Shown here in pieces: positions 1 to 64,000 of a stretch of DNA of 64,000 bases. The notes under the pieces were generated by a model. The model had not been told where the DNA came from. It did not search any database and saw only the letters and a program-made list of their open reading frames with translations. A program made the position numbers and the translations under genes. Within the stretch, counting starts at the first letter, position 1, and each line of letters starts with the position of its first letter. The stretch comes from Fundidesulfovibrio magnetotacticus. GTDB lineage: Bacteria; Desulfobacterota; Desulfovibrionia; Desulfovibrionales; Desulfovibrionaceae. The DNA lies in NCBI RefSeq assembly GCF_013019105.1, contig NZ_BLTE01000001.1:186001-250000 (forward strand), read 5' to 3'.

Positions 1-1
1 G

Positions 2-1360
<1,359 letters not shown>

Positions 1361-1513
1361 CCGGACCCGGCCCCGCCTGCCGTTCCACGGCCGGTTCGTT
1401 CGCGCCTGCGCCATCGCGCGCGTGCTTTCCCCGCATGCAAAACGGGCCGGGCTTGCCCCGCGCGCCCGTCGCCCGGCGGCCTGCCACATCCGGTGTACAG
1501 TGTCACTGCTGTT

Positions 1514-1555
1514 TTGACTGAATCAGAAAACTGTCAAGTATATGCTTATACATAT
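1514..1555 (+). promoter_or_regulatory. Possible promoter with nested small palindromes
   Basis: TTGACT at 1514-1519 is followed by an AT-rich patch that stands out from the GC-rich surroundings. The patch holds an inverted repeat, GTATA (1538-1542) and TATAC (1547-1551), nested with ATATG/CATAT. The -10 match is imperfect (TATATG, 19-base spacing). It lies about 70 bases before the small gene at 1624, so it is probably that gene's promoter or operator. The assignment is inference. Confidence 0.35.
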
Positions 1556-1623
1556 CTTTTCGCTTGCTTCCATTCGGTACAAGCTATAGGTTGCACGCGA
1601 TTGCCGATTTGCAGGAGGCTTTG

Positions 1624-1923
1624 ATGATCACTCATCGGGATGTTACGTGCCTGAACAAACTGGCCCCCCTGGCCCAACTCCTGGAGATGCTCGGGGGTAT
1701 CGAACAGCCCGCCGTGCGCACCCCGGAGGTCTTCCTGGCCATGTCGCGCGATGTCTGGCGCGTTTACTGGTTCCTGAGCGCACGCCTGGGCGACGAACTC
1801 CTGGCCCACTCCGGCGCGCCCTGCGACGACGCCTACTTCGCCGCCCTCGAACGCCGGGTGGAACAAGCCCTGGAGCGCGACCACGCCTGCCTCCCCGGCG
1901 AACACTGCCGCCGCTGTGAATGA
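1624..1923 (+). CDS. Small hypothetical protein with C-terminal Cys/His tail
   Basis: This encodes 99 residues. An AGGAGG ribosome-binding site (1613-1618) sits five bases before the ATG, which is why I start here rather than at an upstream in-frame codon. The protein is acidic and helical, with no signal peptide or membrane segment. It ends in a cluster of Cys and His (CLPGEHCRRCE), which could bind metal, though this is a guess. It lies between two sensor kinase genes and may be an accessory of one of them. I do not recognise the family. Confidence 0.65.
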   Translation: MITHRDVTCLNKLAPLAQLLEMLGGIEQPAVRTPEVFLAMSRDVWRVYWFLSARLGDELLAHSGAPCDDAYFAALERRVEQALERDHACLPGEHCRRCE

Positions 1924-2128
1924 CCCTCGTCAATATTCCCCATTGCATACTACGAGCACCAGCTGTCCGCCCACGCGACGCCACGGCGCGCGTCCGGCCG
2001 TACCGGACGCCGCGCCGCATCACGGGCGCGCGTCTGCGTGGCTCTCGCGCCTTGCCTCTTGATCCCGATTGTTTTAGTCGGCAGAAAAAGCCGGAACCGA
2101 AACACCCCGGTCCGCGCCACATCATCCG

Positions 2129-3670
2129 ATGACGCACCCCCTGCAGACCTTCCCGCTCCATCAAGGCCTGGACCCGCTCTACGGCTCGCTGCCCATGGCC
2201 GTGCTCGTGGCCGGGGCGGACCAGGGCGTGCTCTACGCCAACAGCGAGTTCTTCACCCTCACGGAATGCCGTCCCTCGGATCTGGCGCTCATGAATTTCC
2301 AGGACGTGCTCTCGGTGTTCTGCCTGGGCGTCTGCGAGGACCTGGGCCAGCTCCTGGGCCGCCCGGGCTTCTGGCACGACATGGACAAACCCATCGCCAT
2401 GGCCGACGGCAGCCTGGCCTGGACGCGCGTGCGGGTGGACCCCCTGGTGGTCGAAGGGAGGGCCTGCCACCGCCTGCTGGTGGACAACGTGACCCGCTAC
2501 AAGGTGGCCATCGAGGGGCTGCTCAACCGGAAAAACCTCTACCAGTCCATCGTGGAGACCCGGCCGGACCTCATCTGCTGCTTCCTGCCCGACTGGAGCC
2601 TCACCTACGCCAACCAGGCCGCCGCGCGACACTTCGGCCTGGACCGGCAGGAGGCCGTGGGCGCGGACTTCCTGGAGCTCATCGAGCCCGACGCCCGCGA
2701 ACGCTTCAGCCGCGCCGTGGTCTCCATCACCAGCGACAACCCCATCGCCGAACTGGAGTACCAGTCGGCCCAGCCTCCCCAGGACGGACCGCCCCGCTTC
2801 CTGCGCTGGATCATCCAGGGTTTCTTCTACAAGACCGGCCACATCAAGGATTACCAGGCCACCGGCCTGGACGTGACGGGGCAGAAGGTCACGGAGTCGC
2901 AGTTCATGCACGCCGACCGCCTGGTCTCCCTGGGCACCCTGGTCTCCGAGGTGGCCCACGAGATCAGCAACCCCAACAACTTCATCATGCTCAACGCCCC
3001 CCTCGTGCTGGACCTCTGGCACGGCGTGGTCCCGGCCCTGGAGCGCCAGGCCCTCCAGGACCGGACGCCCGGCGGGCCGCCCCTGGAGGCTCTGACCCGG
3101 GACATGCCCCAGCTCCTCCAGGGCATCATCGAAGGCTCCGAGCGCATCCGGGACTTCGTGCGCCAGCTCAAGGACTACGCCCGCAAGGACATCGAGGGCG
3201 GCTACGAGATCCTCTCGGTCAACGACGTGGTGCAGTCGGCCGTGCTGCTCATGAGCAAGACCATCGGCATGCACACCAGCCGCCTGGCCGTGCGCTACGG
3301 CTCGGGCCTGCCCCTGGTGCGCGGGCGCAGGCAGCGCCTGGAGCAGATCGTGGTGAACCTCGTGCAGAACGCCTGCCACGCCCTCACCGGCCCGCACCAG
3401 GGCATCGAGATCGAGACCCTGCGCCAGGACGACACAGGCGACGTGCTCATCGAAGTGCGCGACGAGGGCGTGGGCATCCGCCCCGAGGACCTGCCCATGG
3501 TCACCGAGCCCTTCTTCTCCACCAAGCGCGACCAGGGCGGCACGGGCCTGGGCCTCTCCATCTCGCTCTCCATCGCCCGCGAGCACGGCGGACGCCTGGA
3601 GATCGCCTCGCAACCGGGCAAGGGCGCCACGGCCAGGGTGGCCCTGCCCCCCGCCGCCGGGGAGAGCTGA
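2129..3670 (+). CDS. PAS-PAS sensor histidine kinase
   Basis: This is a 513-residue cytoplasmic kinase with no membrane segments. Two PAS-like domains (about 15-125 and 130-255) precede a HisKA box with AHEISNPNN (His near 277), the N box NLVQNACHA, DEGVGI and GTGLGLS near 470. The gene ends three bases before the response regulator, so the two are co-transcribed and almost certainly form a pair. The HEIxNPxN variant of the H box is common in kinases that partner NtrC-type regulators. The start has no strong Shine-Dalgarno, so a slightly later start is possible. Confidence 0.93.
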   Translation: MTHPLQTFPLHQGLDPLYGSLPMAVLVAGADQGVLYANSEFFTLTECRPSDLALMNFQDVLSVFCLGVCEDLGQLLGRPGFWHDMDKPIAMADGSLAWTRVRVDPLVVEGRACHRLLVDNVTRYKVAIEGLLNRKNLYQSIVETRPDLICCFLPDWSLTYANQAAARHFGLDRQEAVGADFLELIEPDARERFSRAVVSITSDNPIAELEYQSAQPPQDGPPRFLRWIIQGFFYKTGHIKDYQATGLDVTGQKVTESQFMHADRLVSLGTLVSEVAHEISNPNNFIMLNAPLVLDLWHGVVPALERQALQDRTPGGPPLEALTRDMPQLLQGIIEGSERIRDFVRQLKDYARKDIEGGYEILSVNDVVQSAVLLMSKTIGMHTSRLAVRYGSGLPLVRGRRQRLEQIVVNLVQNACHALTGPHQGIEIETLRQDDTGDVLIEVRDEGVGIRPEDLPMVTEPFFSTKRDQGGTGLGLSISLSIAREHGGRLEIASQPGKGATARVALPPAAGES

Positions 3671-3673
3671 TCC

Positions 3674-5152
3674 ATGAGCGCCCTGCCCGTCCCGCCGCTG
3701 CCCATCCTTCTCGTGGACGACGAGGAGCAGGCCCTGCGCAGCTACGACCTCAACCTGCGCTATTCCGGGCTCACCAACACCATCCGCTGCGCCGACCCCC
3801 GCGAAGTGCGCTCCATCCTGGCCCGCCAGGAGGTCTCCCTGGTGATGCTCGACCTGGGCATGCCCCAGATGAAGGGCGAGGACGTGCTGGAGTTCATCAA
3901 GAAGGACTACCCGCACATTCCGGTGATCATCGTCACGGGCTACGACGAGGTGGAAACGGCCGTGCGCTGCATGCGCGCCGGCTCCGTGAACTATCTGGTG
4001 AAGCCCGTGGACCGCGCCCACCTGCTCTCGGCGGTGCGCCACGCCCTGGACTCCGGGCAGGAGGCCAGGGGCCGCGCCCCGCGCCAGGCCGAGAGCGCCC
4101 CCGGAGCCCCCGGCGGCGAGGACAGCCCCCTTGCGCGCATCGTCACGCGAAACGCCCGCATGAAGGAACTTCTGGCCTACCTGGAGGCCGTGGCCGGGTC
4201 CGACGAGCCGGTGCTGGTGACGGGCGAGACGGGCGTGGGCAAGGAGATGGTGGCCCGGGTGAGCCATGCGGCCAGCGGCCGCACGGGCAAGTTCGTGGGC
4301 GTGAACGTGGCCGGACTCGACGACGCCATGTTTTCCGACACCCTCTTCGGCCACAAGAAGGGGGCCTTCACCGGGGCCAGCGTGGGCCGCCGGGGCCTCA
4401 TCGAGGAGGCGGCGGGAGGCACGCTCTTCCTGGACGAGATCGGCGACCTGGAGAAGGCCTCGCAACTCAAGCTCCTGCGACTGCTCCAGGAGCGCGAATA
4501 CTACCAGCTGGGCTCGGACACGCTCAAGGCCATGGAGGCCAGGGTGGTGGTGGCCACCAACCAGCCGCTGGAGCGGCTCATCGACGAAGGCCGCTTCCGG
4601 GGCGACCTGTTCTTCCGCCTGCGCACCCACAGGGTGAGCGTGCCGCCCCTGCGCGAACGCCTGGACGACCTGGAGCCCCTGTGCGCCCATTTCCTCGCCA
4701 AAGCCGCCCAGCGCCTGGGCAAGCCCGCTCCCGCCGCGCCGGACGGGCTTACGGAGCTCCTGCGCGCCCACCCCTTCCCGGGCAACGTGCGCGAACTGGA
4801 GGCCATGGTCTTCAACGCCGTGGCCCTGTGCGAGGGCGAACTGGTCTCGCTGGAGCCCTTCAGGGCCTGGGTGAGGCAGGCCAGGCCCCTGGCCGGACAG
4901 GGGATTTTCCCAGGAGTCATCGGACAGGAGCCCGCCGGAACGCCGAGCGTCACGACGGCAAACGCCGAGCCGTTCGCCGTTGGCGGCGACGAGCCCGTGC
5001 CCACCCTCAAGCAGGCCGAGGAGCGCCTGATCCGCGACGCCCTGGAACGCGCGGGCGGCAGCCAGAGCCGCGCCGCCCGGATGCTCGGCATCACGCGCCA
5101 GGCCCTCAACCGCCGCCTGCTCCTCCAGAAGCGCAAGAGCCAGCTGTCCTAG
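3674..5152 (+). CDS. Sigma-54-dependent response regulator (NtrC family)
   Basis: This encodes 492 residues. The N-terminal receiver has the acidic pair in LLVDDEE, the phospho-acceptor Asp in LDLGMP (near residue 60) and the conserved Lys in VKPVD. The central AAA+ domain has Walker A GETGVGKE (near 183), the sigma-54 contact loop GAFTGA (near 230) and Walker B LFLDEIGDL. The C-terminus is a Fis-type helix-turn-helix (SQSRAARMLGITRQAL). Paired with the preceding kinase, it should open promoters used by RNA polymerase-sigma-54. No clear -24/-12 site was found next to it, so its targets are unknown. Confidence 0.95.
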   Translation: MSALPVPPLPILLVDDEEQALRSYDLNLRYSGLTNTIRCADPREVRSILARQEVSLVMLDLGMPQMKGEDVLEFIKKDYPHIPVIIVTGYDEVETAVRCMRAGSVNYLVKPVDRAHLLSAVRHALDSGQEARGRAPRQAESAPGAPGGEDSPLARIVTRNARMKELLAYLEAVAGSDEPVLVTGETGVGKEMVARVSHAASGRTGKFVGVNVAGLDDAMFSDTLFGHKKGAFTGASVGRRGLIEEAAGGTLFLDEIGDLEKASQLKLLRLLQEREYYQLGSDTLKAMEARVVVATNQPLERLIDEGRFRGDLFFRLRTHRVSVPPLRERLDDLEPLCAHFLAKAAQRLGKPAPAAPDGLTELLRAHPFPGNVRELEAMVFNAVALCEGELVSLEPFRAWVRQARPLAGQGIFPGVIGQEPAGTPSVTTANAEPFAVGGDEPVPTLKQAEERLIRDALERAGGSQSRAARMLGITRQALNRRLLLQKRKSQLS

Positions 5153-5306
5153 CGACGCGCCCCGAGGAGAGGCGGGTACGCCCGGCTTTGCCCGAACGCA
5201 ATCCGTCAGCGGGCCGTGGAGGCGGGACCTGCCGTGCCCTGCGGCGCCTTGGCCGCGCACGGTGCGGCCGTGGGGATGCCGGGCCGCTCGAACGCGTCGG
5301 CCCGGT

Positions 5307-5642
5307 TCAGCGGTTGCCGCCGGATGTGGGGTCGAAAGCGAAGTGGTTCGGGCCACTCACGACCGGACCCGAGAATTCGGGATTTCCCGGGCCGACGACG
5401 ATCCCGTTGTTTCCCGGGCCGCCGCTGGAGGGCGCTTTTTGAATGTTCCACCGGAACGTGGGGTCGAAGGAGAAGAAGTTCCCCAGTCTCGCCGGGTCGG
5501 TCCACGTCGCGCCGTCTTGTTGCAGGGCGCCGGAGAGAAGTTCTGAGGCCAGGGCGTCCCCTCCGGCAGACTGGGCCAGACAGCCGACGCACCAGGAGAG
5601 ATGCAGGACGGCCATCAATGCGAGCGAGGTCAAGCGGAGCAT
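5307..5642 (-). CDS. Small exported hypothetical protein
   Basis: This encodes 111 residues with a short hydrophobic signal peptide (about 1-23, ending CLAQS), so it is probably secreted to the periplasm; a lipobox is not convincing. The start has a GGAGG-type site (complement of 5648-5653). The mature part is rich in Gly, Pro and Asn and contains a degenerate repeat: SFDPTF near residue 60 and AFDPTS near 103. I do not recognise the family. It lies between the sigma-54 regulator and tatD, but orientation and spacing do not show an operon. Confidence 0.6.
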   Translation of the reverse strand: MLRLTSLALMAVLHLSWCVGCLAQSAGGDALASELLSGALQQDGATWTDPARLGNFFSFDPTFRWNIQKAPSSGGPGNNGIVVGPGNPEFSGPVVSGPNHFAFDPTSGGNR

Positions 5643-5776
5643 GAGTACCCTCCAGGAGGACGCCTGACCTCATCCATGACACAGGGGCCGCCCGGGGGCA
5701 AGGCAGCGGGCGGAGAAAGCAGCCGCCCCCCCTCGTGCTCCCGGCGGGCTCGGGCGCTGAACGCGGCGCGCCCGGC

Positions 5777-6619
5777 TCAGTCAAGCCCGAAGAAGCGCCG
5801 GGCGTTGTCCCCGGTCCGCCGCCAGAGGTCGGCGGTCTCCAGCCCTTTGATGCGGGCCACGGTCTGGGCCGTGAAGACGTTGTAGGCCGGTTCGTTGGGC
5901 CGTCCCCGATAGGGTTCGGGCGTCAGGAACGGCGCGTCGGACTCGATGACCAGCCGGTCCAACTCCAGGATGGACACGGCCCGGCGCAGGTCCTCGTTCT
6001 TGGAGTAGGTCACGGGGCCGGGGATGGAGACGGTGTAGCCCCGTTGGATCAGCTCCACGGCCAGGTCGGGCCCGCCGCCGAAGCAGTGCCAGAGCACCTG
6101 CTCGCCCGCGATGCCGGAATCGTCGAGCACGCGCAGGGTCTCGGCCGAGGCGTCGCGGCTGTGCACGGCCACGGGGCGGCCCAGCTCCCGGGCCATGGCC
6201 AGTTGTTCGCGGAAGAAGCGCTCCTGGACATCCGGCGGGGTGTCCTTCCAGTAGAAGTCCAGGCCGATCTCGCCCACGGCTCGCAGGCGGGGCTCTCCGG
6301 CAAAGAGGTCCCCCATGTCGGCCACGTGGCGGATGTCGGCCTCGCCCGCATCGTTGGGGTGCACACCCAGCAGGAAAAACACCTCAGGATAGGCGCTCAG
6401 GATCGGGGCGTTGGCGCAGTAGGCCTCAACGCCCAGAAACACGTTACCCAGGCGGGCGACGCCCGCGCTCCGGGCGCGCTCCAGCAGGCCCGGCAGGGCC
6501 TCGGGGTCCAGGCGTTTGTAGTCCAGGTGGGCGTGGGTCTCCACGCCGACGCACGGCAGGCCCAGGGATTCGGGCGCGGGTTTCTCTTTCTGCTTTGCCA
6601 CGCCGGGCGGGTAGCGCAC
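5777..6619 (-). CDS. TatD-family metal-dependent hydrolase
   Basis: This is a 280-residue TIM-barrel metallohydrolase of the TatD type (3'-5' DNase or other phosphodiesterase activity in characterised members). The metal-binding signature reads ETHAHLD (usually DTHCHLD), followed by GVHPND, GEIGLDFYW, HSRDA, WHCFGGG and ESDAPFLTPEPYRGRPNEP, all in family order. The GTG start used here has no obvious ribosome-binding site and the first 20 residues look non-conserved, so translation may begin later. It is divergent from the MscS-type gene, with 62 bases between them. Confidence 0.9.
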   Translation of the reverse strand: MRYPPGVAKQKEKPAPESLGLPCVGVETHAHLDYKRLDPEALPGLLERARSAGVARLGNVFLGVEAYCANAPILSAYPEVFFLLGVHPNDAGEADIRHVADMGDLFAGEPRLRAVGEIGLDFYWKDTPPDVQERFFREQLAMARELGRPVAVHSRDASAETLRVLDDSGIAGEQVLWHCFGGGPDLAVELIQRGYTVSIPGPVTYSKNEDLRRAVSILELDRLVIESDAPFLTPEPYRGRPNEPAYNVFTAQTVARIKGLETADLWRRTGDNARRFFGLD

Positions 6620-6681
6620 CGGCGGAGCGGGGGCAAGAAAAAACCGTTGCCTTGCGCGCCGGGGCCGCTACACTGCGCCCC

Positions 6682-8151
6682 ATGACCACCCCCGTGCTCG
6701 ACCTCCTGCATGCCATCGAACAGGCCAGTCCCTCCTCCCTGACCCTCGTCGGCGTTCTTTGCGGAGCCGCCCTCCTGCTCCACATCCTCCAACTGCGCTT
6801 CGCGGGCAAGGGGGCCGCCGGGGCGCTCAGCCTGTTCAAGTGGCTGTTGGTCCTGGCGGCCCTGCGCGTGCTGGAGGTGCAGGTGCTGCGCGACACCTGG
6901 GCCACCTTCATGATGGTGCTCCACGGGGTGGTGATCTGGCTGGCCTTCCGGGCGATCCTGCACGACCTCTACGCCGGGGTGTGGCTCGCGCGCATCCAGA
7001 AGCGGCCGCCCAACCGCATCCTCCTGAACCTGCTCTCCTTCGCCATGACGCTCTTCCTGGTGGCCTACGGCCTGCGCAGCGTCCTTGGCGTGGACGTAAG
7101 CTCCCTGCTCACCTCCTCGGCCATCCTCACGGCCGTGGTGGGCTTCTCCATGCAGGACACCATCGGCAGCCTCTTCTCGGGGCTGCTCATCCAGACGGAG
7201 AAGCCCTTCAAGATCGGCGACTGGATCAAGGTGGGCGAGTTGGAGGGCCAGGTGACCGAAGTCACCTGGCGCTACACCAAGCTGACCACCTTCGCCGGAA
7301 ACCAGGTGCTCCTGCCCAACAACGCCGTGGCCAAGGAGCGTGTGGTCAACTTCACCGAGCCCTTCCCGGAGGTGAGCCTGGTCGTGCCCGTGCCCGCGCC
7401 CCTGGCCGCCCCGCCCGTGCGCGTGAAAAGCTCCCTGGAGGAGGTGCTGCGCAAGGCCCCGCTGGTCTCGAAAAACCGCGCCCCGCGCGTGCGCCTGGCC
7501 GAGATCACCCTGGACCACGCCCTCTACCGCCTGGTTTTCTACGTGGACGACTACGAGGATGTCTACGCCGCGCGCAGCGAGGTGCTCTCGGCCGTGTGGT
7601 ACGAATTCCACAAGCAGGGCATCGAGTTCCCCATGGCCCGCCGTCGGCTCGTGACCGGGCCGCGCAAGGCCCCCCAGAAGCACGGCGACCTCACGGAACT
7701 CCTGAGCGGCGTGGGGCTCCTGGAGGGCATGCGCGAGGACGAACTGGAGCTCATCGTGCAGTGCGCCGCCGTGCGCACCTATCCGCCCGGGGCCTCCATC
7801 GTGGAGCAGGGACAGGGCGGGACCACCATGTTCCTCATCGCCGAGGGCGAGGTGGCCGTGGCGCGCGACGGACGCGAACTGACCCGCCTGGGACAGGGCG
7901 ACCTGTTCGGCGAAATGGCCCTGCTCACCGGCGAGCCCCGCCAGGCCGACGTGACCGCCGTGACCCCCGTGCGCTGCCTGGAACTGGACCGCGAGGCTTT
8001 CCGGGGAGTGATGGACAAGAACCCCCAGTTGGTGGCCAACGTCACCCGCGTCTTCCAGGAGCGCGAGGCCCAGATGCGCCAGGCCCCCAGGCCCGACGGA
8101 GAGGCCTCGGCCCAGGGGCTCTTCGACCGCTTCCGGCGCATCTTCTGGTAG
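6682..8151 (+). CDS. MscS-type mechanosensitive channel with C-terminal cyclic-nucleotide-binding domain
   Basis: This is a 489-residue inner-membrane protein. The first 150 residues contain four or five hydrophobic helices. The MscS core includes the pore-lining helix region (LLTSSAILTAVVGFSMQDTIGS) and beta domain (FKIGDWIKVGELEGQVTEVTWRYTKL). After about residue 340 comes a cNMP/CRP-type domain with FGEMALLTGEPRQADVTA, the phosphate-binding-cassette region. The architecture suggests ion conductance gated or modulated by a nucleotide, but binding cannot be judged from sequence. I chose the ATG at 6682 because upstream residues in this frame are low-complexity. Confidence 0.92.
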   Translation: MTTPVLDLLHAIEQASPSSLTLVGVLCGAALLLHILQLRFAGKGAAGALSLFKWLLVLAALRVLEVQVLRDTWATFMMVLHGVVIWLAFRAILHDLYAGVWLARIQKRPPNRILLNLLSFAMTLFLVAYGLRSVLGVDVSSLLTSSAILTAVVGFSMQDTIGSLFSGLLIQTEKPFKIGDWIKVGELEGQVTEVTWRYTKLTTFAGNQVLLPNNAVAKERVVNFTEPFPEVSLVVPVPAPLAAPPVRVKSSLEEVLRKAPLVSKNRAPRVRLAEITLDHALYRLVFYVDDYEDVYAARSEVLSAVWYEFHKQGIEFPMARRRLVTGPRKAPQKHGDLTELLSGVGLLEGMREDELELIVQCAAVRTYPPGASIVEQGQGGTTMFLIAEGEVAVARDGRELTRLGQGDLFGEMALLTGEPRQADVTAVTPVRCLELDREAFRGVMDKNPQLVANVTRVFQEREAQMRQAPRPDGEASAQGLFDRFRRIFW

Positions 8152-8316
8152 CCCGCGATCAGGCGCGGGAGAAAGGCCCGCCCGGCTGCCCCCTCCCGGA
8201 AAGGGATGCCATCGCGCCGTTCCCGCCCGGGTCCGGGCGGACCAAAGGCCCGGGGCGCGGACACCCGTCGCTGGGAACGTGAATCGAACAGCCCGGGCGG
8301 CTTGCGCCCCTGCCGC

Positions 8317-9456
8317 TTACAGCAGTTCCAGGAAGGCTTCGATCCTGGTCCGAAGCTGCTCGGTATCGGCCTCGGAATAGTCCGTTTCGATGTGCAGCGT
8401 CCGCAGGCCGTGTTTGCCCAGCATGTGCCCCTGCACCATGGGCGATTCCACGTTGTAGGTGTGGCAGCACTGCCAGGTGAGATCGACCACGCCTTCCGGC
8501 CTGTATTCTTCCGTCAACCGGTCGAGCAGGGAGAGCCTGCCCGCATTGGGCGTCATGACGGAGCAGGGGATGCACAGGGTGCGCCGCGCCAGCGCCACCA
8601 GGGGGTCGCCCGACTCGTCCGCCAGAAGGTCGAAGCTCTTCACGCCCGAACAATTCTCGGCGGCCACCACCACGGCCCCGCTTTCTTCGAGCAGCCGCAC
8701 CACCTTCTCCGACCCACGCCCCACCGGGCAGCCGGTCAGGAGGATCCGCCTGGCCCCCGTCGCCACGCCGGACTGCCCGGCACGGGCCATGGCCTCCAGC
8801 TCCGCCGCCAGGTCGCGCAGCATGGCGGCGTAGGCGCGCGGGTCCGCGACGTAGCTCTTGGCCTCGCTGACGGCCATCATGTCCAGCCCGCTCAGGGGGG
8901 AGCATGCCCCCGAGGAGAGCTTGAGCACGCGCGCCAGCAGGCGGCGCACCTCGTTCTGGACCCTTATCTCCTCCCGCAGGCCGTCCTCCGTGATGCGGTT
9001 GCCGGTCGCGGACTCCAGAAACTCCTTGAACCGGCGCATCTCCTGCGTCCAGTACGCCTCCTGGGCCGCGCCCGTCGCAAAAGGAAGATGCATGATGTGC
9101 ATGGGTTTCACCGCGCCCAGGAATTCATACATCTTCTTCTTTCCGTCGCAGGTGGTTTCACCCACCAGAAGGTCCGCGGCAGCGAAGTAGGGGCAGGTCC
9201 CGGTGATCGCGTAGCCGTAGCTGGACTTGATCAGGGGGCAGAGGTTGGCCGGGAGCGTCTTTTCCGCCGCCGGGATCGGGGCCTGCTTCTTGCCGCAGAG
9301 CCCCACGGGCAGCGCCCCCGCGGCGCTGACCAGCTCCCTGGGCGCATACGTGCAGTAGATGCCGACCACCAGCGCGCCGGCCTCTTTCAGCGGTTCGATG
9401 TCCGCCAGAAAACGGTCCGCCAATCCGTCGAAGCGCTCCAGGCTTGCTGCTCTCAC
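8317..9456 (-). CDS. Double-cubane-cluster anaerobic reductase (YjiM / HgdB-like family)
   Basis: This encodes 379 residues of the 2-hydroxyacyl-CoA dehydratase (HgdB/BcrBC) superfamily. The pattern Cys35, Cys54, NLCP (73), TCPYF (88) and GETTCDGKKKMYE (103) is that of the YjiM or double-cubane cluster protein branch, not of two-subunit dehydratases. More cysteines follow (TGCPVG, AENCSG, TLCIPCS, WQCCHTYN), enough for an 8Fe double cubane. In characterised members the cluster receives low-potential electrons from an ATP-hydrolysing activator and reduces small molecules such as acetylene in vitro; the natural substrate is unknown. Its GTG start overlaps the activator stop by four bases (GTGA), indicating translational coupling. 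No second dehydratase subunit is present. Confidence 0.9.
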   Translation of the reverse strand: MRAASLERFDGLADRFLADIEPLKEAGALVVGIYCTYAPRELVSAAGALPVGLCGKKQAPIPAAEKTLPANLCPLIKSSYGYAITGTCPYFAAADLLVGETTCDGKKKMYEFLGAVKPMHIMHLPFATGAAQEAYWTQEMRRFKEFLESATGNRITEDGLREEIRVQNEVRRLLARVLKLSSGACSPLSGLDMMAVSEAKSYVADPRAYAAMLRDLAAELEAMARAGQSGVATGARRILLTGCPVGRGSEKVVRLLEESGAVVVAAENCSGVKSFDLLADESGDPLVALARRTLCIPCSVMTPNAGRLSLLDRLTEEYRPEGVVDLTWQCCHTYNVESPMVQGHMLGKHGLRTLHIETDYSEADTEQLRTRIEAFLELL

Positions 9457-10262
9457 ACTGCCTCCAGGCTTGATTGCTTGCTCAAAAGGGCCTTCCCGTG
9501 CAGGGCCGCGCCGAGCGCCCCCACGAGGTCGGGGTCCCGGGGGATCAGGGGGGCCATGCCCAGGCCCTCCTCCAACAGCCGCACGATGCACGGATTGCGG
9601 GCCACGCCGCCCGAAAAGACCAGAGGCGGCTCGCATCCGATGCGCCCGATCATGGACTGGACCCTTCCGGCGATGGCCAGGTGCAAACCCATGGCGATGT
9701 TTTCGGCGCGCTCGCCCAGGGCCATGAGCGTGGTGGCCTCGGTTTCGGCGAACACCGTGCACATGGAGCTGATGGCGATCCGCTTGTCCGCCCCCAGGGC
9801 GAACCCGCCGAACCGGTCGAGCGGCGTCTGCAACGCCGTGGCCATGAACTCCAGGAACTTGCCCGTCCCGGCGGCGCAGCGGTCGTTCATCTCGAACCGG
9901 ACCACCTTTCCGCCGGGGGTCATGGCGATGACCTTGGTGTCCTGGCCGCCGATGTCAAGCACCGTGCGCGCGGTGGGATACAGCGCCCGCGCGCCCAGGG
10001 CGTGCGCCTGGATCTCCGTGATGTCCAGCACCCGACCGAAGCGCCCCGGAACGCCGAACTCCTTCAGGAAAAGCTTGCGGCCGTACCCGGTGGCCACCGC
10101 GAGGCAGCCGCTCACGCCTTCAAGGACGGCGCGGCACTGCTTCAGCACATCGTACGTAGTGGGGACGCTCAGCGAATGCTCGACGCCTTCTTCGCCCAAC
10201 ACGACGAGCCCGATGGAGCGCGAACCGATGTCGATCCCGTAGACTCTTGAACTCATGGCCAT
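9453..10262 (-). CDS. ATP-dependent activator of the double-cubane reductase (YjiL / HgdC / BcrAD-BadFG type)
   Basis: This is a 269-residue ASKHA-fold ATPase. The actin-like phosphate loop is YGIDIGSRS near the N-terminus and the second is LDIGGQDTK. The helix-cluster-helix region is NDRCAAGTGKF, and a second cysteine lies in SSMCTVFAE; in homodimeric archerases these two cysteines per subunit hold one bridging [4Fe-4S] cluster. FSGGVARNP and GALGAALHG complete the nucleotide site. It should hydrolyse ATP to push electrons into the neighbouring enzyme. The start could be the ATG two codons further in. It is part of the five-gene minus-strand operon from 12884 to 8317. Confidence 0.93.
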   Translation of the reverse strand: MAMSSRVYGIDIGSRSIGLVVLGEEGVEHSLSVPTTYDVLKQCRAVLEGVSGCLAVATGYGRKLFLKEFGVPGRFGRVLDITEIQAHALGARALYPTARTVLDIGGQDTKVIAMTPGGKVVRFEMNDRCAAGTGKFLEFMATALQTPLDRFGGFALGADKRIAISSMCTVFAETEATTLMALGERAENIAMGLHLAIAGRVQSMIGRIGCEPPLVFSGGVARNPCIVRLLEEGLGMAPLIPRDPDLVGALGAALHGKALLSKQSSLEAV

Positions 10263-10343
10263 GTTCCGTTTCGGGCTGGAGCGTCGCCGCTCGATTCATG
10301 GATGCGGGGCCGCAGCCGGCCCCGCATTGTGCCTCCCGGCCGC

Positions 10344-11300
10344 TCAGCGTGCCGGCAGGAAGGAATAGTCCACCACGTTGCCCACCGGGACCATCTCGTC
10401 GATGAGCTTGAAGTCCCGCATGAGACCCAACTGTTTCTCCAACTGGCTGTCCGGGACGCGGCCGTTCCCGGAGAAGTCGCGCAGGGCCGAGGCGAAGGCC
10501 ACCTCGCGCTCCACCTTCACGTACTTGGGAATGAACTCGCGCGCCTGGGCCTCCTCGGCGCGCATGAACTCGAAGGACCGAACCAGCCCGCGCAGGAAGG
10601 CCCGCACCTGCTCGGGCTTCTCCGAAAGCGTTTTCTCGGGGAAGAAGACGCCGGAGAACACGAAACCGGGAATCACGTCGTTGAACGACGCCACGAGGCG
10701 GCTGACGCCATGCATCTCCAGCATGGCAGTGACAGGGTCTCAAGTGATGACGAAATCCACCGCCCCCGCCTTGAGGGCCGCCTCGAACTTCATGGGCTCG
10801 TCGAGCTTCATGCCCGCGACCTGCTCGATGTCGGCCGAGGTCAGGCCGAACTGGCGCAGCCCCTCGCCCAGCATGAGCTTCGTGGTGATGGACCCGGCCG
10901 AGGCCACGCGCCTGCCCTTGAGATCCCCCAGGTTCTTCACCGGCGAATCGACGGGCACGTGCAGGCCGCACTTGGTGCCCTTGTGGGCCTGGCCGAACCA
11001 GGAGACCACCCGGATGGGAAGCCCCTGCTTCACGGCGTGGAACGAGGCGGGCACGTCGATGTTGCCGCCGTCGATGTCCCCGCGCATGGCCGCGGCCATG
11101 ATGTTGGTCTCGCCCTTGAGTTCCACCAGCTCCACCCGGACGCCTTCCGCCTCGAAGAACCCTTTCTCCACCCCCACATAGAAGGGCAGGTCATCGATGA
11201 ACTTGCCGTAAGAGAGGCGCATCACCGGCAATTCCGCCGCCTGGACCACACCGGCCAGCAGCAGAACCAGCAGCACCGCCATTCCCGAAACCCTCCGCAT
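10344..11300 (-). CDS. ABC importer substrate-binding protein (NMT1/SsuA type) with in-frame UGA, candidate selenoprotein
   Basis: This encodes 318 residues if the single in-frame TGA (10742-10740, codon 187) is read through. It has a good ribosome-binding site (GGAGGTGA), a signal peptide (about 1-22, ending VQAAE) and the SsuA/NMT1 opening YVGVEKGFFEAEGV. Both lobes are intact on either side of the TGA, 186 codons before and 131 after, with no frameshift. The context is VDFVIT-[UGA]-DPVTAMLE. Related proteins as I recall them often have Trp here, so a Trp-to-stop mutation is the rival explanation. A SECIS-like hairpin after the UGA favours selenocysteine. Otherwise this is a recent pseudogene in an otherwise intact operon. 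Confidence 0.8.
10707..10742 (-). promoter_or_regulatory. Candidate bacterial SECIS element
   Basis: Reading the minus strand, the UGA (10742-10740) is followed by 12 bases, then a perfect 7-bp stem GCCATGC (10727-10721) and GCATGGC (10713-10707) closing the loop TGGAGAT. The apical loop begins 19 bases after the UGA and has G as its second and third bases. Both features fit the general bacterial SECIS pattern as I remember it (loop about 16-37 bases after UGA, G among the first two loop bases). Folding was done by eye. Confidence 0.55.
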
Positions 11301-11318
11301 GCGACATCACCTCCAGGT

Positions 11319-12089
11319 TTAGGAGCGCCCGCCCTCCAGCGAGGCGCGTTTGTGCCAGGACAGGGCGACGGCCTCCACGGACTTGGCCGCCCGGTCCAGG
11401 CTGTAGCCGATGACCGATATGATCACGATGCCCGCGAACATCTTGTCCGTGGCGAAAATCCGCTGCGAATCGATGACCAGGTACCCCAGGCCGGAATCGG
11501 ACGAGAGCATCTCCACGCCGACGATGGAGAGCATGGCCATGCCGATGGAAATACGAAGCCCGGTGCAGATGGTGGGCATGGCGGCCGGGATGAGCACCTG
11601 CCGCCAGAGGAACCATCCCCTGGCCCCGAAGGAGCGCGCGGCCAGGATGAGCTTGCCGTCCACCCCCTTGATGCCCGCGATGGTGTTGAGCGCGATGGGG
11701 AAAAAGCAGGACTTGAAGATCAGCAGCACCTTGGAGGTCTCCCCGATGCCGAACCAGACGATGAGCACCGGCACCAGCGCGAACGTCGAGATGGGCCGGA
11801 TGTACTCGATCAGGGGGTCCAGCAGGTCCTCCAGCACGCGGGAGGCCGCGATGGCCAGCCCCAGGGTCAGCCCGGCCACGGTGGCCAGGGCGAACCCCAG
11901 CGTGGCCCTTCCCAGGCTGATGCCGATCTGGCCCAGCAGGTTCTCGTGGGTGAACAGCTTGACGAGCGCCTGGAAGATTTTCAGGGGCGGCGGAAAGAAG
12001 AAGGGGTCCACGAGCTTCTGGGAGGCGACAATCTGCCAGAACACCAACAAGATCAGCGGCATGGCGAGACGTCGGAGAGTAGGATTCAT
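11319..12089 (-). CDS. ABC importer permease (SsuC/TauC type)
   Basis: This is a 256-residue inner-membrane permease with about six hydrophobic helices. It has the binding-protein-dependent EAA-type loop (IAGIKGVDGKLILAARSFGARGW) and the LSSDSGLGYLVI segment typical of the nitrate/sulfonate/taurine group. It lies 23 bases after the ATPase gene and 18 bases before the binding-protein gene. The family imports sulfonates, nitrate, bicarbonate, thiamine precursors or aromatic acids, so the substrate cannot be read from this protein. Confidence 0.93.
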   Translation of the reverse strand: MNPTLRRLAMPLILLVFWQIVASQKLVDPFFFPPPLKIFQALVKLFTHENLLGQIGISLGRATLGFALATVAGLTLGLAIAASRVLEDLLDPLIEYIRPISTFALVPVLIVWFGIGETSKVLLIFKSCFFPIALNTIAGIKGVDGKLILAARSFGARGWFLWRQVLIPAAMPTICTGLRISIGMAMLSIVGVEMLSSDSGLGYLVIDSQRIFATDKMFAGIVIISVIGYSLDRAAKSVEAVALSWHKRASLEGGRS

Positions 12090-12107
12090 GGGCGTGTCCC
12101 GTGTTTT

Positions 12108-12884
12108 TCAGGATTGGGCGTCGCCCTGGCGCAGCGCCGCGCGCAGCTGGCGCTCCAGGGCCTTGAACCGGTCGCTTGTGAGCATGTCCGGGGTGCGCGG
12201 CCTGGGCAGATCGATGACAAGCTCCGCGAGCACCCGGGCGGGGCGGGGGCTCATCACCAGCGCCCGGTCGCCCACCAGCACGGCCTCGGGGACCGAATGG
12301 GTGACGAAAAGCACGGTCAGCCCCGTGGCGTCGCGCAGGCGCAGGAGTTCGATCTGCATGGTCTCGCGGGTCATGGCGTCCAGCGCGCCGAAGGGCTCGT
12401 CCATGAGCAGGAGCGCGGGCTCCACGGCCAACGCCCGCGCGATGCCCACGCGCTGGCGCATGCCGCCGGAGAGCTCGAAGGGGTGTCGCTTGGCGGAATC
12501 CTCCAGGCCGACCAGCCGCAGCAGCTCCATGGCCCGCTCCCTGCCGCGCGCCCGCCCCATGCCGTGGACCTCCAGCCCGAAGGCCACGTTGTCCAACACC
12601 GTCCGCCAGGGAAACAGCAGGAAGTCCTGGAACACCATGGCCGTGGCCGAAGCCCCGGGAGGCACGCCCTCCACGGAAACGCTCCCCTCGTCCAGGGTTT
12701 CCAGCCCGGCGCAGGCCAGCAGCAAGGTCGACTTGCCGCACCCGCTGGGGCCGAGGATGGTGACGATCTCCCCCTTGAAGGCCGAGAGGCTCACTCCGTC
12801 CAGCACCGGTTCGCGCCGCCCGGAAGGGAGGACGAACGCTTTCCGGGCATTGACGGCGTTGAATACCGGCGCACTGTTCATCAT
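12108..12884 (-). CDS. ABC importer ATP-binding protein (SsuB/TauB type)
   Basis: This encodes 258 residues. Walker A is GPSGCGKST, the Q loop is VFQDFLLFPWRTV, the signature is LSGGMRQRVGIARAL, Walker B is LLLMDEPFGALD and the switch His is in VTHSVPEA. All the parts of an active importer ATPase are present. Two ATGs in tandem (12884 and 12881) are possible starts; a longer in-frame extension upstream looks non-coding. It is the first gene of the minus-strand operon ending with the double-cubane reductase. Confidence 0.94.
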   Translation of the reverse strand: MMNSAPVFNAVNARKAFVLPSGRREPVLDGVSLSAFKGEIVTILGPSGCGKSTLLLACAGLETLDEGSVSVEGVPPGASATAMVFQDFLLFPWRTVLDNVAFGLEVHGMGRARGRERAMELLRLVGLEDSAKRHPFELSGGMRQRVGIARALAVEPALLLMDEPFGALDAMTRETMQIELLRLRDATGLTVLFVTHSVPEAVLVGDRALVMSPRPARVLAELVIDLPRPRTPDMLTSDRFKALERQLRAALRQGDAQS

Positions 12885-13226
12885 GCTCTCTTTACCGCCG
12901 CAGGAACACGGTTGACCTGTCCGTTGCGTCCACAACCACACCTTGCCGTCGAAGACTGGGCATCCAGATACTCAGAAACCATCCACCAAACAAATCGATT
13001 ATGATTCCAAACGGATATACACATCATCAGAAGCGCCAATACCATACCGCATCAGGACCCTTGCGCCCGGCACATCATCCGCGTCCCTTCCGCGCACCTG
13101 CCTGCCGGATGCGGCATGCGTCGGGTGCGGCCGAAGCGAGCCGAATAATATATGCCGAACAATATGCGCCAACAATAATCCTTTGGCATTGGCACTGCTG
13201 CCGCTTTCAAGTACACACCACAGCCC
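12885..13226 (+). other. Divergent intergenic region between ABC importer and murJ
   Basis: This 342-base region must hold the promoters of the minus-strand importer/reductase operon and of murJ. It is clearly more AT-rich than its neighbours. Near 13139-13168 there is a short imperfect direct repeat (GCCGAATAATATATGC, then GCCGAACAATATGC), a possible regulator site. I see no convincing -35/-10 pair, terminator or small gene. Confidence 0.4.
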
Positions 13227-14771
13227 ATGAGCACTCACCTCAAGCAGATCGCCAAGGACGCCTCCGTGGTGGGCGGGGCCACGCTCCTCTCGCGCGTGCT
13301 GGGCTTCTTCCGGGACGTGGTGGTGGCCTACGTGCTGGGCGCGGGACCCGCGGCTGACGCCTTCTACGTGGCCTACCGCCTGCCCAACACCTTGCGCCGC
13401 CTCTTCGCCGAAGGCTCCATGACCATGGCCTTCGTGCCCGTTTTCTCGGACCTGCGCGAGAAACAGGGCGACGAGGCCGCCTTCGCCATGACCCGCTCGG
13501 CACTGGTCTGGCTCCTGGCCGTGCTGGGCGTGGTCACGGCCCTGGCCATGGCCTTCGCCCGGCCCATCACCTACCTGGTGGCCCCGGGCTTCGCCGACGA
13601 CCCGGCCCTGATGGAACTGACCACCGGGCTCGTGCGCATCGTCTTCCCCTACATCATCCAGATCTCCATCGTGGCCCTGTGCATGGGCGCGCTCAACGCC
13701 ATGGGCCACTTCCTGGCCCCGGCCCTGGCCACCAGCGAATTGAACACCGTGATCATCCTGGGCTGCGGCGTGGCCTGGCTCTTCGGCCTGGACGTGCCCC
13801 AGGCCCTGGCCTGGTCCGTGCTGGCGGGCGGCATGGGCCAGATGCTCATGCAGCAGCCCGCCCTCAGGCGCTTCGGTTTCACCTGGATCGGCCCCTGGCG
13901 GCTCCTGGACCCGGGCGTGGTGCGCATGGGCAGGCTCATGCTGCCCACGGTGTTCGGGGCGGCCATCTACCAGCTCAACATCCTGGTGGGCACGCTGCTG
14001 GCCTCGTTCCTGGCGGCGGGGTCCATCTCGGCGTTGTACTACGCCGACAGGCTCGTGCAGTTTCCCCTGGGCGTCTTCGGTGTGGCCGTGGGCACCGTGG
14101 CCCTGCCCAGCCTGGCGCGGCTGGCCGCCGCTGGCGAGCACGTCGAATTCAAGCGAACGCTCATGGCCTCGCTGCGCCTCACGCTCTTCATCTGCCTGCC
14201 CGCCACGGCGGGGCTGGCGGCTCTGGCCTGGCCCATGGTGGACGTGCTCTTCGGCCGGGGGGCCTTCACCCCCGAGGCCGCCGACGCCACGGCCCGCGCC
14301 CTGGTGGCCTACGCCGCGGGACTGCCCGCCTTTGCCTGCGTGCGCCCCCTGGTCTCGGCCTTCTACGCCCTGCACGACACCAAAACCCCGGTGCGCGCGG
14401 GGTTCTGGTCCATGCTGGCCAACGTGGCTCTGGGCGCTTCGCTCATGCTCCCTATGGGACACGTGGGGCTGGCCCTGGCCACGTCGCTCTCCTCGTGGCT
14501 CAACGTATGGCTTCTGGGTCGCGCCCTCACGGCCAAGGCCGGGCCGTGGTTCGCCCCTGGCCGCACCACCGCCGTGAGCGCCCTGCTGAGCCTCGCCGTG
14601 GGCCTGGCCGCCTGGCTCACCCCAGTGGGGCCGTGGGCCGCCCTGGGGCTCATCGCGGTCTGGGCCACCGGCTACATGCTCCTGGCGTTCGTCTTCCGCG
14701 TGGAAGAGGCCCGCATGCTGGGGGATTTCGTCCTGCGCAGGCTCACGCGGCGCGCCCGCTCAGGATCGTGA
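13227..14771 (+). CDS. murJ: Lipid II flippase MurJ (MviN)
   Basis: This is a 514-residue polytopic inner-membrane protein of the MOP superfamily with about 14 helices. It moves the peptidoglycan precursor lipid II across the membrane. Diagnostic N-terminal stretches include TLLSRVLGFFRDVVVAYVLGAG and FRRLFAEGSMTMAFVPVF-like LRRLFAEGSMTMAFVPVF. Length is normal for the family. The stop overlaps the GTG start of the next gene by four bases, so the methyltransferase is coupled to it. Confidence 0.96.
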   Translation: MSTHLKQIAKDASVVGGATLLSRVLGFFRDVVVAYVLGAGPAADAFYVAYRLPNTLRRLFAEGSMTMAFVPVFSDLREKQGDEAAFAMTRSALVWLLAVLGVVTALAMAFARPITYLVAPGFADDPALMELTTGLVRIVFPYIIQISIVALCMGALNAMGHFLAPALATSELNTVIILGCGVAWLFGLDVPQALAWSVLAGGMGQMLMQQPALRRFGFTWIGPWRLLDPGVVRMGRLMLPTVFGAAIYQLNILVGTLLASFLAAGSISALYYADRLVQFPLGVFGVAVGTVALPSLARLAAAGEHVEFKRTLMASLRLTLFICLPATAGLAALAWPMVDVLFGRGAFTPEAADATARALVAYAAGLPAFACVRPLVSAFYALHDTKTPVRAGFWSMLANVALGASLMLPMGHVGLALATSLSSWLNVWLLGRALTAKAGPWFAPGRTTAVSALLSLAVGLAAWLTPVGPWAALGLIAVWATGYMLLAFVFRVEEARMLGDFVLRRLTRRARSGS

Positions 14772-15562
14772 CGCCCTTCCCCCCATCCGGAGCGGTCCTG
14801 GCCGCGCGCCAGGGCTTCCCCACGGGGCTCGTCCAGCCCGATGGAGGCTACCGCTTTTCCCTGGACCCCCTGCTCCTGGCCGCCTTCGCCCGGCCCAAGC
14901 GCGACGCCCGCGTGGCGGACCTGGGCACGGGCTGCGGCGTGGCCGCCCTGGCGCTGCTCTTGCGCGAGGGCGTCCACACGCCGCGCGAGGCCCTGGGCCT
15001 GGATGTGGACCCGGCCATGGTCCGCGCCGCCGGGGAGAACGCCCGGCTCCTGGGTCTGGAACACGTCTTCCGGGCCGAAGAGCGCGACCTGCGGGACATC
15101 CGCCGCATCCACCCACCGGAGACCTTCACCCTGGCCCTGGCCAATCCACCCTACCGCGAGCCCGGCACGGGACAGGACTGCCTCTCGCCCGGCCGTCAGG
15201 ATGCGCGGTTCGCCACCCGTGGAAACGCCGGGGACTTCGCCCGGGCGGCCTCCTGGCTCTTGGCCAACCGGGGGGCGTTCTGCGCGGTCTATCCGGCCGA
15301 CAGGCTGGCGGACCTCATGGAGGCCTGCCGGGACGCGCGGCTTGCGCCCAAGCGCTTGCGGCTGGTGCATTCGCGCCTGGACGAACCGGCCCGGCTGGCT
15401 CTGCTGGAAGCAGTGAAGAACGCGGGATCGGGAATGGTGGTGGAACCCCCGCTGGAGCTCCACGAGGGACGCGGCGAGGCCACTCGTCTTTGCTCGGCGG
15501 CCCTTGCCTTCTGCCCCGCCCTGGCCACGCGGGGCGAAGCGGCGCGGCGCGAAGACGCCTGA
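14768..15562 (+). CDS. TrmN6/YfiC-like SAM-dependent methyltransferase
   Basis: This encodes 264 residues starting at a GTG that overlaps the murJ stop (GTGA). The Rossmann motif VADLGTGCGVAALAL binds SAM. ANPPYREPGTGQ carries the NPPY signature of N6-adenine or N5-glutamine methyltransferases, and the opening PDGGYRFSLDPLLLAAF is typical of tRNA1(Val) adenine-37 N6-methyltransferases. I judge tRNA modification most likely; rRNA or protein methylation cannot be excluded. Confidence 0.87.
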   Translation: MTPFPPSGAVLAARQGFPTGLVQPDGGYRFSLDPLLLAAFARPKRDARVADLGTGCGVAALALLLREGVHTPREALGLDVDPAMVRAAGENARLLGLEHVFRAEERDLRDIRRIHPPETFTLALANPPYREPGTGQDCLSPGRQDARFATRGNAGDFARAASWLLANRGAFCAVYPADRLADLMEACRDARLAPKRLRLVHSRLDEPARLALLEAVKNAGSGMVVEPPLELHEGRGEATRLCSAALAFCPALATRGEAARREDA

Positions 15563-15599
15563 GCCTCGTCCGTGGAGGACCGCCCAGGGAAGGGACCAC

Positions 15600-17768
15600 T
15601 CAGGGGAAGCGCAGGGTCAGCGCGCCCGAGGCGAGCCCCTCCAGGCTGACCGTGCCTTCCTCCGAGGCCGCGCGGCCCACGCTTCGCCCGCCCAGGGCCG
15701 GACCCGACGCCCAGTACACGACGCCCGGCCTGAGTCCGCCCAGCGTCACCTTGCCGTTGCGGGTGAAGAATTGCGTGGTGAACGTCAGGACGCGCTCCGT
15801 GACGGTCCAGTCGCGCACGTAGCCGCTGGCCGCGCGCAGGAAGGGCGCGCCCGCAGGCGCATCGTCCTTGGCGGCCAGCGCCAGCACGGCGCGCTTTTGC
15901 CCCGGGGCCAGGTGCACGTAGAGCCCTTCGGGCTGCCTGTCGTAGCCCAGCACGTTCTCACAACGCGACATGTCTGGCGCGGGGCCGTCGGCGGGCAGGC
16001 GCAGGGTCAGACTCAGGCCGTAGTCCGCCACGGAGAACAGGTCGGGGCCGAGGCGCTCGAGATGCACGTCCATCCAGTCCTGCACGGACTGCACGTAGGC
16101 GCTGGTGAACAGCGGGGCCACCGGCTGCGCGGCCACCCAGGCGTAGACCTCCTTGAGGGCGTTGAGTCCCCCCAGCTTCTCGGTGGAAAAGACGTGGTAG
16201 TAGATGTCGATGGGCTTGAGTCGCCTGGGGCTGCCCGTGCGTTTGAAGGTCTCGATGATGTTGCGGTAGCCGTTGAAAGGTCCTCTCCAGAGGTTGGTGA
16301 GGATGTTGTCGTTGGCCTGGCCGATGTGGATCTGATGGAGTCCGCCGCCCAGGTGGCGGTGCAGGGGCTTGACGCCGAAGAGCGAATCGTGCGCGGCGTC
16401 CCAGAGCGTGTCGCCGCCGTTGATGGCCAGCAGGCCGTTGTCGCGCGCGATGGCCTGGTGTTCGGGCAGGGGGTCGCAGGCGCCGCTCCAGAAGAGGAGG
16501 CGGCAGCGCTTGCCCTCCGGGACGAGGTTGTTGTTGACGAAATCGACGGAGCCCGCGATCTCGCGCCAGGGGTCCAGGGCGTAGCCGGGGATGTCGAAGG
16601 CGAAGCGGTCGGTGTAGCGGACCTGGTCCTTGTTGCCGGGGTTCCAGAAAAAGGGGTGCGAGAAGGTGTGCGAGGCGGGCTCGACGTTGGGCAGGGCCAG
16701 GATGTCCCGGGCCGTGTCCATGAGCTTGGCGTTGCCGAAAAAGTCCGGCGATATCTCGGCTTCGATCACCGAGAAGGATACCGGGAAGTCGACCTTGGAA
16801 AGCACCTCGTCGGAGAGCACGGCCGCGCATGTCCTGGTGCGGTCGATGAGGCTCACGCCCGAGAAGCCGTCGGCGTCCACATGGGAGAAGGCCACGCGAC
16901 GCCCGTTGAGGGTGGTGGGGTCCGGCACGGGGTACACGGGCAGATCCAGAGCCCTGGCCATGAAGACGAAGGGGTCGATGTACCACTTGGAGCGCGTGGA
17001 GAGGGGGTCCAGCCAGTAGGCGAACTCGTTGCCGAAGATGACCCCGCCGGTGTCCGAGGTGAAGACCATGGGGCTCTCGCCGTCCTCGGGCCTGTCGGTG
17101 CTCACGCCCACGTGGACCCTCACGTCGGGGCGCAGCGGGGTGATGTGCTCGTAATGGGACGGATGGGACGGATGCTTGCGCTCGTAGCCGGTCATGGCCG
17201 GGTCCAGGGTGGTGAAGCGCAATCGGGAGCGGTCCTTGACGGGTCCGGCCTTGTACCGCACGCCCAGGCGCTCGTAGAGTTCCAGGAAGCGGGCCGTGCC
17301 TTCGGGCGTCTCCAGGGCCTCGCCAGGCCCGAGCGAGTCGAGCACCACGAGCTTCCTGCCCGCGTCCAGCTGCCGGTGCAGCCACTCGTGGTATTCGCCT
17401 GCCCGGTAGACCTCGCTGGTGTTGAGCGAGACGATGACGGCGCGCACGTCCCTCATCTCTTCGGGACCGGGCAGGGGGCGCTCGGCCAGGTCGAAGGAGA
17501 CGGCCACCAGCCCCAGGTAGTTCAGGACGGTCTGGAAGCCGTGATAGGCCAGGGTGTTGGTGAGCGGGTTCTGGGTGGCGGTGTTGCAGAGGATGAGCAC
17601 CCGGCGTTCCACCGGTCCGGGCGCGTCGGGCCCGGAAGGCGCGGCCGGGGGGGCGTCGGCCGGAAAGAGGGCCAGCAGGAAGGTCAGCGCCGCGAGGACC
17701 GCAAGAGGACGCCAGCCGCGCCCGCTCCGGAGAAACCCTGCCGTCCCGGGCGACATACGATGGCCCAT
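15600..17768 (-). CDS. Exported polysaccharide deacetylase-like protein
   Basis: This encodes 722 residues. I start at the ATG at 17768 because a GGGGGAG site precedes it and a promoter lies just upstream; an in-frame TTG five codons earlier is less likely. The N-terminus has a signal or anchor helix (LAVLAALTFLLALF). Residues about 60-200 resemble a ThuA- or glutamine-amidotransferase-like fold (ILCNTATQNPL, VIVSLNTSEVY). Then comes a NodB-like region with FSHVDADGFSG (metal/base acidic residues) and SHTFSHPFFW (metal His), and a C-terminal beta-rich part. The combination recalls PelA-type exopolysaccharide deacetylases, but no other pel genes are nearby. It probably trims acetyl groups in the periplasm. 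Confidence 0.75.
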   Translation of the reverse strand: MGHRMSPGTAGFLRSGRGWRPLAVLAALTFLLALFPADAPPAAPSGPDAPGPVERRVLILCNTATQNPLTNTLAYHGFQTVLNYLGLVAVSFDLAERPLPGPEEMRDVRAVIVSLNTSEVYRAGEYHEWLHRQLDAGRKLVVLDSLGPGEALETPEGTARFLELYERLGVRYKAGPVKDRSRLRFTTLDPAMTGYERKHPSHPSHYEHITPLRPDVRVHVGVSTDRPEDGESPMVFTSDTGGVIFGNEFAYWLDPLSTRSKWYIDPFVFMARALDLPVYPVPDPTTLNGRRVAFSHVDADGFSGVSLIDRTRTCAAVLSDEVLSKVDFPVSFSVIEAEISPDFFGNAKLMDTARDILALPNVEPASHTFSHPFFWNPGNKDQVRYTDRFAFDIPGYALDPWREIAGSVDFVNNNLVPEGKRCRLLFWSGACDPLPEHQAIARDNGLLAINGGDTLWDAAHDSLFGVKPLHRHLGGGLHQIHIGQANDNILTNLWRGPFNGYRNIIETFKRTGSPRRLKPIDIYYHVFSTEKLGGLNALKEVYAWVAAQPVAPLFTSAYVQSVQDWMDVHLERLGPDLFSVADYGLSLTLRLPADGPAPDMSRCENVLGYDRQPEGLYVHLAPGQKRAVLALAAKDDAPAGAPFLRAASGYVRDWTVTERVLTFTTQFFTRNGKVTLGGLRPGVVYWASGPALGGRSVGRAASEEGTVSLEGLASGALTLRFP

Positions 17769-17796
17769 GAGCTCCCCCTGCAAATCCAGTTAGAGC

Positions 17797-17826
17797 ATTC
17801 TAGTGAACAAGGAGAACGCTTGGCAA
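17797..17826 (-). promoter_or_regulatory. Sigma-70-type promoter for the deacetylase-like gene
   Basis: On the minus strand, TTGCCA (17826-17821) and TAGAAT (17802-17797) are separated by 18 bases. Transcription would start near 17790 and leave a leader of about 20 bases with the GGGGGAG site before the ATG at 17768. The fit of promoter, site and start supports the start chosen. The remainder of the 17769-18194 gap holds only the terminator described next. Confidence 0.55.
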
Positions 17827-18051
17827 GTTCAAAGATGAACATGCCGGGAGGCGCATCCCTCGCTTCACGCCAGCCTTCCTGCGGAACCGGAGCATGGACG
17901 ACGGACATTCCCGCCCCCCTGGTGCGGACAAGGAAGGCCTTGGGGCACTTTGACCGGCTCCGGACACTCCCTCGGAACACTTGCACTAGTGGCGCGCGGC
18001 CCGGTTCACCAGCCTGCCCGGCGCATGGGCCGCCCCTTCGCGCGCCAAAGC

Positions 18052-18096
18052 AAAACGCGACAGTCCGGACCGTTTCCGGCCGGACCGTCGCGTTTT
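18052..18096 (-). terminator. Strong bidirectional rho-independent terminator
   Basis: A 17-base arm (18052-18068) pairs with 18080-18096 with one mismatch. The stem is flanked by AAAA on one side and TTTT on the other, so it can stop transcription from either direction. It lies just downstream of the minus-strand gene at 18195-18617, which it should terminate. Confidence 0.85.
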
Positions 18097-18194
18097 CCTC
18101 CCTGTCGCGCGGGGCAGGCGCCGTCTGCCGACGCGCCCCCTGATGCCATCGCGCCCGTCAGGCGCTCACGGCTGGCGCGCCGCCGCGCCGGGCA

Positions 18195-18617
18195 TCAATC
18201 CTGCGGCAAACCCATGACCTGGGCTTTGAATCCCGGAGCCTTCTCGATGAGGTCCAGGATGAGCAGCGCCGCGAACATGTTCCGACGGTTGGAGGCGTCC
18301 ACGGCCTGCACGATGTAGTTGCGAAGATGCGCCACGGCCTCGTGCAGCTCCGTATGGTCCTCCGGCGTGGCCATGGCCGCTGCGTCCAGAAGGTTGAGGA
18401 TGAGGTAGGCCCACACGTCCTCGTAGTAGAGGTAGTAGTTGAGCACCTCGCGGATTTTCAGCACGCCGAAGACGACGTTCTCCAGTTTGCTGTAATCCTT
18501 GGACCAAACCTGGCTGTCGTTGATGTAGGGTTCGCCGTCCGGGGGAATCTCCCGCGCGGCCGGGGGAGGGACGCCCCGCGAACGCGCGAATTCCCGCAAT
18601 GAGATGATTTTGGCCAT
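18195..18617 (-). CDS. Conserved-looking hypothetical protein
   Basis: This is a 140-residue soluble protein with no signal peptide. The start is well supported by AAGGAG six bases before the ATG. The middle is strongly helical and hydrophobic (LENVVFGVLKIREVLNYYLYYEDVWAYLI), and a second helical pair follows. That pattern suggests a small helical-bundle protein. It has its own terminator downstream and sits 93 bases downstream of the DUF1501 gene. I do not recognise it and assign no function. Confidence 0.75.
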   Translation of the reverse strand: MAKIISLREFARSRGVPPPAAREIPPDGEPYINDSQVWSKDYSKLENVVFGVLKIREVLNYYLYYEDVWAYLILNLLDAAAMATPEDHTELHEAVAHLRNYIVQAVDASNRRNMFAALLILDLIEKAPGFKAQVMGLPQD

Positions 18618-18710
18618 GCATGGCTCCTTGGGCTAGAGGACATCCGTGTCAACCACGCCACGCGGCGCGGCCCTTTCCCAAGGTCTCTGTTCGGCAGGCG
18701 GACGGGAAAC

Positions 18711-19922
18711 TTAAGAGGGCGGGGCGTTGAAGAGGCTGCGAATCGCGCCCGTGGGCATGTAGCCCGGCAGGATCTGAGCCAGGGCGGCCCGGTCCAGGCC
18801 CAGGTGGCGCTGGGCGATCTCGGCCAGGGGCTCACGGAAATCCACGGTGACGGCCAGGTCCAGGCCGTCGGCCAGCTTGTCCGGGGCGAGCCCGGGCCAT
18901 GGGCCGTGCAGCGCCCCCCCGGCCACGCCGCCCCCCAGGACCATGCACAGGGTGGCGTAGCCGTTGTCCGTGCCCGAGAACTCGTTCTCGCGCAGGCTGC
19001 GCCCGAACTCGCTCAGGAAGAGCACCGCCGTGCGCTCCAGGTCCGGCCCCAGGGCCTTGGCCATGGCCTCCATGCCCTTGCCCAGCGAGAGAAACGCCTC
19101 CGCCAGCCTGCCCGAGCCCGCGCCCTGCTGGAAATGAGCGTCGAAGCCCCCCAGCGCCGCGAAGACCAGACGCGCGTCCGGCGCCTTGGAGAGGTAGTCC
19201 GCCACCTGTCCGGCCAGCTGCGGCAGGGCGTGCACCGAAGGCGCACCCCCGGCGGACACGGAAATTTCACGGTCCAGTTCCACGAGTTTGTTGCGCAGCG
19301 TGATCTGCGACTGGCGGTACATGCGCCCCAGGGCGTCCATGCCTTTGTAGGCCGCGTCGAAGGCCGCGAAGGCCGCGGGGCGCTCCAGCCGCCAGATGGA
19401 AGGCGGATAGCCCGTGGGCTGCACGTTGCGCAGGCCCGGCTTGCCCTGCCCGATCAGGGGCGGCCTCACCGCCAGGGTGAGCCCCTTGGCGTTCTTCTCC
19501 AGGAGCGGCAGCAGCCGGGACATCCAGCCCTCGGCCGCGTGGCGGTCGCCGGGCAGGCCGCTCTCCATGTCGCGCTGGGCTTCGGGATGGGTGCGCACGG
19601 GCGAGGGCAGCCCGCAGGCGGGGATCACGGCCAGGAGTTTCTCGTCCCAGAGCCTGCGCAGGGGCTCCAGTGCAGGGTGCAGCCCGAAGCCCTTCGCCAG
19701 GGGCAGCGCGCCGCCCGGCTCCCCCGGGGGCGGGATGGCGATGGAAGGCCTGGCCTGCCAGTACCAGCGCTCCTCCAGGGGAACCAGGGCCGAAAGCCCG
19801 TCCAGGCCGCCGCGCAGGAAGAAGACCACCAGCCGCCGGGACGCCTGGGCGCGCGCCGGGGCCGGGATCAGCCCCCCCATTGCCCCCACGGCCATGGCCG
19901 ACAGGAAATCCCTGCGTTTCAC
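18711..19922 (-). CDS. DUF1501 family protein, Tat-exported
   Basis: This encodes 403 residues from a GTG preceded by GGAGGAG. The N-terminus KRRDFLSAMAVGAMGGL is a twin-arginine signal, so it is folded before export. The family pattern is present: FFLRGGLDGLS, HPALEPLRRLW, GGFDAH and FLSEFGRS; the fold is related to alkaline phosphatase/sulfatase enzymes. The biochemical role is not established. It directly follows the DUF1800 gene (62 bases), as is usual for this pair. Confidence 0.9.
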   Translation of the reverse strand: MKRRDFLSAMAVGAMGGLIPAPARAQASRRLVVFFLRGGLDGLSALVPLEERWYWQARPSIAIPPPGEPGGALPLAKGFGLHPALEPLRRLWDEKLLAVIPACGLPSPVRTHPEAQRDMESGLPGDRHAAEGWMSRLLPLLEKNAKGLTLAVRPPLIGQGKPGLRNVQPTGYPPSIWRLERPAAFAAFDAAYKGMDALGRMYRQSQITLRNKLVELDREISVSAGGAPSVHALPQLAGQVADYLSKAPDARLVFAALGGFDAHFQQGAGSGRLAEAFLSLGKGMEAMAKALGPDLERTAVLFLSEFGRSLRENEFSGTDNGYATLCMVLGGGVAGGALHGPWPGLAPDKLADGLDLAVTVDFREPLAEIAQRHLGLDRAALAQILPGYMPTGAIRSLFNAPPS

Positions 19923-19984
19923 GGTCTCCTCCGAAGAACGCGCGCCGGATGCGCGCCGGGGTTCGTGACGTGCGCGGCCATGTG

Positions 19985-21478
19985 CTAGTGCCTCTGCGCC
20001 TCGGGCGAGCCCAGGAAAACGCCCGCCTTGAGGTCCGGGGCCGCGTCCCGCAGGGCCTGGGCCGTATCCGGCGACGGCGTGCGCCCCATGACGGCGGCCA
20101 GGGTCTGGGCGTCCAGGGGCTCCAGGGCGCGCCACGTCCCGGGCGACCAGCAGGGCAAGCCCCCCTGCCCCGCCTGCACCGCCAGGTTCAGCCGTTTGAG
20201 CAGCCCCTCGGCCGTGAGCCAGGCCTCCTGCGCGTCGCGGAAGCCCGACGTGCCCGGAGCGTCGTAGAGGGGCATGTCCAGCCATTCCAGGTGTTCGGCC
20301 AGGCTGCGCGTCTCGACCACGGGGCGCGAGGCGGCCCGCGCCACCGAGACCAGCCAGCGCTCGGGGTTCTTGAATTTGGTCCCCGCGAAACGCGCGTCCG
20401 CGAATTCCGGCGAGGCGAAGAGCGCCCCCAGCACGACGCGCAGGTCGCCTCCGCTGTCCAGCCAGGCCTTGGCAAGGCGCTCCTCCAGTTCCCGGGGAGG
20501 CGCGTCGGCCACGAAGAACCGCGCCAGCTTGCCCGCCAGGCTGCGGGCCGTCTCGGGTCGGGCGGCCAGAAGCTTCAAGGCCTCCACGCCCTCGGCCACG
20601 CCCTGCCCCTTGACGGTCTGGCCCAGGAAGGGCTTGTCGCGCATGTCGTGGCGGCGCTCGTCGAAGGTGAAGCCGCCGCCGTCCTGGGGGGTGCGCGGAG
20701 AGCCGACGGTCCATCCGGCCAGGATGAGCGCCAGGGATTGCACGTCCTGGGCCTTCGGCTTGGCGTCGGCCCCCATGGTGTGGCTCGAGAGCAGCTCCCT
20801 GGCGTGCAGTTCCGCCAGGGGACGCTGTAGGGCCTTGCCAGCCGGGCTCTCCGGCGAGGCCGAGAGCCAGTTCTCCAGGTGGATGAGCATGGCCGGGTGG
20901 CGCGTGGCCGCCAGGAGCATGTCTTCGAAGCGGCCCAGGACGTGGGGCCGTACGGCCTCGCGCTCGAAGCTGCCCACCCAGAGGTGGGCCAGCCCCTTGG
21001 AGGCGGGCACGTTGAAATGGTTGCACCAGAAGCCCACGAGCAGCTCCTCCAGCTGGCGCGGCGAGAGGATGGCCCGCCACAGCCTGGCCTCGGCGGCCTC
21101 GTTCTGGATCACGGCGGCCTTTTCCTTGGCCTGGTTGATCTCGTCCAGGGTGGGCGTCTTGCGCGGGCCTCCCGGAGGCTTGGGGCCGTAGGCGCGAAAG
21201 AGCGCCACGGTGTCCATGGACTGGGTGGGCAGGGCGGCCAGGCGATCGGTGAGCGCGCGCGGCAGGGCCATCTTCTCCGGGGCCAGCTGCTCCTCCACGT
21301 AGACCTGCCAGCCCATGGCGCGCACGCGCTCGATCTCGCCGGGATAGGGGCCGAAGGAGAGGCGGTCCAGCACATGCACTGCCATGGCCTCCTGGCTCAG
21401 GGGCTCGGCCCCGGCCGGAGCCGCTGGGCATAACGCCAGCGCGAGGACGAAGCACAGGACGGCGCGGCGTGGGAACAT
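19985..21478 (-). CDS. DUF1800 family exported protein
   Basis: This encodes 497 residues. I start at the ATG at 21478, which gives a clean Sec signal peptide (MFPRRAVLCFVLALALCPAA, cleavage after AGAE). Family features include the opening HVLDRLSFGPYPGEIERV, FWCNHFNV, LHARELLSSHTMG with ALILAGWTV, and KFKNPERWLVS. The function is unknown; the gene is characteristically paired with DUF1501, as here. Ninety-three bases separate it from the divergent gene at 21572. Confidence 0.9.
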   Translation of the reverse strand: MFPRRAVLCFVLALALCPAAPAGAEPLSQEAMAVHVLDRLSFGPYPGEIERVRAMGWQVYVEEQLAPEKMALPRALTDRLAALPTQSMDTVALFRAYGPKPPGGPRKTPTLDEINQAKEKAAVIQNEAAEARLWRAILSPRQLEELLVGFWCNHFNVPASKGLAHLWVGSFEREAVRPHVLGRFEDMLLAATRHPAMLIHLENWLSASPESPAGKALQRPLAELHARELLSSHTMGADAKPKAQDVQSLALILAGWTVGSPRTPQDGGGFTFDERRHDMRDKPFLGQTVKGQGVAEGVEALKLLAARPETARSLAGKLARFFVADAPPRELEERLAKAWLDSGGDLRVVLGALFASPEFADARFAGTKFKNPERWLVSVARAASRPVVETRSLAEHLEWLDMPLYDAPGTSGFRDAQEAWLTAEGLLKRLNLAVQAGQGGLPCWSPGTWRALEPLDAQTLAAVMGRTPSPDTAQALRDAAPDLKAGVFLGSPEAQRH

Positions 21479-21571
21479 GAACCGATGATAGCGCCAGGCC
21501 TGGCAAATTTCAAACCGTTTCCCTGGTGCGGCGGACCGTATCCGTGTTATGCTCCGTGCCAGGAGGTCGCC

Positions 21572-21961
21572 ATGAAGCCAACCATCCCGACGATCCTGTT
21601 TCTGGCCCTGGCCATGGCCGCGCCCGATGCGTCCATGGCCAAGAAGAAGGACGCGCCTCCCCAGGGCTACGACCAGTACGGCCCTCCTGGGCAGGGCAAG
21701 TCCGGCGGACCGCCCCCCTGGGCGCCGGCCCACGGCTACCGGGCCAAGCAGCGCTACCGCTACTACCCGGCCCAGAACCTCTACATGGACCCGGCCTCGG
21801 GCCTCTACTACTTCTTCCAGGGAGGCCACTGGCGGCAGGGGGGCCTGCCGCCTGGGCTGCCCCCCGGCGCCCTGGGCAAATACAGGGAGTTCGACGGCGA
21901 GCCCGGCCAGCCATGGAAGGACAACCCTTACGTCAAGGGGAACAAGAAGAAGAACAACTAG
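21572..21961 (+). CDS. Small exported Tyr/Gly/Pro-rich protein
   Basis: This encodes 129 residues with an AGGAGG site (21561-21566) six bases before the ATG. The signal peptide is about residues 1-23 (ending DASMA). The mature protein is basic and rich in Gly, Pro and Tyr, with RYRYYPAQNLYMDPASGLYYF and a lysine tail (KGNKKKNN). The pattern YYPAxxVYxDPxxGxYYF occurs in small periplasmic proteins of unknown role. No partner is evident from context. Confidence 0.75.
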   Translation: MKPTIPTILFLALAMAAPDASMAKKKDAPPQGYDQYGPPGQGKSGGPPPWAPAHGYRAKQRYRYYPAQNLYMDPASGLYYFFQGGHWRQGGLPPGLPPGALGKYREFDGEPGQPWKDNPYVKGNKKKNN

Positions 21962-22056
21962 CCGGTCAGCCGGTTCCTCCGGAAAAGCGCCCCGGCGTCA
22001 CAGGTCCGTAACGGCCTGGGCCTAGCGTCGACCAAGCGTCACACGCCGGAGGAACC

Positions 22057-23283
22057 ATGCCGAACCAAAGCGCCGCGCTCCTGGGAGCCGCCGTGCGCCA
22101 GCATCCGACCCTAAGCCGCCAGGGCCTGCTGGAACGTCTTTTTTGCTGGTGGTTTTCGGGGATGGTCTACAACCAGATATGGGAAGACCCCCGCGTGGAC
22201 CTGGAAGCCCTGGAGATCGGCCCGGAGCACGACGTGCTCTCCATCGCCTCCGGCGGCTGCAACGTCTGCCACTACCTGCTGGCCGGGGCGCGCTCCGTCA
22301 CGGCCGTGGACCTCAACGCCCACCACGTGCACCTGAGCCGCCTCAAGCTGGAGGCCGCCCGGCGCCTCCCCGGCCACGAGGCTTTCTTCCGCTTCTTCGG
22401 CCTGGGCGGACACCCGGACAACCCGCGCGCCTACCGAGAGCACATCGAACCCGCCCTGCCTCCGGAAACGGCCCGCTACTGGTCCACGCGCCCGAACCCT
22501 CTGGCCGGACCGCGCATCGCCATGTTCCGCGACAACCTCTACGACCGCTCCCGCACCGGCCGCTTCCTGGGCCTCCTGCGCGCCCTGTGCCGTCTCGCGG
22601 GGCGCGACCCCGCGCGCATCCTGAAGGCCGCCACTCTGGAGGAACAGCGCGAGGCCTATCGCCGCGAACTGGAGCCCCTCTTCGAGAGCCTGCCCGTGCG
22701 GCTGCTCTCCCGCTGCTCCCCGGCGCTCTTCAGCCTGGGCGTGCCGCCCCAGCAGCTGCGCGCCCTGGACGGAGAGTGCCCCGGCGGCCTCCTGGACGAA
22801 TACCGCCGCCGCGTGGAGCGCCTGGCCTGCGCCTTCCCGGTGGCCGACAACCCCTTCGCCTGGCAGGCCTTCTCCAGGCGCTACGACACCGCGCGCCGTA
22901 AGGCCCTGCCGGACTACCTGCGCCCCGAACGCTTCAGCGAACTCCAGGAGCAGGCCCCCCGCGCCCGCGTGTTCCACGACAGCCTCCAGGCCCGCCTGGA
23001 GCGCACCCCCGCCCGCTCCCTGGACCGCTACGCGCTCCTGGACGCCCAGGACTGGATGACCCCCGAGGCGCTGCGCCGCCTCTGGACGCAGATCGCACGC
23101 ACGGCGCGGCCCGGCGCGAGGGTGGTCTTCCGCACCGGGGCCTGGGACTCGCCCCTGGAGGCGGCCCTTCCCCCCTCCCTGTCGCGGCGGTTCCGGCACG
23201 AACGGGAGCGCTCCAGGGAGCTGGGGGCCAAAGAACGCTGCGCCATCTACGGGGCGGTCCATCTCTACGTGATGGAGGGATGA
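22057..23283 (+). CDS. btaA: BtaA-like S-adenosylmethionine:diacylglycerol 3-amino-3-carboxypropyltransferase
   Basis: This is a 408-residue protein of the BtaA/DUF3419 family. The first reaction of betaine lipid synthesis moves the aminocarboxypropyl group of SAM to diacylglycerol, making diacylglyceryl-homoserine. Features seen are the opening FSGMVYNQIWEDPRVDLEAL, the SAM-site region VLSIASGGCNVCHYLL, TAVDLNAHHVHLSRLKL and FRDNLYDRSRTGRFLGLL. Length matches the bacterial enzymes. The next gene is a methyltransferase three bases downstream, matching the btaAB arrangement known from Rhodobacter and Sinorhizobium. Confidence 0.88.
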   Translation: MPNQSAALLGAAVRQHPTLSRQGLLERLFCWWFSGMVYNQIWEDPRVDLEALEIGPEHDVLSIASGGCNVCHYLLAGARSVTAVDLNAHHVHLSRLKLEAARRLPGHEAFFRFFGLGGHPDNPRAYREHIEPALPPETARYWSTRPNPLAGPRIAMFRDNLYDRSRTGRFLGLLRALCRLAGRDPARILKAATLEEQREAYRRELEPLFESLPVRLLSRCSPALFSLGVPPQQLRALDGECPGGLLDEYRRRVERLACAFPVADNPFAWQAFSRRYDTARRKALPDYLRPERFSELQEQAPRARVFHDSLQARLERTPARSLDRYALLDAQDWMTPEALRRLWTQIARTARPGARVVFRTGAWDSPLEAALPPSLSRRFRHERERSRELGAKERCAIYGAVHLYVMEG

Positions 23284-23286
23284 GCC

Positions 23287-23919
23287 ATGGAACAGACACG
23301 GCGCATGGACGCTCTCTACGGCTTCCAGCGGCATATTTACGACGCCACGCGCCGCTTTTACCTGCTGGGGCGCGACAGGCTCCTGGAGGACCTGCGCGTG
23401 CCCAGGGGCGGCAGCGTGCTGGAGATGGGCTGCGGCACGGGGCGCAACCTGGCGGCCCTGGCGCGCCTGCGCCCGGACCTGAAGCTCTGCGGACTGGACG
23501 TTTCGGGCAAGATGCTCGAAACCGCCGGGCGCACCCTGCGCGGCACCGGCGCGTCCCTGGCCCTGCGCCCGGCCGAATCGCCGGACTGCCTGTGCGCGTT
23601 CGGCAGGGAGCGCTTCGACGCGGTGTTCTACTCCTACTGCCTCTCCATGATCCCGGAGTGGGAACAGGCCCTGGACGCCGGCTGGGACGCCGTGGCCCCG
23701 GGCGGCACGCTGGCCGTGGTTGATTTCTGGGGCCAGGGCGGCCTGCCGGACTGGCTGGAGGCGCTCCACGCGCGCTGGCTGGCGCTCTTCGGGGTGCACC
23801 CCCGGGCCGGGCTCCTGCCCCGCCTGCGCGCCATGGAGCGCGCCTCCGGGGCGCGCCTCACCGTGGACCGCGTGCGCGGCGGCTACGCCTGCCTGGCCTG
23901 GCTGGAAAAACCCGCCTGA
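23287..23919 (+). CDS. btaB: BtaB-like SAM-dependent N-methyltransferase
   Basis: This is a 210-residue class I methyltransferase with motif I VLEMGCGTGRNL and FYSYCLSMIPEWEQAL in the post-II region. The opening MDALYGFQRHIYDATRRFYLLGRDRLL is characteristic of BtaB proteins. It should methylate diacylglyceryl-homoserine three times to give the trimethylhomoserine betaine lipid. It lies three bases after btaA. Regulation by phosphate is expected from the known pathway, but I could not see a clear Pho box upstream. Confidence 0.87.
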   Translation: MEQTRRMDALYGFQRHIYDATRRFYLLGRDRLLEDLRVPRGGSVLEMGCGTGRNLAALARLRPDLKLCGLDVSGKMLETAGRTLRGTGASLALRPAESPDCLCAFGRERFDAVFYSYCLSMIPEWEQALDAGWDAVAPGGTLAVVDFWGQGGLPDWLEALHARWLALFGVHPRAGLLPRLRAMERASGARLTVDRVRGGYACLAWLEKPA

Positions 23920-23925
23920 CCCCCT

Positions 23926-25284
23926 CTAGGTCCGCACCATCTCGCCCGTGATCGGGCAGGCCGGAGACCCCTTCTTGCTCATGGGCGAGATGGCGAACTG
24001 CCCCGTTGATTCCAACACGGCCCGCCAGTAGTCCGAGGTGAGGTCCAATTTCTTGCGCCTGCGCGTCACCAAATCGAAGGGCAGGTGCACGAAGCGTCCG
24101 TAGACCTTGCTGACCACCATGCCCGTCTTTCCCGCCATGGCCGCGTGCACGGCGAACTGGCCCAGGAAGCCGCAGTAGACGCGGTCGTTGGCGTTGGCGG
24201 GCACGGAACGGATGATGTAGCTGGGGTCGATGTACTTGATGGTGTGGGGCATGCCGCGCTCGCCCAGGTAGGCCCCGATCTCGCTGGTGAGGAGCTTGGC
24301 CACGTCGCCCAGCACAAGGTTGCCCGAGGCGTCGGTCTGTCCGCTCTGGCGCAGCAGGTGCTGTCCCGCGCCCTCGGCCACCACGATGACGGCGTGGCGG
24401 CGGTCGGCCAGGCGGCGCTCCAGGGCCGGAAGCAGGCCGTGCTCGCCATGCAGCTCGAAGGGGTCCTCGGGCACGAGGACGTAGTTGACCTCCTTGAGGG
24501 CCAGGGTGGCCTGGGCCGCGATGAACCCGGACTCGCGCCCCATGAGCTTCACCAGGCCGATGCCGTTCTTGGCCCCGATGGCCTCGGTGTGGGCGCAGCG
24601 GATGGCCTCGGTGGCCTTCTCCACGGCCGTGTCGAAGCCGAAGGACTGGGTGACCAGGGAGATGTCGTTGTCGATGGTCTTGGGCACGCCGATGACGGAG
24701 ATCCTGGTCCCGCGCCGCGTGACCTCCTCGTAGATCTTTCTGGCGGCCTTGAGGGTGCCGTCGCCTCCGATGACGAAGAGCACGCCGATGTTGGAGCGCT
24801 CCAGGGCGTCCACGATGTCCTCTGGCTTCTGGGGCCCGCGCGAGGAACCCAGGATGGTGCCGCCGAACTCGTGGATGTTTGAGACGTTGCGGTGGTCCAG
24901 CTCCATGATCTGGTGGCCGTACTCTGGGATGAAGCCCTGCAGTCCGTAGCGGATGCCCAGGGTGGCGGCCACGTTGTAGTTGTGGCGCGCCTCCATCACG
25001 ATGGCCCGGATCACGTCGTTGATGCCCGGGCACAGGCCGCCGCAGGTGACGATGGCCGCCTTCACCTTGGAGGAATCGAAATAGATGGTGTCGCGCGGCC
25101 CGGCGGGCTCGAAGAGCACATCTGATTCCTGGGAGCCGTCGTCCAGGTCCTCGGGGGAGAGGCGGATGGGCACGCGCTGCTCGTCGGAGACGAAGTGGCA
25201 GTAGGTCAGGGGCGATTCCACCTTGGCCGGCCCCAGGACGGGGATGCGGGTGTCGAGGCCTTTGGGTTTGGCGCGGCTGGGCAT
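23926..25284 (-). CDS. 6-phosphofructokinase, plant/trypanosome-like group
   Basis: This encodes 452 residues. The catalytic signature is PKTIDNDI (near 200). The nucleotide site reads GGDGT (near 173) rather than the GGDD of PPi enzymes, which points to ATP as donor despite the Lys in PKTIDND. Other landmarks are CGGLCPGINDVIR and LMGRESGFIA. The long N-terminal extension and this motif pair match the ATP-dependent trypanosome/plant cluster, found also in many deltaproteobacteria. It catalyses fructose-6-phosphate to fructose-1,6-bisphosphate. The gene is convergent with btaB, with only six bases between them. Confidence 0.92.
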   Translation of the reverse strand: MPSRAKPKGLDTRIPVLGPAKVESPLTYCHFVSDEQRVPIRLSPEDLDDGSQESDVLFEPAGPRDTIYFDSSKVKAAIVTCGGLCPGINDVIRAIVMEARHNYNVAATLGIRYGLQGFIPEYGHQIMELDHRNVSNIHEFGGTILGSSRGPQKPEDIVDALERSNIGVLFVIGGDGTLKAARKIYEEVTRRGTRISVIGVPKTIDNDISLVTQSFGFDTAVEKATEAIRCAHTEAIGAKNGIGLVKLMGRESGFIAAQATLALKEVNYVLVPEDPFELHGEHGLLPALERRLADRRHAVIVVAEGAGQHLLRQSGQTDASGNLVLGDVAKLLTSEIGAYLGERGMPHTIKYIDPSYIIRSVPANANDRVYCGFLGQFAVHAAMAGKTGMVVSKVYGRFVHLPFDLVTRRRKKLDLTSDYWRAVLESTGQFAISPMSKKGSPACPITGEMVRT

Positions 25285-25465
25285 GGGTCCTCCGGTGGTT
25301 GGTCCTGCTTGAGGGCTTCCTACCCCATCGCGGAGGAAAATGAAATGCCGCCCCGGCGGGACGGCTCTCGCGCGAGCCTTCCGCCGGGCACGGCGTCTAC
25401 AAAATTGTCTGAATGCCGCTATTATTGTCAGTATGTTTCATTTTCGTCATAACCCAGGGACCTTT

Positions 25466-25672
25466 TCAGATGGCCCCGCACATGCGGCGGTAGTTGTCGC
25501 ACTCGGCCTTGCTGGAGAACGGGCAGGGCTCCTTGGAGAACCACTTGCGCCCGGGACACCAGAAGGACCCCTTGAAGGGCTCGTTGCAGCCCCTGGCCGT
25601 GATCATCTCGCGCGACCGGGATCCGAAGCTGATCCGGCCCTTTGCGCTGGAAACGCTCCACACCGGCGACAT
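25466..25672 (-). CDS. Small cysteine-rich hypothetical protein
   Basis: This encodes 68 residues. A GGAGGG site lies seven bases before the chosen ATG; another in-frame ATG two codons earlier is too close to it. The C-terminal half has five cysteines (GCNEP, FWCPG, EPCPF, AECDN, RMCGA) spaced like a small metal or Fe-S site, with aromatic and basic residues between. It is a reasonable small-gene candidate because of the ribosome-binding site and cysteine spacing. I do not recognise it. Confidence 0.55.
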   Translation of the reverse strand: MSPVWSVSSAKGRISFGSRSREMITARGCNEPFKGSFWCPGRKWFSKEPCPFSSKAECDNYRRMCGAI

Positions 25673-25814
25673 GTTCATACCCTCCGTTTTCAGGAGGATT
25701 ATTTGCATATTCCGGGCCACCCTTCCGGACTGGCGCGACGCGCCAAAAGACGATAGACCCTCCAGGCCGAGACGGGGCGATCCGCGCCCCCTCAAGCATC
25801 CTTTGGAGGTCCCC

Positions 25815-26435
25815 GTGGGCTTGCTTTCGACCAGCGGCAGCTTCACCCGCTACGCCGTGGTGGAGGAAATGACCGGCCAACTGGCGGCCCAGCTCCCCGA
25901 GCTGCTGGCCAGGTATTCCTTCCGCGACATCGACGACACCAGCGACGAGCGCAGCTACGGCTGGGTCTGCCTGGAAGACTGGCTGGACCCCTTCTGGCGC
26001 GCCGCGCCCCCGGAAAAGGCCCACTTCCTGGCCTTCTCCCTGCGGCTCGACACCCGCCGCGTGCCCCCGGCCGTGTTCAAGAAGCACTTCCAGCTGGCCC
26101 TCAAGGCCGAGAAGGAAGCCATGAAGGAAACGGGCAAGACCTTCATCACCAAGGACCGCAAGCAGGAGCTCAAGGACCAGGTGGCCTTGAAGCTGCGCGC
26201 CCGCTTCCTGCCCATCCCGGCCGTTTTCGACGCCGTGTGGAACCTGCGCTCCAACCGCGTCTACCTGGCCACCACCAACTCCAAGGTGAAGACCCTCTTC
26301 GAAGACTACTTCAAGTTAAGCTTCAACCTCACCCTGGAGCCCCTGGACCCCTATTTCCTTGCCCGGCGTCTCGCGGACGCGTCCCGCCACGCCATGATCG
26401 ACGAACTCGAACAGAGCCCCTTCGCGGGCCGGTAG
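25815..26435 (+). CDS. RdgC-like recombination-associated protein (short form)
   Basis: This encodes 206 residues from a GTG with a GGAGGT site. It shares the RdgC layout: an N-terminal GWVCLEDWLDP region, FLAFSLRLDTRRVPPAVFKKHF, then the basic helix KDRKQELKDQVALKLRARFLPIPAVFDAVWN and RVYLATTNSKVKTLFEDYF. E. coli RdgC is about 300 residues and forms a DNA-encircling dimer; this protein lacks the C-terminal third. The following gene, 10 bases away in another frame, may supply the missing part or a partner. Confidence 0.75.
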   Translation: MGLLSTSGSFTRYAVVEEMTGQLAAQLPELLARYSFRDIDDTSDERSYGWVCLEDWLDPFWRAAPPEKAHFLAFSLRLDTRRVPPAVFKKHFQLALKAEKEAMKETGKTFITKDRKQELKDQVALKLRARFLPIPAVFDAVWNLRSNRVYLATTNSKVKTLFEDYFKLSFNLTLEPLDPYFLARRLADASRHAMIDELEQSPFAGR

Positions 26436-26445
26436 GAGCAGCGCC

Positions 26446-26970
26446 ATGGATCTCATCAAGGCCGCACTCCAGGCCCCGGTGGTCGGGCAGGATTTCCTCA
26501 CGTGGCTGTGGTTCCGCTCGGAAAAGAACGGCTGGAACTTCACGCTCAAGGACGGCGGGGAGTTGAACGTCTTCCTGGAGCAGCGCCTCTCGGTGCGCGG
26601 CGGCTCGGGGGAGAACGTGGAGAAGGCGGTGGTCACGGGGCCGCACGCGGAATTCACCGAGGCCAAGCTCGGCCTGCGCAACGGCAAGCTGGTGGACAAG
26701 TCCCTTCTGCGCTTCGAGCGCGACGGCAACACCTGGATGGTGCTCCTGGACGCGGACTCGTTCTCGCTCTCCGGGCTCAAGACCCCCAAGATCGAGACCC
26801 GCCTCGAAGACGGCGACGACCCCGACGCAGCCTTCCTGGAGAAGATGATGCTCGTGGAGCAGTGCATGGACTACGTGGACGAACTCTTCACGCAGTTCCT
26901 CAAGGTCCGCCTCTCCCCCGACTGGAACGACGAACTGCGCGCGTTCCGGGAGTGGCTGGAGGAGAAGTAG
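26446..26970 (+). CDS. Hypothetical protein partnered with the RdgC-like gene
   Basis: This is a 174-residue soluble protein. The start is supported by AGGAG in the 10-base gap after the RdgC-like gene. It opens with a hydrophobic/aromatic segment (VVGQDFLTWLWFRSEKNGW), then beta-rich sequence, then acidic helices (FLEKMMLVEQCMDYVDELFTQFLKVRLSPDW). The order and spacing suggest that it is either the C-terminal portion of a split RdgC or a dedicated partner. Its frame and own ribosome-binding site argue against a sequencing frameshift. Confidence 0.75.
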   Translation: MDLIKAALQAPVVGQDFLTWLWFRSEKNGWNFTLKDGGELNVFLEQRLSVRGGSGENVEKAVVTGPHAEFTEAKLGLRNGKLVDKSLLRFERDGNTWMVLLDADSFSLSGLKTPKIETRLEDGDDPDAAFLEKMMLVEQCMDYVDELFTQFLKVRLSPDWNDELRAFREWLEEK

Positions 26971-27004
26971 CACCTCCCTTCGCGCTCCCGGGGCCGCCCC
27001 CGCC

Positions 27005-29539
27005 CTACTCCTCGCGCAGGTACGGCGCGGCCTTCTGGGAGAGCACCCGCCACATCCCGGCCAGGGACATCGCCAGCGTCAGCGCCATGGCCGTTCCCAG
27101 CACGCCCAGCACGGGCCCCGCGAAGAAGCTCCACTCCACCTGCAGGTAGCTCGTGATGAAAAACCACGAGAGCCCGGACCCCAGAGCCAGCGCGGCCAGG
27201 CCCGCCGCCAGCCCAGCCAGGCCGTGCTCCACCAGCATGATGCCCATCACGTCGCGACGCCCGGCCCCGCACACCTTGAACACCACCGTCTCGTAGACGC
27301 GGCGCGCCATGGCCGCGCGTAGGCTCTGCGAGAGCACCAGGAGCCCCGCCAGGAGCGTCACCGCCGCCGAGGCCCGCACCGCCAGCGCGATCTGCCCCGC
27401 CAGCCGCCCCACGTCCGCCAGGGCCTCGTCCACGCGCTGGATGCTCACGTTGCCCATGCGCGAACTCACGCCCTGATAGACCTTCGAATACGCCTCGGGA
27501 CGCGCCGGGTCCACGTAGGCCGTGGCCAGGTAGCTCAGCGGGGCCTGGTCGATCACCCCGGGCGAGAGCACGAACACGTGGTTGAGCGAAAGCGAGAGCC
27601 AGTTGATGCGCCGCAGGCTCGCCACCTTCAGCTCCACCTCGCGCCCCAGCACGCTCACGCTCACCGTGTCGCCCACGCGAAGCCCCAGCCCCTTGGCCAC
27701 CTCCTCGTCCAGGGAGACCAGCGGTTCGCCCGCGTAGTCGGCGGGCCACCACGCCCCGGCCGTGAGCCGCGCATCCGGGGGCATCTCCCGGGAGTAGCTC
27801 AGGCTTCTGTCTCCGCGCACGGCCCAGGCCACGTTCTCGGCCACATCCAACTGTTCCACCGGCACGCCCTTCACCCGCACGATGCGCCCGCGCAGCGAGG
27901 GGGCCACGTCCACGCGGGTCACGCCCGGCACGCCGCGCACGATGCCCTCGAACTCCTCCAGTTGGTAGGGCTGCACGTCCAGAAAGAAAAAGGCCGGGGC
28001 CTGGGCGGGCAGCTCGCTTTTCATGGCGTGCTGGAAGTTGGCGTCTGACAGCGACACCGCGCACAGCGCCGTGAGCCCCAGGCCCAGGCAGGCCACCACC
28101 GCCCCCGTCGGATTGCCCGGGCGGTGCAACCCGCGCAGGGCCAGGGCCACGCGCGGGTCGCGCGGTTCGGGCAGGGCGCGCGCCAGGAGCGTCAGGAGCT
28201 TCGCCAGCAGCCAGAAGGCCACGGCGCAGGCCGCGCAGGCCCCCAGGAACCCCCAACCCAGACGCGGGTCCGGCGAACTGGCCAGCACCAGCCAGCTCAG
28301 TGCCGCGGCAAGGAGCCCCGAAGCCGCCACGGCCCCCCCCGTGGGACGGGCCTTCTCCGGGGCCACGTAGCCCCGGAAGAGCGTGAGCGGCGAGACACGC
28401 AACCGCGACGACAACGGCGGCAGCGCGAAGGCCACCGCCGTGATGAGCCCGAAGAGCCCAGCCAGGCCCAGGGCGCGCGGATAGAGCCCCGGCTTGGGCT
28501 CCACCGGCAGCACGCTCCCAAGGAGCGGAGCGGCCAGCCAGCCCACGGCTGCACCGACGGCCAGGCCAAGGCCGATCCCGGCCAGGGCCAGGGCCAGCAC
28601 CTGGGGGAAGAACGTCCAGAACACCAGCCGCCGGGGCGAGCCCAGGGCCTTCAGGGTGGCGATGGTCCGGGTCTTGCCCTCCAGGTAGCCCGCCACGCCC
28701 TCCGAGACGCCCAGCCCCCCCAGGAGCAGGGCCGACAGGCCCACCAGGGCCATGAGCCCGCCCAGCCTGCCGAAACCGTCGCGGATGCTGGGCGCGGCCT
28801 CCGAGGCCGTGCGCACCCGAACGCCCGGGTCCGCGAAGGACTCCTTGAGCTCCCGGGCCGTCTCGGCCGCGTCCGCCCCGGAGGGCAGCAGCAGCCGGTA
28901 CTCGTGGCGCACCATGGAGCCCGGCCGCGCCAGGCCCGTGCGCTCCATGCCCTCCACCGAGAGCAGAAGCCTCGGCCCGAAGGCCAGCAGGCGCATGGCC
29001 CGGTCCGGCTCGCTCCGAAGCACGGCGCGCACCTGGAAGCGGGCGTCGCCCACCTCGATGAAATCGCCAACGCGCACGCCCAGGCGCTCCAGCAGGTCCG
29101 GATGGACCACCGTGCCGTGCACGCCGTCACGCTCTGCCAGGGCCTCGTCCCGCTCCAGGGCCGGGTCGGTCTCCAGCGTCCCCAGAAGCGGCCAGGCCCC
29201 GTCCACGGCCTTGGCCGAGACGAGCGCCCGCCTGCCCTCCCCCTCGCCGTAGGCCATGGCCCGCATCTCCAGCACGCGCCCCACGCGGCCACGCGCCGCC
29301 AGGCGCGCCAGGTCCGCGTCGGCAAGGGGGGCGTTGGAGAGGCTCACCTCCACGTCGCCGCCCATCAACTGGGCCGCCTGCTCCGACACCGAGGCCCGAA
29401 ACGCCTCCGACAGCGTGCCCACCAGGGCGATGGCCGCCACGCCCAGGCCCAGGCAGCCCAGAAACGTCCAAAGCCCGCGAACCCCGCCGCGCAGTTCGCG
29501 GCGGGCCAGGACGAGGGGGAGTGGAAGAGAAAAAGGCAT
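27005..29539 (-). CDS. FtsX/MacB-type ABC exporter permease (orphan)
   Basis: This is an 844-residue inner-membrane protein with two repeated units. Each has a large periplasmic domain and FtsX-like helices: an N-terminal helix (WTFLGCLGLGVAAIALVG), a central set (MALVGLSALLLGGLGVSEGVAGYLEGKTRTIATLKALGS) and a C-terminal set (MARRVYETVVFKVCGAGRRDVMGIMLVEHG). This resembles the YbbP family, which usually pairs with a YbbA-type ATPase. No ATPase gene lies on either side, so the partner must be elsewhere. The ATG at 29539 has a GGAGG site six bases before it, so longer forms are unlikely. Confidence 0.88.
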   Translation of the reverse strand: MPFSLPLPLVLARRELRGGVRGLWTFLGCLGLGVAAIALVGTLSEAFRASVSEQAAQLMGGDVEVSLSNAPLADADLARLAARGRVGRVLEMRAMAYGEGEGRRALVSAKAVDGAWPLLGTLETDPALERDEALAERDGVHGTVVHPDLLERLGVRVGDFIEVGDARFQVRAVLRSEPDRAMRLLAFGPRLLLSVEGMERTGLARPGSMVRHEYRLLLPSGADAAETARELKESFADPGVRVRTASEAAPSIRDGFGRLGGLMALVGLSALLLGGLGVSEGVAGYLEGKTRTIATLKALGSPRRLVFWTFFPQVLALALAGIGLGLAVGAAVGWLAAPLLGSVLPVEPKPGLYPRALGLAGLFGLITAVAFALPPLSSRLRVSPLTLFRGYVAPEKARPTGGAVAASGLLAAALSWLVLASSPDPRLGWGFLGACAACAVAFWLLAKLLTLLARALPEPRDPRVALALRGLHRPGNPTGAVVACLGLGLTALCAVSLSDANFQHAMKSELPAQAPAFFFLDVQPYQLEEFEGIVRGVPGVTRVDVAPSLRGRIVRVKGVPVEQLDVAENVAWAVRGDRSLSYSREMPPDARLTAGAWWPADYAGEPLVSLDEEVAKGLGLRVGDTVSVSVLGREVELKVASLRRINWLSLSLNHVFVLSPGVIDQAPLSYLATAYVDPARPEAYSKVYQGVSSRMGNVSIQRVDEALADVGRLAGQIALAVRASAAVTLLAGLLVLSQSLRAAMARRVYETVVFKVCGAGRRDVMGIMLVEHGLAGLAAGLAALALGSGLSWFFITSYLQVEWSFFAGPVLGVLGTAMALTLAMSLAGMWRVLSQKAAPYLREE

Positions 29540-29655
29540 AAAGAGCCTCCGGGGCCAGGGATGAAACATTCTATGCAAGTCTCCTCTCTGGCCTCTCCTT
29601 CAACAGCTTGTAACGAGCTTATCGTGGCGATTCGTGAACATCGCCGATGCTGACG

Positions 29656-30081
29656 CTAGAATCCAGACTTGCACTCGTAGAGTTCGTTGTTGCAGTTGGC
29701 CACGCAGGCTGCGCGGCGGTTCGGATCGCGGATGGTGTTGCAGTATGTGGCGCAACTGTTCCACTGGTTGTTGCACGCCACGCGCGCCCTGCGCGCGAAC
29801 GATTCGTAGCTTTCGCCCGGACGCGGCGTGAGGGCTTGGCCGCCGAAATAGCGCTGGGTGCGGTAGCGCCACTGGTCGTCGTACCATTCCTGGTATTCTC
29901 GGGCGCGGCGGCGCTCCTCGCGCCGGATGTCGCGTTCGCGCTCGCGCTCGTGGTAGTATCCATGGGGCGGCGGGGGGGCATAGGGGCCGTACTGGGCCAC
30001 CTGATCCCAGGCCAGAACACGGCCCGGCGCGGCGAACACGAGGCAAAGGCCTATCGCGGCGAATGCTGTTTTCAATTGCAT
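29656..30081 (-). CDS. Exported small protein with Cys-rich C-terminus
   Basis: This encodes 141 residues with a TGGAGG site before the ATG. The signal peptide is about 1-23 (FAAIGLCLVFAAPGRVLA). The middle is strongly charged and helical (HERERERDIRREERRRAREYQEWYDDQW). The C-terminus has six cysteines (ACNNQW, SCATYCNT, ACVANCNN, ECKSG), even-numbered and likely disulfide-bonded in the periplasm. I do not recognise the family and context gives no hint. Confidence 0.7.
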   Translation of the reverse strand: MQLKTAFAAIGLCLVFAAPGRVLAWDQVAQYGPYAPPPPHGYYHERERERDIRREERRRAREYQEWYDDQWRYRTQRYFGGQALTPRPGESYESFARRARVACNNQWNSCATYCNTIRDPNRRAACVANCNNELYECKSGF

Positions 30082-30218
30082 GACGTCCTCCAGGATGCTC
30101 GGTAAACCGGCAAGCAGCCTCCCCCACCACGCTTCCCCGGAGATGTCAACGTCGCGCTTGACGCGCCGCCCACTCCCGGCACAAAAGAATCCCACGCCAT
30201 CTCATCAAGGAGCCCCCA

Positions 30219-31343
30219 ATGGCCCCCCGCCCCGACAAGCCGTCCGTGGTCCACTTCGCCAGCCTGCGCGCACGAGGCCCCAAGGAGAACAAGATCGCCC
30301 GCCTTGCCAGGCTCTTCGACCTCGCCGGGTTCAAAAAACTGGCCGCGCGCCAGGCCCTGGCCGCCGTGAAGGTCCATTTCGGGGAACTGGGCAACGACAC
30401 CTTCGTGAGCCCCGTGCTCATCCGCCCCCTGGTGGAGAAGCTGCGCCAGTACGGCGCGAACCCCTTCCTCACCGACACCGCCACACTCTATTCCGGCTCG
30501 CGCCACAACGCCGTGGACCACCTGCGCACCGCGACGCTCCACGGCTTCACCCCCGAGACTGCGGGCGCGCCCGTGCTCATGGCCGACGGGCTGCGCGGCA
30601 ACGACTGGCGCGAGGTGTCCATCCGCCGCAAGCATTTCCAGTCCGTGAAGATCGCCTCCGGCATCCTCGACGCCGATTCGCTTCTGGCCGTGAGCCATTT
30701 CAAGGGCCACGAAATGGCGGGTTTCGGCGGGGCCGTGAAGAACCTGGCCATGGGCTGCTCGCCCCCGGCCGGCAAGCGCGACCAGCACTCCCCCCGTTTC
30801 CAGGTGAACCGCGAAGCCTGCATCGGCTGCGGCCACTGCCTCAAGGTCTGCCCCGAGGGCGCGGTGACCCTCGCCGACCAAAAGGCCGCCATCGACAAGA
30901 AGGTCTGCGTGGGCTGCGGCGAGTGCCTCACCGTTTGCAAGCCCAAGGCCGTCTCCATGGACTGGGCCACCGAGATCGGCCCCTTCACCGAAAAGATGGT
31001 GGAATACGCCCTGGGCGCGGTGAAGAACAAGAAGGGCCGCTGCGGCTACGTCAACTTTCTGGTGAACGTCACCCCGGACTGCGACTGCGCTTCCTGGTCC
31101 GACGCGCCCATCGTGCCCGACATCGGCATCCTGGCCTCCAGCGACCCCGTGGCCATCGACAAGGCCTGCCTCGACCTGGTGAACGGCCAGGCCGGGCTGA
31201 AGGGCTCCAAGCTCACCTGCAACCTGGCCCCGGGCGAACACAAGTTCCAGGGCCTCTGGCGCCACACCAAGGGCGACCTCCAGCTGACCTACGCCGAGGA
31301 GATCGGCCTGGGCACGGCCAACTACGAACTCGTCGAAATCTGA
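30219..31343 (+). CDS. DUF362 protein with two [4Fe-4S] ferredoxin motifs
   Basis: This encodes 374 residues. A DUF362 domain (about 1-195, with VKVHFGELGNDTFV and SHFKGHEMAGFGGAVKNLAMG) is interrupted by a bacterial ferredoxin module with CIGCGHCLKVCP and CVGCGECLTVCKP. DUF362 sequence then resumes (DIGILASSDPVAIDKACLDLVN). This inserted-ferredoxin form is common in anaerobes and probably moves electrons in the cytoplasm, but its reaction is unknown. The gene stands alone. Confidence 0.9.
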   Translation: MAPRPDKPSVVHFASLRARGPKENKIARLARLFDLAGFKKLAARQALAAVKVHFGELGNDTFVSPVLIRPLVEKLRQYGANPFLTDTATLYSGSRHNAVDHLRTATLHGFTPETAGAPVLMADGLRGNDWREVSIRRKHFQSVKIASGILDADSLLAVSHFKGHEMAGFGGAVKNLAMGCSPPAGKRDQHSPRFQVNREACIGCGHCLKVCPEGAVTLADQKAAIDKKVCVGCGECLTVCKPKAVSMDWATEIGPFTEKMVEYALGAVKNKKGRCGYVNFLVNVTPDCDCASWSDAPIVPDIGILASSDPVAIDKACLDLVNGQAGLKGSKLTCNLAPGEHKFQGLWRHTKGDLQLTYAEEIGLGTANYELVEI

Positions 31344-31477
31344 GAACACGGCCTTCGGGCATTCCGAGATCACTCCGGGGCGCGGCGGCCCCGGTCCCCC
31401 GCGCGGCGAACGGTCGCCGTCGCGGGGTTCGCGCGCCGAAACACCCATTTCCTACCTCCCAGGGAGATTAAACGACC

Positions 31478-32029
31478 ATGGATCAGCAGACAGCCAACCC
31501 CGCACCGGTGGGTCTTCTCGGTTTCGGGATGACCACCATCCTGCTCAACATCCACAACGCCGGATTCTTCCCCATCAGCGCCATGATTCTGGCCATGGGC
31601 ATCTTCTACGGCGGCATCGCCCAGGTGATCGCGGGCATTCTGGAATACAAGAAGGGCAACACCTTCGCCTACACGGCCTTCACCAGCTACGGCATGTTCT
31701 GGCTGACGCTGGTGTTTTTGATCGTGGCCCCCAAGTGGGGCATCACCGGCCCCACGGAGCACGCCTACATGGGCTGGTACCTTTTCGTGTGGGGTCTGTT
31801 CACCTTCTTCATGTTCCTGGGCACCAAGGGCAAGAGCCCGGTGCTGCGCTTCATCTTCGGCTCGCTCGTGGTGCTGTTCATGCTGCTGGCCGTGCGCGAC
31901 TGGTCCGGATCGGCGCTGATCGGCACCATCGCGGGCTGGGAGGGCATCGTCTGCGGGGCCTCGGCCTTCTACCTGGGCGTTGCCGAGGTGCTGGAGGCCG
32001 CGCAGGGCCGCAAGGTGCTGCCCTTCTAG
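31478..32029 (+). CDS. Acetate uptake transporter (SatP/GPR1/FUN34 family)
   Basis: This is a 183-residue membrane protein with six hydrophobic helices. The family signature is present at the N-terminus as NPAPVGLLGFGMTTILLNIHNAG, and the length equals E. coli SatP. It transports acetate or succinate with protons across the inner membrane. In a sulfate reducer that oxidises lactate incompletely, it could export or recapture acetate (inference). The large hairpin at 32168-32250 lies downstream and may end its transcript. Confidence 0.92.
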   Translation: MDQQTANPAPVGLLGFGMTTILLNIHNAGFFPISAMILAMGIFYGGIAQVIAGILEYKKGNTFAYTAFTSYGMFWLTLVFLIVAPKWGITGPTEHAYMGWYLFVWGLFTFFMFLGTKGKSPVLRFIFGSLVVLFMLLAVRDWSGSALIGTIAGWEGIVCGASAFYLGVAEVLEAAQGRKVLPF

Positions 32030-32167
32030 GGATTCGGGCCGTGACGAGGGCCGCCCCGGCCCTTTCCGAGTCCCGGAGCACGTCTGTACCGGAAGAACCT
32101 CCGCGCTCCGGGGTTCGCGCAGGGCAGGGGCGGTCAATCCGCTCGGCCGGTTGGTTTGACAAGTGGC

Positions 32168-32250
32168 CTGCGCCTGCCCTCTTCCGGCTCCGGGCCATGG
32201 ACATATTTGAAGAATATCCATGGCCCGGAGCCGGAAGAGGGCAGGCGCAG
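32168..32250. repeat. Perfect 34-bp inverted repeat
   Basis: Bases 32168-32201 are exactly complementary to 32217-32250, around a 15-base AT-rich centre in which ATATT and AATAT can extend the pairing. This 83-base hairpin is far longer than a normal terminator stem and has no T-run after it. It is non-coding: it lies in the 640-base gap after the acetate transporter. It could be a mobile palindromic element, a transcript-end stabiliser or a protein-binding site. Confidence 0.9.
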
Positions 32251-32289
32251 ACGTGTTCGGTTGGTCGGAGCGCGTCCCGGGACGCCCCG

Positions 32290-32523
32290 CCGCACACCGA
32301 CACCTTGCCCGGTGAAGCCCGCGAAGCAACTGCCGGGTCCAGGGGGGGGCTCCCCCCTGGCGGGTGCAGGGCAGCGCCCTGCCGGGGTCCGGGGCGGAGC
32401 CCCGGCTGCCGGGGCCTCAGCTTGAAGACAAACCCCGAAGCGGGGTTTGTGGGATACGCTTACGGGCGGCAAAGCCGCAAAGCCGACTTTATCAGCCGCC
32501 TAGGCCCCGGCTGCCGGGGCCTC
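32290..32523. repeat. Mosaic of short palindromic repeats
   Basis: This stretch is made of several hairpins. One unit at about 32311-32363 recurs at 62918-62968 on the other strand. A 19-base palindromic unit beginning CCCCGGCTGCC occurs at both 32400-32418 and 32505-32523. CAAACCCCG and CGGGGTTTG (32429-32449) form a perfect hairpin. The text GGGCGGCAAAGCCG at 32464 also occurs in the repeat block near 42830. This is a BIME/REP-like intergenic mosaic. The rest of the gap to 32669 shows nothing recognisable. Confidence 0.75.
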
Positions 32524-32669
32524 TCGACTCCCGGGCGGGGGCGTGGTAGGGTTTGAAAAAAAGGGGAGTGCTTCAAGGTATTTCTCTTTTTCCGCCCGGT
32601 TGTCCTTTGGTGGTCAAAGGCCATTTCCCCCCGGGCGGTTTTTTCCGAACTCCATCCCGCGAGGATCGT

Positions 32670-32849
32670 GTGGACAAGATACAGGACAAGGCCCTTCAGG
32701 TGGCCAAGGAGATCGTGGTGAAGTTCGTGGAGACGGGGCGCATTTCGCCCTCCAACTTCACGGAACATTTCTCTCGCATCTATCTTGAAGTGTTGCGCAC
32801 CATCACCACGCACGAGCCCTACCCGGGCAAGCCCGGAGAACCGGAATAG
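32670..32849 (+). CDS. Small protein upstream of ubiE
   Basis: This encodes 59 residues from a GTG preceded by GAGGA. The sequence is mainly one amphipathic helical pair (ALQVAKEIVVKFVETGRISPSNF, then EHFSRIYLEVLRTI). That resembles the N-terminal helical part of MucR/Ros-type regulators but lacks their zinc finger. It ends two bases before ubiE, so the two are coupled. The role is unknown. Confidence 0.7.
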   Translation: MDKIQDKALQVAKEIVVKFVETGRISPSNFTEHFSRIYLEVLRTITTHEPYPGKPGEPE

Positions 32850-32851
32850 CC

Positions 32852-33553
32852 ATGTCGGGCGACCACGGCCGCAAGGTGGCCTCCATGTTCGGGCGCATTG
32901 CCGCCTGGTACGATTTTCTCAACCATTTCTTGAGCCTGGGCCTGGACATCCTCTGGCGCGGCCGTCTCGTGGAGCGCATGAACCTGCCCGGAGCGAAGCC
33001 CTGCCGCGTGCTGGACCTGGCCGCCGGAACCCTGGACGTTTCGCTGGAGATCGCAGGGCGTCACCCCGGGGCCTTCGTGGCCGCCGCCGACTTCTGCCTG
33101 CCCATGCTCGCCAAGGGCCGCACCAAGCTGGAGCGCCCCGGACGCATCGCGCCCGTGCAGGCCGACGGGCGCGCCCTGCCCTTCCGGGACGAAAGCTTCG
33201 AAGCCGCGTCCATCGCCTTCGGCATCCGCAACATCATCCCGCGGGCCGAGGCCTACGCGGAGCTATTCCGCGTGCTCAAGCCGGGCGGCAGGCTGTGCAT
33301 CCTGGAGTTCGGCTCTGGCCGCCAGCCTATCCTGGGCGGGCTCTACAGGCTCTACCTGAACCGGCTGCTGCCCCTGGTGGGCCGGGTTTTCTCGCGCGAC
33401 GCGGGGGCCTACCGCTACCTGGCGGACACGATCATGGCCTTCCCCGACGCCGACGGACTGGCCGGGGAACTGGCGCGCGCGGGCTTTGCGCGCGTGGAGT
33501 GGGAGAAGATGGCGCTGGGGATCGTGGTGGTCCACGTGGCCGTCAAGGACTGA
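32852..33553 (+). CDS. ubiE: Demethylmenaquinone methyltransferase UbiE/MenG
   Basis: This encodes 233 residues. The opening MFGRIAAWYDFLNHFLSLGLDILWR, motif I VLDLAAGTLDVS, FGIRNI and LKPGGRLCILEFG are diagnostic of UbiE/MenG. It methylates demethylmenaquinone, the last step of menaquinone synthesis. Motif I reads AAGTLD where most members have a second Gly (TGD), a mild variant. Futalosine hydrolase and polyprenyl synthase genes downstream fit the same pathway. Confidence 0.94.
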   Translation: MSGDHGRKVASMFGRIAAWYDFLNHFLSLGLDILWRGRLVERMNLPGAKPCRVLDLAAGTLDVSLEIAGRHPGAFVAAADFCLPMLAKGRTKLERPGRIAPVQADGRALPFRDESFEAASIAFGIRNIIPRAEAYAELFRVLKPGGRLCILEFGSGRQPILGGLYRLYLNRLLPLVGRVFSRDAGAYRYLADTIMAFPDADGLAGELARAGFARVEWEKMALGIVVVHVAVKD

Positions 33554-33566
33554 CGGAGGGCGAGCC

Positions 33567-33779
33567 TCAGGGCAGGACGGCGTGGCGCGTCATGAACCAG
33601 ACCAGAAACAGGCCGACGGCCATGGCCGTCATGCCCATGAAACGCAGGGAGCGAGGCTTCATGGCCGAGAGCTGGCGCAGGACGCCCGGCATCTTTTCCG
33701 CGAAGAGGAAATAGGGCATGCCCTCGAAGACCAGGGCAAGGCCCACGGCCAGGAGCAGGAGCTTCCAATCGATGTTCAT
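33567..33779 (-). CDS. DUF2065 small membrane protein
   Basis: This encodes 70 residues with two hydrophobic helices (WKLLLLAVGLALVFEGMPYFLF and FMGMTAMAVGLFLVWF). The pattern EGMPYFLFAEKMPGVLRQLS is the DUF2065 (YjeT) signature. It is an inner-membrane protein of unknown role. It is convergent with ubiE and divergent from the dehydrogenase gene. The first Met is uncertain because no ribosome-binding site is obvious. Confidence 0.85.
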   Translation of the reverse strand: MNIDWKLLLLAVGLALVFEGMPYFLFAEKMPGVLRQLSAMKPRSLRFMGMTAMAVGLFLVWFMTRHAVLP

Positions 33780-33871
33780 CGGCACGTGATAGTGCGCGGA
33801 GCGGGCCATGTCCAGCCCGCTTGATGCCGGGGGCAAAGTCCGGTAGTGAGCCTGGGCTTCAACGAATCGTC

Positions 33872-35197
33872 ATGGAGACTGCATTGGTAACGTTCGAGCA
33901 ACTCAAGTCCGGCGAGTCCAGGATCGCCGTGGTGGGCCTGGGCTATGTGGGCCTTCCGCTGGCGGTGGCGCTTGCCGGGCATTTCAAGGTGACGGGCTTC
34001 GACATCAGCCCCCGGCGCGTGGAGCGCCTCAAAAGCGGCGTGGACGACACGGGCGAAGTGAGCGCCGCATCCCTGGCCTCGGCCGACGTGCTCTACAGCC
34101 ACGACCCGGAATGCCTCAAAGGCTGCGGCGTGGTGATCGTCGCGGTGCCCACGCCCATCGACTCCCACCGCAGGCCCGACCTCGCCCCCGTGCGCGGCGC
34201 GTCGATCACGGTGGGCAGGCAGCTTTCCCCCGGCAGCGTGGTGGTGTTCGAGTCCACGGTCTATCCGGGGCTCACCGAGGAAATCTGCGTGCCCCTCCTG
34301 GAGGAGAACTCCGGCCTGGCCTGCGGACGCGACTTCTTCGTGGGCTACTCCCCCGAGCGCATCAACCCCGGCGACAAGGTGAACACCCTGGAGACCATCG
34401 TGAAGGTGGTGGCCGGGCAGACCGACGAGGTGCGCGAACTGCTCTGCAGGCTCTACGGCTCGGTGGTGCGCGCCGGGGTGCATCCTGCCAGCTCCATCAA
34501 GGTGGCCGAGGCCGCCAAGGTGATCGAAAACACCCAGCGCGACCTGAACATCGCCCTGATGAACGAGCTGGCCCTCATCTGCGAGAAGGTGGGCATCGAC
34601 ACCCAGGAGGTGCTGGAGGCCGCTGGCTCCAAGTGGAACTTCCTGCCCTTCCGGCCGGGACTGGTGGGCGGCCACTGCATCGGCGTGGACCCCTACTACC
34701 TCACCTTCCTAGCCGAGGGCCTGGGCCTGCACCCCCAGGTGATCCTGGCGGGGCGGCGCATCAACGACTCTATGGGCAAGCACGTGGCCGAAGTGTGCAT
34801 CAAGCGCCTCATCGCCGCCAAGCGGCCCATCTGCGGGTCCACCGTGGGCGTGTGGGGCCTCACCTTCAAGGAGAACGTCCCGGACTTGCGCAACACCAAG
34901 GTGGTGGACGTAATCCGTGAACTGGGCGAATACGGCGTGAACGTCCTCGTGCACGACCCCATGGCCGCCCCAGAGGAGGCCATGCACGAATACGGGCTCA
35001 CCCTCTCGCCCATGGAAGATTTCAAAGGCCTGGAGGCGCTCATCGTGGCGGTGGGGCACCACGCCTACAAAACCATGGATCCGGCACGGATCGCTGGCTG
35101 CTTCACCGTCCCCGAGGCCGGGCTTGTCATGGACATCCGGGGAGCGCTGGACAGACAACGGGTGCTGGACGCGGGACTGACCTACTGGAGGCTCTAG
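33872..35197 (+). CDS. Nucleotide-sugar 6-dehydrogenase (TviB/WbpA/WecC type)
   Basis: This encodes 441 residues. The NAD-binding site is IAVVGLGYVGLPLAV. Other family landmarks are STVYPGLTEEI, YSPERINPGDK, the substrate-site KVAEAAKVIENTQRDLNIALMNE, the catalytic-Cys region PGLVGGHCIGVDPYYL and GLTFKENVPDLRNTKV. It oxidises UDP-N-acetylhexosamine to the uronic acid for surface polysaccharide, to judge from closest motifs. It ends one base before the candidate selenoprotein gene, so the two are probably co-transcribed, though functionally they seem unrelated. Confidence 0.93.
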   Translation: METALVTFEQLKSGESRIAVVGLGYVGLPLAVALAGHFKVTGFDISPRRVERLKSGVDDTGEVSAASLASADVLYSHDPECLKGCGVVIVAVPTPIDSHRRPDLAPVRGASITVGRQLSPGSVVVFESTVYPGLTEEICVPLLEENSGLACGRDFFVGYSPERINPGDKVNTLETIVKVVAGQTDEVRELLCRLYGSVVRAGVHPASSIKVAEAAKVIENTQRDLNIALMNELALICEKVGIDTQEVLEAAGSKWNFLPFRPGLVGGHCIGVDPYYLTFLAEGLGLHPQVILAGRRINDSMGKHVAEVCIKRLIAAKRPICGSTVGVWGLTFKENVPDLRNTKVVDVIRELGEYGVNVLVHDPMAAPEEAMHEYGLTLSPMEDFKGLEALIVAVGHHAYKTMDPARIAGCFTVPEAGLVMDIRGALDRQRVLDAGLTYWRL

Positions 35198-35198
35198 C

Positions 35199-35420
35199 GT
35201 GGAACTTCTCCGCCTCGTGTGTTCGGGCGACTGCTGAAGAGGCTTCCTGGAAGCGAGTTCGCTTCTGAAGTCCCTGGAGAGCGGCGCCTGCATCGAGGTG
35301 GAGATCGACCCCGCCCAGAGCCGCAAGCTGGAACTGGTGAGCCGCCACCGCATGGCGGATGTGGTCTCTCTGCGTGAACTGGACGGGGGAAGGCTCCTGG
35401 CCACGGTGAGGAAGCGTTGA
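35199..35420 (+). CDS. TusA/SirA-like small protein with in-frame UGA, candidate selenoprotein
   Basis: This encodes 73 residues if the TGA at 35235-35237 is read as selenocysteine at position 13. GGAGG (35187-35191) lies seven bases before the GTG start. The gene exactly fills the gap between the dehydrogenase stop (35197) and the mqnB start (35422). The sequence around the UGA is CSGDC-U-RGFLEAS. It is followed by SLLKSLESGACIEVEID, then alternating strands ending LLATVRKR, which fits the TusA beta-alpha-beta fold with Cys-Sec in place of the CPxP active site. A SECIS-like hairpin begins three bases after the UGA. If read as a stop, only a 12-residue peptide would result. Confidence 0.8.
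35235..35273 (+). promoter_or_regulatory. Candidate bacterial SECIS element
   Basis: After the UGA, an outer stem GGCTTC (35241-35246) pairs with GAAG-T-CC (35267-35273, one bulge). An inner 6-bp stem, GAAGCG (35250-35255) with CGCTTC (35260-35265), closes the loop AGTT. The loop starts 18 bases after the UGA and has G as its second base, fitting the bacterial SECIS pattern. Folding was done by eye. Confidence 0.6.
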
Positions 35421-35421
35421 A

Positions 35422-36141
35422 GTGACCCTTTTGCTGGTCACGGCCACCTGGGCCGAGATGCGCGCGGCCCTGGGGAAGCGGCTGCCGCAGGGGATGCCTC
35501 CGTTGCGCCGGGGACGGGCCAGGGCGTGCCTTGCCGGGCGCGAGGCGCTTCTGCTGGTCACGGGCGTGGGGCCGCTCAACGCCGCCCTGGAGGTTGGGGC
35601 CGCCCTGGAGGCCGCCCGCGCCGAGGGCCTGGAACTTTCGGGGGCGCTCTGCCTGGGCGTGGCGGGCAGTTTCGACTCGGCGCGCGCCCCCCTGGGGAGC
35701 GCGGTGCTGGCCGACGCGGAACTCTACCCGGACTACGGCGTGGCCGGACCCGGCCAGTTGGCGGACGCCAACGACTTCGGCTTCGCCCAGTGGGAGGGGC
35801 CGTCGGGGCGCGTGTTCCAGCGCCTCGGGCTGGTTCCCGGGGAGGCTGCCCGGGCCATGGATCTGGCGTTGCCGGACAACTGGCCCCGGGGCCTGTTCGT
35901 CACGAGCGCCGCCGTCACGGCGTCGGCCGTCCGGGCCGAGGCCCTGGCCGCCCGGCACGGGGCGCTGGCGGAAAACATGGAGGGCTTCGCCCTGGCTCTG
36001 GCCTGCCTCGCGAGAGGCCTGCCTTTTTTGGAGGTCCGGACAATCTCCAACGCAATCGGGGAGCGCGACCGGGCCAATTGGAAACTCCACGAGGCCCTCG
36101 CCGGCCTGGAGGCCGCGCTGGACGCCCTTCTGGGCAGCTGA
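35422..36141 (+). CDS. mqnB: Futalosine hydrolase MqnB
   Basis: This encodes 239 residues from a GTG with GAGGA upstream. It is a nucleoside-phosphorylase-fold protein: LLVTGVGPLNAALEVG, LCLGVAGSFDSA, DYGVAG, ENMEGFALALAC (substrate Glu region) and RTISNAIGERDRANW. These match futalosine hydrolases rather than MTA/SAH nucleosidases. It removes hypoxanthine from futalosine in the alternative menaquinone pathway. Position next to ubiE and the prenyl synthase supports this. Confidence 0.9.
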   Translation: MTLLLVTATWAEMRAALGKRLPQGMPPLRRGRARACLAGREALLLVTGVGPLNAALEVGAALEAARAEGLELSGALCLGVAGSFDSARAPLGSAVLADAELYPDYGVAGPGQLADANDFGFAQWEGPSGRVFQRLGLVPGEAARAMDLALPDNWPRGLFVTSAAVTASAVRAEALAARHGALAENMEGFALALACLARGLPFLEVRTISNAIGERDRANWKLHEALAGLEAALDALLGS

Positions 36142-36178
36142 CCCCGCAACCGGGTGGAACCCGTTAGATTCAAAGCAC

Positions 36179-37150
36179 ATGATGAAAGAATTCGCCGAAT
36201 ATCAGGCCCGGGAACTGCCCCTCATCGAAAGCTGCCTCCGCAGCCGCGTGGAGGCCCTGAGCCCCTACGTGCGGCCCACGGCCCAGCACGTCCTGGACGC
36301 CGGAGGCAAGCGGCTGCGCCCGCTGCTCACCATCCTCACGGCCAGGGCGCTCGGCCACGCGGGCGACGACGTGTACCCCCTGGCCTGCTCCCTGGAGCTG
36401 TTGCACTCCGCCACCCTGCTCCACGACGACATCCTGGACGGCGCGGAGCTGCGCCGGGGCAAGCCCGCCGCCCACGTGGCCTTCGGCAGCACCCACACCA
36501 TCCTGGCAGGCGACGCCCTCCTGGCCCTGGCCAACACCATGGTGGCCGCCTACGGACGCCCGGAACTCACCGCCTGCCTCTCCGACGCCATCCTGGCCAC
36601 CGTCACCGGCGAAATCCAGGAGATCGCCCACATCCGCGACATCGGCCTGGGCTACGACGGTTACATGGAGATCATCACCGGCAAGACCGCCTGCCTCATC
36701 CAGTCCGCCTGCCAGGCCGGGGCCATCCTGGCCGGGGCCGGTGAGGAGCAGGTGAAGGCGGCGGGCGACTTCGGGCTCAACCTGGGAGTGGCCTTCCAGC
36801 TGGTGGACGACGTGCTGGACTACGCCTCGCCCTCGGCCGTCACGGGCAAGCCCAAGGGAGCGGACATCCGCGAGGGCAAGCTCACCCTGCCGCTCATCTT
36901 CTACATCGACCAGCTGCCGCCCGGGCAGAAAGAAAGGTTTACAAAAGCCCTGAAAGAGAACATCCTCCCCGACGATGAGACAGAATCCGCCGTGGCCGCA
37001 GTCGTCGCCGGGGGCCACGCGGAGCGTACCAGGGACATGGCTGCGGACTACCTGCTCAAGGCCCGGGACTGCCTGGACTGCTTCCCGGACTCCCCTGAGA
37101 AACGGCTGCTGCTCGCCGCCCTGGAGGGCATGGCCCGGCGCGAAAAATAA
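36179..37150 (+). CDS. Polyprenyl diphosphate synthase (menaquinone side chain)
   Basis: This is a 323-residue trans-isoprenyl diphosphate synthase. The first aspartate-rich motif is LLHDDILD and the second is QLVDDVLDY; GGKRLRPLL is the chain-binding lysine/arginine region. The residues before the first Asp motif (SATL) are small, which permits a long chain such as hepta- to octaprenyl. Two tandem ATGs can start it. Location among menaquinone genes suggests that it makes the quinone side chain. Confidence 0.92.
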   Translation: MMKEFAEYQARELPLIESCLRSRVEALSPYVRPTAQHVLDAGGKRLRPLLTILTARALGHAGDDVYPLACSLELLHSATLLHDDILDGAELRRGKPAAHVAFGSTHTILAGDALLALANTMVAAYGRPELTACLSDAILATVTGEIQEIAHIRDIGLGYDGYMEIITGKTACLIQSACQAGAILAGAGEEQVKAAGDFGLNLGVAFQLVDDVLDYASPSAVTGKPKGADIREGKLTLPLIFYIDQLPPGQKERFTKALKENILPDDETESAVAAVVAGGHAERTRDMAADYLLKARDCLDCFPDSPEKRLLLAALEGMARREK

Positions 37151-37168
37151 CACGCGACACCAGGATTT

Positions 37169-39673
37169 ATGAGCAACACCATCGCCTCCCTGCGCCAGTG
37201 CATGAAGATCACCTTCCCCCCGGTGACGCTTCAGCTCCTGGAAGAGGCGGTCAAACCCACGCCCGATTTCGAGATCCTCGCGCGCATCCTCGGCATGGAC
37301 CCCGTGCTCACGGCCACGGTGCTCACCCTGGCCAACTCGCCCTACTACAACGCGGGGCAGAAGGTCACCGACCTCAACCGCGCGGCCACCATCCTCGGCA
37401 CCAAGGAAATCCTCAAGATCGCCCTGTCCATCTCCTACCAGAAGCACCTGGGCGAGGCGTTCAAAAAGCACGGCATCGACTTCTTCGCCAACTGGCGGCT
37501 CATCGTGTGGTCGGCCATCGCGGCCGAGCTCCTGGCGGAACGCCTTTGCCCGGACCTCTCCGACCAAGCCTACCTCACGGCCCTGCTCAAGGACATCTCC
37601 CTCTTGCTCATGGTCTGCGCCGATCCCACGGGCTTCAAAGAACTGGGCCACCACGGGGTGATCACCGCCTTCGTGCCCGGACAGCTGGAGGCCGAACGCG
37701 GGGCCTGGAGCGCGGACCACTGCCGCCTCACCGCGGACCTCCTGGACGAGCTGAACATCTCCGCCTCCGACCAGGCCTGCATCGCCTTCCACCACGACAT
37801 GGACAGCCTCGACGCCCACTCGCCCCTGACCCAGTGCATCATCCTGGCCACGCGCTGGTCCGAGTTGGAACTGGGGACTTCGGGCAACCCGGCCAGCGTG
37901 CTCCATTTCCGCACCGCTTTGCAACGCCGCCTGGACATCGGCCCCGAAGAGATGGACGAACTCTTCATACGCTGCGCCCAGCGTTTCCAGTCCATGCTCG
38001 CCACTCTGGGCATCGAGGAAGCGCCCCACGACGACCGCTTCTACCAGCACAGCATAAAGCTCATGCAGGAATACCACTTCCTGGCCTCGGAGATCGCCCA
38101 GGCGTCCGACGGCAGGCAGGAGGTGGCGGCCATCATCGGACGGCACCTGCGCTTCATCTGGGACGTGCGCCGCTGGGAACTGGCCCTGGGCGTGCCCAAA
38201 TACAACGACTGGGAACTCTTCGCTTCCCAGGAGGGCCGCGAACCCGCCCGGCTGGGGACCTCGGGCTCGCGCGACGCGCTGCCCTGGACCGCGCCCAAGT
38301 CCCACAGCTTCCCCATCGTCACCTCCGGGCCGTTCCTGGGCGAACTGCGCCTGCCGCGCCAGGGCCTGAGCCAGGAGACCCTGCGCCTGCTGGGGCTCTA
38401 CGTGCGCTTCGTCAGCCAGAACTACGAACACTTCGCCCTGCGCCAGAGCGTGCTGGAGGCCAAGGCCCACACCCTGGACCAGCTGCCCGTGGGCGTGGCC
38501 AGGCTCTCGCCTTCGGGCGCCATCCAGGAGATCAACGACCGCCTGCGCCAGTTCCTGGGGCTCCCCGGAGACTGCCTCGGACGCGACCTCTGGACCGCCC
38601 TCGGCGAAGGCAAGGACCTCTCCCGCGACTCCCAGTGGGATTCCTTCCTGGCCGATCCGGGCGCGACTTCGCTCCACAAGATCTTCTGCCTCTACAAGGG
38701 CGAGCACCACGACACCGACGCCTGCGTCTACCTGGCCGCCGAAAAACGCCAGTGGCAGGGGCGCGACGAGATCCTGCTTTTCCTGGAGGACGTCACCCTG
38801 GTCTCCGGCTGGGAATTCAAGGCCCTCAAGCAGGGTGAATTCCTGGAGAAGCTCGTCAAGTCCATGCGCGATTCGGTGTTCACCATCGACGCCACCGGCC
38901 GCATCACTTTCGCTTCCCCCCGGGTGGCCCACCTGCTGGAGAAGAATCTCTTCCAGTTGGCGCGGCCCACCAGCGTCCACCAGGGCGCCTGGGGGCCGGA
39001 GATGCTCGCGGGAGCGCCCGCCCCGGTGGAGGCCCTTACGCCCGGAGCGCCGGGCGAACAGCCGCACAACCTGGAGTTCGTCTTCTCCCCCCTGCCCAAA
39101 ACCCCGGGCGGGCAGAAGCAGTGGCTCGTGGTGGGCCGCGACATCACCACCGTGCGCCGCCTGGAAGACAAGCTCAAGCGCCTGGCCCTCTTCGACGGGC
39201 TCACGGGGCTTTTGAACCACTACCAGTTCCACGTCATCCTGGAGCGCGAGGCCCAGCGCAGCAAGCGCACCAAGCGCCCCATGGGCGTGCTCTTCTTCGA
39301 CCTGGACAATTTCAAGGCCGTCAACGACACCCTGGGGCACCAGGCCGGCGACGACGTGCTGCGCGCCGTCTCCCGCATCCTCAAGGCGCGCCTGCGCAAG
39401 GGCATGGATTACCCCTGCCGCTACGGCGGCGACGAGTTCGCCGTGGTGGTCACCGAGGTGGAGCCCGCCCAGCTGATGCACCTGGCCCAGCGCCTCCACG
39501 AGGCCGTCTCCCAGCACTTCGAGGGACGCCTGGGCATGAGCGCCGGTCTGGCCATGCTCGAAGCCGAGGAGACGCCCTCCTCCCTGCTGCGCCGCGCCGA
39601 CAAGGCCTCCTACACGGCCAAAAGCCAGGGAGGCGGCTGCATCGTCTGGTCCGGCGAAGCCCCCATGCCCTGA
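37169..39673 (+). CDS. HDOD-PAS-GGDEF signalling protein
   Basis: This encodes 834 residues. The N-terminal HDOD domain (about 10-270) has FPPVTLQLLEEAVKPTPDFEILARIL and NSPYY. A middle region (about 275-640) includes PAS-like sensing segments. The C-terminal GGDEF domain has the intact active site RYGGDEFAVVV (near residue 750) and FFDLDNFKAVNDTLGH, so it should make cyclic di-GMP. No membrane segment is seen. It starts 18 bases after the prenyl synthase gene, likely the same transcript but a different job. Confidence 0.92.
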   Translation: MSNTIASLRQCMKITFPPVTLQLLEEAVKPTPDFEILARILGMDPVLTATVLTLANSPYYNAGQKVTDLNRAATILGTKEILKIALSISYQKHLGEAFKKHGIDFFANWRLIVWSAIAAELLAERLCPDLSDQAYLTALLKDISLLLMVCADPTGFKELGHHGVITAFVPGQLEAERGAWSADHCRLTADLLDELNISASDQACIAFHHDMDSLDAHSPLTQCIILATRWSELELGTSGNPASVLHFRTALQRRLDIGPEEMDELFIRCAQRFQSMLATLGIEEAPHDDRFYQHSIKLMQEYHFLASEIAQASDGRQEVAAIIGRHLRFIWDVRRWELALGVPKYNDWELFASQEGREPARLGTSGSRDALPWTAPKSHSFPIVTSGPFLGELRLPRQGLSQETLRLLGLYVRFVSQNYEHFALRQSVLEAKAHTLDQLPVGVARLSPSGAIQEINDRLRQFLGLPGDCLGRDLWTALGEGKDLSRDSQWDSFLADPGATSLHKIFCLYKGEHHDTDACVYLAAEKRQWQGRDEILLFLEDVTLVSGWEFKALKQGEFLEKLVKSMRDSVFTIDATGRITFASPRVAHLLEKNLFQLARPTSVHQGAWGPEMLAGAPAPVEALTPGAPGEQPHNLEFVFSPLPKTPGGQKQWLVVGRDITTVRRLEDKLKRLALFDGLTGLLNHYQFHVILEREAQRSKRTKRPMGVLFFDLDNFKAVNDTLGHQAGDDVLRAVSRILKARLRKGMDYPCRYGGDEFAVVVTEVEPAQLMHLAQRLHEAVSQHFEGRLGMSAGLAMLEAEETPSSLLRRADKASYTAKSQGGGCIVWSGEAPMP

Positions 39674-39683
39674 ACCGTTCACA

Positions 39684-39712
39684 CGCCCGCCTCCCCAGGG
39701 GTCAGGCGGGCG
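39684..39712 (+). terminator. Hairpin between the GGDEF gene and purSL
   Basis: A 9-bp perfect stem (39684-39692 with 39704-39712) closes an 11-base loop that can itself pair CCCC with GGGG. There is no T-run after it, so it may be a weak terminator or transcript-stabilising hairpin. Confidence 0.4.
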
Positions 39713-39740
39713 CAAATCCAACGCCCATGAGGTTTCCGAC

Positions 39741-42728
39741 ATGCTCTTTCGGGTGGAAGTAGCTCCCAAACCGTACCTGCAGGACATCCCCGGCCGCAGG
39801 GCCGCCCACCGCATCACCCACGAGCTGGGCGTCCCCGTGGACGACGCCGCCGTGGTGAAGACCTACACCGTGGCCGGTCTCGACCGCGATCAGGTCCGGC
39901 GCGCCGTGGACATCGCCGCCCTGCACGACCCCGTCTCCCACCTGGCCTCCCTCGATCCCCTGGCCAGTGACTTCGACTGGATCGTGGAGGTGGGCCTGCG
40001 CCCCGGCGTCACCGACAACGAGGGCCGCACCGCCCGCGAGACCCTGGCCCTGGCCCTGGGCCTCACCCGCGAGCAGGCGAAGAACGTGGCCGTGTACACC
40101 TCCGCCCAGTACGCCCTGCGCGGCAGCCTCACCCCGGCCCAGGTGGAGCACATCGCCAAGGACCACCTCTGCAACGAGCTCATCCAGCGCTTCGAGATCA
40201 AGTCCGCCGCCCAGTGGGCCGAGAAGCCCGGGTTCGAGCCCAAGGCCGCCCAGGTGACGGGCCGCTCCTCCGACGAGGTGCTCACCGTGCCGCTCTCGGC
40301 CATGAACGACGAGGCGCTCATGGCCTTCTCCCGCGAGAACGTCCTGGCCCTCTCCCTGGAAGAAATGCACGCCATCCGCGACCACTTCCTGCGCCAAGAC
40401 GTGCAGGCCCGCCGCGCAGCCCAGGGACTGCCGAAGGACCCCACCGACGCCGAACTGGAAGTGCTGGCCCAGACATGGTCCGAGCACTGCAAGCACAAGA
40501 TCTTCGCGGCCGACATCGACTACCGCAACGCCGAAACCGGCCGGTCCCAGGCCATCTCCAGCCTCTACAAGACCTACGTGCAGGGCTCCACACAGGCCAT
40601 CCGCAAGGCCATGGGCCAGGACGACATCTGCCTCTCGGTGTTCAAGGACAACGCGGGCGTGATCCGCTTCTCCGAAGACCACCACCTCTGCGTCAAGGTG
40701 GAGACCCACAACTCGCCCTCCGCCCTGGACCCTTACGGCGGCGCGCTCACCGGCATCGTGGGCGTCAACCGCGACCCCATGGGCACCGGCATGGGCGCCA
40801 ACCTCCTGTGCAACACCGACGTCTTCTGCTTCGCCTCGCCCTTCCACGACGAGCCCCTGCCCCCGAGGCTCCTGCACCCGCGCCGCGTCATGGAAGGCGT
40901 GCGCGAGGGCGTGGAGCACGGCGGCAACAAGTCCGGCATCCCCACCGTGAACGGCTCCGTGGTGTTCCACGAGCGCTTCCTGGGCAAGCCCCTGGTGTTC
41001 TGCGGCACCGTGGGCCTCATGCCCGCCCAGGTGAACGGCAAACCCAGCCAGGACAAGCGCGCCCTGCCGGGCGACCTCATCGTCATGACCGGCGGACGCA
41101 TCGGCAAGGACGGCATCCACGGGGCCACCTTCTCCTCGGAAGAACTCCACGAGGGATCGCCCGCCACGGCCGTGCAGATCGGCGACCCCATCACCCAGCG
41201 CAAGATGTACGACTTCCTCATGCGCGCCCGCGACACGGGGCTCTACCACGCCATCACCGACAACGGCGCGGGCGGCCTCTCCTCTTCCGTGGGCGAGATG
41301 GCCAACGACTCGGGCGGCGCGCTCCTCGATCTCGCCCGCGCGCCCCTCAAGTACGACGGCCTGCGCCCCTGGGAGATCCTGCTCTCCGAGGCCCAGGAAC
41401 GCATGACTCTGGCTGTGCCCCCCGAACGCATCGACGACTTCCTGGCCCTGGCCGCCGAAATGGACGTGGAGGCCACGGTGCTCGGCAGCTTCAACGACTC
41501 GGGCTGCTTCAAGGCCGTCTACGGCGAAAAGCCCGTGGCCCTGCTCGACATGGACTTCCTGCACGACGGCACGCCGCGCATGCGCCTGGAGGCCGTGTGG
41601 GAACGCCCCGCCACCGAGGACTCCCCTCTGCCCGCCGAGGTGGACCACGCGGGCCTTCTCAAGCGCATGCTCGGGCGGCTCAACATCTGCAGCAAGGAAT
41701 ACATGATCCGCCAGTACGACCACGAGGTGAAGGGCGGCAGCGTGGTCAAGCCCCTGGTGGGCGTGGAGCGCGACGGACCGGCCGACGCGGCCGTCATGCG
41801 CCCCGTGCTCTCGCGGCGCGAGGCGTTGGTGCTCTCCCACGGCATCTGCCCCCGCTACTCCGACCTGGACGCCTACTGGATGATGGCCGGGGCCATCGAC
41901 GAGGCCGTGCGCAACGCCGTGGCCGCCGGCGGCGACCTGGCGCACATGGCCGGCGTGGACAACTTCTGCTGGTGCGACCCGGTGCAGTCCGAGAAGACCC
42001 CCGACGGGCGCTACAAGCTGGCCCAGCTGGTGCGCGCCAACCAGGCCCTGGCCCACTACTGCCAAGCCTACGGCGTGCCCTGCGTCTCTGGCAAGGACTC
42101 CATGAAGAACGACTACACCGGCGGCGGGGCCAAGATCTCCATCCCGCCCACGGTGCTTTTCACGGCGCTCTCCGTGATCGACGACGCCTCCCAGGCCGTC
42201 ACCTCCGACTTCAAGCAGGCCGGGGACGTGGTCTACGTGCTGGGCCTCACGCGCCCGGAGCTGGGGGCCTCGGAACTGGGCGAGGAGTTGGGGCTCACCT
42301 TCGCCGACGTTCCCCAGGTGGACGCCGTGAGCGCCAAACGGCGCTACCAGGCCCTGCGCCGCTCCGCCAAGGGCAGACAGCACAACGCCTGCCACGACTG
42401 CTCCGACGGCGGCCTGGCCGTGGCCCTGGCCGAGATGTGCCTGGGCGGACGCCTGGGCGCGGACGTGGACCTCTCCCGCGTGCCCGCAAGCCCCGACTGC
42501 TCCGATCCCCTGGCCGTGCTCTATTCCGAGAGCCATTCGCGCTTCGTGGTGGGCGTGCCCTCGGCCAACGTGGCCAGCTTCGAGAAGCTCTTCGCCGGGC
42601 AGTGGATGGCCCCCGTGGGCCGCGTGACCACCGACGGGAAGCTCACCGTGCGCCGCGGCGAGGCCGTGCTCCTGAGCGAGACCGTGGACGCGCTGGCCGA
42701 GGCCTTCAAGGCCACCCTGGACTGGTAA
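39741..42728 (+). CDS. purL: Phosphoribosylformylglycinamidine synthase, PurS-PurL fusion
   Basis: This is a 995-residue enzyme of purine synthesis that makes FGAM from FGAR, ATP and glutamine-derived ammonia. An N-terminal PurS-like region (about 1-150) precedes a PurL synthetase with WSEHCKHKIF, CVKVETHNSPSALDPYGGA and the ATP region HGGNKSGIPTVNGS. The second half-repeat has the VSGKDSMKNDY motif. The C-terminal glutaminase seen in gamma-proteobacterial PurL is absent, so a separate PurQ is needed; it is not in this window. Related PurSL forms occur in Desulfovibrio. Confidence 0.93.
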   Translation: MLFRVEVAPKPYLQDIPGRRAAHRITHELGVPVDDAAVVKTYTVAGLDRDQVRRAVDIAALHDPVSHLASLDPLASDFDWIVEVGLRPGVTDNEGRTARETLALALGLTREQAKNVAVYTSAQYALRGSLTPAQVEHIAKDHLCNELIQRFEIKSAAQWAEKPGFEPKAAQVTGRSSDEVLTVPLSAMNDEALMAFSRENVLALSLEEMHAIRDHFLRQDVQARRAAQGLPKDPTDAELEVLAQTWSEHCKHKIFAADIDYRNAETGRSQAISSLYKTYVQGSTQAIRKAMGQDDICLSVFKDNAGVIRFSEDHHLCVKVETHNSPSALDPYGGALTGIVGVNRDPMGTGMGANLLCNTDVFCFASPFHDEPLPPRLLHPRRVMEGVREGVEHGGNKSGIPTVNGSVVFHERFLGKPLVFCGTVGLMPAQVNGKPSQDKRALPGDLIVMTGGRIGKDGIHGATFSSEELHEGSPATAVQIGDPITQRKMYDFLMRARDTGLYHAITDNGAGGLSSSVGEMANDSGGALLDLARAPLKYDGLRPWEILLSEAQERMTLAVPPERIDDFLALAAEMDVEATVLGSFNDSGCFKAVYGEKPVALLDMDFLHDGTPRMRLEAVWERPATEDSPLPAEVDHAGLLKRMLGRLNICSKEYMIRQYDHEVKGGSVVKPLVGVERDGPADAAVMRPVLSRREALVLSHGICPRYSDLDAYWMMAGAIDEAVRNAVAAGGDLAHMAGVDNFCWCDPVQSEKTPDGRYKLAQLVRANQALAHYCQAYGVPCVSGKDSMKNDYTGGGAKISIPPTVLFTALSVIDDASQAVTSDFKQAGDVVYVLGLTRPELGASELGEELGLTFADVPQVDAVSAKRRYQALRRSAKGRQHNACHDCSDGGLAVALAEMCLGGRLGADVDLSRVPASPDCSDPLAVLYSESHSRFVVGVPSANVASFEKLFAGQWMAPVGRVTTDGKLTVRRGEAVLLSETVDALAEAFKATLDW

Positions 42729-42759
42729 CCCCCCGCTCCGGGCACTTCGCGCTCTACCC

Positions 42760-42790
42760 AGGGCGTCCGCATTCGCGGACGCCCTTTTCT
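42760..42790 (+). terminator. Rho-independent terminator of purSL (copy 1)
   Basis: GGGCGTCCGC (42761-42770) and GCGGACGCCC (42775-42784) form a 10-bp perfect stem with an ATTC loop, followed by TTTTCTT. It lies about 30 bases after the purSL stop. Confidence 0.85.
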
Positions 42791-42895
42791 TAGGGCGAAC
42801 CCGGAAGACCGGGTTCGCGAGAGCCGCCACGGGCGGCAAAGCCGCCCTGCTCCGGGCTGCGCTCCGCGCAGGGCCGTCGGCTCCGCCGACTGCCA

Positions 42896-42926
42896 GGGCG
42901 TCCGCGTTCGCGGACGCCCTTTCCTT
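42896..42926 (+). terminator. Terminator-like hairpin (copy 2)
   Basis: The same 10-bp stem as in copy 1, at 42896-42905 with 42910-42919 and a GTTC loop, is followed by TTTCCTT. It is a second copy of the terminator module before the cytochrome gene. Confidence 0.75.
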
Positions 42927-43019
42927 ATGGCAACCCCGGAAGACCGGATTTGCCGGAGCCGCTCGGCTCGTCCCCACTTTGGGCTCTCCCTCCCCTTCAC
43001 CCGGACGGGAGCGGGTGAA

Positions 43020-43045
43020 ATCAAAAATTTGATATCCTATCAAAT
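43020..43045 (+). promoter_or_regulatory. AT-rich double palindrome, candidate operator
   Basis: ATTTGATA (43027-43034) and TATCAAAT (43038-43045) form a perfect inverted repeat around TCC. It overlaps ATCAAA-AA-TTTGAT (43020-43033). The core TTGAT-N5-ATCAA is one base longer than a classic FNR box. It lies about 107 bases before the cytochrome c gene in otherwise GC-rich DNA, so it is a good candidate for a redox regulator site controlling the cytochrome/MCP pair. Confidence 0.5.
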
Positions 43046-43151
43046 CACCTCCCTTGGCGCAATTTTTTTCCGTTGCATCATCAGTCTGATTTCCGTAATG
43101 ATCCTCCGTATTCTCCAACGATTGCACTGGAAACACGTGAGGGGGGCGCTC

Positions 43152-43610
43152 ATGAGGCTGGCTGGCATTCTGTTGGCTGTGACGTTTCTCATGATCGCCG
43201 TGCCGCAGGGCAGAACGGCGAAGCAATCCACCTACGTGGGCTCGAAAGCCTGCGAAGAGTGCCACGCCAAGGAATTCGCTTCGTTCAGCAAGTTCGCCAA
43301 GAAGGCCCACTCCTTCCAGTCCGTCCAGATCATGGCCTCCAAGCTCGAGCCCGCCGAAATCAAGGAGTGCTACGCCTGCCACACCACCGGCTACGGCCAG
43401 CCCGGGGGCTTCGAGAGTTTCGAGAAGACGCCCCACCTGGCCGACGCGGGCTGCGAAGTCTGCCACGGCCCGGGGTCGGAGCATGTCCAATCCGGCGACA
43501 AGGCCCTCATCAAATCCAAGCCCAACGTGGAGGAATGCCAGACCTGCCACAACCAGCAGCGCGTCAAGTCCTTCGGTTTCAAGCCCATGCTCTTCGGAGG
43601 AGCGCACTAG
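43152..43610 (+). CDS. Periplasmic tetraheme cytochrome c
   Basis: This encodes 152 residues with GAGGGG upstream of the ATG. The signal peptide is about 1-23 ([15 protein letters not shown]). Four CxxCH motifs bind c-type heme: CEECH, CYACH, CEVCH and CQTCH, with extra His residues that could be sixth ligands. The spacing resembles the cytochrome c-554-like multiheme family. It ends 10 bases before the c-heme chemoreceptor and is probably co-transcribed, perhaps as an electron carrier linked to redox taxis (inference). Longer in-frame starts exist upstream but have no better support. Confidence 0.88.
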
Positions 43611-43620
43611 GAGGTTCACC

Positions 43621-45660
43621 ATGCACCTGTTCTATCAGTCGCTGGGCGTGCGGGTGGTCCTGCTCATCACGGTCGTCTCGGTGCTCGTCTTCTCCGGGCT
43701 CTTCGCCGCGAACGCCACCTGGCAGGCCCGCTCCACCATGCAGCTGGCCGCCTCCAGCTCCGGGCGCACGGCGGACCTGATCCTCCTGGCCGTGGAAGAG
43801 CCCATGCGCCTGGGCAAGAACCAGGAGACCGCCCACGTGTTCGAGAAGGTGGCCGGACGCGACAAGGCCTCGCGCATCTACCTGACCAACTTCCGGGGCA
43901 ACGTGACCTACGCCACCGACCCCGCCGTCGTGCGCAAGGACCTGGCCCAGGCCCTGCCCGCTCCGGACATTCAGTCCCTGGCCGCGGCGAGCCTGGCCGG
44001 GCAGGAAGGCTCCGGCCGCACAACGCTGGACGGCCGGGAGTTCCTGGCCATGACCAAGCCCATCCGCAACGAGGCCGAATGCCACCACTGCCACGGGGCG
44101 TCCAAGCCCGTGCTGGGCGCCATCGTGGTGCTCCAGGACATCACCCCCGTGCTGACCCAGACGGTGCACGACCAGTTCATGGGCGGGGCCATCTCCCTGG
44201 CGGGCATGGTGCTCCTGCTGGCCCTTGTCACATGGTTCATGCGCCGCGCGGTGCTCGGAAGGGTCAAGACCATCGCGGACAACGCCTCCCTGGTGCGCCA
44301 GGGTCGCCACGACGTGGACTTCGCCATGAAAGGCCAGGACGAACTGGCCGGGCTGGCCTCGGACCTGGCCGCCATGGTCTCCACCATCCAGGACCAGCTG
44401 GCCTACAACCGGAGCGTGCTTGCGGGCATCAACATCCCGCTTTTCGTCACCAACCAGAACCTGGAGTTCTGCTTCGTCAACGACCACCTCGCGCGCATCC
44501 TGGGCAGCAAGGAGTCGGCCCTGCTGTGCCGCCACGCCGACATCTCGCTCTCGGAAGGCGGCGCGCCCGTCAGCGTCTCGCGCGACGTGTTCGCCTCGGG
44601 CCAGGCCGCCAGCGGCAAGCTGCACTTCGAGAACGCCCAGGGAGTGGTGTTTCCCCTGCACTACGAGGTGTCGCCCCTCAAGGGCGCGGACGGCAAGACC
44701 CTTGGCGTCATCGGCGTGTTCATGGACCTCACCGAAGAGGAAGACGCCAAGCTCGCCATGGAAGAGCAGCGCATGCAACTCATGGACGTGGCCCAGCAGG
44801 TGATGGACGTTTCCGCCAAGCTCTCGGCATCGGCCCTGGAGTTGTCCGGGCAGATGGAAGGCCTGACCAAGAGCGTGGAGCAGACCGCCGCCGAGACCTC
44901 CGGCCTCACCACGGCCATGGACCAGATGAACGAAACCGTGCTCGATGTGGCGAAGGTCGCGGGCGACACCGCCGGAGCTTCGGAAAAGGCCAACCAGGTT
45001 GCCCGCGACGGCGGCGTGGAGGTCCGGCGCACCGCCGAGGAAACCCGCCAGGTGGCCCAGCGCGCCGAAGAACTGGCCCGCTCCCTGGGCGATCTCAACG
45101 ACCGCGCCCTGAACATCGGCAACGTCATGAACGTCGTGGGCGACATCGCCGACCAGACGAACCTCCTTGCGCTCAACGCCGCCATCGAGGCGGCCAGGGC
45201 CGGGGACGCCGGGCGCGGTTTCGCCGTAGTGGCCGACGAGGTGCGCAAACTCGCCGAAAAAACCATGCACGCCACACGCGAAGTGGCCGAAGCGGTGCGC
45301 GAAATTCAAGACGGCACCCGCCGCGCCGCCGAAGGCATGGACGGCACCCGGCAGGCCATGGAGCACGCCGCGGGCACCGCGGGCAGCACCGGGGAGGTGT
45401 TCCTGACCATCGTGGAACACTCCAACCGCATCGGGGACATGATCCGGGCCATCGCCGCCTCCGCAGACGAACAGTCCAGCACCAGCGAGGCCATCAACGG
45501 CAACGTGGGGCACATCAACGCCCTCTCCCAGGACATCTTCTCGCGCATCCGCGACGCCCACCAACGCATCGCGGAAGTGCGCGACATGTCCGCGCACCTG
45601 GCGGACCTGGCCTCGCGTTTCTCAGGCAGGAACTCCCATGACGCAGCACTTCCCACTTGA
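43621..45660 (+). CDS. DcrA-like methyl-accepting chemotaxis protein with c-type heme
   Basis: This encodes 679 residues. TM1 is about 10-32 and TM2 about 193-215. The periplasmic sensor between them has a CHHCH heme site (residues 154-158), as in the Desulfovibrio DcrA oxygen/redox sensor family. A HAMP segment, a PAS-like domain (about 260-380) and a standard MCP tail follow, with [38 protein letters not shown], the CheA/CheW contact tip. It should signal heme redox or ligand state to the flagellar motor. It is encoded directly after a tetraheme cytochrome. Confidence 0.93.
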
Positions 45661-45687
45661 CATCCCCCCCGGCTGCGGCTGATAGAT
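45657..45687 (+). promoter_or_regulatory. Possible promoter before rubredoxin
   Basis: TTGACA at 45657-45662 overlaps the MCP stop codon. The best -10 candidates (ATAGAT or TAGATT near 45681-45687) lie 18-19 bases downstream, a weak match. It would give the rubredoxin-roo pair its own transcript with a leader of about 190 bases. Confidence 0.35.
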
Positions 45688-45881
45688 TTCGTGCGCGCCC
45701 CGAGGCATTCCCAACGGGCCGCGAATAGGCTATGGTTCCGAACGCCTGGGACATGTCTCCCAGGCGATATGACCGGACGATCTGTCCTCTTTGCCGCTCA
45801 GGCAAGGTCCGCCCCAGGGCGCGACCGGCGCTGAGGGCCAAAAGACGGCCATTTTCGTCCGCCATCTTTCCAGGAGGCATC

Positions 45882-46043
45882 ATGGACAAGTATGTCTGCA
45901 ACGTCTGCGGCTACGTGTACGACCCCGAGGAAGGCGATCCGGAAAACGGCGTGTCCCCCGGCACCTCCTTCGACAAGATCCCCGACGACTGGGCCTGCCC
46001 CGTCTGCGGAGCTCCCAAGAGCGAATTCGCCAAGGAAGAATAA
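45882..46043 (+). CDS. rd: Rubredoxin
   Basis: This is a 53-residue protein with an AGGAGG site. The four iron ligands are Cys6, Cys9, Cys39 and Cys42 (CNVCGY and CPVCGA), and the aromatic core residues Tyr4, Tyr11, Tyr13, Phe30 and Trp37 are in place. It carries single electrons in the cytoplasm. The next gene, 61 bases away, is its known partner Roo, so together they pass NADH-derived electrons to oxygen. Confidence 0.97.
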
Positions 46044-46104
46044 CCCACTTTTCCACGCCCGCCGCCGCCCGGCGGCGGGCTCCCTTTCCCCCCGAGGTAT
46101 CCGC

Positions 46105-47310
46105 ATGAAACCCGTCGCCATCAAGCCTGGCGTCCACTGGGTGGGCGCGGTGGACTGGGATCGCCGCAATTTCCACGGCTATTCCCGCTCCCCCATGGGC
46201 ACCACCTACAACGCATTCCTCATCGAGGACGAGAAGAACACCCTCATCGACACCGTGGAAGACCGCTTCGCGCACAAACTCCTGTGCAACGTGGCCCACA
46301 TCATGGAGCCCGCCAAGGTGGACTACATCGTGGTCAACCACGTGGAGCCCGACCACTCCGGCGCGCTGCCCGAACTGGTCAAGGCCTGCAATCCCGAGAA
46401 GGTCTTCTGCTCCCCCATGGGCGAAAAGGCCATCAAGGAATACTACGGCGCGCAGGACTGGCCCATCCATGTGGTCAAATCCGGCGAGAGCCTCTCCATC
46501 GGCAAGCGCACCCTCCACTTCCTGGAGACGCGCATGCTCCACTGGCCCGACTCCATGATGACCTACGTGGCCCCGGACAAGATTCTCGTCTCCTCCGACG
46601 GCTTCGGCCAGAACATCGCCAGTTCCGAACGCTTCACCGACGAGATCGACCAGCGCGACCTCGAAGTCCAGCTGGCGCGCTACTACGCCAACATCGTGCT
46701 GCCCTTCTCCTCCGTGACCCTCAAAATCCTCGACCAGGTGGCCAAGAGCGGCTGGGACATCGACATGATCGCCCCCGACCACGGCCTGATCTGGCGCGGC
46801 GAGGGCGTGGGCTACGCCGTGGAGGCCTACCGCCGCTACGCCCTGCAGAAGCCCGCCAACCGCGCCGTGATCTTCTACGACACCATGTGGCGCTCCACCG
46901 AGAAGATGGCCCACGCCATCGCCTCCGGGCTGGCCGACGCGGGCACTCCGGTGAAGGTGATGTCGCTCAAGAGCGACCACCACTCCGACGTGATGGCCGA
47001 AGTCTTCGCCAGCGGCGCGGTGATCGCCGGGTCGGCCACGCACAACAACGGCGTGCTGCCCCTGGTGTCGGCCATGCTCACCTACATGAAGGGCCTTAAG
47101 CCCCAGAACAAGATCGGAGCGGCTTTCGGCTCCTACGGCTGGAGCGGCGAGGCCCTCAAAGACATGACCGAGTTCATGGTCGGCATGCACTTCGAGATGA
47201 TCGAGGGCGTGCGCGCCAAAAACCGTCCCGGGCACGACCAGCTGAAAGCCTGCGTGGACCTGGGCCGCCGTGTGGCCCAGGCGCTCCAGGCCAAGGTGGC
47301 CGCCGTCTAG
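46105..47310 (+). CDS. roo: Rubredoxin:oxygen oxidoreductase (flavodiiron protein)
   Basis: This encodes 401 residues. The metallo-beta-lactamase domain holds the diiron ligands His79, Glu81, Asp83 and His84 (HVEPDH), with LHWPDS, SSDGFG and PDHGLIWR supplying the remaining ligands. The C-terminal flavodoxin domain (from about 255) has YDTMWRSTEKMA for FMN. It reduces oxygen to water (and, in some members, NO to N2O) with electrons from rubredoxin. All ligands are present, so activity is expected. It follows rubredoxin in the same operon. Confidence 0.96.
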   Translation: MKPVAIKPGVHWVGAVDWDRRNFHGYSRSPMGTTYNAFLIEDEKNTLIDTVEDRFAHKLLCNVAHIMEPAKVDYIVVNHVEPDHSGALPELVKACNPEKVFCSPMGEKAIKEYYGAQDWPIHVVKSGESLSIGKRTLHFLETRMLHWPDSMMTYVAPDKILVSSDGFGQNIASSERFTDEIDQRDLEVQLARYYANIVLPFSSVTLKILDQVAKSGWDIDMIAPDHGLIWRGEGVGYAVEAYRRYALQKPANRAVIFYDTMWRSTEKMAHAIASGLADAGTPVKVMSLKSDHHSDVMAEVFASGAVIAGSATHNNGVLPLVSAMLTYMKGLKPQNKIGAAFGSYGWSGEALKDMTEFMVGMHFEMIEGVRAKNRPGHDQLKACVDLGRRVAQALQAKVAAV

Positions 47311-47335
47311 CCGCCCGCTTCCGTCGATCCCGTCA

Positions 47336-47369
47336 GCCCGGCGGCCCTCCCGGGGAGAGGCCGCCGGGC
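47336..47369 (+). terminator. Hairpin after roo
   Basis: An 11-bp perfect GC-rich stem (47336-47346 with 47359-47369) closes a 12-base loop. It follows the roo stop by about 26 bases. A T-run is missing, so termination may depend on Rho, or the stem may protect the transcript end. Confidence 0.55.
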
Positions 47370-47465
47370 GTTCCACTCCGCGTTGACCGGACGCCCCTTT
47401 TTGGATACCCCTTGCCCGGCGTCGTTCCCCGGCAGTGAATCCAAGAGGGCACAAAACCGACATCC

Positions 47466-48542
47466 ATGACCTATACGCTCATCCAGGCGCTGCGCGGCGT
47501 GCTCTGCATCTGCGTGGTGCTCATCCACATCAAGATTTACCTCACCAAGCAGGGGGGCGACCTCTCTCTCTTCTGGCACATCCCCGACTTGTTCGGCGGC
47601 ATCCCCTGCGGATTCTTCGCCATCTCGGGCTATTTCATGGCCTTCCTCGTGGACCGCAACTCGCCCCACTTCCTCGTGCACAGGCTCCTGCGCGTCTACC
47701 CCATGTACTTCATCGCCGTCGGAATCGCTTATGTGCTTCGCTTCTGCACCAGCAGCCATCTCGACACCGATGACCTCTTCTATGTACTCTCCCTGCTGCC
47801 CTTCGGCATGGGCAAAAGCTACAAGCTGGGCATCGAGTGGACCCTGGTCTACGAGATCTGGTACTATTTCATCTGCGCGGTGTTCTGCAATCAGCGCCTC
47901 AAAAGCTATTTTCCTTCTTTTCTCATCACCTGGCTTTTCGGCGTGATGATCACCGATATCTACTTTTTCCGCATCCCGCAGCCCGTTCCCAACATCTTCA
48001 CCGTGTGGTTCGCCATCTGGAACTATTCGTTCATCATGGGCGCGCTCACCTACTACTATCTCCAGCGCAAGTACGAGCCCGACACCATGGCCTGGGCAGC
48101 GATCGTGGCCCTGGGCTCCACGGCCACCTTCTCCTACCTGCACGGCCGGGCCTATTCCGTGCTCTACTGGCTGGGCATCCTGGCCTGCCTGCTCATCGAC
48201 TGGCTCATCCGCCTGGAGAGCCGCATCCGGGCCCCCAAGTTCCTGGCGCAGTTGGGCGACTACTCCTACACGCTCTACCTCATCCACTCCAACATCATCA
48301 TCCTGGTTTTCTACTCTTGGAAGAGCACCACCGGCACTCCCCCGGGCACCATCGCCGGGCTCATGGCCTTCGTGCTCTGCATGGGCGGTTTCTGGTACCT
48401 GGGCCAGGTGGATGTAAGGCTGCACAAATACCTGAAGTTCCACGTGAACAAGGCCCTTGCGGACGGCTGGGCCGCCGCGGGGCGGCGCTACGTTCTCGCG
48501 CCCCTGGCCGCCCTGGTGTCCTCGCGTTCGTCCAGAGACTGA
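47466..48542 (+). CDS. Acyltransferase 3 family membrane protein (OafA-like)
   Basis: This is a 358-residue protein with about ten hydrophobic helices. The N-terminus has the family motif (LIQALRGVLCICVVLIH, with the conserved Arg and His) and the SGYFMAF/HRLLRVYP segment. These enzymes transfer acetyl or other acyl groups to surface polysaccharides or lipids. No sugar genes adjoin it, so the substrate is unknown. It sits as an apparently unrelated gene between roo and the cydAB cluster. Confidence 0.88.
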   Translation: MTYTLIQALRGVLCICVVLIHIKIYLTKQGGDLSLFWHIPDLFGGIPCGFFAISGYFMAFLVDRNSPHFLVHRLLRVYPMYFIAVGIAYVLRFCTSSHLDTDDLFYVLSLLPFGMGKSYKLGIEWTLVYEIWYYFICAVFCNQRLKSYFPSFLITWLFGVMITDIYFFRIPQPVPNIFTVWFAIWNYSFIMGALTYYYLQRKYEPDTMAWAAIVALGSTATFSYLHGRAYSVLYWLGILACLLIDWLIRLESRIRAPKFLAQLGDYSYTLYLIHSNIIILVFYSWKSTTGTPPGTIAGLMAFVLCMGGFWYLGQVDVRLHKYLKFHVNKALADGWAAAGRRYVLAPLAALVSSRSSRD

Positions 48543-48827
48543 TCCCACACCCGGCTGACGCCGCTCAAGCAGCCCGAGCGCGCTCCGCCCGGGCATCCTG
48601 CGGCTTGCCGCTTCCCCGTTGCAGCGCGCGCCGGGGAAATTGTCGCCCCTATCCCGCTCGGTCCACACGTCGGCATCTAGCGGCCGACCTGGTTGCGCCT
48701 GGAATCCGTCGCCTTACCCATTTTGAGCGTTCCGGCACGTCCTGAGTCCCCGGCCTCCCGCCCCATTTCCGGCTTCGCTCCCTGTGACCTGCACGCCGAT
48801 TTCGAACCACTTTGTAGCAGCCTTGCG

Positions 48828-48871
48828 TTGACAGACCGCCTCGCCCAGGATATAGGACAAATCAGCTCCTA
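48828..48871 (+). promoter_or_regulatory. Sigma-70 promoter overlapped by a candidate Rrf2 operator
   Basis: TTGACA (48828-48833), 17 bases, then TATAGG (48851-48856) make the best promoter in the window. An inverted repeat, TAGGA (48853-48857) and TCCTA (48867-48871) with nine bases between, overlaps the -10 box and start site. It lies just before the Rrf2 gene, so autoregulation, with control of cydAB by read-through, is plausible. The rest of the 48543-48827 gap shows no gene. Confidence 0.6.
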
Positions 48872-48894
48872 ATTATCCGCATTGAGGACTGGCC

Positions 48895-49356
48895 ATGAAG
48901 CTCACTCGCGCCGCCGAATACGCCATCCGCTGCGTGCTCTACCTCTCCCGGCATGCCGCCGGGCAGCTGGTCAGCCGCAGGGAGGTGGCCGAGGCCATGG
49001 ACATCCCCCCGGCTTTCCTGGGCAAGATCGCCCAGGGCCTGGCCCGGGCCGGGGTGCTCGTGGTGCGTCAGGGCGCGCTGGGCGGATATCTTCTCGCGCT
49101 TCCCCCGAAGGACATTTCTCTGCTACGGGTGGTGGAGGCCATGGACGGGGAGATTCTGCTCAACGAGTGCCTGGCCAGTCCTCATCACTGCGGCATGAGC
49201 CCAACGTGCCCGGTGCACGGGGTGTGGGCAGGGGCGCGCAAGCGCTTCCGGGCGGATCTGGCCTCGGTGAGCTTCGCCGACCTGGCCGGATGCCCGGAGC
49301 CCTGCGCGGGTGGGCTCTGCTCCGCCGGATGTTCCAGGGCGGAGTGCGGGAACTGA
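48895..49356 (+). CDS. Rrf2-family regulator with extra cysteines
   Basis: This encodes 153 residues. The N-terminal winged helix (MKLTRAAEYAIRCVLYLSRH, then VSRREVAEAMDIPPAFLGKI as recognition region) is Rrf2/IscR type. The cluster-binding region has Cys92, Cys99, Cys105 and nearby His108 (CLASPHHC, TCPVHGVW), as in Fe-S or NO/redox-sensing members. Five more cysteines follow at 133, 137, 142, 146 and 151, an unusual tail. It lies 117 bases upstream of cydA in the same direction and probably controls the bd oxidase in response to oxygen, NO or iron-sulfur status. Confidence 0.92.
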   Translation: MKLTRAAEYAIRCVLYLSRHAAGQLVSRREVAEAMDIPPAFLGKIAQGLARAGVLVVRQGALGGYLLALPPKDISLLRVVEAMDGEILLNECLASPHHCGMSPTCPVHGVWAGARKRFRADLASVSFADLAGCPEPCAGGLCSAGCSRAECGN

Positions 49357-49473
49357 CGTTTCCGGCCGCGAGGCCGGGCAAGGGCGAACCGCTTACGGCT
49401 CGCCATGGATTCAGGCGGGGCCAGCGGTTGGCCCGGACAACCTTGTAACCGGCCAGAACAGGAGAGAAGGCGC

Positions 49474-50775
49474 ATGGATACCCTGATGCTTTCCCGTTTG
49501 CAGTTTGCCGCCGCCGTCTTCTTCCATTTCATTTTCGTTCCGCTGACGCTGGGCCTCTCCATCATCGTCGCCCTCATGGAGACCCGTTACGTCCGCACCG
49601 GAGATGAAATCTACAAGAAGATGACGAAATACTGGGGCAAACTTTTTCTCATCAACTTCGCCCTGGGCATCGTCACGGGCATCACGCTGGAATTCCAGTT
49701 CGGAACCAACTGGTCACGCTACTCGGCCTATGTTGGCGACATCTTCGGACCGCTCCTGGCCATCGAGGCCTCGGTGGCCTTCTTCCTGGAATCCACCATG
49801 CTGGGCGTGTGGGTCTTCGGCTGGGACAAGCTCTCCAAGAAGATGCACTGCGCGGCCATATGGATGGTGGCCATCGCCAGCAACCTTTCGGCGCTGTGGA
49901 TCATCATCGCCAACGGCTTCATGCAGAATCCCCTGGGCTACGTGATGCGCAACGGCCGCGCCGAACTGGACGACTTCCTGGCGCTCATCACCAACCCCTA
50001 CGCCTGGGGCGAGTACGCCCATGTGCTCACGGCGGCCTATCTGCTCTCGGGCTTCTTCGTGATGGGCGTGTGCGCCTGGCATCTACTGCGCAAGAAGGAG
50101 GTGGACTTCTACACCCGCTCCTTCAAGTACGGCGTGTCCTTCGCGCTGATCTTCTCCGTGCTGGCCGCCCTGGCCGGTCACGCCCAGGGCAACCTGGTGG
50201 CCAAGCTCCAGCCCGCCAAGCTCGCGGCCCTGGAAGCCCAGTGGAACACCGAGAAGCGCGCCCCCCTGCACCTGCTGCTCGTCCCCGGCGACGCCGAGAA
50301 GGGCAATCTGGTGGAGGCCCTGCCCATCCCCGGCGGCCTCTCCTTCATCGCCTACAACGACATCAACGCCGAAGTGAAAGGCCTCAAGGACTTCAAGCCC
50401 GAGGACCGTCCTCCCGTGGCCATCACCTTCTGGAGCTTCCGCATCATGGTGGGCCTGGGCACGCTGTTCATCGCCCTGGCGGTGTTCGCCTGGATCAAGC
50501 GCAACGACCTGGTGAACCAGCCGCGCCTGCTCAGGGCCTTGCTCTGGGTGATCCCACTGCCCTACATTGCCATCGACTGCGGTTGGGCCGTGGCCGAGGT
50601 GGGCCGCCAGCCGTGGATCGTCCACGGACTCATGCGCACCAAGGACGCCGTGTCGCCCGTGGAGCCTTCCCAGGTGGCCGTGTCCCTGGCGGCGTTCATC
50701 GTGGTCTACGCCATGCTTGGCGCCATCGACATCTACCTTCTGGCCAAGTACGCCAAGAAGGGTCCGGTCCACTAA
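49474..50775 (+). CDS. cydA: Cytochrome bd quinol oxidase subunit I
   Basis: This is a 433-residue membrane protein with about nine helices. The heme-ligand His is at 18 (FFHFIF), another His is in EYAHVLTAAY and the Met ligand is in FRIMVGLG. GRQPW is the family signature. The quinol loop is short, as in the CydA forms of many anaerobes and Gram-positives. Together with CydB it reduces oxygen to water with menaquinol electrons, an oxygen-defence role in a sulfate reducer. AGGAGA precedes the ATG. Confidence 0.95.
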   Translation: MDTLMLSRLQFAAAVFFHFIFVPLTLGLSIIVALMETRYVRTGDEIYKKMTKYWGKLFLINFALGIVTGITLEFQFGTNWSRYSAYVGDIFGPLLAIEASVAFFLESTMLGVWVFGWDKLSKKMHCAAIWMVAIASNLSALWIIIANGFMQNPLGYVMRNGRAELDDFLALITNPYAWGEYAHVLTAAYLLSGFFVMGVCAWHLLRKKEVDFYTRSFKYGVSFALIFSVLAALAGHAQGNLVAKLQPAKLAALEAQWNTEKRAPLHLLLVPGDAEKGNLVEALPIPGGLSFIAYNDINAEVKGLKDFKPEDRPPVAITFWSFRIMVGLGTLFIALAVFAWIKRNDLVNQPRLLRALLWVIPLPYIAIDCGWAVAEVGRQPWIVHGLMRTKDAVSPVEPSQVAVSLAAFIVVYAMLGAIDIYLLAKYAKKGPVH

Positions 50776-50791
50776 CACGGAGGGATGAGAC

Positions 50792-51820
50792 ATGGATCTC
50801 GGAACCATCTGGTTTCTGTTGTGGGGCGTGCTGTGGGCCGTCTACTTCGTCCTGGACGGCTTCGACCTGGGCGTGGGCATGCTGGCCCCCGTGCTGGCCG
50901 GCAGCGACACGGAGAAGCGCATCCTGCTCAACTCCGTGGGCCCCTTCTGGGACGGCAACGAGGTGTGGCTGATCACCGCCGGCGGAGTGACCTTCGCGGC
51001 CTTCCCCGGCACCTACGCCGTGATGTTCTCGGCGCTCTACACGCCCTTGATGCTTCTGCTCTTCGCCCTGATCTTCAGGGGCATCGCGTTCGAGTTCCGT
51101 TCCAAGATGGAGACGCCCGCCATGCGCTCCCTGTGGGACAAGATCCACTTCCTGGGGAGCTTTTTGCCCACGCTGCTTTTGGGCGTGGCCTTCGCCAACA
51201 TCTTCCAGGGCGTGCCCATCGACAAGAACGGCATCTTCCAGGGCAACCTTTTCACCCTGCTCAACCCCTACGGCCTGGCGGGCGGCGTGCTCTTCGTGCT
51301 GGCCTTCCTGATGCACGGCGCGCTCTTCCTGGCCTGCAAGACTGAAAACCCCATCCGCGACAGGGCCATCCGCGTGGCGGAGAAGCTCTGGGCGGCGCTG
51401 CTGGCCGTCGCTGTTCTCTTCCTGGTGTTCTCGGCCGTGGCCACCAAGCTCTTCCTCAACTACATCGAAAACCCGCTGCTCTTCGCGGTGCTCGCCCTGC
51501 CGGTGGGCGGGCTGCTCATGCAGCGCGTGTACATCGGGCAGCGGCGCATGCTGGCCGCCTGGACCGCCAGCGCCGTGACCATCGCTGGCGTGGCGCTCTT
51601 CGGGGTGCTGGGCATCTACCCGGCGCTCCTGCCCTCGTCCCTGGACCCCGCCTTCTCCATGACCATCGCCAACAGCGCCTCCTCGCCCCTGACCCTGAAG
51701 ATCATGCTCACGGTGGCGCTCACCTTCGTGCCCATCGTGATCCTCTACCAGGCCTGGGTGTACAAGACCTTCTCCCACAAGGTGACCGAGAAGGACGTGG
51801 ACTACCACGAGGCCTACTAG
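50792..51820 (+). CDS. cydB: Cytochrome bd quinol oxidase subunit II
   Basis: This encodes 342 residues with about eight or nine helices. The N-terminus LWGVLWAVYFVLDGFDLGVGML and GPFWDGNEVWLI are CydB signatures. It is 16 bases after cydA with its own GGAGG site. No cydCD assembly genes are near. A clear terminator follows, so the transcript likely ends here. Confidence 0.95.
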   Translation: MDLGTIWFLLWGVLWAVYFVLDGFDLGVGMLAPVLAGSDTEKRILLNSVGPFWDGNEVWLITAGGVTFAAFPGTYAVMFSALYTPLMLLLFALIFRGIAFEFRSKMETPAMRSLWDKIHFLGSFLPTLLLGVAFANIFQGVPIDKNGIFQGNLFTLLNPYGLAGGVLFVLAFLMHGALFLACKTENPIRDRAIRVAEKLWAALLAVAVLFLVFSAVATKLFLNYIENPLLFAVLALPVGGLLMQRVYIGQRRMLAAWTASAVTIAGVALFGVLGIYPALLPSSLDPAFSMTIANSASSPLTLKIMLTVALTFVPIVILYQAWVYKTFSHKVTEKDVDYHEAY

Positions 51821-51844
51821 CGCGGGCCTGCCCCTCCAACCACG

Positions 51845-51876
51845 AAGCCCCCGGAGCGCAAGCGCCGGGGGCTTTT
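51845..51876 (+). terminator. Rho-independent terminator after cydB
   Basis: AAGCCCCCGG (51845-51854) pairs with CCGGGGGCTT (51865-51874), with a 10-base loop that can form an inner GCG/CGC pair, followed by TTTT. It lies 25 bases after the cydB stop. Confidence 0.88.
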
Positions 51877-51941
51877 CCGTTTTCGCCCTTTACCTGCCTC
51901 CAACCCGGGCGTATGCATGACCACGATCCAGGGAGGTTCCC

Positions 51942-52691
51942 ATGAACCGACGGACGTTTCTGCTCGCCTGTCTCGCGGTGTCGCTTCTGAGCGTCAGCGC
52001 CGGGGCCGAGCCGTTGCTCGTCATGTTCGACAAGGCCAACCCGCCCTTCATGTACGCAACCGTGGACAACAAGGCCGCGGGCGTCTACCCGGCCCTGGTG
52101 GCCGAGGCCTTCTCGCGCATGGAGCAGCCCGCGGTGCTGGAGGTGCTGCCCTGGAAGCGAGCCCTGCACTTCCTGGACACCGGGCGCGGCGGGGTGGCGG
52201 GGCTCTACATGACCGAAGAGCGCCTCAAGCGCTACGACTACAGCGACCCCCTGCACACCGAGACCACGCTCGTGGTGCAGCGCGCCTCCGACCCCTCCCC
52301 TTACCTTGGCCTGGAATCCCTGCGCGGGCGCACCGTGGGCGTGCTGCGCGGCTGGTCCTACGGCGACGAGTTCGACAAGGCCCGCGCCGCCGGGCTCTTC
52401 ACCGCTGAGGAGGTGGAGGGCGACGCCCAGAACTTCGAGAAGCTCCTGGCCGGACGCATCGACGTGCTCCTGGCCGTGAAGGAATCGGCCGAGACCTGCA
52501 TGGCCTCCTCCAATTCCCGGGACAAGTTCAAGGTGCATGAGCGGCCGTTTGCCCGCAACAGCGCCTACCTTGCCTTCTCCAAGGACGCCCACATGGTCGA
52601 ATTTCTGGACAAATTCAACCGAACTCTGGCCGAGATGCGCCGCGACGGCGCGTGGGGTTCCATCCTCAAGGACATCTTCGAGGGACGCTGA
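51942..52691 (+). CDS. Periplasmic solute-binding protein (PBPb, amino-acid type)
   Basis: This encodes 249 residues with a signal peptide (MNRRTFLLACLAVSLLSVSAGA). The type II binding fold shows NPPFMYATVDNKAAGVYPALVAEAF, LPWKRALHFLDTGRG, GLYMTEERLKRYDYSDPL and LRGRTVGVLRG. These are features of transporter substrate-binding proteins with a DUF-like role in many Desulfovibrio. No permease or ATPase is adjacent, so it may serve a distant transporter or a receptor. It is preceded by GGAGG. Confidence 0.87.
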   Translation: MNRRTFLLACLAVSLLSVSAGAEPLLVMFDKANPPFMYATVDNKAAGVYPALVAEAFSRMEQPAVLEVLPWKRALHFLDTGRGGVAGLYMTEERLKRYDYSDPLHTETTLVVQRASDPSPYLGLESLRGRTVGVLRGWSYGDEFDKARAAGLFTAEEVEGDAQNFEKLLAGRIDVLLAVKESAETCMASSNSRDKFKVHERPFARNSAYLAFSKDAHMVEFLDKFNRTLAEMRRDGAWGSILKDIFEGR

Positions 52692-52727
52692 AACCCGTCC
52701 GAATCCGGGGCAGGAGCAGGGCCCCTT

Positions 52728-53156
52728 CTACGTCAGGCTGCTGGCGAAGCCCTGGGCCGAAGTGCCGCCCGTCACGCCGCCGTTCGCCTGCTGCTGGAGC
52801 TTTGCCAGCTGGTCGTTGAGCTGGATCATCTGGTTCTGGAGCATCATGATCTGCTGCTGCTTCTGCTTTTCGGGCAGGTCGCCGTTCTTGATCTTGTCCA
52901 TCTGCTCCTTGAGCTTCTCGATCTGGTCCTTGAGGCTCTCGATCTGGCTCTCCACGGAGGTCTTGTCCGACTTGCCCGCCTTGGTGGTGAGCTTGGCGGC
53001 CTCCTGCTTTCCGGCCTCCGAGAGGGAGACGGTGTCGCCCTGGGCGGTCGCGGTCCCGGACGCGCCCTGGGCGGCGTCCTGCGCGCCGGTTTTGAGGGTC
53101 CCGCCCAGGGGCGAAAGCGTCTTGTCCGCGCTGAGCAGCGTGCTGGCGATGTTCAT
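52728..53156 (-). CDS. FlxA-like coiled-coil protein
   Basis: This is a 142-residue soluble protein. The first half is Ala/Gly/Thr-rich with VSLSEAGKQEAAKL. A long heptad-patterned helix follows (ESQIESLKDQIEKLKEQMDKIK, then QIMMLQNQMIQLNDQLAKLQ), a classical coiled coil. The combination matches FlxA-like proteins of unknown function. It is convergent with the binding-protein gene. Confidence 0.8.
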   Translation of the reverse strand: MNIASTLLSADKTLSPLGGTLKTGAQDAAQGASGTATAQGDTVSLSEAGKQEAAKLTTKAGKSDKTSVESQIESLKDQIEKLKEQMDKIKNGDLPEKQKQQQIMMLQNQMIQLNDQLAKLQQQANGGVTGGTSAQGFASSLT

Positions 53157-53355
53157 GGCGTCCGGTCCGGTTGACGGTTGTTTCTCCAGGCCTCATCGGC
53201 ATCCGGAGCCGCGAGTTGAGGGGCGGGAAGATGAAATGTCCTTCGCGAGGAGAACTGTTTCGCCGCATTGTGCGCGAAGAAACGCCGCCCTCCCCCTTCA
53301 AGCTTCCGCGGCTCCGTGGTAGGCAGGGGGCAAACGTCCCTCCTGGAGGCTTTCC

Positions 53356-55770
53356 ATGGACAAGCGCTCCGCATTGATCCTCTGGTTCGAGGACATCTCC
53401 ATCGACGACGTGCCTCTCGTGGGCGGCAAGAACGCCTCCCTGGGCGAGATGGTGCGGGAACTCGCCCCCAAGGGCGTGCGCGTGCCCGGCGGCTTCGCCG
53501 TCACCGCCCGGGCCTACCGGCTCCTCCTGGAGCACAACCGCGCCGAGGAGCGCATCAAGGACGTGCTCCGCGACCTGGACACCCGCGACATGGAGAACCT
53601 GGCCCAGCGCGGCCGAAAGGTGCGCGCCATCATCCGCTCGCTCGCCTTCCCGCCCGAATTGCGCGCCGCCGTCGAAGAGGCCTACGCCGTCCTGGAGCAG
53701 CGCCACGGAACGGGCTGCGACGTTGCCGTGCGCTCCTCCGCCACGGCCGAAGACCTCCCCGACGCCTCCTTCGCCGGACAGCAGGAGACCTACCTGAACA
53801 TCCACGGGGCGGAAGAACTCCTGGAGGCCTGCCAGCGCTGCTTCGCCTCGCTCTTCACCAACCGGGCCATCTCCTACCGCGTGGACAAGGGCTTCGACCA
53901 CTTCGCCATCGCCCTCTCCATCGGCGTGCAGAAGATGGTGCGCTCCGACCTGGCCTCGGCGGGCGTGATGTTCTCCATCGACACCGAGTCGGGCTTCCGC
54001 GACGCCGTGACCATCACCGGGGCCTGGGGCCTGGGCGAGAACGTGGTGCAGGGCGCGGTGAGCCCCGACGAATACTGCGTGTTCAAGCCCACCCTGCGCG
54101 CGGGCTTCCGGCCCATCCTCCAGCGCAAGCCCGGGGACAAGGCCATCAAGATGGTCTACACGGACGACGCCAAGTCCCCCACCAAGAACGTGGAGGTCCC
54201 CCAGGCCGACCGCACCCGCCTGGTGCTCACGGACAACGAGATCCTGGAACTGGCCCGCATGGCCATGGTCATCGAGGAACACTACTCCGCCAAGGCCGGC
54301 ACCCCGCGCCCCATGGACATCGAATGGGCCAAGGACGGCCGCACCGGGGAGCTCTACATCGTGCAGGCCCGGCCCGAGACCGTGCATTCCCTCAAGGATG
54401 CCAACGTGCTGCGCTCTTACAGGCTCACGGGCCTGGGCGAGGTGGCCGCGCGCGGGCGCGCCGTGGGCGAGATGATCGGCAGGGGCCTGGCCTGCGTGAT
54501 CAGGGAAGCCGCCAACATCAAGGCCTTCAAGCCCGGCAGCGTGCTCGTCACCGACATGACCGACCCGGACTGGGAACCCGTGATGAAGACGGCCTCGGCC
54601 ATCGTCACCAACCGGGGCGGGCGCACCTGCCACGCGGCCATCGTCTCGCGCGAGCTGGGCATCCCCTGCGTGGTGGGCGCGGGCGACGCCACCGAACGCA
54701 TCCGCGACGGCGAGCCCGTCACCGTGGACTGTTCCCAGGGCGCGGAGGGGCTGGTCTACCACGGACTCCTGGACTTCGAGGTGCAGACCGTCAACCTGGG
54801 CGAAATGCCCAGGCCCAAAACCAAGATCACCATGAACCTGGCCGCCCCGGAGCAGGCCTTCGAGAAGAGCTTCATCCCCAACGACGGCGTGGGCCTGGCG
54901 CGCGTGGAGTTCATCATCAACTCCTCCATCCGCGTGCACCCCCTGGCGCTCCTGCGCTTCGACCAGCTCAAGGACCCGGCCGCCCGGGAGGCCATCGAGG
55001 CCATGACGCGCGGCTACGCCGACAAGGCCGACTACTTCGTGGACAGACTGGCCGAGGGGGTGGGCATGCTGGCCGCCGCCTTTTATCCCAAGCCCGTCAT
55101 CGTGCGCCTGTCGGACTTCAAGTCCAACGAGTACGCCAACCTCATCGGCGGAGCGCAGTTCGAGCCCCACGAGGAGAACCCCATGATCGGCTGGCGCGGG
55201 GCCAGCCGCTACTACTCCGAGGGCTACCGCGACGCCTTCGCCCTGGAGTGCCGCGCCATGCGCCTGATCCGCGAGGACATGGGGCTCGCCAACCTGGAAG
55301 TGATGATTCCCTTCCCGCGCACCGTGGAGGAGGCCCGCAAGGTGGTGGAGACCATGGCCGAAAACGGCCTGCGCCAGGGCGAGAACGGGCTGCGGATCAT
55401 CGGCATGTGCGAGATACCCTCCAACGTGATCCTGGCCGAGGAGTTCCTGGAGGTCTTCGACGGCTTCTCCATCGGCTCCAACGACCTCACCCAGCTCATC
55501 CTGGGCGTGGACCGCGACTCGTCCCTGGTGGCCCACGTCTTCGACGAGCGAAACCCCGCCGTGAAGCGGATGGTCAAGCAGGTGATCGACGTGGCCAACG
55601 CCAAGGGCAAATACATCGGCATTTGCGGCCAGGCCCCCAGCGATTACCCCGAATTCGCGGCCTTCCTGGTGGAATGCGGCATCCAGAGCATCTCGCTCAA
55701 CCCCGACACGGTGATCAAGACCACCCTGGCCGTGGCCGAACTGGAAAAGAGGCTGGGCAGAAGCGCCTGA
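53356..55770 (+). CDS. ppsA: Phosphoenolpyruvate synthase (pyruvate, water dikinase)
   Basis: This encodes 804 residues with TGGAGG before the ATG. The N-terminal ATP-grasp domain has GGKNASLGEM and AVRSSATAEDLPDASFAGQQETYLN. The phospho-His is in GGRTCHAAI (near residue 425). The C-terminal PEP/pyruvate barrel has IGSNDLTQLILGVDRDS and the catalytic Cys in CGQAPSD (near 757). Length fits PEP synthase, not the longer Pi dikinase. It makes PEP from pyruvate and ATP for gluconeogenesis. It stands alone. Confidence 0.95.
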   Translation: MDKRSALILWFEDISIDDVPLVGGKNASLGEMVRELAPKGVRVPGGFAVTARAYRLLLEHNRAEERIKDVLRDLDTRDMENLAQRGRKVRAIIRSLAFPPELRAAVEEAYAVLEQRHGTGCDVAVRSSATAEDLPDASFAGQQETYLNIHGAEELLEACQRCFASLFTNRAISYRVDKGFDHFAIALSIGVQKMVRSDLASAGVMFSIDTESGFRDAVTITGAWGLGENVVQGAVSPDEYCVFKPTLRAGFRPILQRKPGDKAIKMVYTDDAKSPTKNVEVPQADRTRLVLTDNEILELARMAMVIEEHYSAKAGTPRPMDIEWAKDGRTGELYIVQARPETVHSLKDANVLRSYRLTGLGEVAARGRAVGEMIGRGLACVIREAANIKAFKPGSVLVTDMTDPDWEPVMKTASAIVTNRGGRTCHAAIVSRELGIPCVVGAGDATERIRDGEPVTVDCSQGAEGLVYHGLLDFEVQTVNLGEMPRPKTKITMNLAAPEQAFEKSFIPNDGVGLARVEFIINSSIRVHPLALLRFDQLKDPAAREAIEAMTRGYADKADYFVDRLAEGVGMLAAAFYPKPVIVRLSDFKSNEYANLIGGAQFEPHEENPMIGWRGASRYYSEGYRDAFALECRAMRLIREDMGLANLEVMIPFPRTVEEARKVVETMAENGLRQGENGLRIIGMCEIPSNVILAEEFLEVFDGFSIGSNDLTQLILGVDRDSSLVAHVFDERNPAVKRMVKQVIDVANAKGKYIGICGQAPSDYPEFAAFLVECGIQSISLNPDTVIKTTLAVAELEKRLGRSA

Positions 55771-55780
55771 CGCACCAGCA

Positions 55781-55806
55781 CCCCGGCCGCCAACGGGCGG
55801 CCGGGG
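55781..55806 (+). terminator. Hairpin after ppsA
   Basis: CCCCGGCCGCC (55781-55791) and GGCGGCCGGGG (55796-55806) form an 11-bp perfect stem with an AACG loop, 10 bases after the ppsA stop. No T-run follows. Confidence 0.6.
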
Positions 55807-55945
55807 CGCGCCACCATCCCATCCTATCATTGACTCGGAGCGGCCGAAAAGCTAACGGTTATTAAGCATCGTGATTCCCTTGTTGCGCACTTCTGCCTTC
55901 CCGGCAAGGCGCCGAAAAATCCGGGAAGCCTCCAAAGGCCGCTCC

Positions 55946-58900
55946 ATGCCCGCACCTTCCAGCCCCAGGGGCTTCAGCATGTTCTCGGCCGTCATGGCCC
56001 TCATCGTGGGCACGGCTGCCGTCCTCACCGTCCTGAACCTGGCCGTCACCGCGCGGGAAAGCTCCCGGGCCGCCCAGGACTCCGCCCTGGAGCTGTTCGG
56101 CGAGGCCTCCGCGCGCATCAGGGCCAACGTGGAACTGTTCTCCGGAACCCTCGCCACCCAGGCCAGCGCGGCAGCGCTCTTCCTCAAGGACAACCACGCC
56201 CGGGGAGGCTCCCGCCTGGAGTTTTTCACCGGTCTGCTGGACGCCAACCCGGACCTCCTGAGCGTCTACTCCGGCCATGCAGACGGGGACTTCACCCAGG
56301 TCTTCTCCGTCAAGGACAGGCCCGCCGTGAAGCAAATCTATCGCACGCCCCCCGAAACGGCCTACATCGAACGCGCCATCTTCCGCAGGCCCGACGGCGC
56401 GCGCATCCAGACCTGGACCTTCCTCGGCCCCGCCCTGGAACGCCTGGACTCCCGGGAAGAGACGGACTTCGAGTACGACCCCCGCACACGCCCCTGGTAC
56501 AAGGACGCCCAGGGCGCCAAGAGCACCGTGTTCACGGCCCCCTACGTCTTCAGCAGTTCCGGCCTGCCCGGCATCACCGGCGCACGTCCCCTGGCCTCGG
56601 GCGACGGAGTCTTCGGCGCGGACGTGAGCCTGAAGCAGCTTCAGGATATGGTCGCGCGCCAGGGCGTCACGCCGGGAGGGCGCGTGTTCCTCATGGACAC
56701 CGAAGGACGCCTGGTGGCCCTTCCCCGCGACGACGTGGTGGTCCCCAAGGGTCAGGGCCTCGCGCTCAAGCCTGCCTCGGAAGCCGCCGACCCCACCGTG
56801 CGCGCCCTGGCCCGCGCCTTCGAAGAGTCCAAGGAACCTGTCTCGACGACTTGCAGGACCTTCAGCATGGACATGAACGGCAGGCCCGGCCTGGCCTGCA
56901 TCGTCTCGCTGGCCGGTCCGGGATCGCCGGACCTCGTGCTGGCCCTGGCGGCCCCGGAAGACGACTTCACGGCGCACATCCGGCGCATGGCGCGCCAGAA
57001 CATGCTCTACACCCTGGTCTTTCTGGTCCTTGCCGTGCCCGTGGCCTGGCTCATCGCGCGCAGGGTCGCCCGCCCCCTGGCCCAGCTGGGCCGCGAGGCC
57101 GCCCGCGTACGCGCGCTGGATTTCTCCCCGGGCGAGCCCGCTGCCACGCGCATCGAGGAGGTGCGCCAGTTCGCCCAGGCCTTCGAGGTGATGCGCGAGA
57201 CCATCCGCAACCACACCCTGGCCCTCCATGAAAAGCAGCAAAGCCTTCAGCGACTCCTGGACGCCGGGCTGGCCCTCTCCGCCGAACAGGACATGGGCAG
57301 GCTTCTGGAGCTGATCTTTCGCACCGCCAAGGATTTCGGCCACGCCGACGGCGGGGCCGTCTACCTGCTGGACTCCGACGGCCTCTCCGTGGAACTGGTC
57401 AGCCTGCGCGACGAGACGGCCATGCTGGGCAAGCTCACCACGAACCCCGCCTCTCGCGTTGCGGTCGATCCCGACATCGTGGACCTGCTGGACACCGACA
57501 CCGTGCTCTTCCACGCCTGCCAGGCCTTCGTGGAGGGGCGCAACGCCGCGGCCTCCGGCGAAGGGTTCGAGCTCTTCCCCACGGGGCTGCCCGGCGAGCA
57601 GGACGGCTACGCGATCCGTTCCCTGTTCACCGTGCCCCTGACCAACCGCCTGGGCAAAGCCGTGGGCGTGCTGCAGCTCTTCAATCCCGTGGACCCCGCC
57701 ACCGGCGAGGCCCTCGCCCTGCACCACCCCGGCGCGGGCTTCGTGGAGGCCCTGGCCGCCCAGGCCGCCGTGGCCCAGGACAACTGGAACATGGTGCACT
57801 CGCTGCGCGAGCTTTTCGAGTCCGTCATCCGGCTCACGGCGGGCGCCATCGACGCCAAGTCCCCCTACACGGGGGGGCACTGCGTGCGCGTGCCCGTGCT
57901 GGCCGAGATGCTGGCCCAGGCCGCCCACGAGGCCGACTGCGGGCCGCTGGCGGACTTCGCCCTGGAGGGCGAGGAAGGCTGGCGGGAATTCACCGTGGCC
58001 GCCTGGCTCCACGACTGCGGCAAGCTCGTCATCCCCGAATACGTGGCCGACAAGGCCACCAAGCTCGAAGCCCTGCACAACCGCATCCACGAGGTGCGCG
58101 CCCGCTTCGAAATCCTCTGGCGCGACGCATGCATAGACGCCCTGCGCCAACTGGCCGGCCCCCGCGCCGACGACCCGGACTTCCAGGCCAGCCTGCGGGA
58201 GCGCCTGGAATCCCTGCGTGAAGACTTCGCCTTCGTGGCCGAGTGCAACATCGGCGGCGAGTTCATGTCGCCCGAGCGCGTGGAGCGCCTGCGCGCCATC
58301 GCCTCGCGCACCTGGGCGCGCCATTTCAGCGACCGCCAGGGGCTTTCCCAGGCCGAGCTGGACCGCCTGCCTGAATCCGAAGCCCCCCTGCCCGTCCAGG
58401 AGCCTCTCCTGTCCGACAGGCCCGAGCAGCGGATCGCGCGCACGCGGGCCCAGCTCTGGCCCGACGAACTGCCCGTGAAAATGGAGGTCCCCGAACTGCT
58501 CTACAACCTGGGCGAGCTGCACAACCTCTGCGTGGCCCGGGGGACCCTCACGCCCGAGGACCGCTTCAAGATCAACGAGCACATCATCCAGACCCTGGCC
58601 ATCCTGAGCCAGATCCCCTTCCCGCCCGCACTCAAGCGCGTGCCCGAAATCGCCGGAGGGCACCACGAAACCCTCGACGGCCGGGGCTACCCCTTCCGGC
58701 TCAACGCCGAACAGCTCTCCATCGAGGCCCGCATCGTGGCCGTGGCCGACATCTTCGAGGCCCTCACCGCCTCCGACAGGCCCTACAAGAAGGCCAAGAC
58801 CCTGGCCGAGGCCCTGGGCATCATGCGCCGCATGCGCGACGACCGCCACATCGACCCGGACCTCTTCGAGGTGTTCCTGCGCTCCGGGCTCCACGTGCGC

Positions 58901-58984
58901 TACGCCGAGCGCTTCCTCATGCCCTGGCAGAACGTGCCGGTGGACGTGGAGGCCCTTCTGCGGCAGGATGCGCGCGGCGGTTGA
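55946..58984 (+). CDS. Membrane sensor with Cache, HAMP, GAF and HD-GYP domains
   Basis: This encodes 1012 residues from the ATG at 55946; an in-frame GTG at 55871 would add 25 residues, but neither start has a strong ribosome-binding site. TM1 is about 14-34. A double-Cache-like periplasmic domain (WYKDAQG) runs to about 345. TM2 (LYTLVFLVLAVPVAWLIARRVARPL) leads to HAMP, then a GAF-like domain (about 430-620). The HD-GYP domain has WLHDCGK (near 688), GHHE and LDGRGYP (near 914). A long insertion separates the HD and GYP parts. HD-GYP enzymes degrade cyclic di-GMP; the key residues are present, so activity is likely. It opposes the diguanylate cyclase at 37169 in function. Confidence 0.9.
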   Translation: MPAPSSPRGFSMFSAVMALIVGTAAVLTVLNLAVTARESSRAAQDSALELFGEASARIRANVELFSGTLATQASAAALFLKDNHARGGSRLEFFTGLLDANPDLLSVYSGHADGDFTQVFSVKDRPAVKQIYRTPPETAYIERAIFRRPDGARIQTWTFLGPALERLDSREETDFEYDPRTRPWYKDAQGAKSTVFTAPYVFSSSGLPGITGARPLASGDGVFGADVSLKQLQDMVARQGVTPGGRVFLMDTEGRLVALPRDDVVVPKGQGLALKPASEAADPTVRALARAFEESKEPVSTTCRTFSMDMNGRPGLACIVSLAGPGSPDLVLALAAPEDDFTAHIRRMARQNMLYTLVFLVLAVPVAWLIARRVARPLAQLGREAARVRALDFSPGEPAATRIEEVRQFAQAFEVMRETIRNHTLALHEKQQSLQRLLDAGLALSAEQDMGRLLELIFRTAKDFGHADGGAVYLLDSDGLSVELVSLRDETAMLGKLTTNPASRVAVDPDIVDLLDTDTVLFHACQAFVEGRNAAASGEGFELFPTGLPGEQDGYAIRSLFTVPLTNRLGKAVGVLQLFNPVDPATGEALALHHPGAGFVEALAAQAAVAQDNWNMVHSLRELFESVIRLTAGAIDAKSPYTGGHCVRVPVLAEMLAQAAHEADCGPLADFALEGEEGWREFTVAAWLHDCGKLVIPEYVADKATKLEALHNRIHEVRARFEILWRDACIDALRQLAGPRADDPDFQASLRERLESLREDFAFVAECNIGGEFMSPERVERLRAIASRTWARHFSDRQGLSQAELDRLPESEAPLPVQEPLLSDRPEQRIARTRAQLWPDELPVKMEVPELLYNLGELHNLCVARGTLTPEDRFKINEHIIQTLAILSQIPFPPALKRVPEIAGGHHETLDGRGYPFRLNAEQLSIEARIVAVADIFEALTASDRPYKKAKTLAEALGIMRRMRDDRHIDPDLFEVFLRSGLHVRYAERFLMPWQNVPVDVEALLRQDARGG

Positions 58985-59007
58985 ACGCCCCACGGACCCC
59001 ACGCACC

Positions 59008-60045
59008 ATGACACTGGCCGTCGCGCTCTCCGGCGGCATGGACAGCCTCCTCGCCCTGGCGCTGGCCCGCGACGCCGGGGGCGATGTCCTGGCCGTGCAC
59101 GCCCACTTTCTCCCCCCGGACCACCGCGCCCGGGAGCTGGCCCACGCCCTGGAAACCCTCTGCCGGGGCCTGGGCGTGCCCTTCCACGCCCTGGACCTCT
59201 CCGAAGCCTTCCGCCAACGCGTGGTGACGCCCTTCGCCCAGGCCTACGCCTCTGGCCTCACGCCCAATCCCTGCGCGGCCTGCAACCGCGACATGAAGTT
59301 CGGCCTGCTCTTCGAGGCCGCCCGGGCGCTGGGGGCCGGACGCATCGCCACCGGCCACTACGCCCGACTGGCCCCGGCCCCCGAGGGCGGCCAGGCCCTC
59401 CTGCGCGGGGCCGATCCCGCCAAGGACCAGAGCTATTTCCTCACCTTGGTGCACCGCCGGAACCTGGACCACGCCCGCTTCCCACTGGGCGACTGGACCA
59501 AGGCCCGCGTGCCCGCCGAACTGGCCCGTCGCGGCCTGACCCCGCCCCTGCCATCGGAGAGCCAGGAGGTCTGCTTCGTCCCGGACGACGACTACCGCGC
59601 CTTTCTCCAGTCCCTGGGCGCGCCCCTGCCCGGACCCGGCCCCATCGTGCTGGAGGACGGCCGGGTGGTCGGCCGCCACCAGGGCCTCTGGCGGTACACC
59701 GTCGGCCAGCGCAAGGGCATCGGCGTGGCCTGGGGCTTCCCCCTCCACGTGCTGGCCAAGCGCGCCGGGAAGAACGCCCTGGTGGTGGGACCCAAGGCCG
59801 CCCTGGCCGCGCTGGAATGCCGCGTGCGCGAGGTCAACGCCCTGGCCGATCCCTCCCGGTGGCCCGGGGAGGTCCTTGTCCAGACCTGCTACCGCCAGCA
59901 CCCCAGGCCCGCGCGGGCCGCCCCCGACGGCGAAGGGGGGCTCCTGCTGCACTTTCTTGATCCCGTGGAGCGCCCCACGCCCGGGCAGGTGGCCGCGCTC
60001 TTCGACGGCAGCGGCCGCGCCCTGGCGGGCGGGATCATCGCTTGA
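59008..60045 (+). CDS. mnmA: tRNA-specific 2-thiouridylase MnmA
   Basis: This encodes 345 residues. The PP-loop is ALSGGMDSLLAL (Met where most have Val). The catalytic cysteines are in NPCAACN (near 88) and EVCFVPD (near 188), and AKDQSYFL and TVGQRKGIGVA are conserved. It adds sulfur to U34 of tRNAs for Glu, Gln and Lys. I chose the ATG; a TTG at 58981 overlaps the previous stop (TTGA) and would add nine residues. It begins a coupled operon. Confidence 0.93.
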   Translation: MTLAVALSGGMDSLLALALARDAGGDVLAVHAHFLPPDHRARELAHALETLCRGLGVPFHALDLSEAFRQRVVTPFAQAYASGLTPNPCAACNRDMKFGLLFEAARALGAGRIATGHYARLAPAPEGGQALLRGADPAKDQSYFLTLVHRRNLDHARFPLGDWTKARVPAELARRGLTPPLPSESQEVCFVPDDDYRAFLQSLGAPLPGPGPIVLEDGRVVGRHQGLWRYTVGQRKGIGVAWGFPLHVLAKRAGKNALVVGPKAALAALECRVREVNALADPSRWPGEVLVQTCYRQHPRPARAAPDGEGGLLLHFLDPVERPTPGQVAALFDGSGRALAGGIIA

Positions 60046-60080
60046 ACTCCCTGCCCGCCTTGGGCTATCCCACGCGGGCC

Positions 60081-60686
60081 ATGAACACCATCCGCAACGC
60101 CCTTATCGACCGCGACGGCACCATCATCGTGGAAAAGCACTACCTGCACGACCCGGCCCAGGTGGTGCTGGTCCCCGGCGCGGGCGAGGCCCTGGCCGCG
60201 CTCCAGGAGGCCGGAGTGCGCCTTTTCGTGGTCACCAACCAGTCCGGCATCGGCCGGGGCTACTACCGCGAGGAGGACTTCCAGGCCGTGCAGCGCCGCC
60301 TGGAGGAGCTTCTGGCCCCCCACGGCGTCCGCCTGCGGGACACCGCCTTCTGCCCCCACGCCCCCGACGCGCGCTGCGCCTGCCGCAAGCCGGAACCCGG
60401 CCTCTGGACGGCCCTGCGCGACGCCCACGCCCTGGACCCGGCCGAGACCGCCATGATCGGCGACAACGCCTCCGACGTGGCCTTCGGCCGCTCCTGCGGT
60501 TTCGCGGAGTCCGTGCTGGTGCTCACCGGCCACGGCAGACGCTTTGCCGCCAGACTGGGCCTGCCCGAGCAGGTGGCGGACTGGACCCGCCTGGTCGCTC
60601 CCGACCCGGCGCAGCCCACCCTCCTCGCCCGGGACCTGCCGGGCGCGGTGCGGGCGCTGCTCGCGAACGCCGGGAACGCCCCGTGA
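60081..60686 (+). CDS. gmhB: HAD-family heptose-bisphosphate phosphatase (GmhB-like)
   Basis: This encodes 201 residues. Motif I is DRDGT (Asp10, Asp12), motif II is VVTNQSGIGRG and motif IV is IGDNASDVAFG. The zinc-binding loop is CPHAPDARCACRKP. This is the class IIIA HAD that dephosphorylates D-glycero-D-manno-heptose 1,7-bisphosphate for LPS core synthesis; histidinol phosphatases look similar. A TTG at 60042 overlaps the mnmA stop and could be the true coupled start. It precedes a polysaccharide flippase gene, supporting an envelope role. Confidence 0.87.
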   Translation: MNTIRNALIDRDGTIIVEKHYLHDPAQVVLVPGAGEALAALQEAGVRLFVVTNQSGIGRGYYREEDFQAVQRRLEELLAPHGVRLRDTAFCPHAPDARCACRKPEPGLWTALRDAHALDPAETAMIGDNASDVAFGRSCGFAESVLVLTGHGRRFAARLGLPEQVADWTRLVAPDPAQPTLLARDLPGAVRALLANAGNAP

Positions 60687-61885
60687 GCGCGGCGCGCCGC
60701 TTCGCCCAGGCCCTGGCCGGGCAGTGGTCGGCAACGGTCTACTGCGCCGTGCTGGCCACCCTGCTCTCCTTCGTGTTGGGCCGCGTGCTTGGCCCCGACG
60801 CCTTCGGAGTGTATTCCTACATCATCACCCTGGCCTCGCTCTTCGCCATCCTCCAGGACGGCGGTTTCTCCACTCTGATCTTCCGGGAGACGGCCCATCC
60901 CTCAGAACACCTCACGTCCAGCCCTCCGCTCCTCCGCCAGGCCCTGACCCACTGCGCGCTCACCACCCTGGCCGGGCTGGGCCTCGTCTTGATCGCGCCC
61001 CTGGAGCACAAGGCGGCCCTGGCGCTGGCCGTGCTCTACTACGCCCTCTTCAGCGCCGGGAGCTACCTTTCGGCCGCCTTGAAGGGCTCCGGGGCCTTCG
61101 TGGCCGAGGCCCGCTGGCGCATGACCGTGCGCACGGCCACGGCCGCCGCCGTGGGCCTGGCGCTCCTCGTGCCCGGCGCGGGCGTAGCCGCCCTCTTCGG
61201 CGGCTATCTGGCGGGACAGCTGCTGGCCCTGGCCCTGCCCATGGCCGCGCCGGTCCGCCTTTTCCCGGCCCCGCGCATCGACCCCTCGCTCTACCGGAGC
61301 TGCGGGGCTTTCCTGCTCATCAGCGCGGCCACCACCATCTACTTCAAGTCCGACATCATCCTGCTCACCCAGCTCACGGCCGACCCCGCCGAGGTGGGCC
61401 AGTACGCCGCCGCCTACCGTCTGGTGGAGGCCGCCGTGCTCTTCTCCTCGCCGCTCGCCCACATCTTCTTCCGCACCCTGCGCACCAGCCTGGGCGACGC
61501 GGCCGCCTTCCGCTCCAGCTTCCGCCGCCAGTTGGCCGCCATGTGCCTGCTGGCCGTCTCGGGCACGGCCCTGGCCCTGTGGCTGGGCCCCGGGATCATC
61601 CGCCTCGCCTTCGGCGAACGCTTCGGCCCGGCCGGGGAGCTCTGCGCCTGGGTGCTTCCCTCGCTCCTCTTCATCCTGCCCAACGGGCTGCTCACCCAGG
61701 CCCTCATCGCCATGGGCCGCGAGGGCTTCTACGCCCGCGTCACGGTGGTCACGGCCCTGCTGAACATCGCCCTCAACGCGGCGCTCATCCCCTTCTTCGG
61801 GGCCAAGGGTTCGGCCGCCGCCACCGTGGCCACCGAGGCGGCCCTTGCCCTCGGGCTCACGGCGGGCTACCTGAAGCGGTCATGA
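60683..61885 (+). CDS. Polysaccharide flippase (Wzx/MATE-like family)
   Basis: This is a 400-residue membrane protein with about 12 helices, opening FAQALAGQWSATVYCAVLATLLSFVLGRVLGPDAFGVYSYI. The GTG start overlaps the gmhB stop by four bases (GTGA). The family moves undecaprenyl-linked sugars across the inner membrane. No glycosyltransferase lies next to it; the other sugar gene in the window is the nucleotide-sugar dehydrogenase at 33872. Length and pattern are normal. Confidence 0.9.
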   Translation: MSAARRFAQALAGQWSATVYCAVLATLLSFVLGRVLGPDAFGVYSYIITLASLFAILQDGGFSTLIFRETAHPSEHLTSSPPLLRQALTHCALTTLAGLGLVLIAPLEHKAALALAVLYYALFSAGSYLSAALKGSGAFVAEARWRMTVRTATAAAVGLALLVPGAGVAALFGGYLAGQLLALALPMAAPVRLFPAPRIDPSLYRSCGAFLLISAATTIYFKSDIILLTQLTADPAEVGQYAAAYRLVEAAVLFSSPLAHIFFRTLRTSLGDAAAFRSSFRRQLAAMCLLAVSGTALALWLGPGIIRLAFGERFGPAGELCAWVLPSLLFILPNGLLTQALIAMGREGFYARVTVVTALLNIALNAALIPFFGAKGSAAATVATEAALALGLTAGYLKRS

Positions 61886-62847
61886 ACACCACGCCCTTCA
61901 CCAGCGAAGACGAGTTCCTGGAAGCCATCCACGCCCGCTTCCCCAACGAGCACCCTCACCTGGCCCTGGGACGCGGCGACGACTGCGCCCTGCTCAAGTG
62001 CCCCGAAACCGTGGCCCTCACCACGGACCTCTTCGTGGAGCACGTCCATTTCCGGCGCTCCTACTTCTCTCCCGCCGACGTGGGCCACAAGGCCCTGGCC
62101 GTGAACCTCTCGGACCTAGCCGCCATGGGCTGCCTGCCCCTGGGCTTCTCGCTGGGCCTGGCCGGGCCGCCGGACACGCCGCGCGTTTTCTGGGAAGGCG
62201 TGCTGGACGGCATGGCCGCGCTGGCCGCGCGGTTCGACATCCCCCTGGCCGGGGGCGACCTCAACGCCGCCGGGGCCGTGATGCTGGCCGTGACGGCCTG
62301 GGGCAGGCCAGGACCCACGGGCCGCGCGCTTCAGCGCTGCATGTGCAAGCCACAGGACGTCCTCTTCCTGGCGGGCGACGCGGGCCTGGCCCGCGTGGGC
62401 CTTGAGGTGCTGGAGCGCTTCGGCCCCGACGCCGCGCGGGACTGGCCCGAGGCGACCGCCGCCCACCTGCGCCCCGCCCCCCTGGTGAAGGACGGCCTCG
62501 CCCTGGCCAAATTGCGCACGCGCGGGCTCATGGACCTCTCCGACGGCCTGGCCCGCGACCTCCCGCGTTTCCTGGGCCGGGACCTGGGGGCGGACCTGTC
62601 CATCGACCCGGACATCCTCCACCCCGAGGTGCTCGCCTGGGCCAAGGCCACGGAGCAGGACCCCGCGGCCCTGGCCGTGCTGGGCGGCGAGGACTACGCC
62701 CTGTTGGGCGCCTGCCACCGCGCGCAATTCCTGGAAATCTACGGCCACGTGCCTTCGGTCTGGGCCGTGGGCGAGGCCAGCGCCAGGCCCGGCCTGCGCG
62801 TGAACGGCAAGCCCCAGGACGCCAAGGGGTTCGATCACTTCGGGTAG
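61882..62847 (+). CDS. thiL: Thiamine-monophosphate kinase ThiL
   Basis: This encodes 321 residues. The ATG overlaps the flippase stop (ATGA). Family landmarks are GRGDDCALL, TTDLFVEHVHFRRSYFSPADVGHKALAVNLSDLAAMG, LAGGDLNAA, MDLSDGLARDLPRF and LGGEDYALL. It phosphorylates thiamine monophosphate to the coenzyme. It is the last gene of the mnmA-gmhB-wzx-thiL string; shared overlaps suggest one transcript without a shared pathway. Confidence 0.95.
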   Translation: MNTTPFTSEDEFLEAIHARFPNEHPHLALGRGDDCALLKCPETVALTTDLFVEHVHFRRSYFSPADVGHKALAVNLSDLAAMGCLPLGFSLGLAGPPDTPRVFWEGVLDGMAALAARFDIPLAGGDLNAAGAVMLAVTAWGRPGPTGRALQRCMCKPQDVLFLAGDAGLARVGLEVLERFGPDAARDWPEATAAHLRPAPLVKDGLALAKLRTRGLMDLSDGLARDLPRFLGRDLGADLSIDPDILHPEVLAWAKATEQDPAALAVLGGEDYALLGACHRAQFLEIYGHVPSVWAVGEASARPGLRVNGKPQDAKGFDHFG

Positions 62848-62917
62848 AGTCGCGGGCGATGGGGACGGGGAGATGCCTCCGGCGGGCAAAGAGGGCGCTG
62901 CCCTCTCTGCACTCTCC

Positions 62918-62968
62918 CACCAGGGGGGAGCCCCCCCTGGACCCAGCAGTTGCTTCGCGGGATTCACC
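62918..62968 (-). repeat. Second copy of the dispersed palindromic repeat
   Basis: Read on the minus strand, this stretch matches 32311-32363 at all but a few positions, including a GGGGGGG-CTCCCCC core. It sits after thiL in the 249-base gap before the DsrE-like gene. Two copies 30 kb apart in opposite orientation show a dispersed family. Confidence 0.75.
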
Positions 62969-63024
62969 GATACGGCCCACGTCAAACGTTGGTTTTCCCG
63001 TACCGCCCCACGACAGGATGAACA

Positions 63025-63059
63025 GAGGGCCAGCCGCCCTTCCGGGGCGGCTGGCCCTC
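63025..63059. terminator. Hairpin between convergent genes
   Basis: A 15-bp perfect stem (63025-63039 with 63045-63059) with a TTCCG loop lies between the plus-strand thiL and the minus-strand DsrE-like gene. It has no T-run on either side, but its position and strength suggest a shared two-way stop. Confidence 0.65.
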
Positions 63060-63096
63060 CAACTACAACCTCTTTGCTTTCCTCTTCGCCCTAACC

Positions 63097-63555
63097 CTAC
63101 GTGAACATGTTGATGGCGCACGTGTCGGCCAGCTTCAGGTACTGCTCGGCGTTCATCACTTCGACGCCGTCGATCAGGTCTTCTTTGCCGAGCTTCATCA
63201 TGTCCAGCGTCATGCGGCAGGCGATGAGCCTCACCCCCTCCAGTTGCGCCGTCTCCTGAAGCTCCGGCAGGTCCGGGATGCCCGCCTGGGCGATCTGGCG
63301 CTTCATCATCCAGCTGGCCAGGCGGGACATCCCCGGGATCGCCCCCAGGAAGCCCGGCGGATGGAACAGGAACTTCCCCAACTGTCCCTTGCGCACGGCG
63401 TTGATGCCCATAAACGTATGGAACACGAAGGCCTCGTGTCCCAGCCTGCGCGCGTTGATGGAGAGGATCAGGGCAGGATAGGCCCCGTCCAGGGTGCCCC
63501 GGGAACAGATGAAGGCGTAGCGCTGGCTTCCACCAGCTTCGGGCTTCGATTCCAT
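63097..63555 (-). CDS. DsrE/DsrF-like family protein
   Basis: This encodes 152 residues with an AGGAGGTGA site before the ATG. The DsrE-like fold is visible: YAFICSRGTLDGAYPALILSINARRLGHEAFVFHTFMGI, then the conserved ACRMTLDMM region with Cys and Asp. In this family the Cys carries persulfide or acts in redox transfer; CAINMF at the end adds another Cys. It precedes nothing on this strand in the window; upstream is the formate dehydrogenase cytochrome gene, 77 bases away, so the two may be co-transcribed. Confidence 0.85.
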   Translation of the reverse strand: MESKPEAGGSQRYAFICSRGTLDGAYPALILSINARRLGHEAFVFHTFMGINAVRKGQLGKFLFHPPGFLGAIPGMSRLASWMMKRQIAQAGIPDLPELQETAQLEGVRLIACRMTLDMMKLGKEDLIDGVEVMNAEQYLKLADTCAINMFT

Positions 63556-63632
63556 GGCGTCACCTCCTGGGTGCGGACTCCGGGGCGCTTACCCCGGAGC
63601 CCGCTCGTGCTGTCATAGGCCGTGGGACCGTA

Positions 63633-64000
63633 TCACCCCCGGCGCTTCGATTCCAGCTCCCTGTTCCATTCGCTGTGATGCATCCTGGCCCAGGCGCGGC
63701 TCACTTTGCCGTCCACCAGGGTGCGCCACGTGCCCGGGTTGCCGATGGTGCCCAGGTAGGCGTGCGCCAGCGCGCAGGCCACGAAGAGCACCCCGCCAAC
63801 GCCGTGCAGCGTGGAAAGCCACAGGTTCAGGGTCGCCGGGAGCGACTCCTTCCAGATGAGCGGCAGGCCCGTTCCGGCCATGAGCGCCGTGAGCGCCAGG
63901 GTGAGCCAGAAGAAGACCTTCTGCCCCGCGTTGAGCCGCCCGGCCGGGACGTGCCCCTCATCGCCCTCGTGGCCGCCCAGGTAGCCGCCGTTCTTGGAGA
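63633..64000 (-). CDS. Formate dehydrogenase gamma subunit-type cytochrome b (5' end outside window)
   Basis: About 122 codons are visible, ending with the stop at 63633. The sequence RLNAGQKVFFWLTLALTALMAGTGL, LHGVGGVLFVACALAHAYLGTIGNPGTW and WARMHHSEWNRE is the C-terminal half of the FdnI/FdoI-type diheme cytochrome b. The His in the LHGVGG and ALAHAYL helices should bind heme. In such complexes this subunit passes electrons between the periplasmic enzyme and menaquinone. The start and catalytic subunits are beyond the window. Confidence 0.88.
   Translation of the reverse strand, partial: SKNGGYLGGHEGDEGHVPAGRLNAGQKVFFWLTLALTALMAGTGLPLIWKESLPATLNLWLSTLHGVGGVLFVACALAHAYLGTIGNPGTWRTLVDGKVSRAWARMHHSEWNRELESKRRG

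Follow-up and report, generated by a model that had tools for sequence, protein, structure and literature searches.

Proteins of the TusA/SirA/YhhP type (PF01206; PDB 1dcj, 3lvj, 3hz7) are sulfur carriers of b-a-b-a-b-b fold in which a catalytic Cys opens helix 1, TusA taking its sulfur from IscS and handing it on, and a related domain, YeeD/TsuB, belongs to the thiosulfate uptake protein YeeE-YeeD (8k1r, 8j4c). The connection of a SirA-like protein with selenium dates from 2008, when a selenium-linked SirA subfamily was sought and not found (PMC2432076, PMC5322559). YedF, the sulfurtransferase-like selenium metabolism protein (TIGR03527), has a TusA-like domain and is tied to selD (PMC5322559, PMC2432076), and Lin et al. 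(2015) associated selenium genes with LysR_Se, YedF, a 2-hydroxyglutaryl-CoA dehydratase subunit and a CoA-enzyme activase (PMC5322559). The route by which selenium reaches SelD is called 'incompletely elucidated' in a 2026 review (PMC13188914). The same review lists selenoproteins with a CU motif, in which a Cys immediately precedes the Sec, namely HgcA, SaoC, SaoL, MbdU, KCU-star and CopZ-like form 2.

Here we describe a 73-codon gene from Fundidesulfovibrio magnetotacticus whose product is very probably a selenoprotein and is likely to adopt a TusA-like fold. The gene lies on the forward strand at 35199-35420 of the window, by which we mean the whole stretch of 64,000 nucleotides that was analysed, and its assignment rests on homologues and a structural model. 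It starts with GTG at 35199-35201, preceded by a GGAGG ribosome-binding site at 35187-35191 (forward strand, 7 nt upstream of the GTG, read from the sequence), and ends with TGA at 35418-35420. The only other stop in the frame is the TGA at 35235-35237, codon 13, which conservation in homologues identifies as Sec13 and which comes straight after Cys12 (Cys8-x-x-Asp11-Cys12-Sec13). The 73-residue translation reads VELLRLVCSGDC-U-RGFLEASSLLKSLESGACIEVEIDPAQSRKLELVSRHRMADVVSLRELDGGRLLATVRKR, with RGFLEASS following the U. All neighbours are on the forward strand. Upstream is a gene of the UDP-glucose/GDP-mannose dehydrogenase family at 33821-35197 (the listed frame; the true start is possibly further in), whose TAG ends at 35197; downstream, from a GTG at 35422, is mqnB at 35422-36141, encoding the futalosine hydrolase of menaquinone synthesis (TIGR03664, 180.7 bits against a cut-off of 124.7), so that one base separates the Sec gene from the gene on each side. 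A polyprenyl synthetase homologue follows at 36179-37150, recognised by its frame and by tblastn with the gene of a relative that belongs to Pfam PF00348. The sequence-only reading had claimed that the gap is filled exactly by one frame with a lone TGA at 35235, that a GGAGG precedes the GTG with one base to either neighbouring gene, and that sugar and menaquinone genes adjoin; all of this held, every coordinate it gave was confirmed, and the last arrangement recurs in 31 of the 79 genes read.

To assess the conservation of the UGA, we compared homologues at increasing phylogenetic depth. A search with the single protein in 199 genomes of the window's taxonomic family gave 54 matches, 52 of them with exactly one in-frame TGA and the two stop-free ones due to chance. 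Profile A1, built from 22 members, was positive in 52 of the same 199 genomes (14 of 44 genera), with one TGA in 52/52; at order level it matched 47 of 247 genomes, 46 with one TGA, and added a genome of another taxonomic family (G204), and at phylum level it matched 19 of 395 genomes, 17 with one TGA. Profile A3, built from 33 members, matched 35 of the 395 genomes at phylum level, 32 of them with one TGA; of the other three, one is a canonical TusA and two are chance frames. Altogether 84 genomes of the phylum carry the gene (52 + 1 + 31), and exactly one in-frame TGA is present in all 84. We read 80 of these base by base, yielding 79 distinct genes, while four (G085, G112, G135 and G603) are represented from tables only.

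All 79 distinct genes have Sec at 0 preceded by Cys at -1, and all fit the motif C-U-x-[GAP]. The surrounding positions are less uniform: 75 genes have Asp at -2 and 78 have Gly or Ala at +2, and Cys occurs at -5 in 49, D at -6 in 39 and R at -4 in 33. The reading frame is kept on either side of the UGA in the homologues, and past the UGA and the hairpin region the differences at codon positions 1, 2 and 3 number 55, 50 and 122 (345 codon comparisons from 15 pairs among 6 congeneric species). A chance origin of the frame is excluded by the single in-frame TGA that each of the 84 genomes shows, together with this codon-position bias past the UGA. The homologues thus extend across the UGA, with Sec and no Cys at the equivalent of position 13; homologues with stops elsewhere, which would have told against the sequence-only reading, were not seen in the genes read, the one stop of each match being TGA.

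Bacterial selenoproteins usually, although not by definition, have Cys-containing homologues. The profiles carried Cys at the Sec position and would have given a Cys form an equal score; none was found among the profile matches at the family, order and phylum levels, all within one phylum. A scan of a collection of 84,980 species for the motif with Cys codons returned 15 stretches, with no relative among them, and a scan of the same collection for TGA within the motif returned 10 stretches, of which 8 are family members. Cultured relatives that carry the gene include Fundidesulfovibrio agrisoli SG106 and Halodesulfovibrio spirochaetisodalis JC271. This DNA pattern scan required Cys at -5 and could find just one of the two sequence types. 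No family member was found in viral contigs, which were scanned with one D-Y-R-type pattern, or in the plasmids searched. The gene family spans many taxonomic families of one phylum and is Sec-only in everything found.

Eight stop-free matches, putative Cys homologues, were all examined and rejected, seven of them as chance matches and one as a canonical TusA. The last (G463, L207) has the CPVP motif and was also picked up by the family profile. The match in G195 (L119) is a fragment within a 363-codon frame, which we take to be pseudouridine synthase-like, and those in G114 (L120), G639 (L115), G570 (L116) and G550 (L208) sit within longer frames of 544-1012 codons. In G295 (L118), residues 25-60 resemble the family, but there is a stop immediately ahead, no N-terminal motif, and a 388-codon frame on the opposite side; in G592 (L209) the match covers just 20 residues. 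Two candidates from the DNA pattern scan (L040 and L044), with frames of 25 and 17 residues, were likewise rejected.

The bacterial SECIS model calls for a loop of 3-9 nt, a stem of 4-16 bp, a distance of 16-37 nt from the UGA, an energy of -7.5 kcal/mol or lower and a G within the first two loop positions (PMC13188914). A SECIS-like hairpin at 35248-35267 (forward strand) satisfies this model on loop, stem, G, spacing and energy: its 8-bp stem (35248-35255 paired with 35260-35267) carries an AGUU loop at 35256-35259, 18 nt past the UGA, and its energy is -8.4 kcal/mol. Taken singly the hairpin is unremarkable, as the fold of the whole region has z = -0.70, with 47 of 200 shuffles folding equally well. 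An Rfam search across the window gave nothing. For comparison we took, in each of 66 homologous genes, the best hairpin with a G at loop position 1 or 2, scanning the loop start from 14 to 37 nt. This hairpin averages -8.2 kcal/mol, against -2.8 after synonymous codon swaps within each gene, and 64 of the 66 genes reach -5 kcal/mol or lower, as do 20% of controls. In 60 of the 66 genes the loop starts exactly 18 nt past the UGA. For any one gene the swaps often come close (a median of 6% of swaps reach the observed energy), and there are exceptions, one gene (L095) having no hairpin that fits the model and two (L098 and L127) only an unusual one.

The stem also shows co-variation. Pairing in register amounts to 96.4% in the 32 genes with a 4-nt loop and 91.6% in the 34 with a 6-nt loop, against 36-60% in slid registers, and both sides have changed at 4 of the 7 pairs in the former group and at 5 of the 7 in the latter, against 0-2 and 2-3 when the register is slid. 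The sequences in this test were sorted by loop size after inspection; in 13 additional genes, for which the register was fixed beforehand, 96.7% of positions pair, against 24-63% in shifted registers. The hairpin is significant only by comparison, because of the shared loop position (18 nt, 60 of 66 genes) and the co-variation of the stem; an AGTT loop 18 bases after the UGA had been noted from sequence alone, and while its coordinates held, its significance came only through the homologues. The loop encodes a conserved Ser at +7, and it is possible, by inference, that the conservation of this residue partly reflects the RNA.

The genome holds the complete machinery for selenocysteine, with tRNA-Sec (selC, 79.4 bits), selA (587.6 bits), selB (367.4 bits) and selD (329 bits) all above their curated cut-offs; a second tRNA-Sec match is barely above the cut-off (47.4 bits). 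In 14 control genomes the models for selA, selB, selC and selD pass the cut-off in 1, 2, 5 and 2 genomes. Within the taxonomic family, selB is above the cut-off in 167 of 199 genomes; among hosts of the gene it is so in 48 of 52 inside the family and 32 of 32 outside it, and among non-host genomes of the phylum in 30 of 32. Hence its co-occurrence with the gene adds little, because selB is near-universal in the phylum. Of the four hosts without selB over the cut-off (G014, G022, G077 and G144), three are 67-89% complete, and for G014 the listed completeness is 95%, with the assembly in 430 contigs. An absence of selABCD, which would have refuted the sequence-only reading, was not the case. Its claim of a selenoprotein is supported by the conserved UGA, the co-varying SECIS-like hairpin and the complete selABCD set, and the UGA at 35235-35237 very probably encodes selenocysteine, on the strength of sequence comparison and in the absence of peptide or 75Se data.

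Two further observations concern these genes. The genome's own selD (L163, around 1528, G000:C20) has an in-frame TGA followed by a strong hairpin, and its SelD is likely to be a selenoprotein itself. Two selB-like genes above the cut-off occur in G509, G626, G609, G403, G673, G571 and other members of the phylum.

An AlphaFold2 model, computed from the window protein and 8 relatives, has a pLDDT of 89.6 and a pTM of 0.76, with elements in the order E-H-E-H-E-E and residue 13 as the first of helix 1. In Foldseek the first rank is the YeeE-YeeD thiosulfate uptake protein (4e-4), three chains score E <= 0.001, all of them YeeE-YeeD, and ranks 4 to 7 are YhhP/TusA, a fatty acid synthase, the SirA-like 3hz7 and TusA. 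The top six matches in VIA-align are all of TusA type (Z 11.6, 11.2, 10.4, 9.8, 9.7 and 9.3), followed by Alba at 9.1. At this lower end, where Alba at Z 9.1 is set against a TusA-type match at 9.3, the fold alone separates TusA from Alba narrowly.

By sequence, the window protein matches 0 Pfam families; among the 22 members, PF01206 is matched by 3 at E <= 1 (best 2.1e-6), and in a second scan by 2 of 10 members, both below the cut-off of 28.6 bits. A sequence-profile search of the PDB gave nothing, its best hit being a zinc-finger chain at E 0.034. When aligned by hhalign with 29 TusA domains from relatives, the family gave a local E of 4e-5 (probability 70%) and a global E of 2.7e-4 (probability 18%). 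The global alignment sets Sec on the catalytic Cys of TusA, with a matching D-x-R-G stretch, while the local alignment starts past the active site and its ungapped extension would place Cys12 there instead. We prefer the global alignment because D at -6 and R at -4 then coincide with those of TusA, and Cys12 on the catalytic Cys, our first reading of the alignment, was dropped. The CPxP motif of TusA is absent from all 79 genes. The predicted fold is likely TusA-like, with Sec opening helix 1, and Sec probably occupies the place of the TusA catalytic Cys, although the local alignment differs by one residue. The TusA/SirA fold proposed in the sequence-only reading is thus supported by the model, the fold search, the weak PF01206 matches and the profile-profile alignment.

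When compared with the described systems, the family resembles TusA/SirA/YhhP in a fold shared along almost the entire protein (Z 9.3-10.4) and in an active residue that opens helix 1, after a D-x-R-like stretch in distant members. It differs in having Sec for the catalytic Cys (by the global alignment), an invariant Cys before it and no CPxP, and in that most members scanned have no PF01206 match or a weak one. The YeeD part, which we infer to be residues 375-449 of the YeeE-YeeD chain, is the best fold match of the family model (Foldseek 4e-4, Z 11.6). The Sec gene adjoins a membrane transporter gene in 15 of 79 loci, but there it is TauE/SafE (PF01925) and not YeeE, and no transporter gene adjoins the Sec gene of the window. 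YedF shares the TusA-like domain but has an extra DsrE-like domain and its Cys in CPxP (PMC5322559), whereas the window protein is a single domain of 73 residues with Sec. The selenoproteins with a CU motif share the order of Cys and Sec, but they belong to different protein families, none of which is given as TusA/PF01206 in the table of PMC13188914.

The genomic context varies among lineages. Neighbours were counted by tblastn, since the ORF-based neighbourhoods held spurious antisense frames, and several loci have only 1.5 kb of flank, so that distant neighbours are undercounted. In 31 of 79 genes a UDP-sugar dehydrogenase gene lies upstream and mqnB directly downstream, with a 4-nt overlap with the mqnB start in 12 of the 31. 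Another 15 lie between a gene that we take to be S1-type and a TauE/SafE permease gene, with a double-cubane reductase upstream in the 8 of them that have longer flanks; this double-cubane context resembles the gene set of Lin et al. (2015; PMC5322559). Eight precede a gene that we take to be dusB, seven are near cbiK, and 11 have none of the listed neighbour types (mqnB, TauE, dusB, LysR, cbiK). Seven are directly behind a LysR regulator gene. Three of these regulators were scanned and match NF040786, the 'selenium metabolism-associated LysR family transcriptional regulator' (269.7-273.3 bits against a cut-off of 250); the remaining four were named through similarity to a scanned one. In G587, one of these seven cases, the Sec gene behind the LysR gene is followed by a pair of genes on the opposite strand and then by selD (345 bits) and yedF (223.5 bits), yedF being the fourth gene past the family member, and the link to selD and yedF comes from this genome only. 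Because neighbourhoods vary by lineage, context fixes no single function, and a menaquinone link as the general function was rejected, 48 of the 79 genes not being beside mqnB.

The SECIS hairpin just past codon 13, together with the complete SelABCD set, very probably causes the UGA to be read as selenocysteine, and we propose that the 73-residue protein would work like TusA or YeeD, as a small carrier with a selenolate nucleophile. A donor would supply a sulfur or selenium atom to the Sec13 selenolate at the helix start, the adduct would be resolved by the invariant Cys12 (and by Cys8 too in the window's order), and the atom would pass to an acceptor. The likeliest setting would be selenium/sulfur homeostasis, because some members are LysR-linked, one of them near selD and yedF, and others are beside a TauE-type permease. 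On balance we lean, by a modest margin, towards a selenoprotein of TusA-like fold acting as a sulfur or selenium carrier; the transfer itself is inferred, there being no peptide, 75Se or activity data. The role in sulfur or selenium transfer suggested in the sequence-only reading remains an inference, its selenium side strengthened by the seven LysR-linked loci. A bolder reading, which is possible but likewise inferred, is a selenium-selective carrier, itself a selenoprotein, that serves selenophosphate synthesis. Here a Sec nucleophile beside a Cys would bind selenium preferentially and hand it on, whereas a Cys-based TusA or YedF in sulfide-rich cells would be poorly able to distinguish the scarce selenium from the sulfide that abounds there. 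If true, this would make the selenium supply of the cell dependent on selenium already captured, and would explain the failure to find a Cys form.

The main rival to a carrier is a TusA-fold selenoprotein with a redox role, in which the adjacent Cys and Sec would make selenenylsulfides and reduce them again, or would act as a reductant of disulfides or peroxides, with no chalcogen carried. The adjacency of Cys and Sec, invariant in 79 of 79 genes, and the third Cys at -5 in 49 would suit such a role, a thioredoxin-like fold and a redox motif occur in the majority of characterised selenoproteins (PMC13188914), and one lineage has the gene near a double-cubane reductase and its activase. However, the model is not thioredoxin-like, its fold and the likely position of Sec fit sulfur carriers, and no redox partner common to the lineages was seen in the neighbourhoods of the 79 genes. 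A redox role remains possible and is not excluded. Much less plausible, and restricted to the mqnB-linked group, is a UGA that acts mainly as a selenium-sensing switch, whereby low selenium would cause a stop at codon 13 and a drop in the coupled translation of mqnB. The overlap with the mqnB start in 12 of the 31 mqnB-linked genes, in the form ATGA, and the one-base gap in the window speak for it, but the residues past the UGA are conserved as protein, and the 48 genes not beside mqnB retain the UGA, and all but a few of them the hairpin as well. We consider this switch very unlikely.

The remaining rivals concern the UGA itself. A decayed gene, or a true stop followed by unrelated sequence, could appeal to the hairpin not being significant in a single sequence; against it stand the single in-frame TGA in each of the 84 genomes, the smaller number of changes at codon positions 1 and 2 than at position 3, and a hairpin that co-varies, and this explanation is all but excluded. 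Readthrough of the UGA as a standard amino acid, e.g. Trp or Cys, has no specific support. The Sec machinery is complete, the hairpin carries a loop G and lies at a distance that the model allows (PMC13188914), and there is no sense codon at the UGA position in any of the 79 genes, all of which render such readthrough highly improbable.

The selenoprotein family is real and probably uncatalogued, TusA-like in fold and Sec-only in all that was found; the claim of novelty is limited to the literature and databases searched. Whether the family was already described had been left unsure at the outset, and we found it in no source searched. None of the 119 selenoprotein families in Table 1 of PMC13188914 (2026) is named TusA or SirA, and NCBIfam 20.0, scanned with 22 and 8 members, has no fitting model, giving only weak unrelated matches (best E 0.0091 and 0.048). 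A Sec-containing TusA is unreported in the literature searched, with supplements excluded; the coverage includes PMC12013277, PMC1914089, PMC1794560, PMC9312934, PMC8318568, PMC2398784, PMC5322559, PMC2432076, PMC4607533 and PMC5029168. An unspecified Sec 'sulfurtransferase' is mentioned in PMC8318568, and its identity is not established, which limits the claim. Finders of Cys/Sec pairs require Cys homologues (PMC13188914), and deep-Sep may miss proteins without them, according to its authors; a Sec-only family thus reveals a blind spot of selenoprotein finders that rely on Cys homologues.

Several minor observations were made in the flanking DNA. In one lineage (L083, L085, L175, L176 and others) a double-cubane anaerobic reductase gene (NF040772, scanned in L083) lies upstream, mostly with an activase gene, and there the S1-type gene is upstream of the Sec gene and TauE and what we take to be an FxsA-like gene are downstream. 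Four loci (L174, L215, L216 and L218) have the order Sec gene, dusB, DivIVA-like, YggT-like and MoeA-like, the last three on the opposite strand; the DivIVA-like and YggT-like labels, like that of dusB, are what we take these neighbours to be. A gene of metallo-beta-lactamase fold lies upstream of the LysR and Sec genes in 6 of the 7 LysR-linked loci (8197-8958 in L166). In the window itself, an inverted repeat of 37 nt, with 97% complementarity and a spacer of 9 nt, is found at 32168-32250, upstream of a frame at 32852 that is methyltransferase-like; a direct repeat of 20 nt is found at 32399-32418 and 32504-32523.
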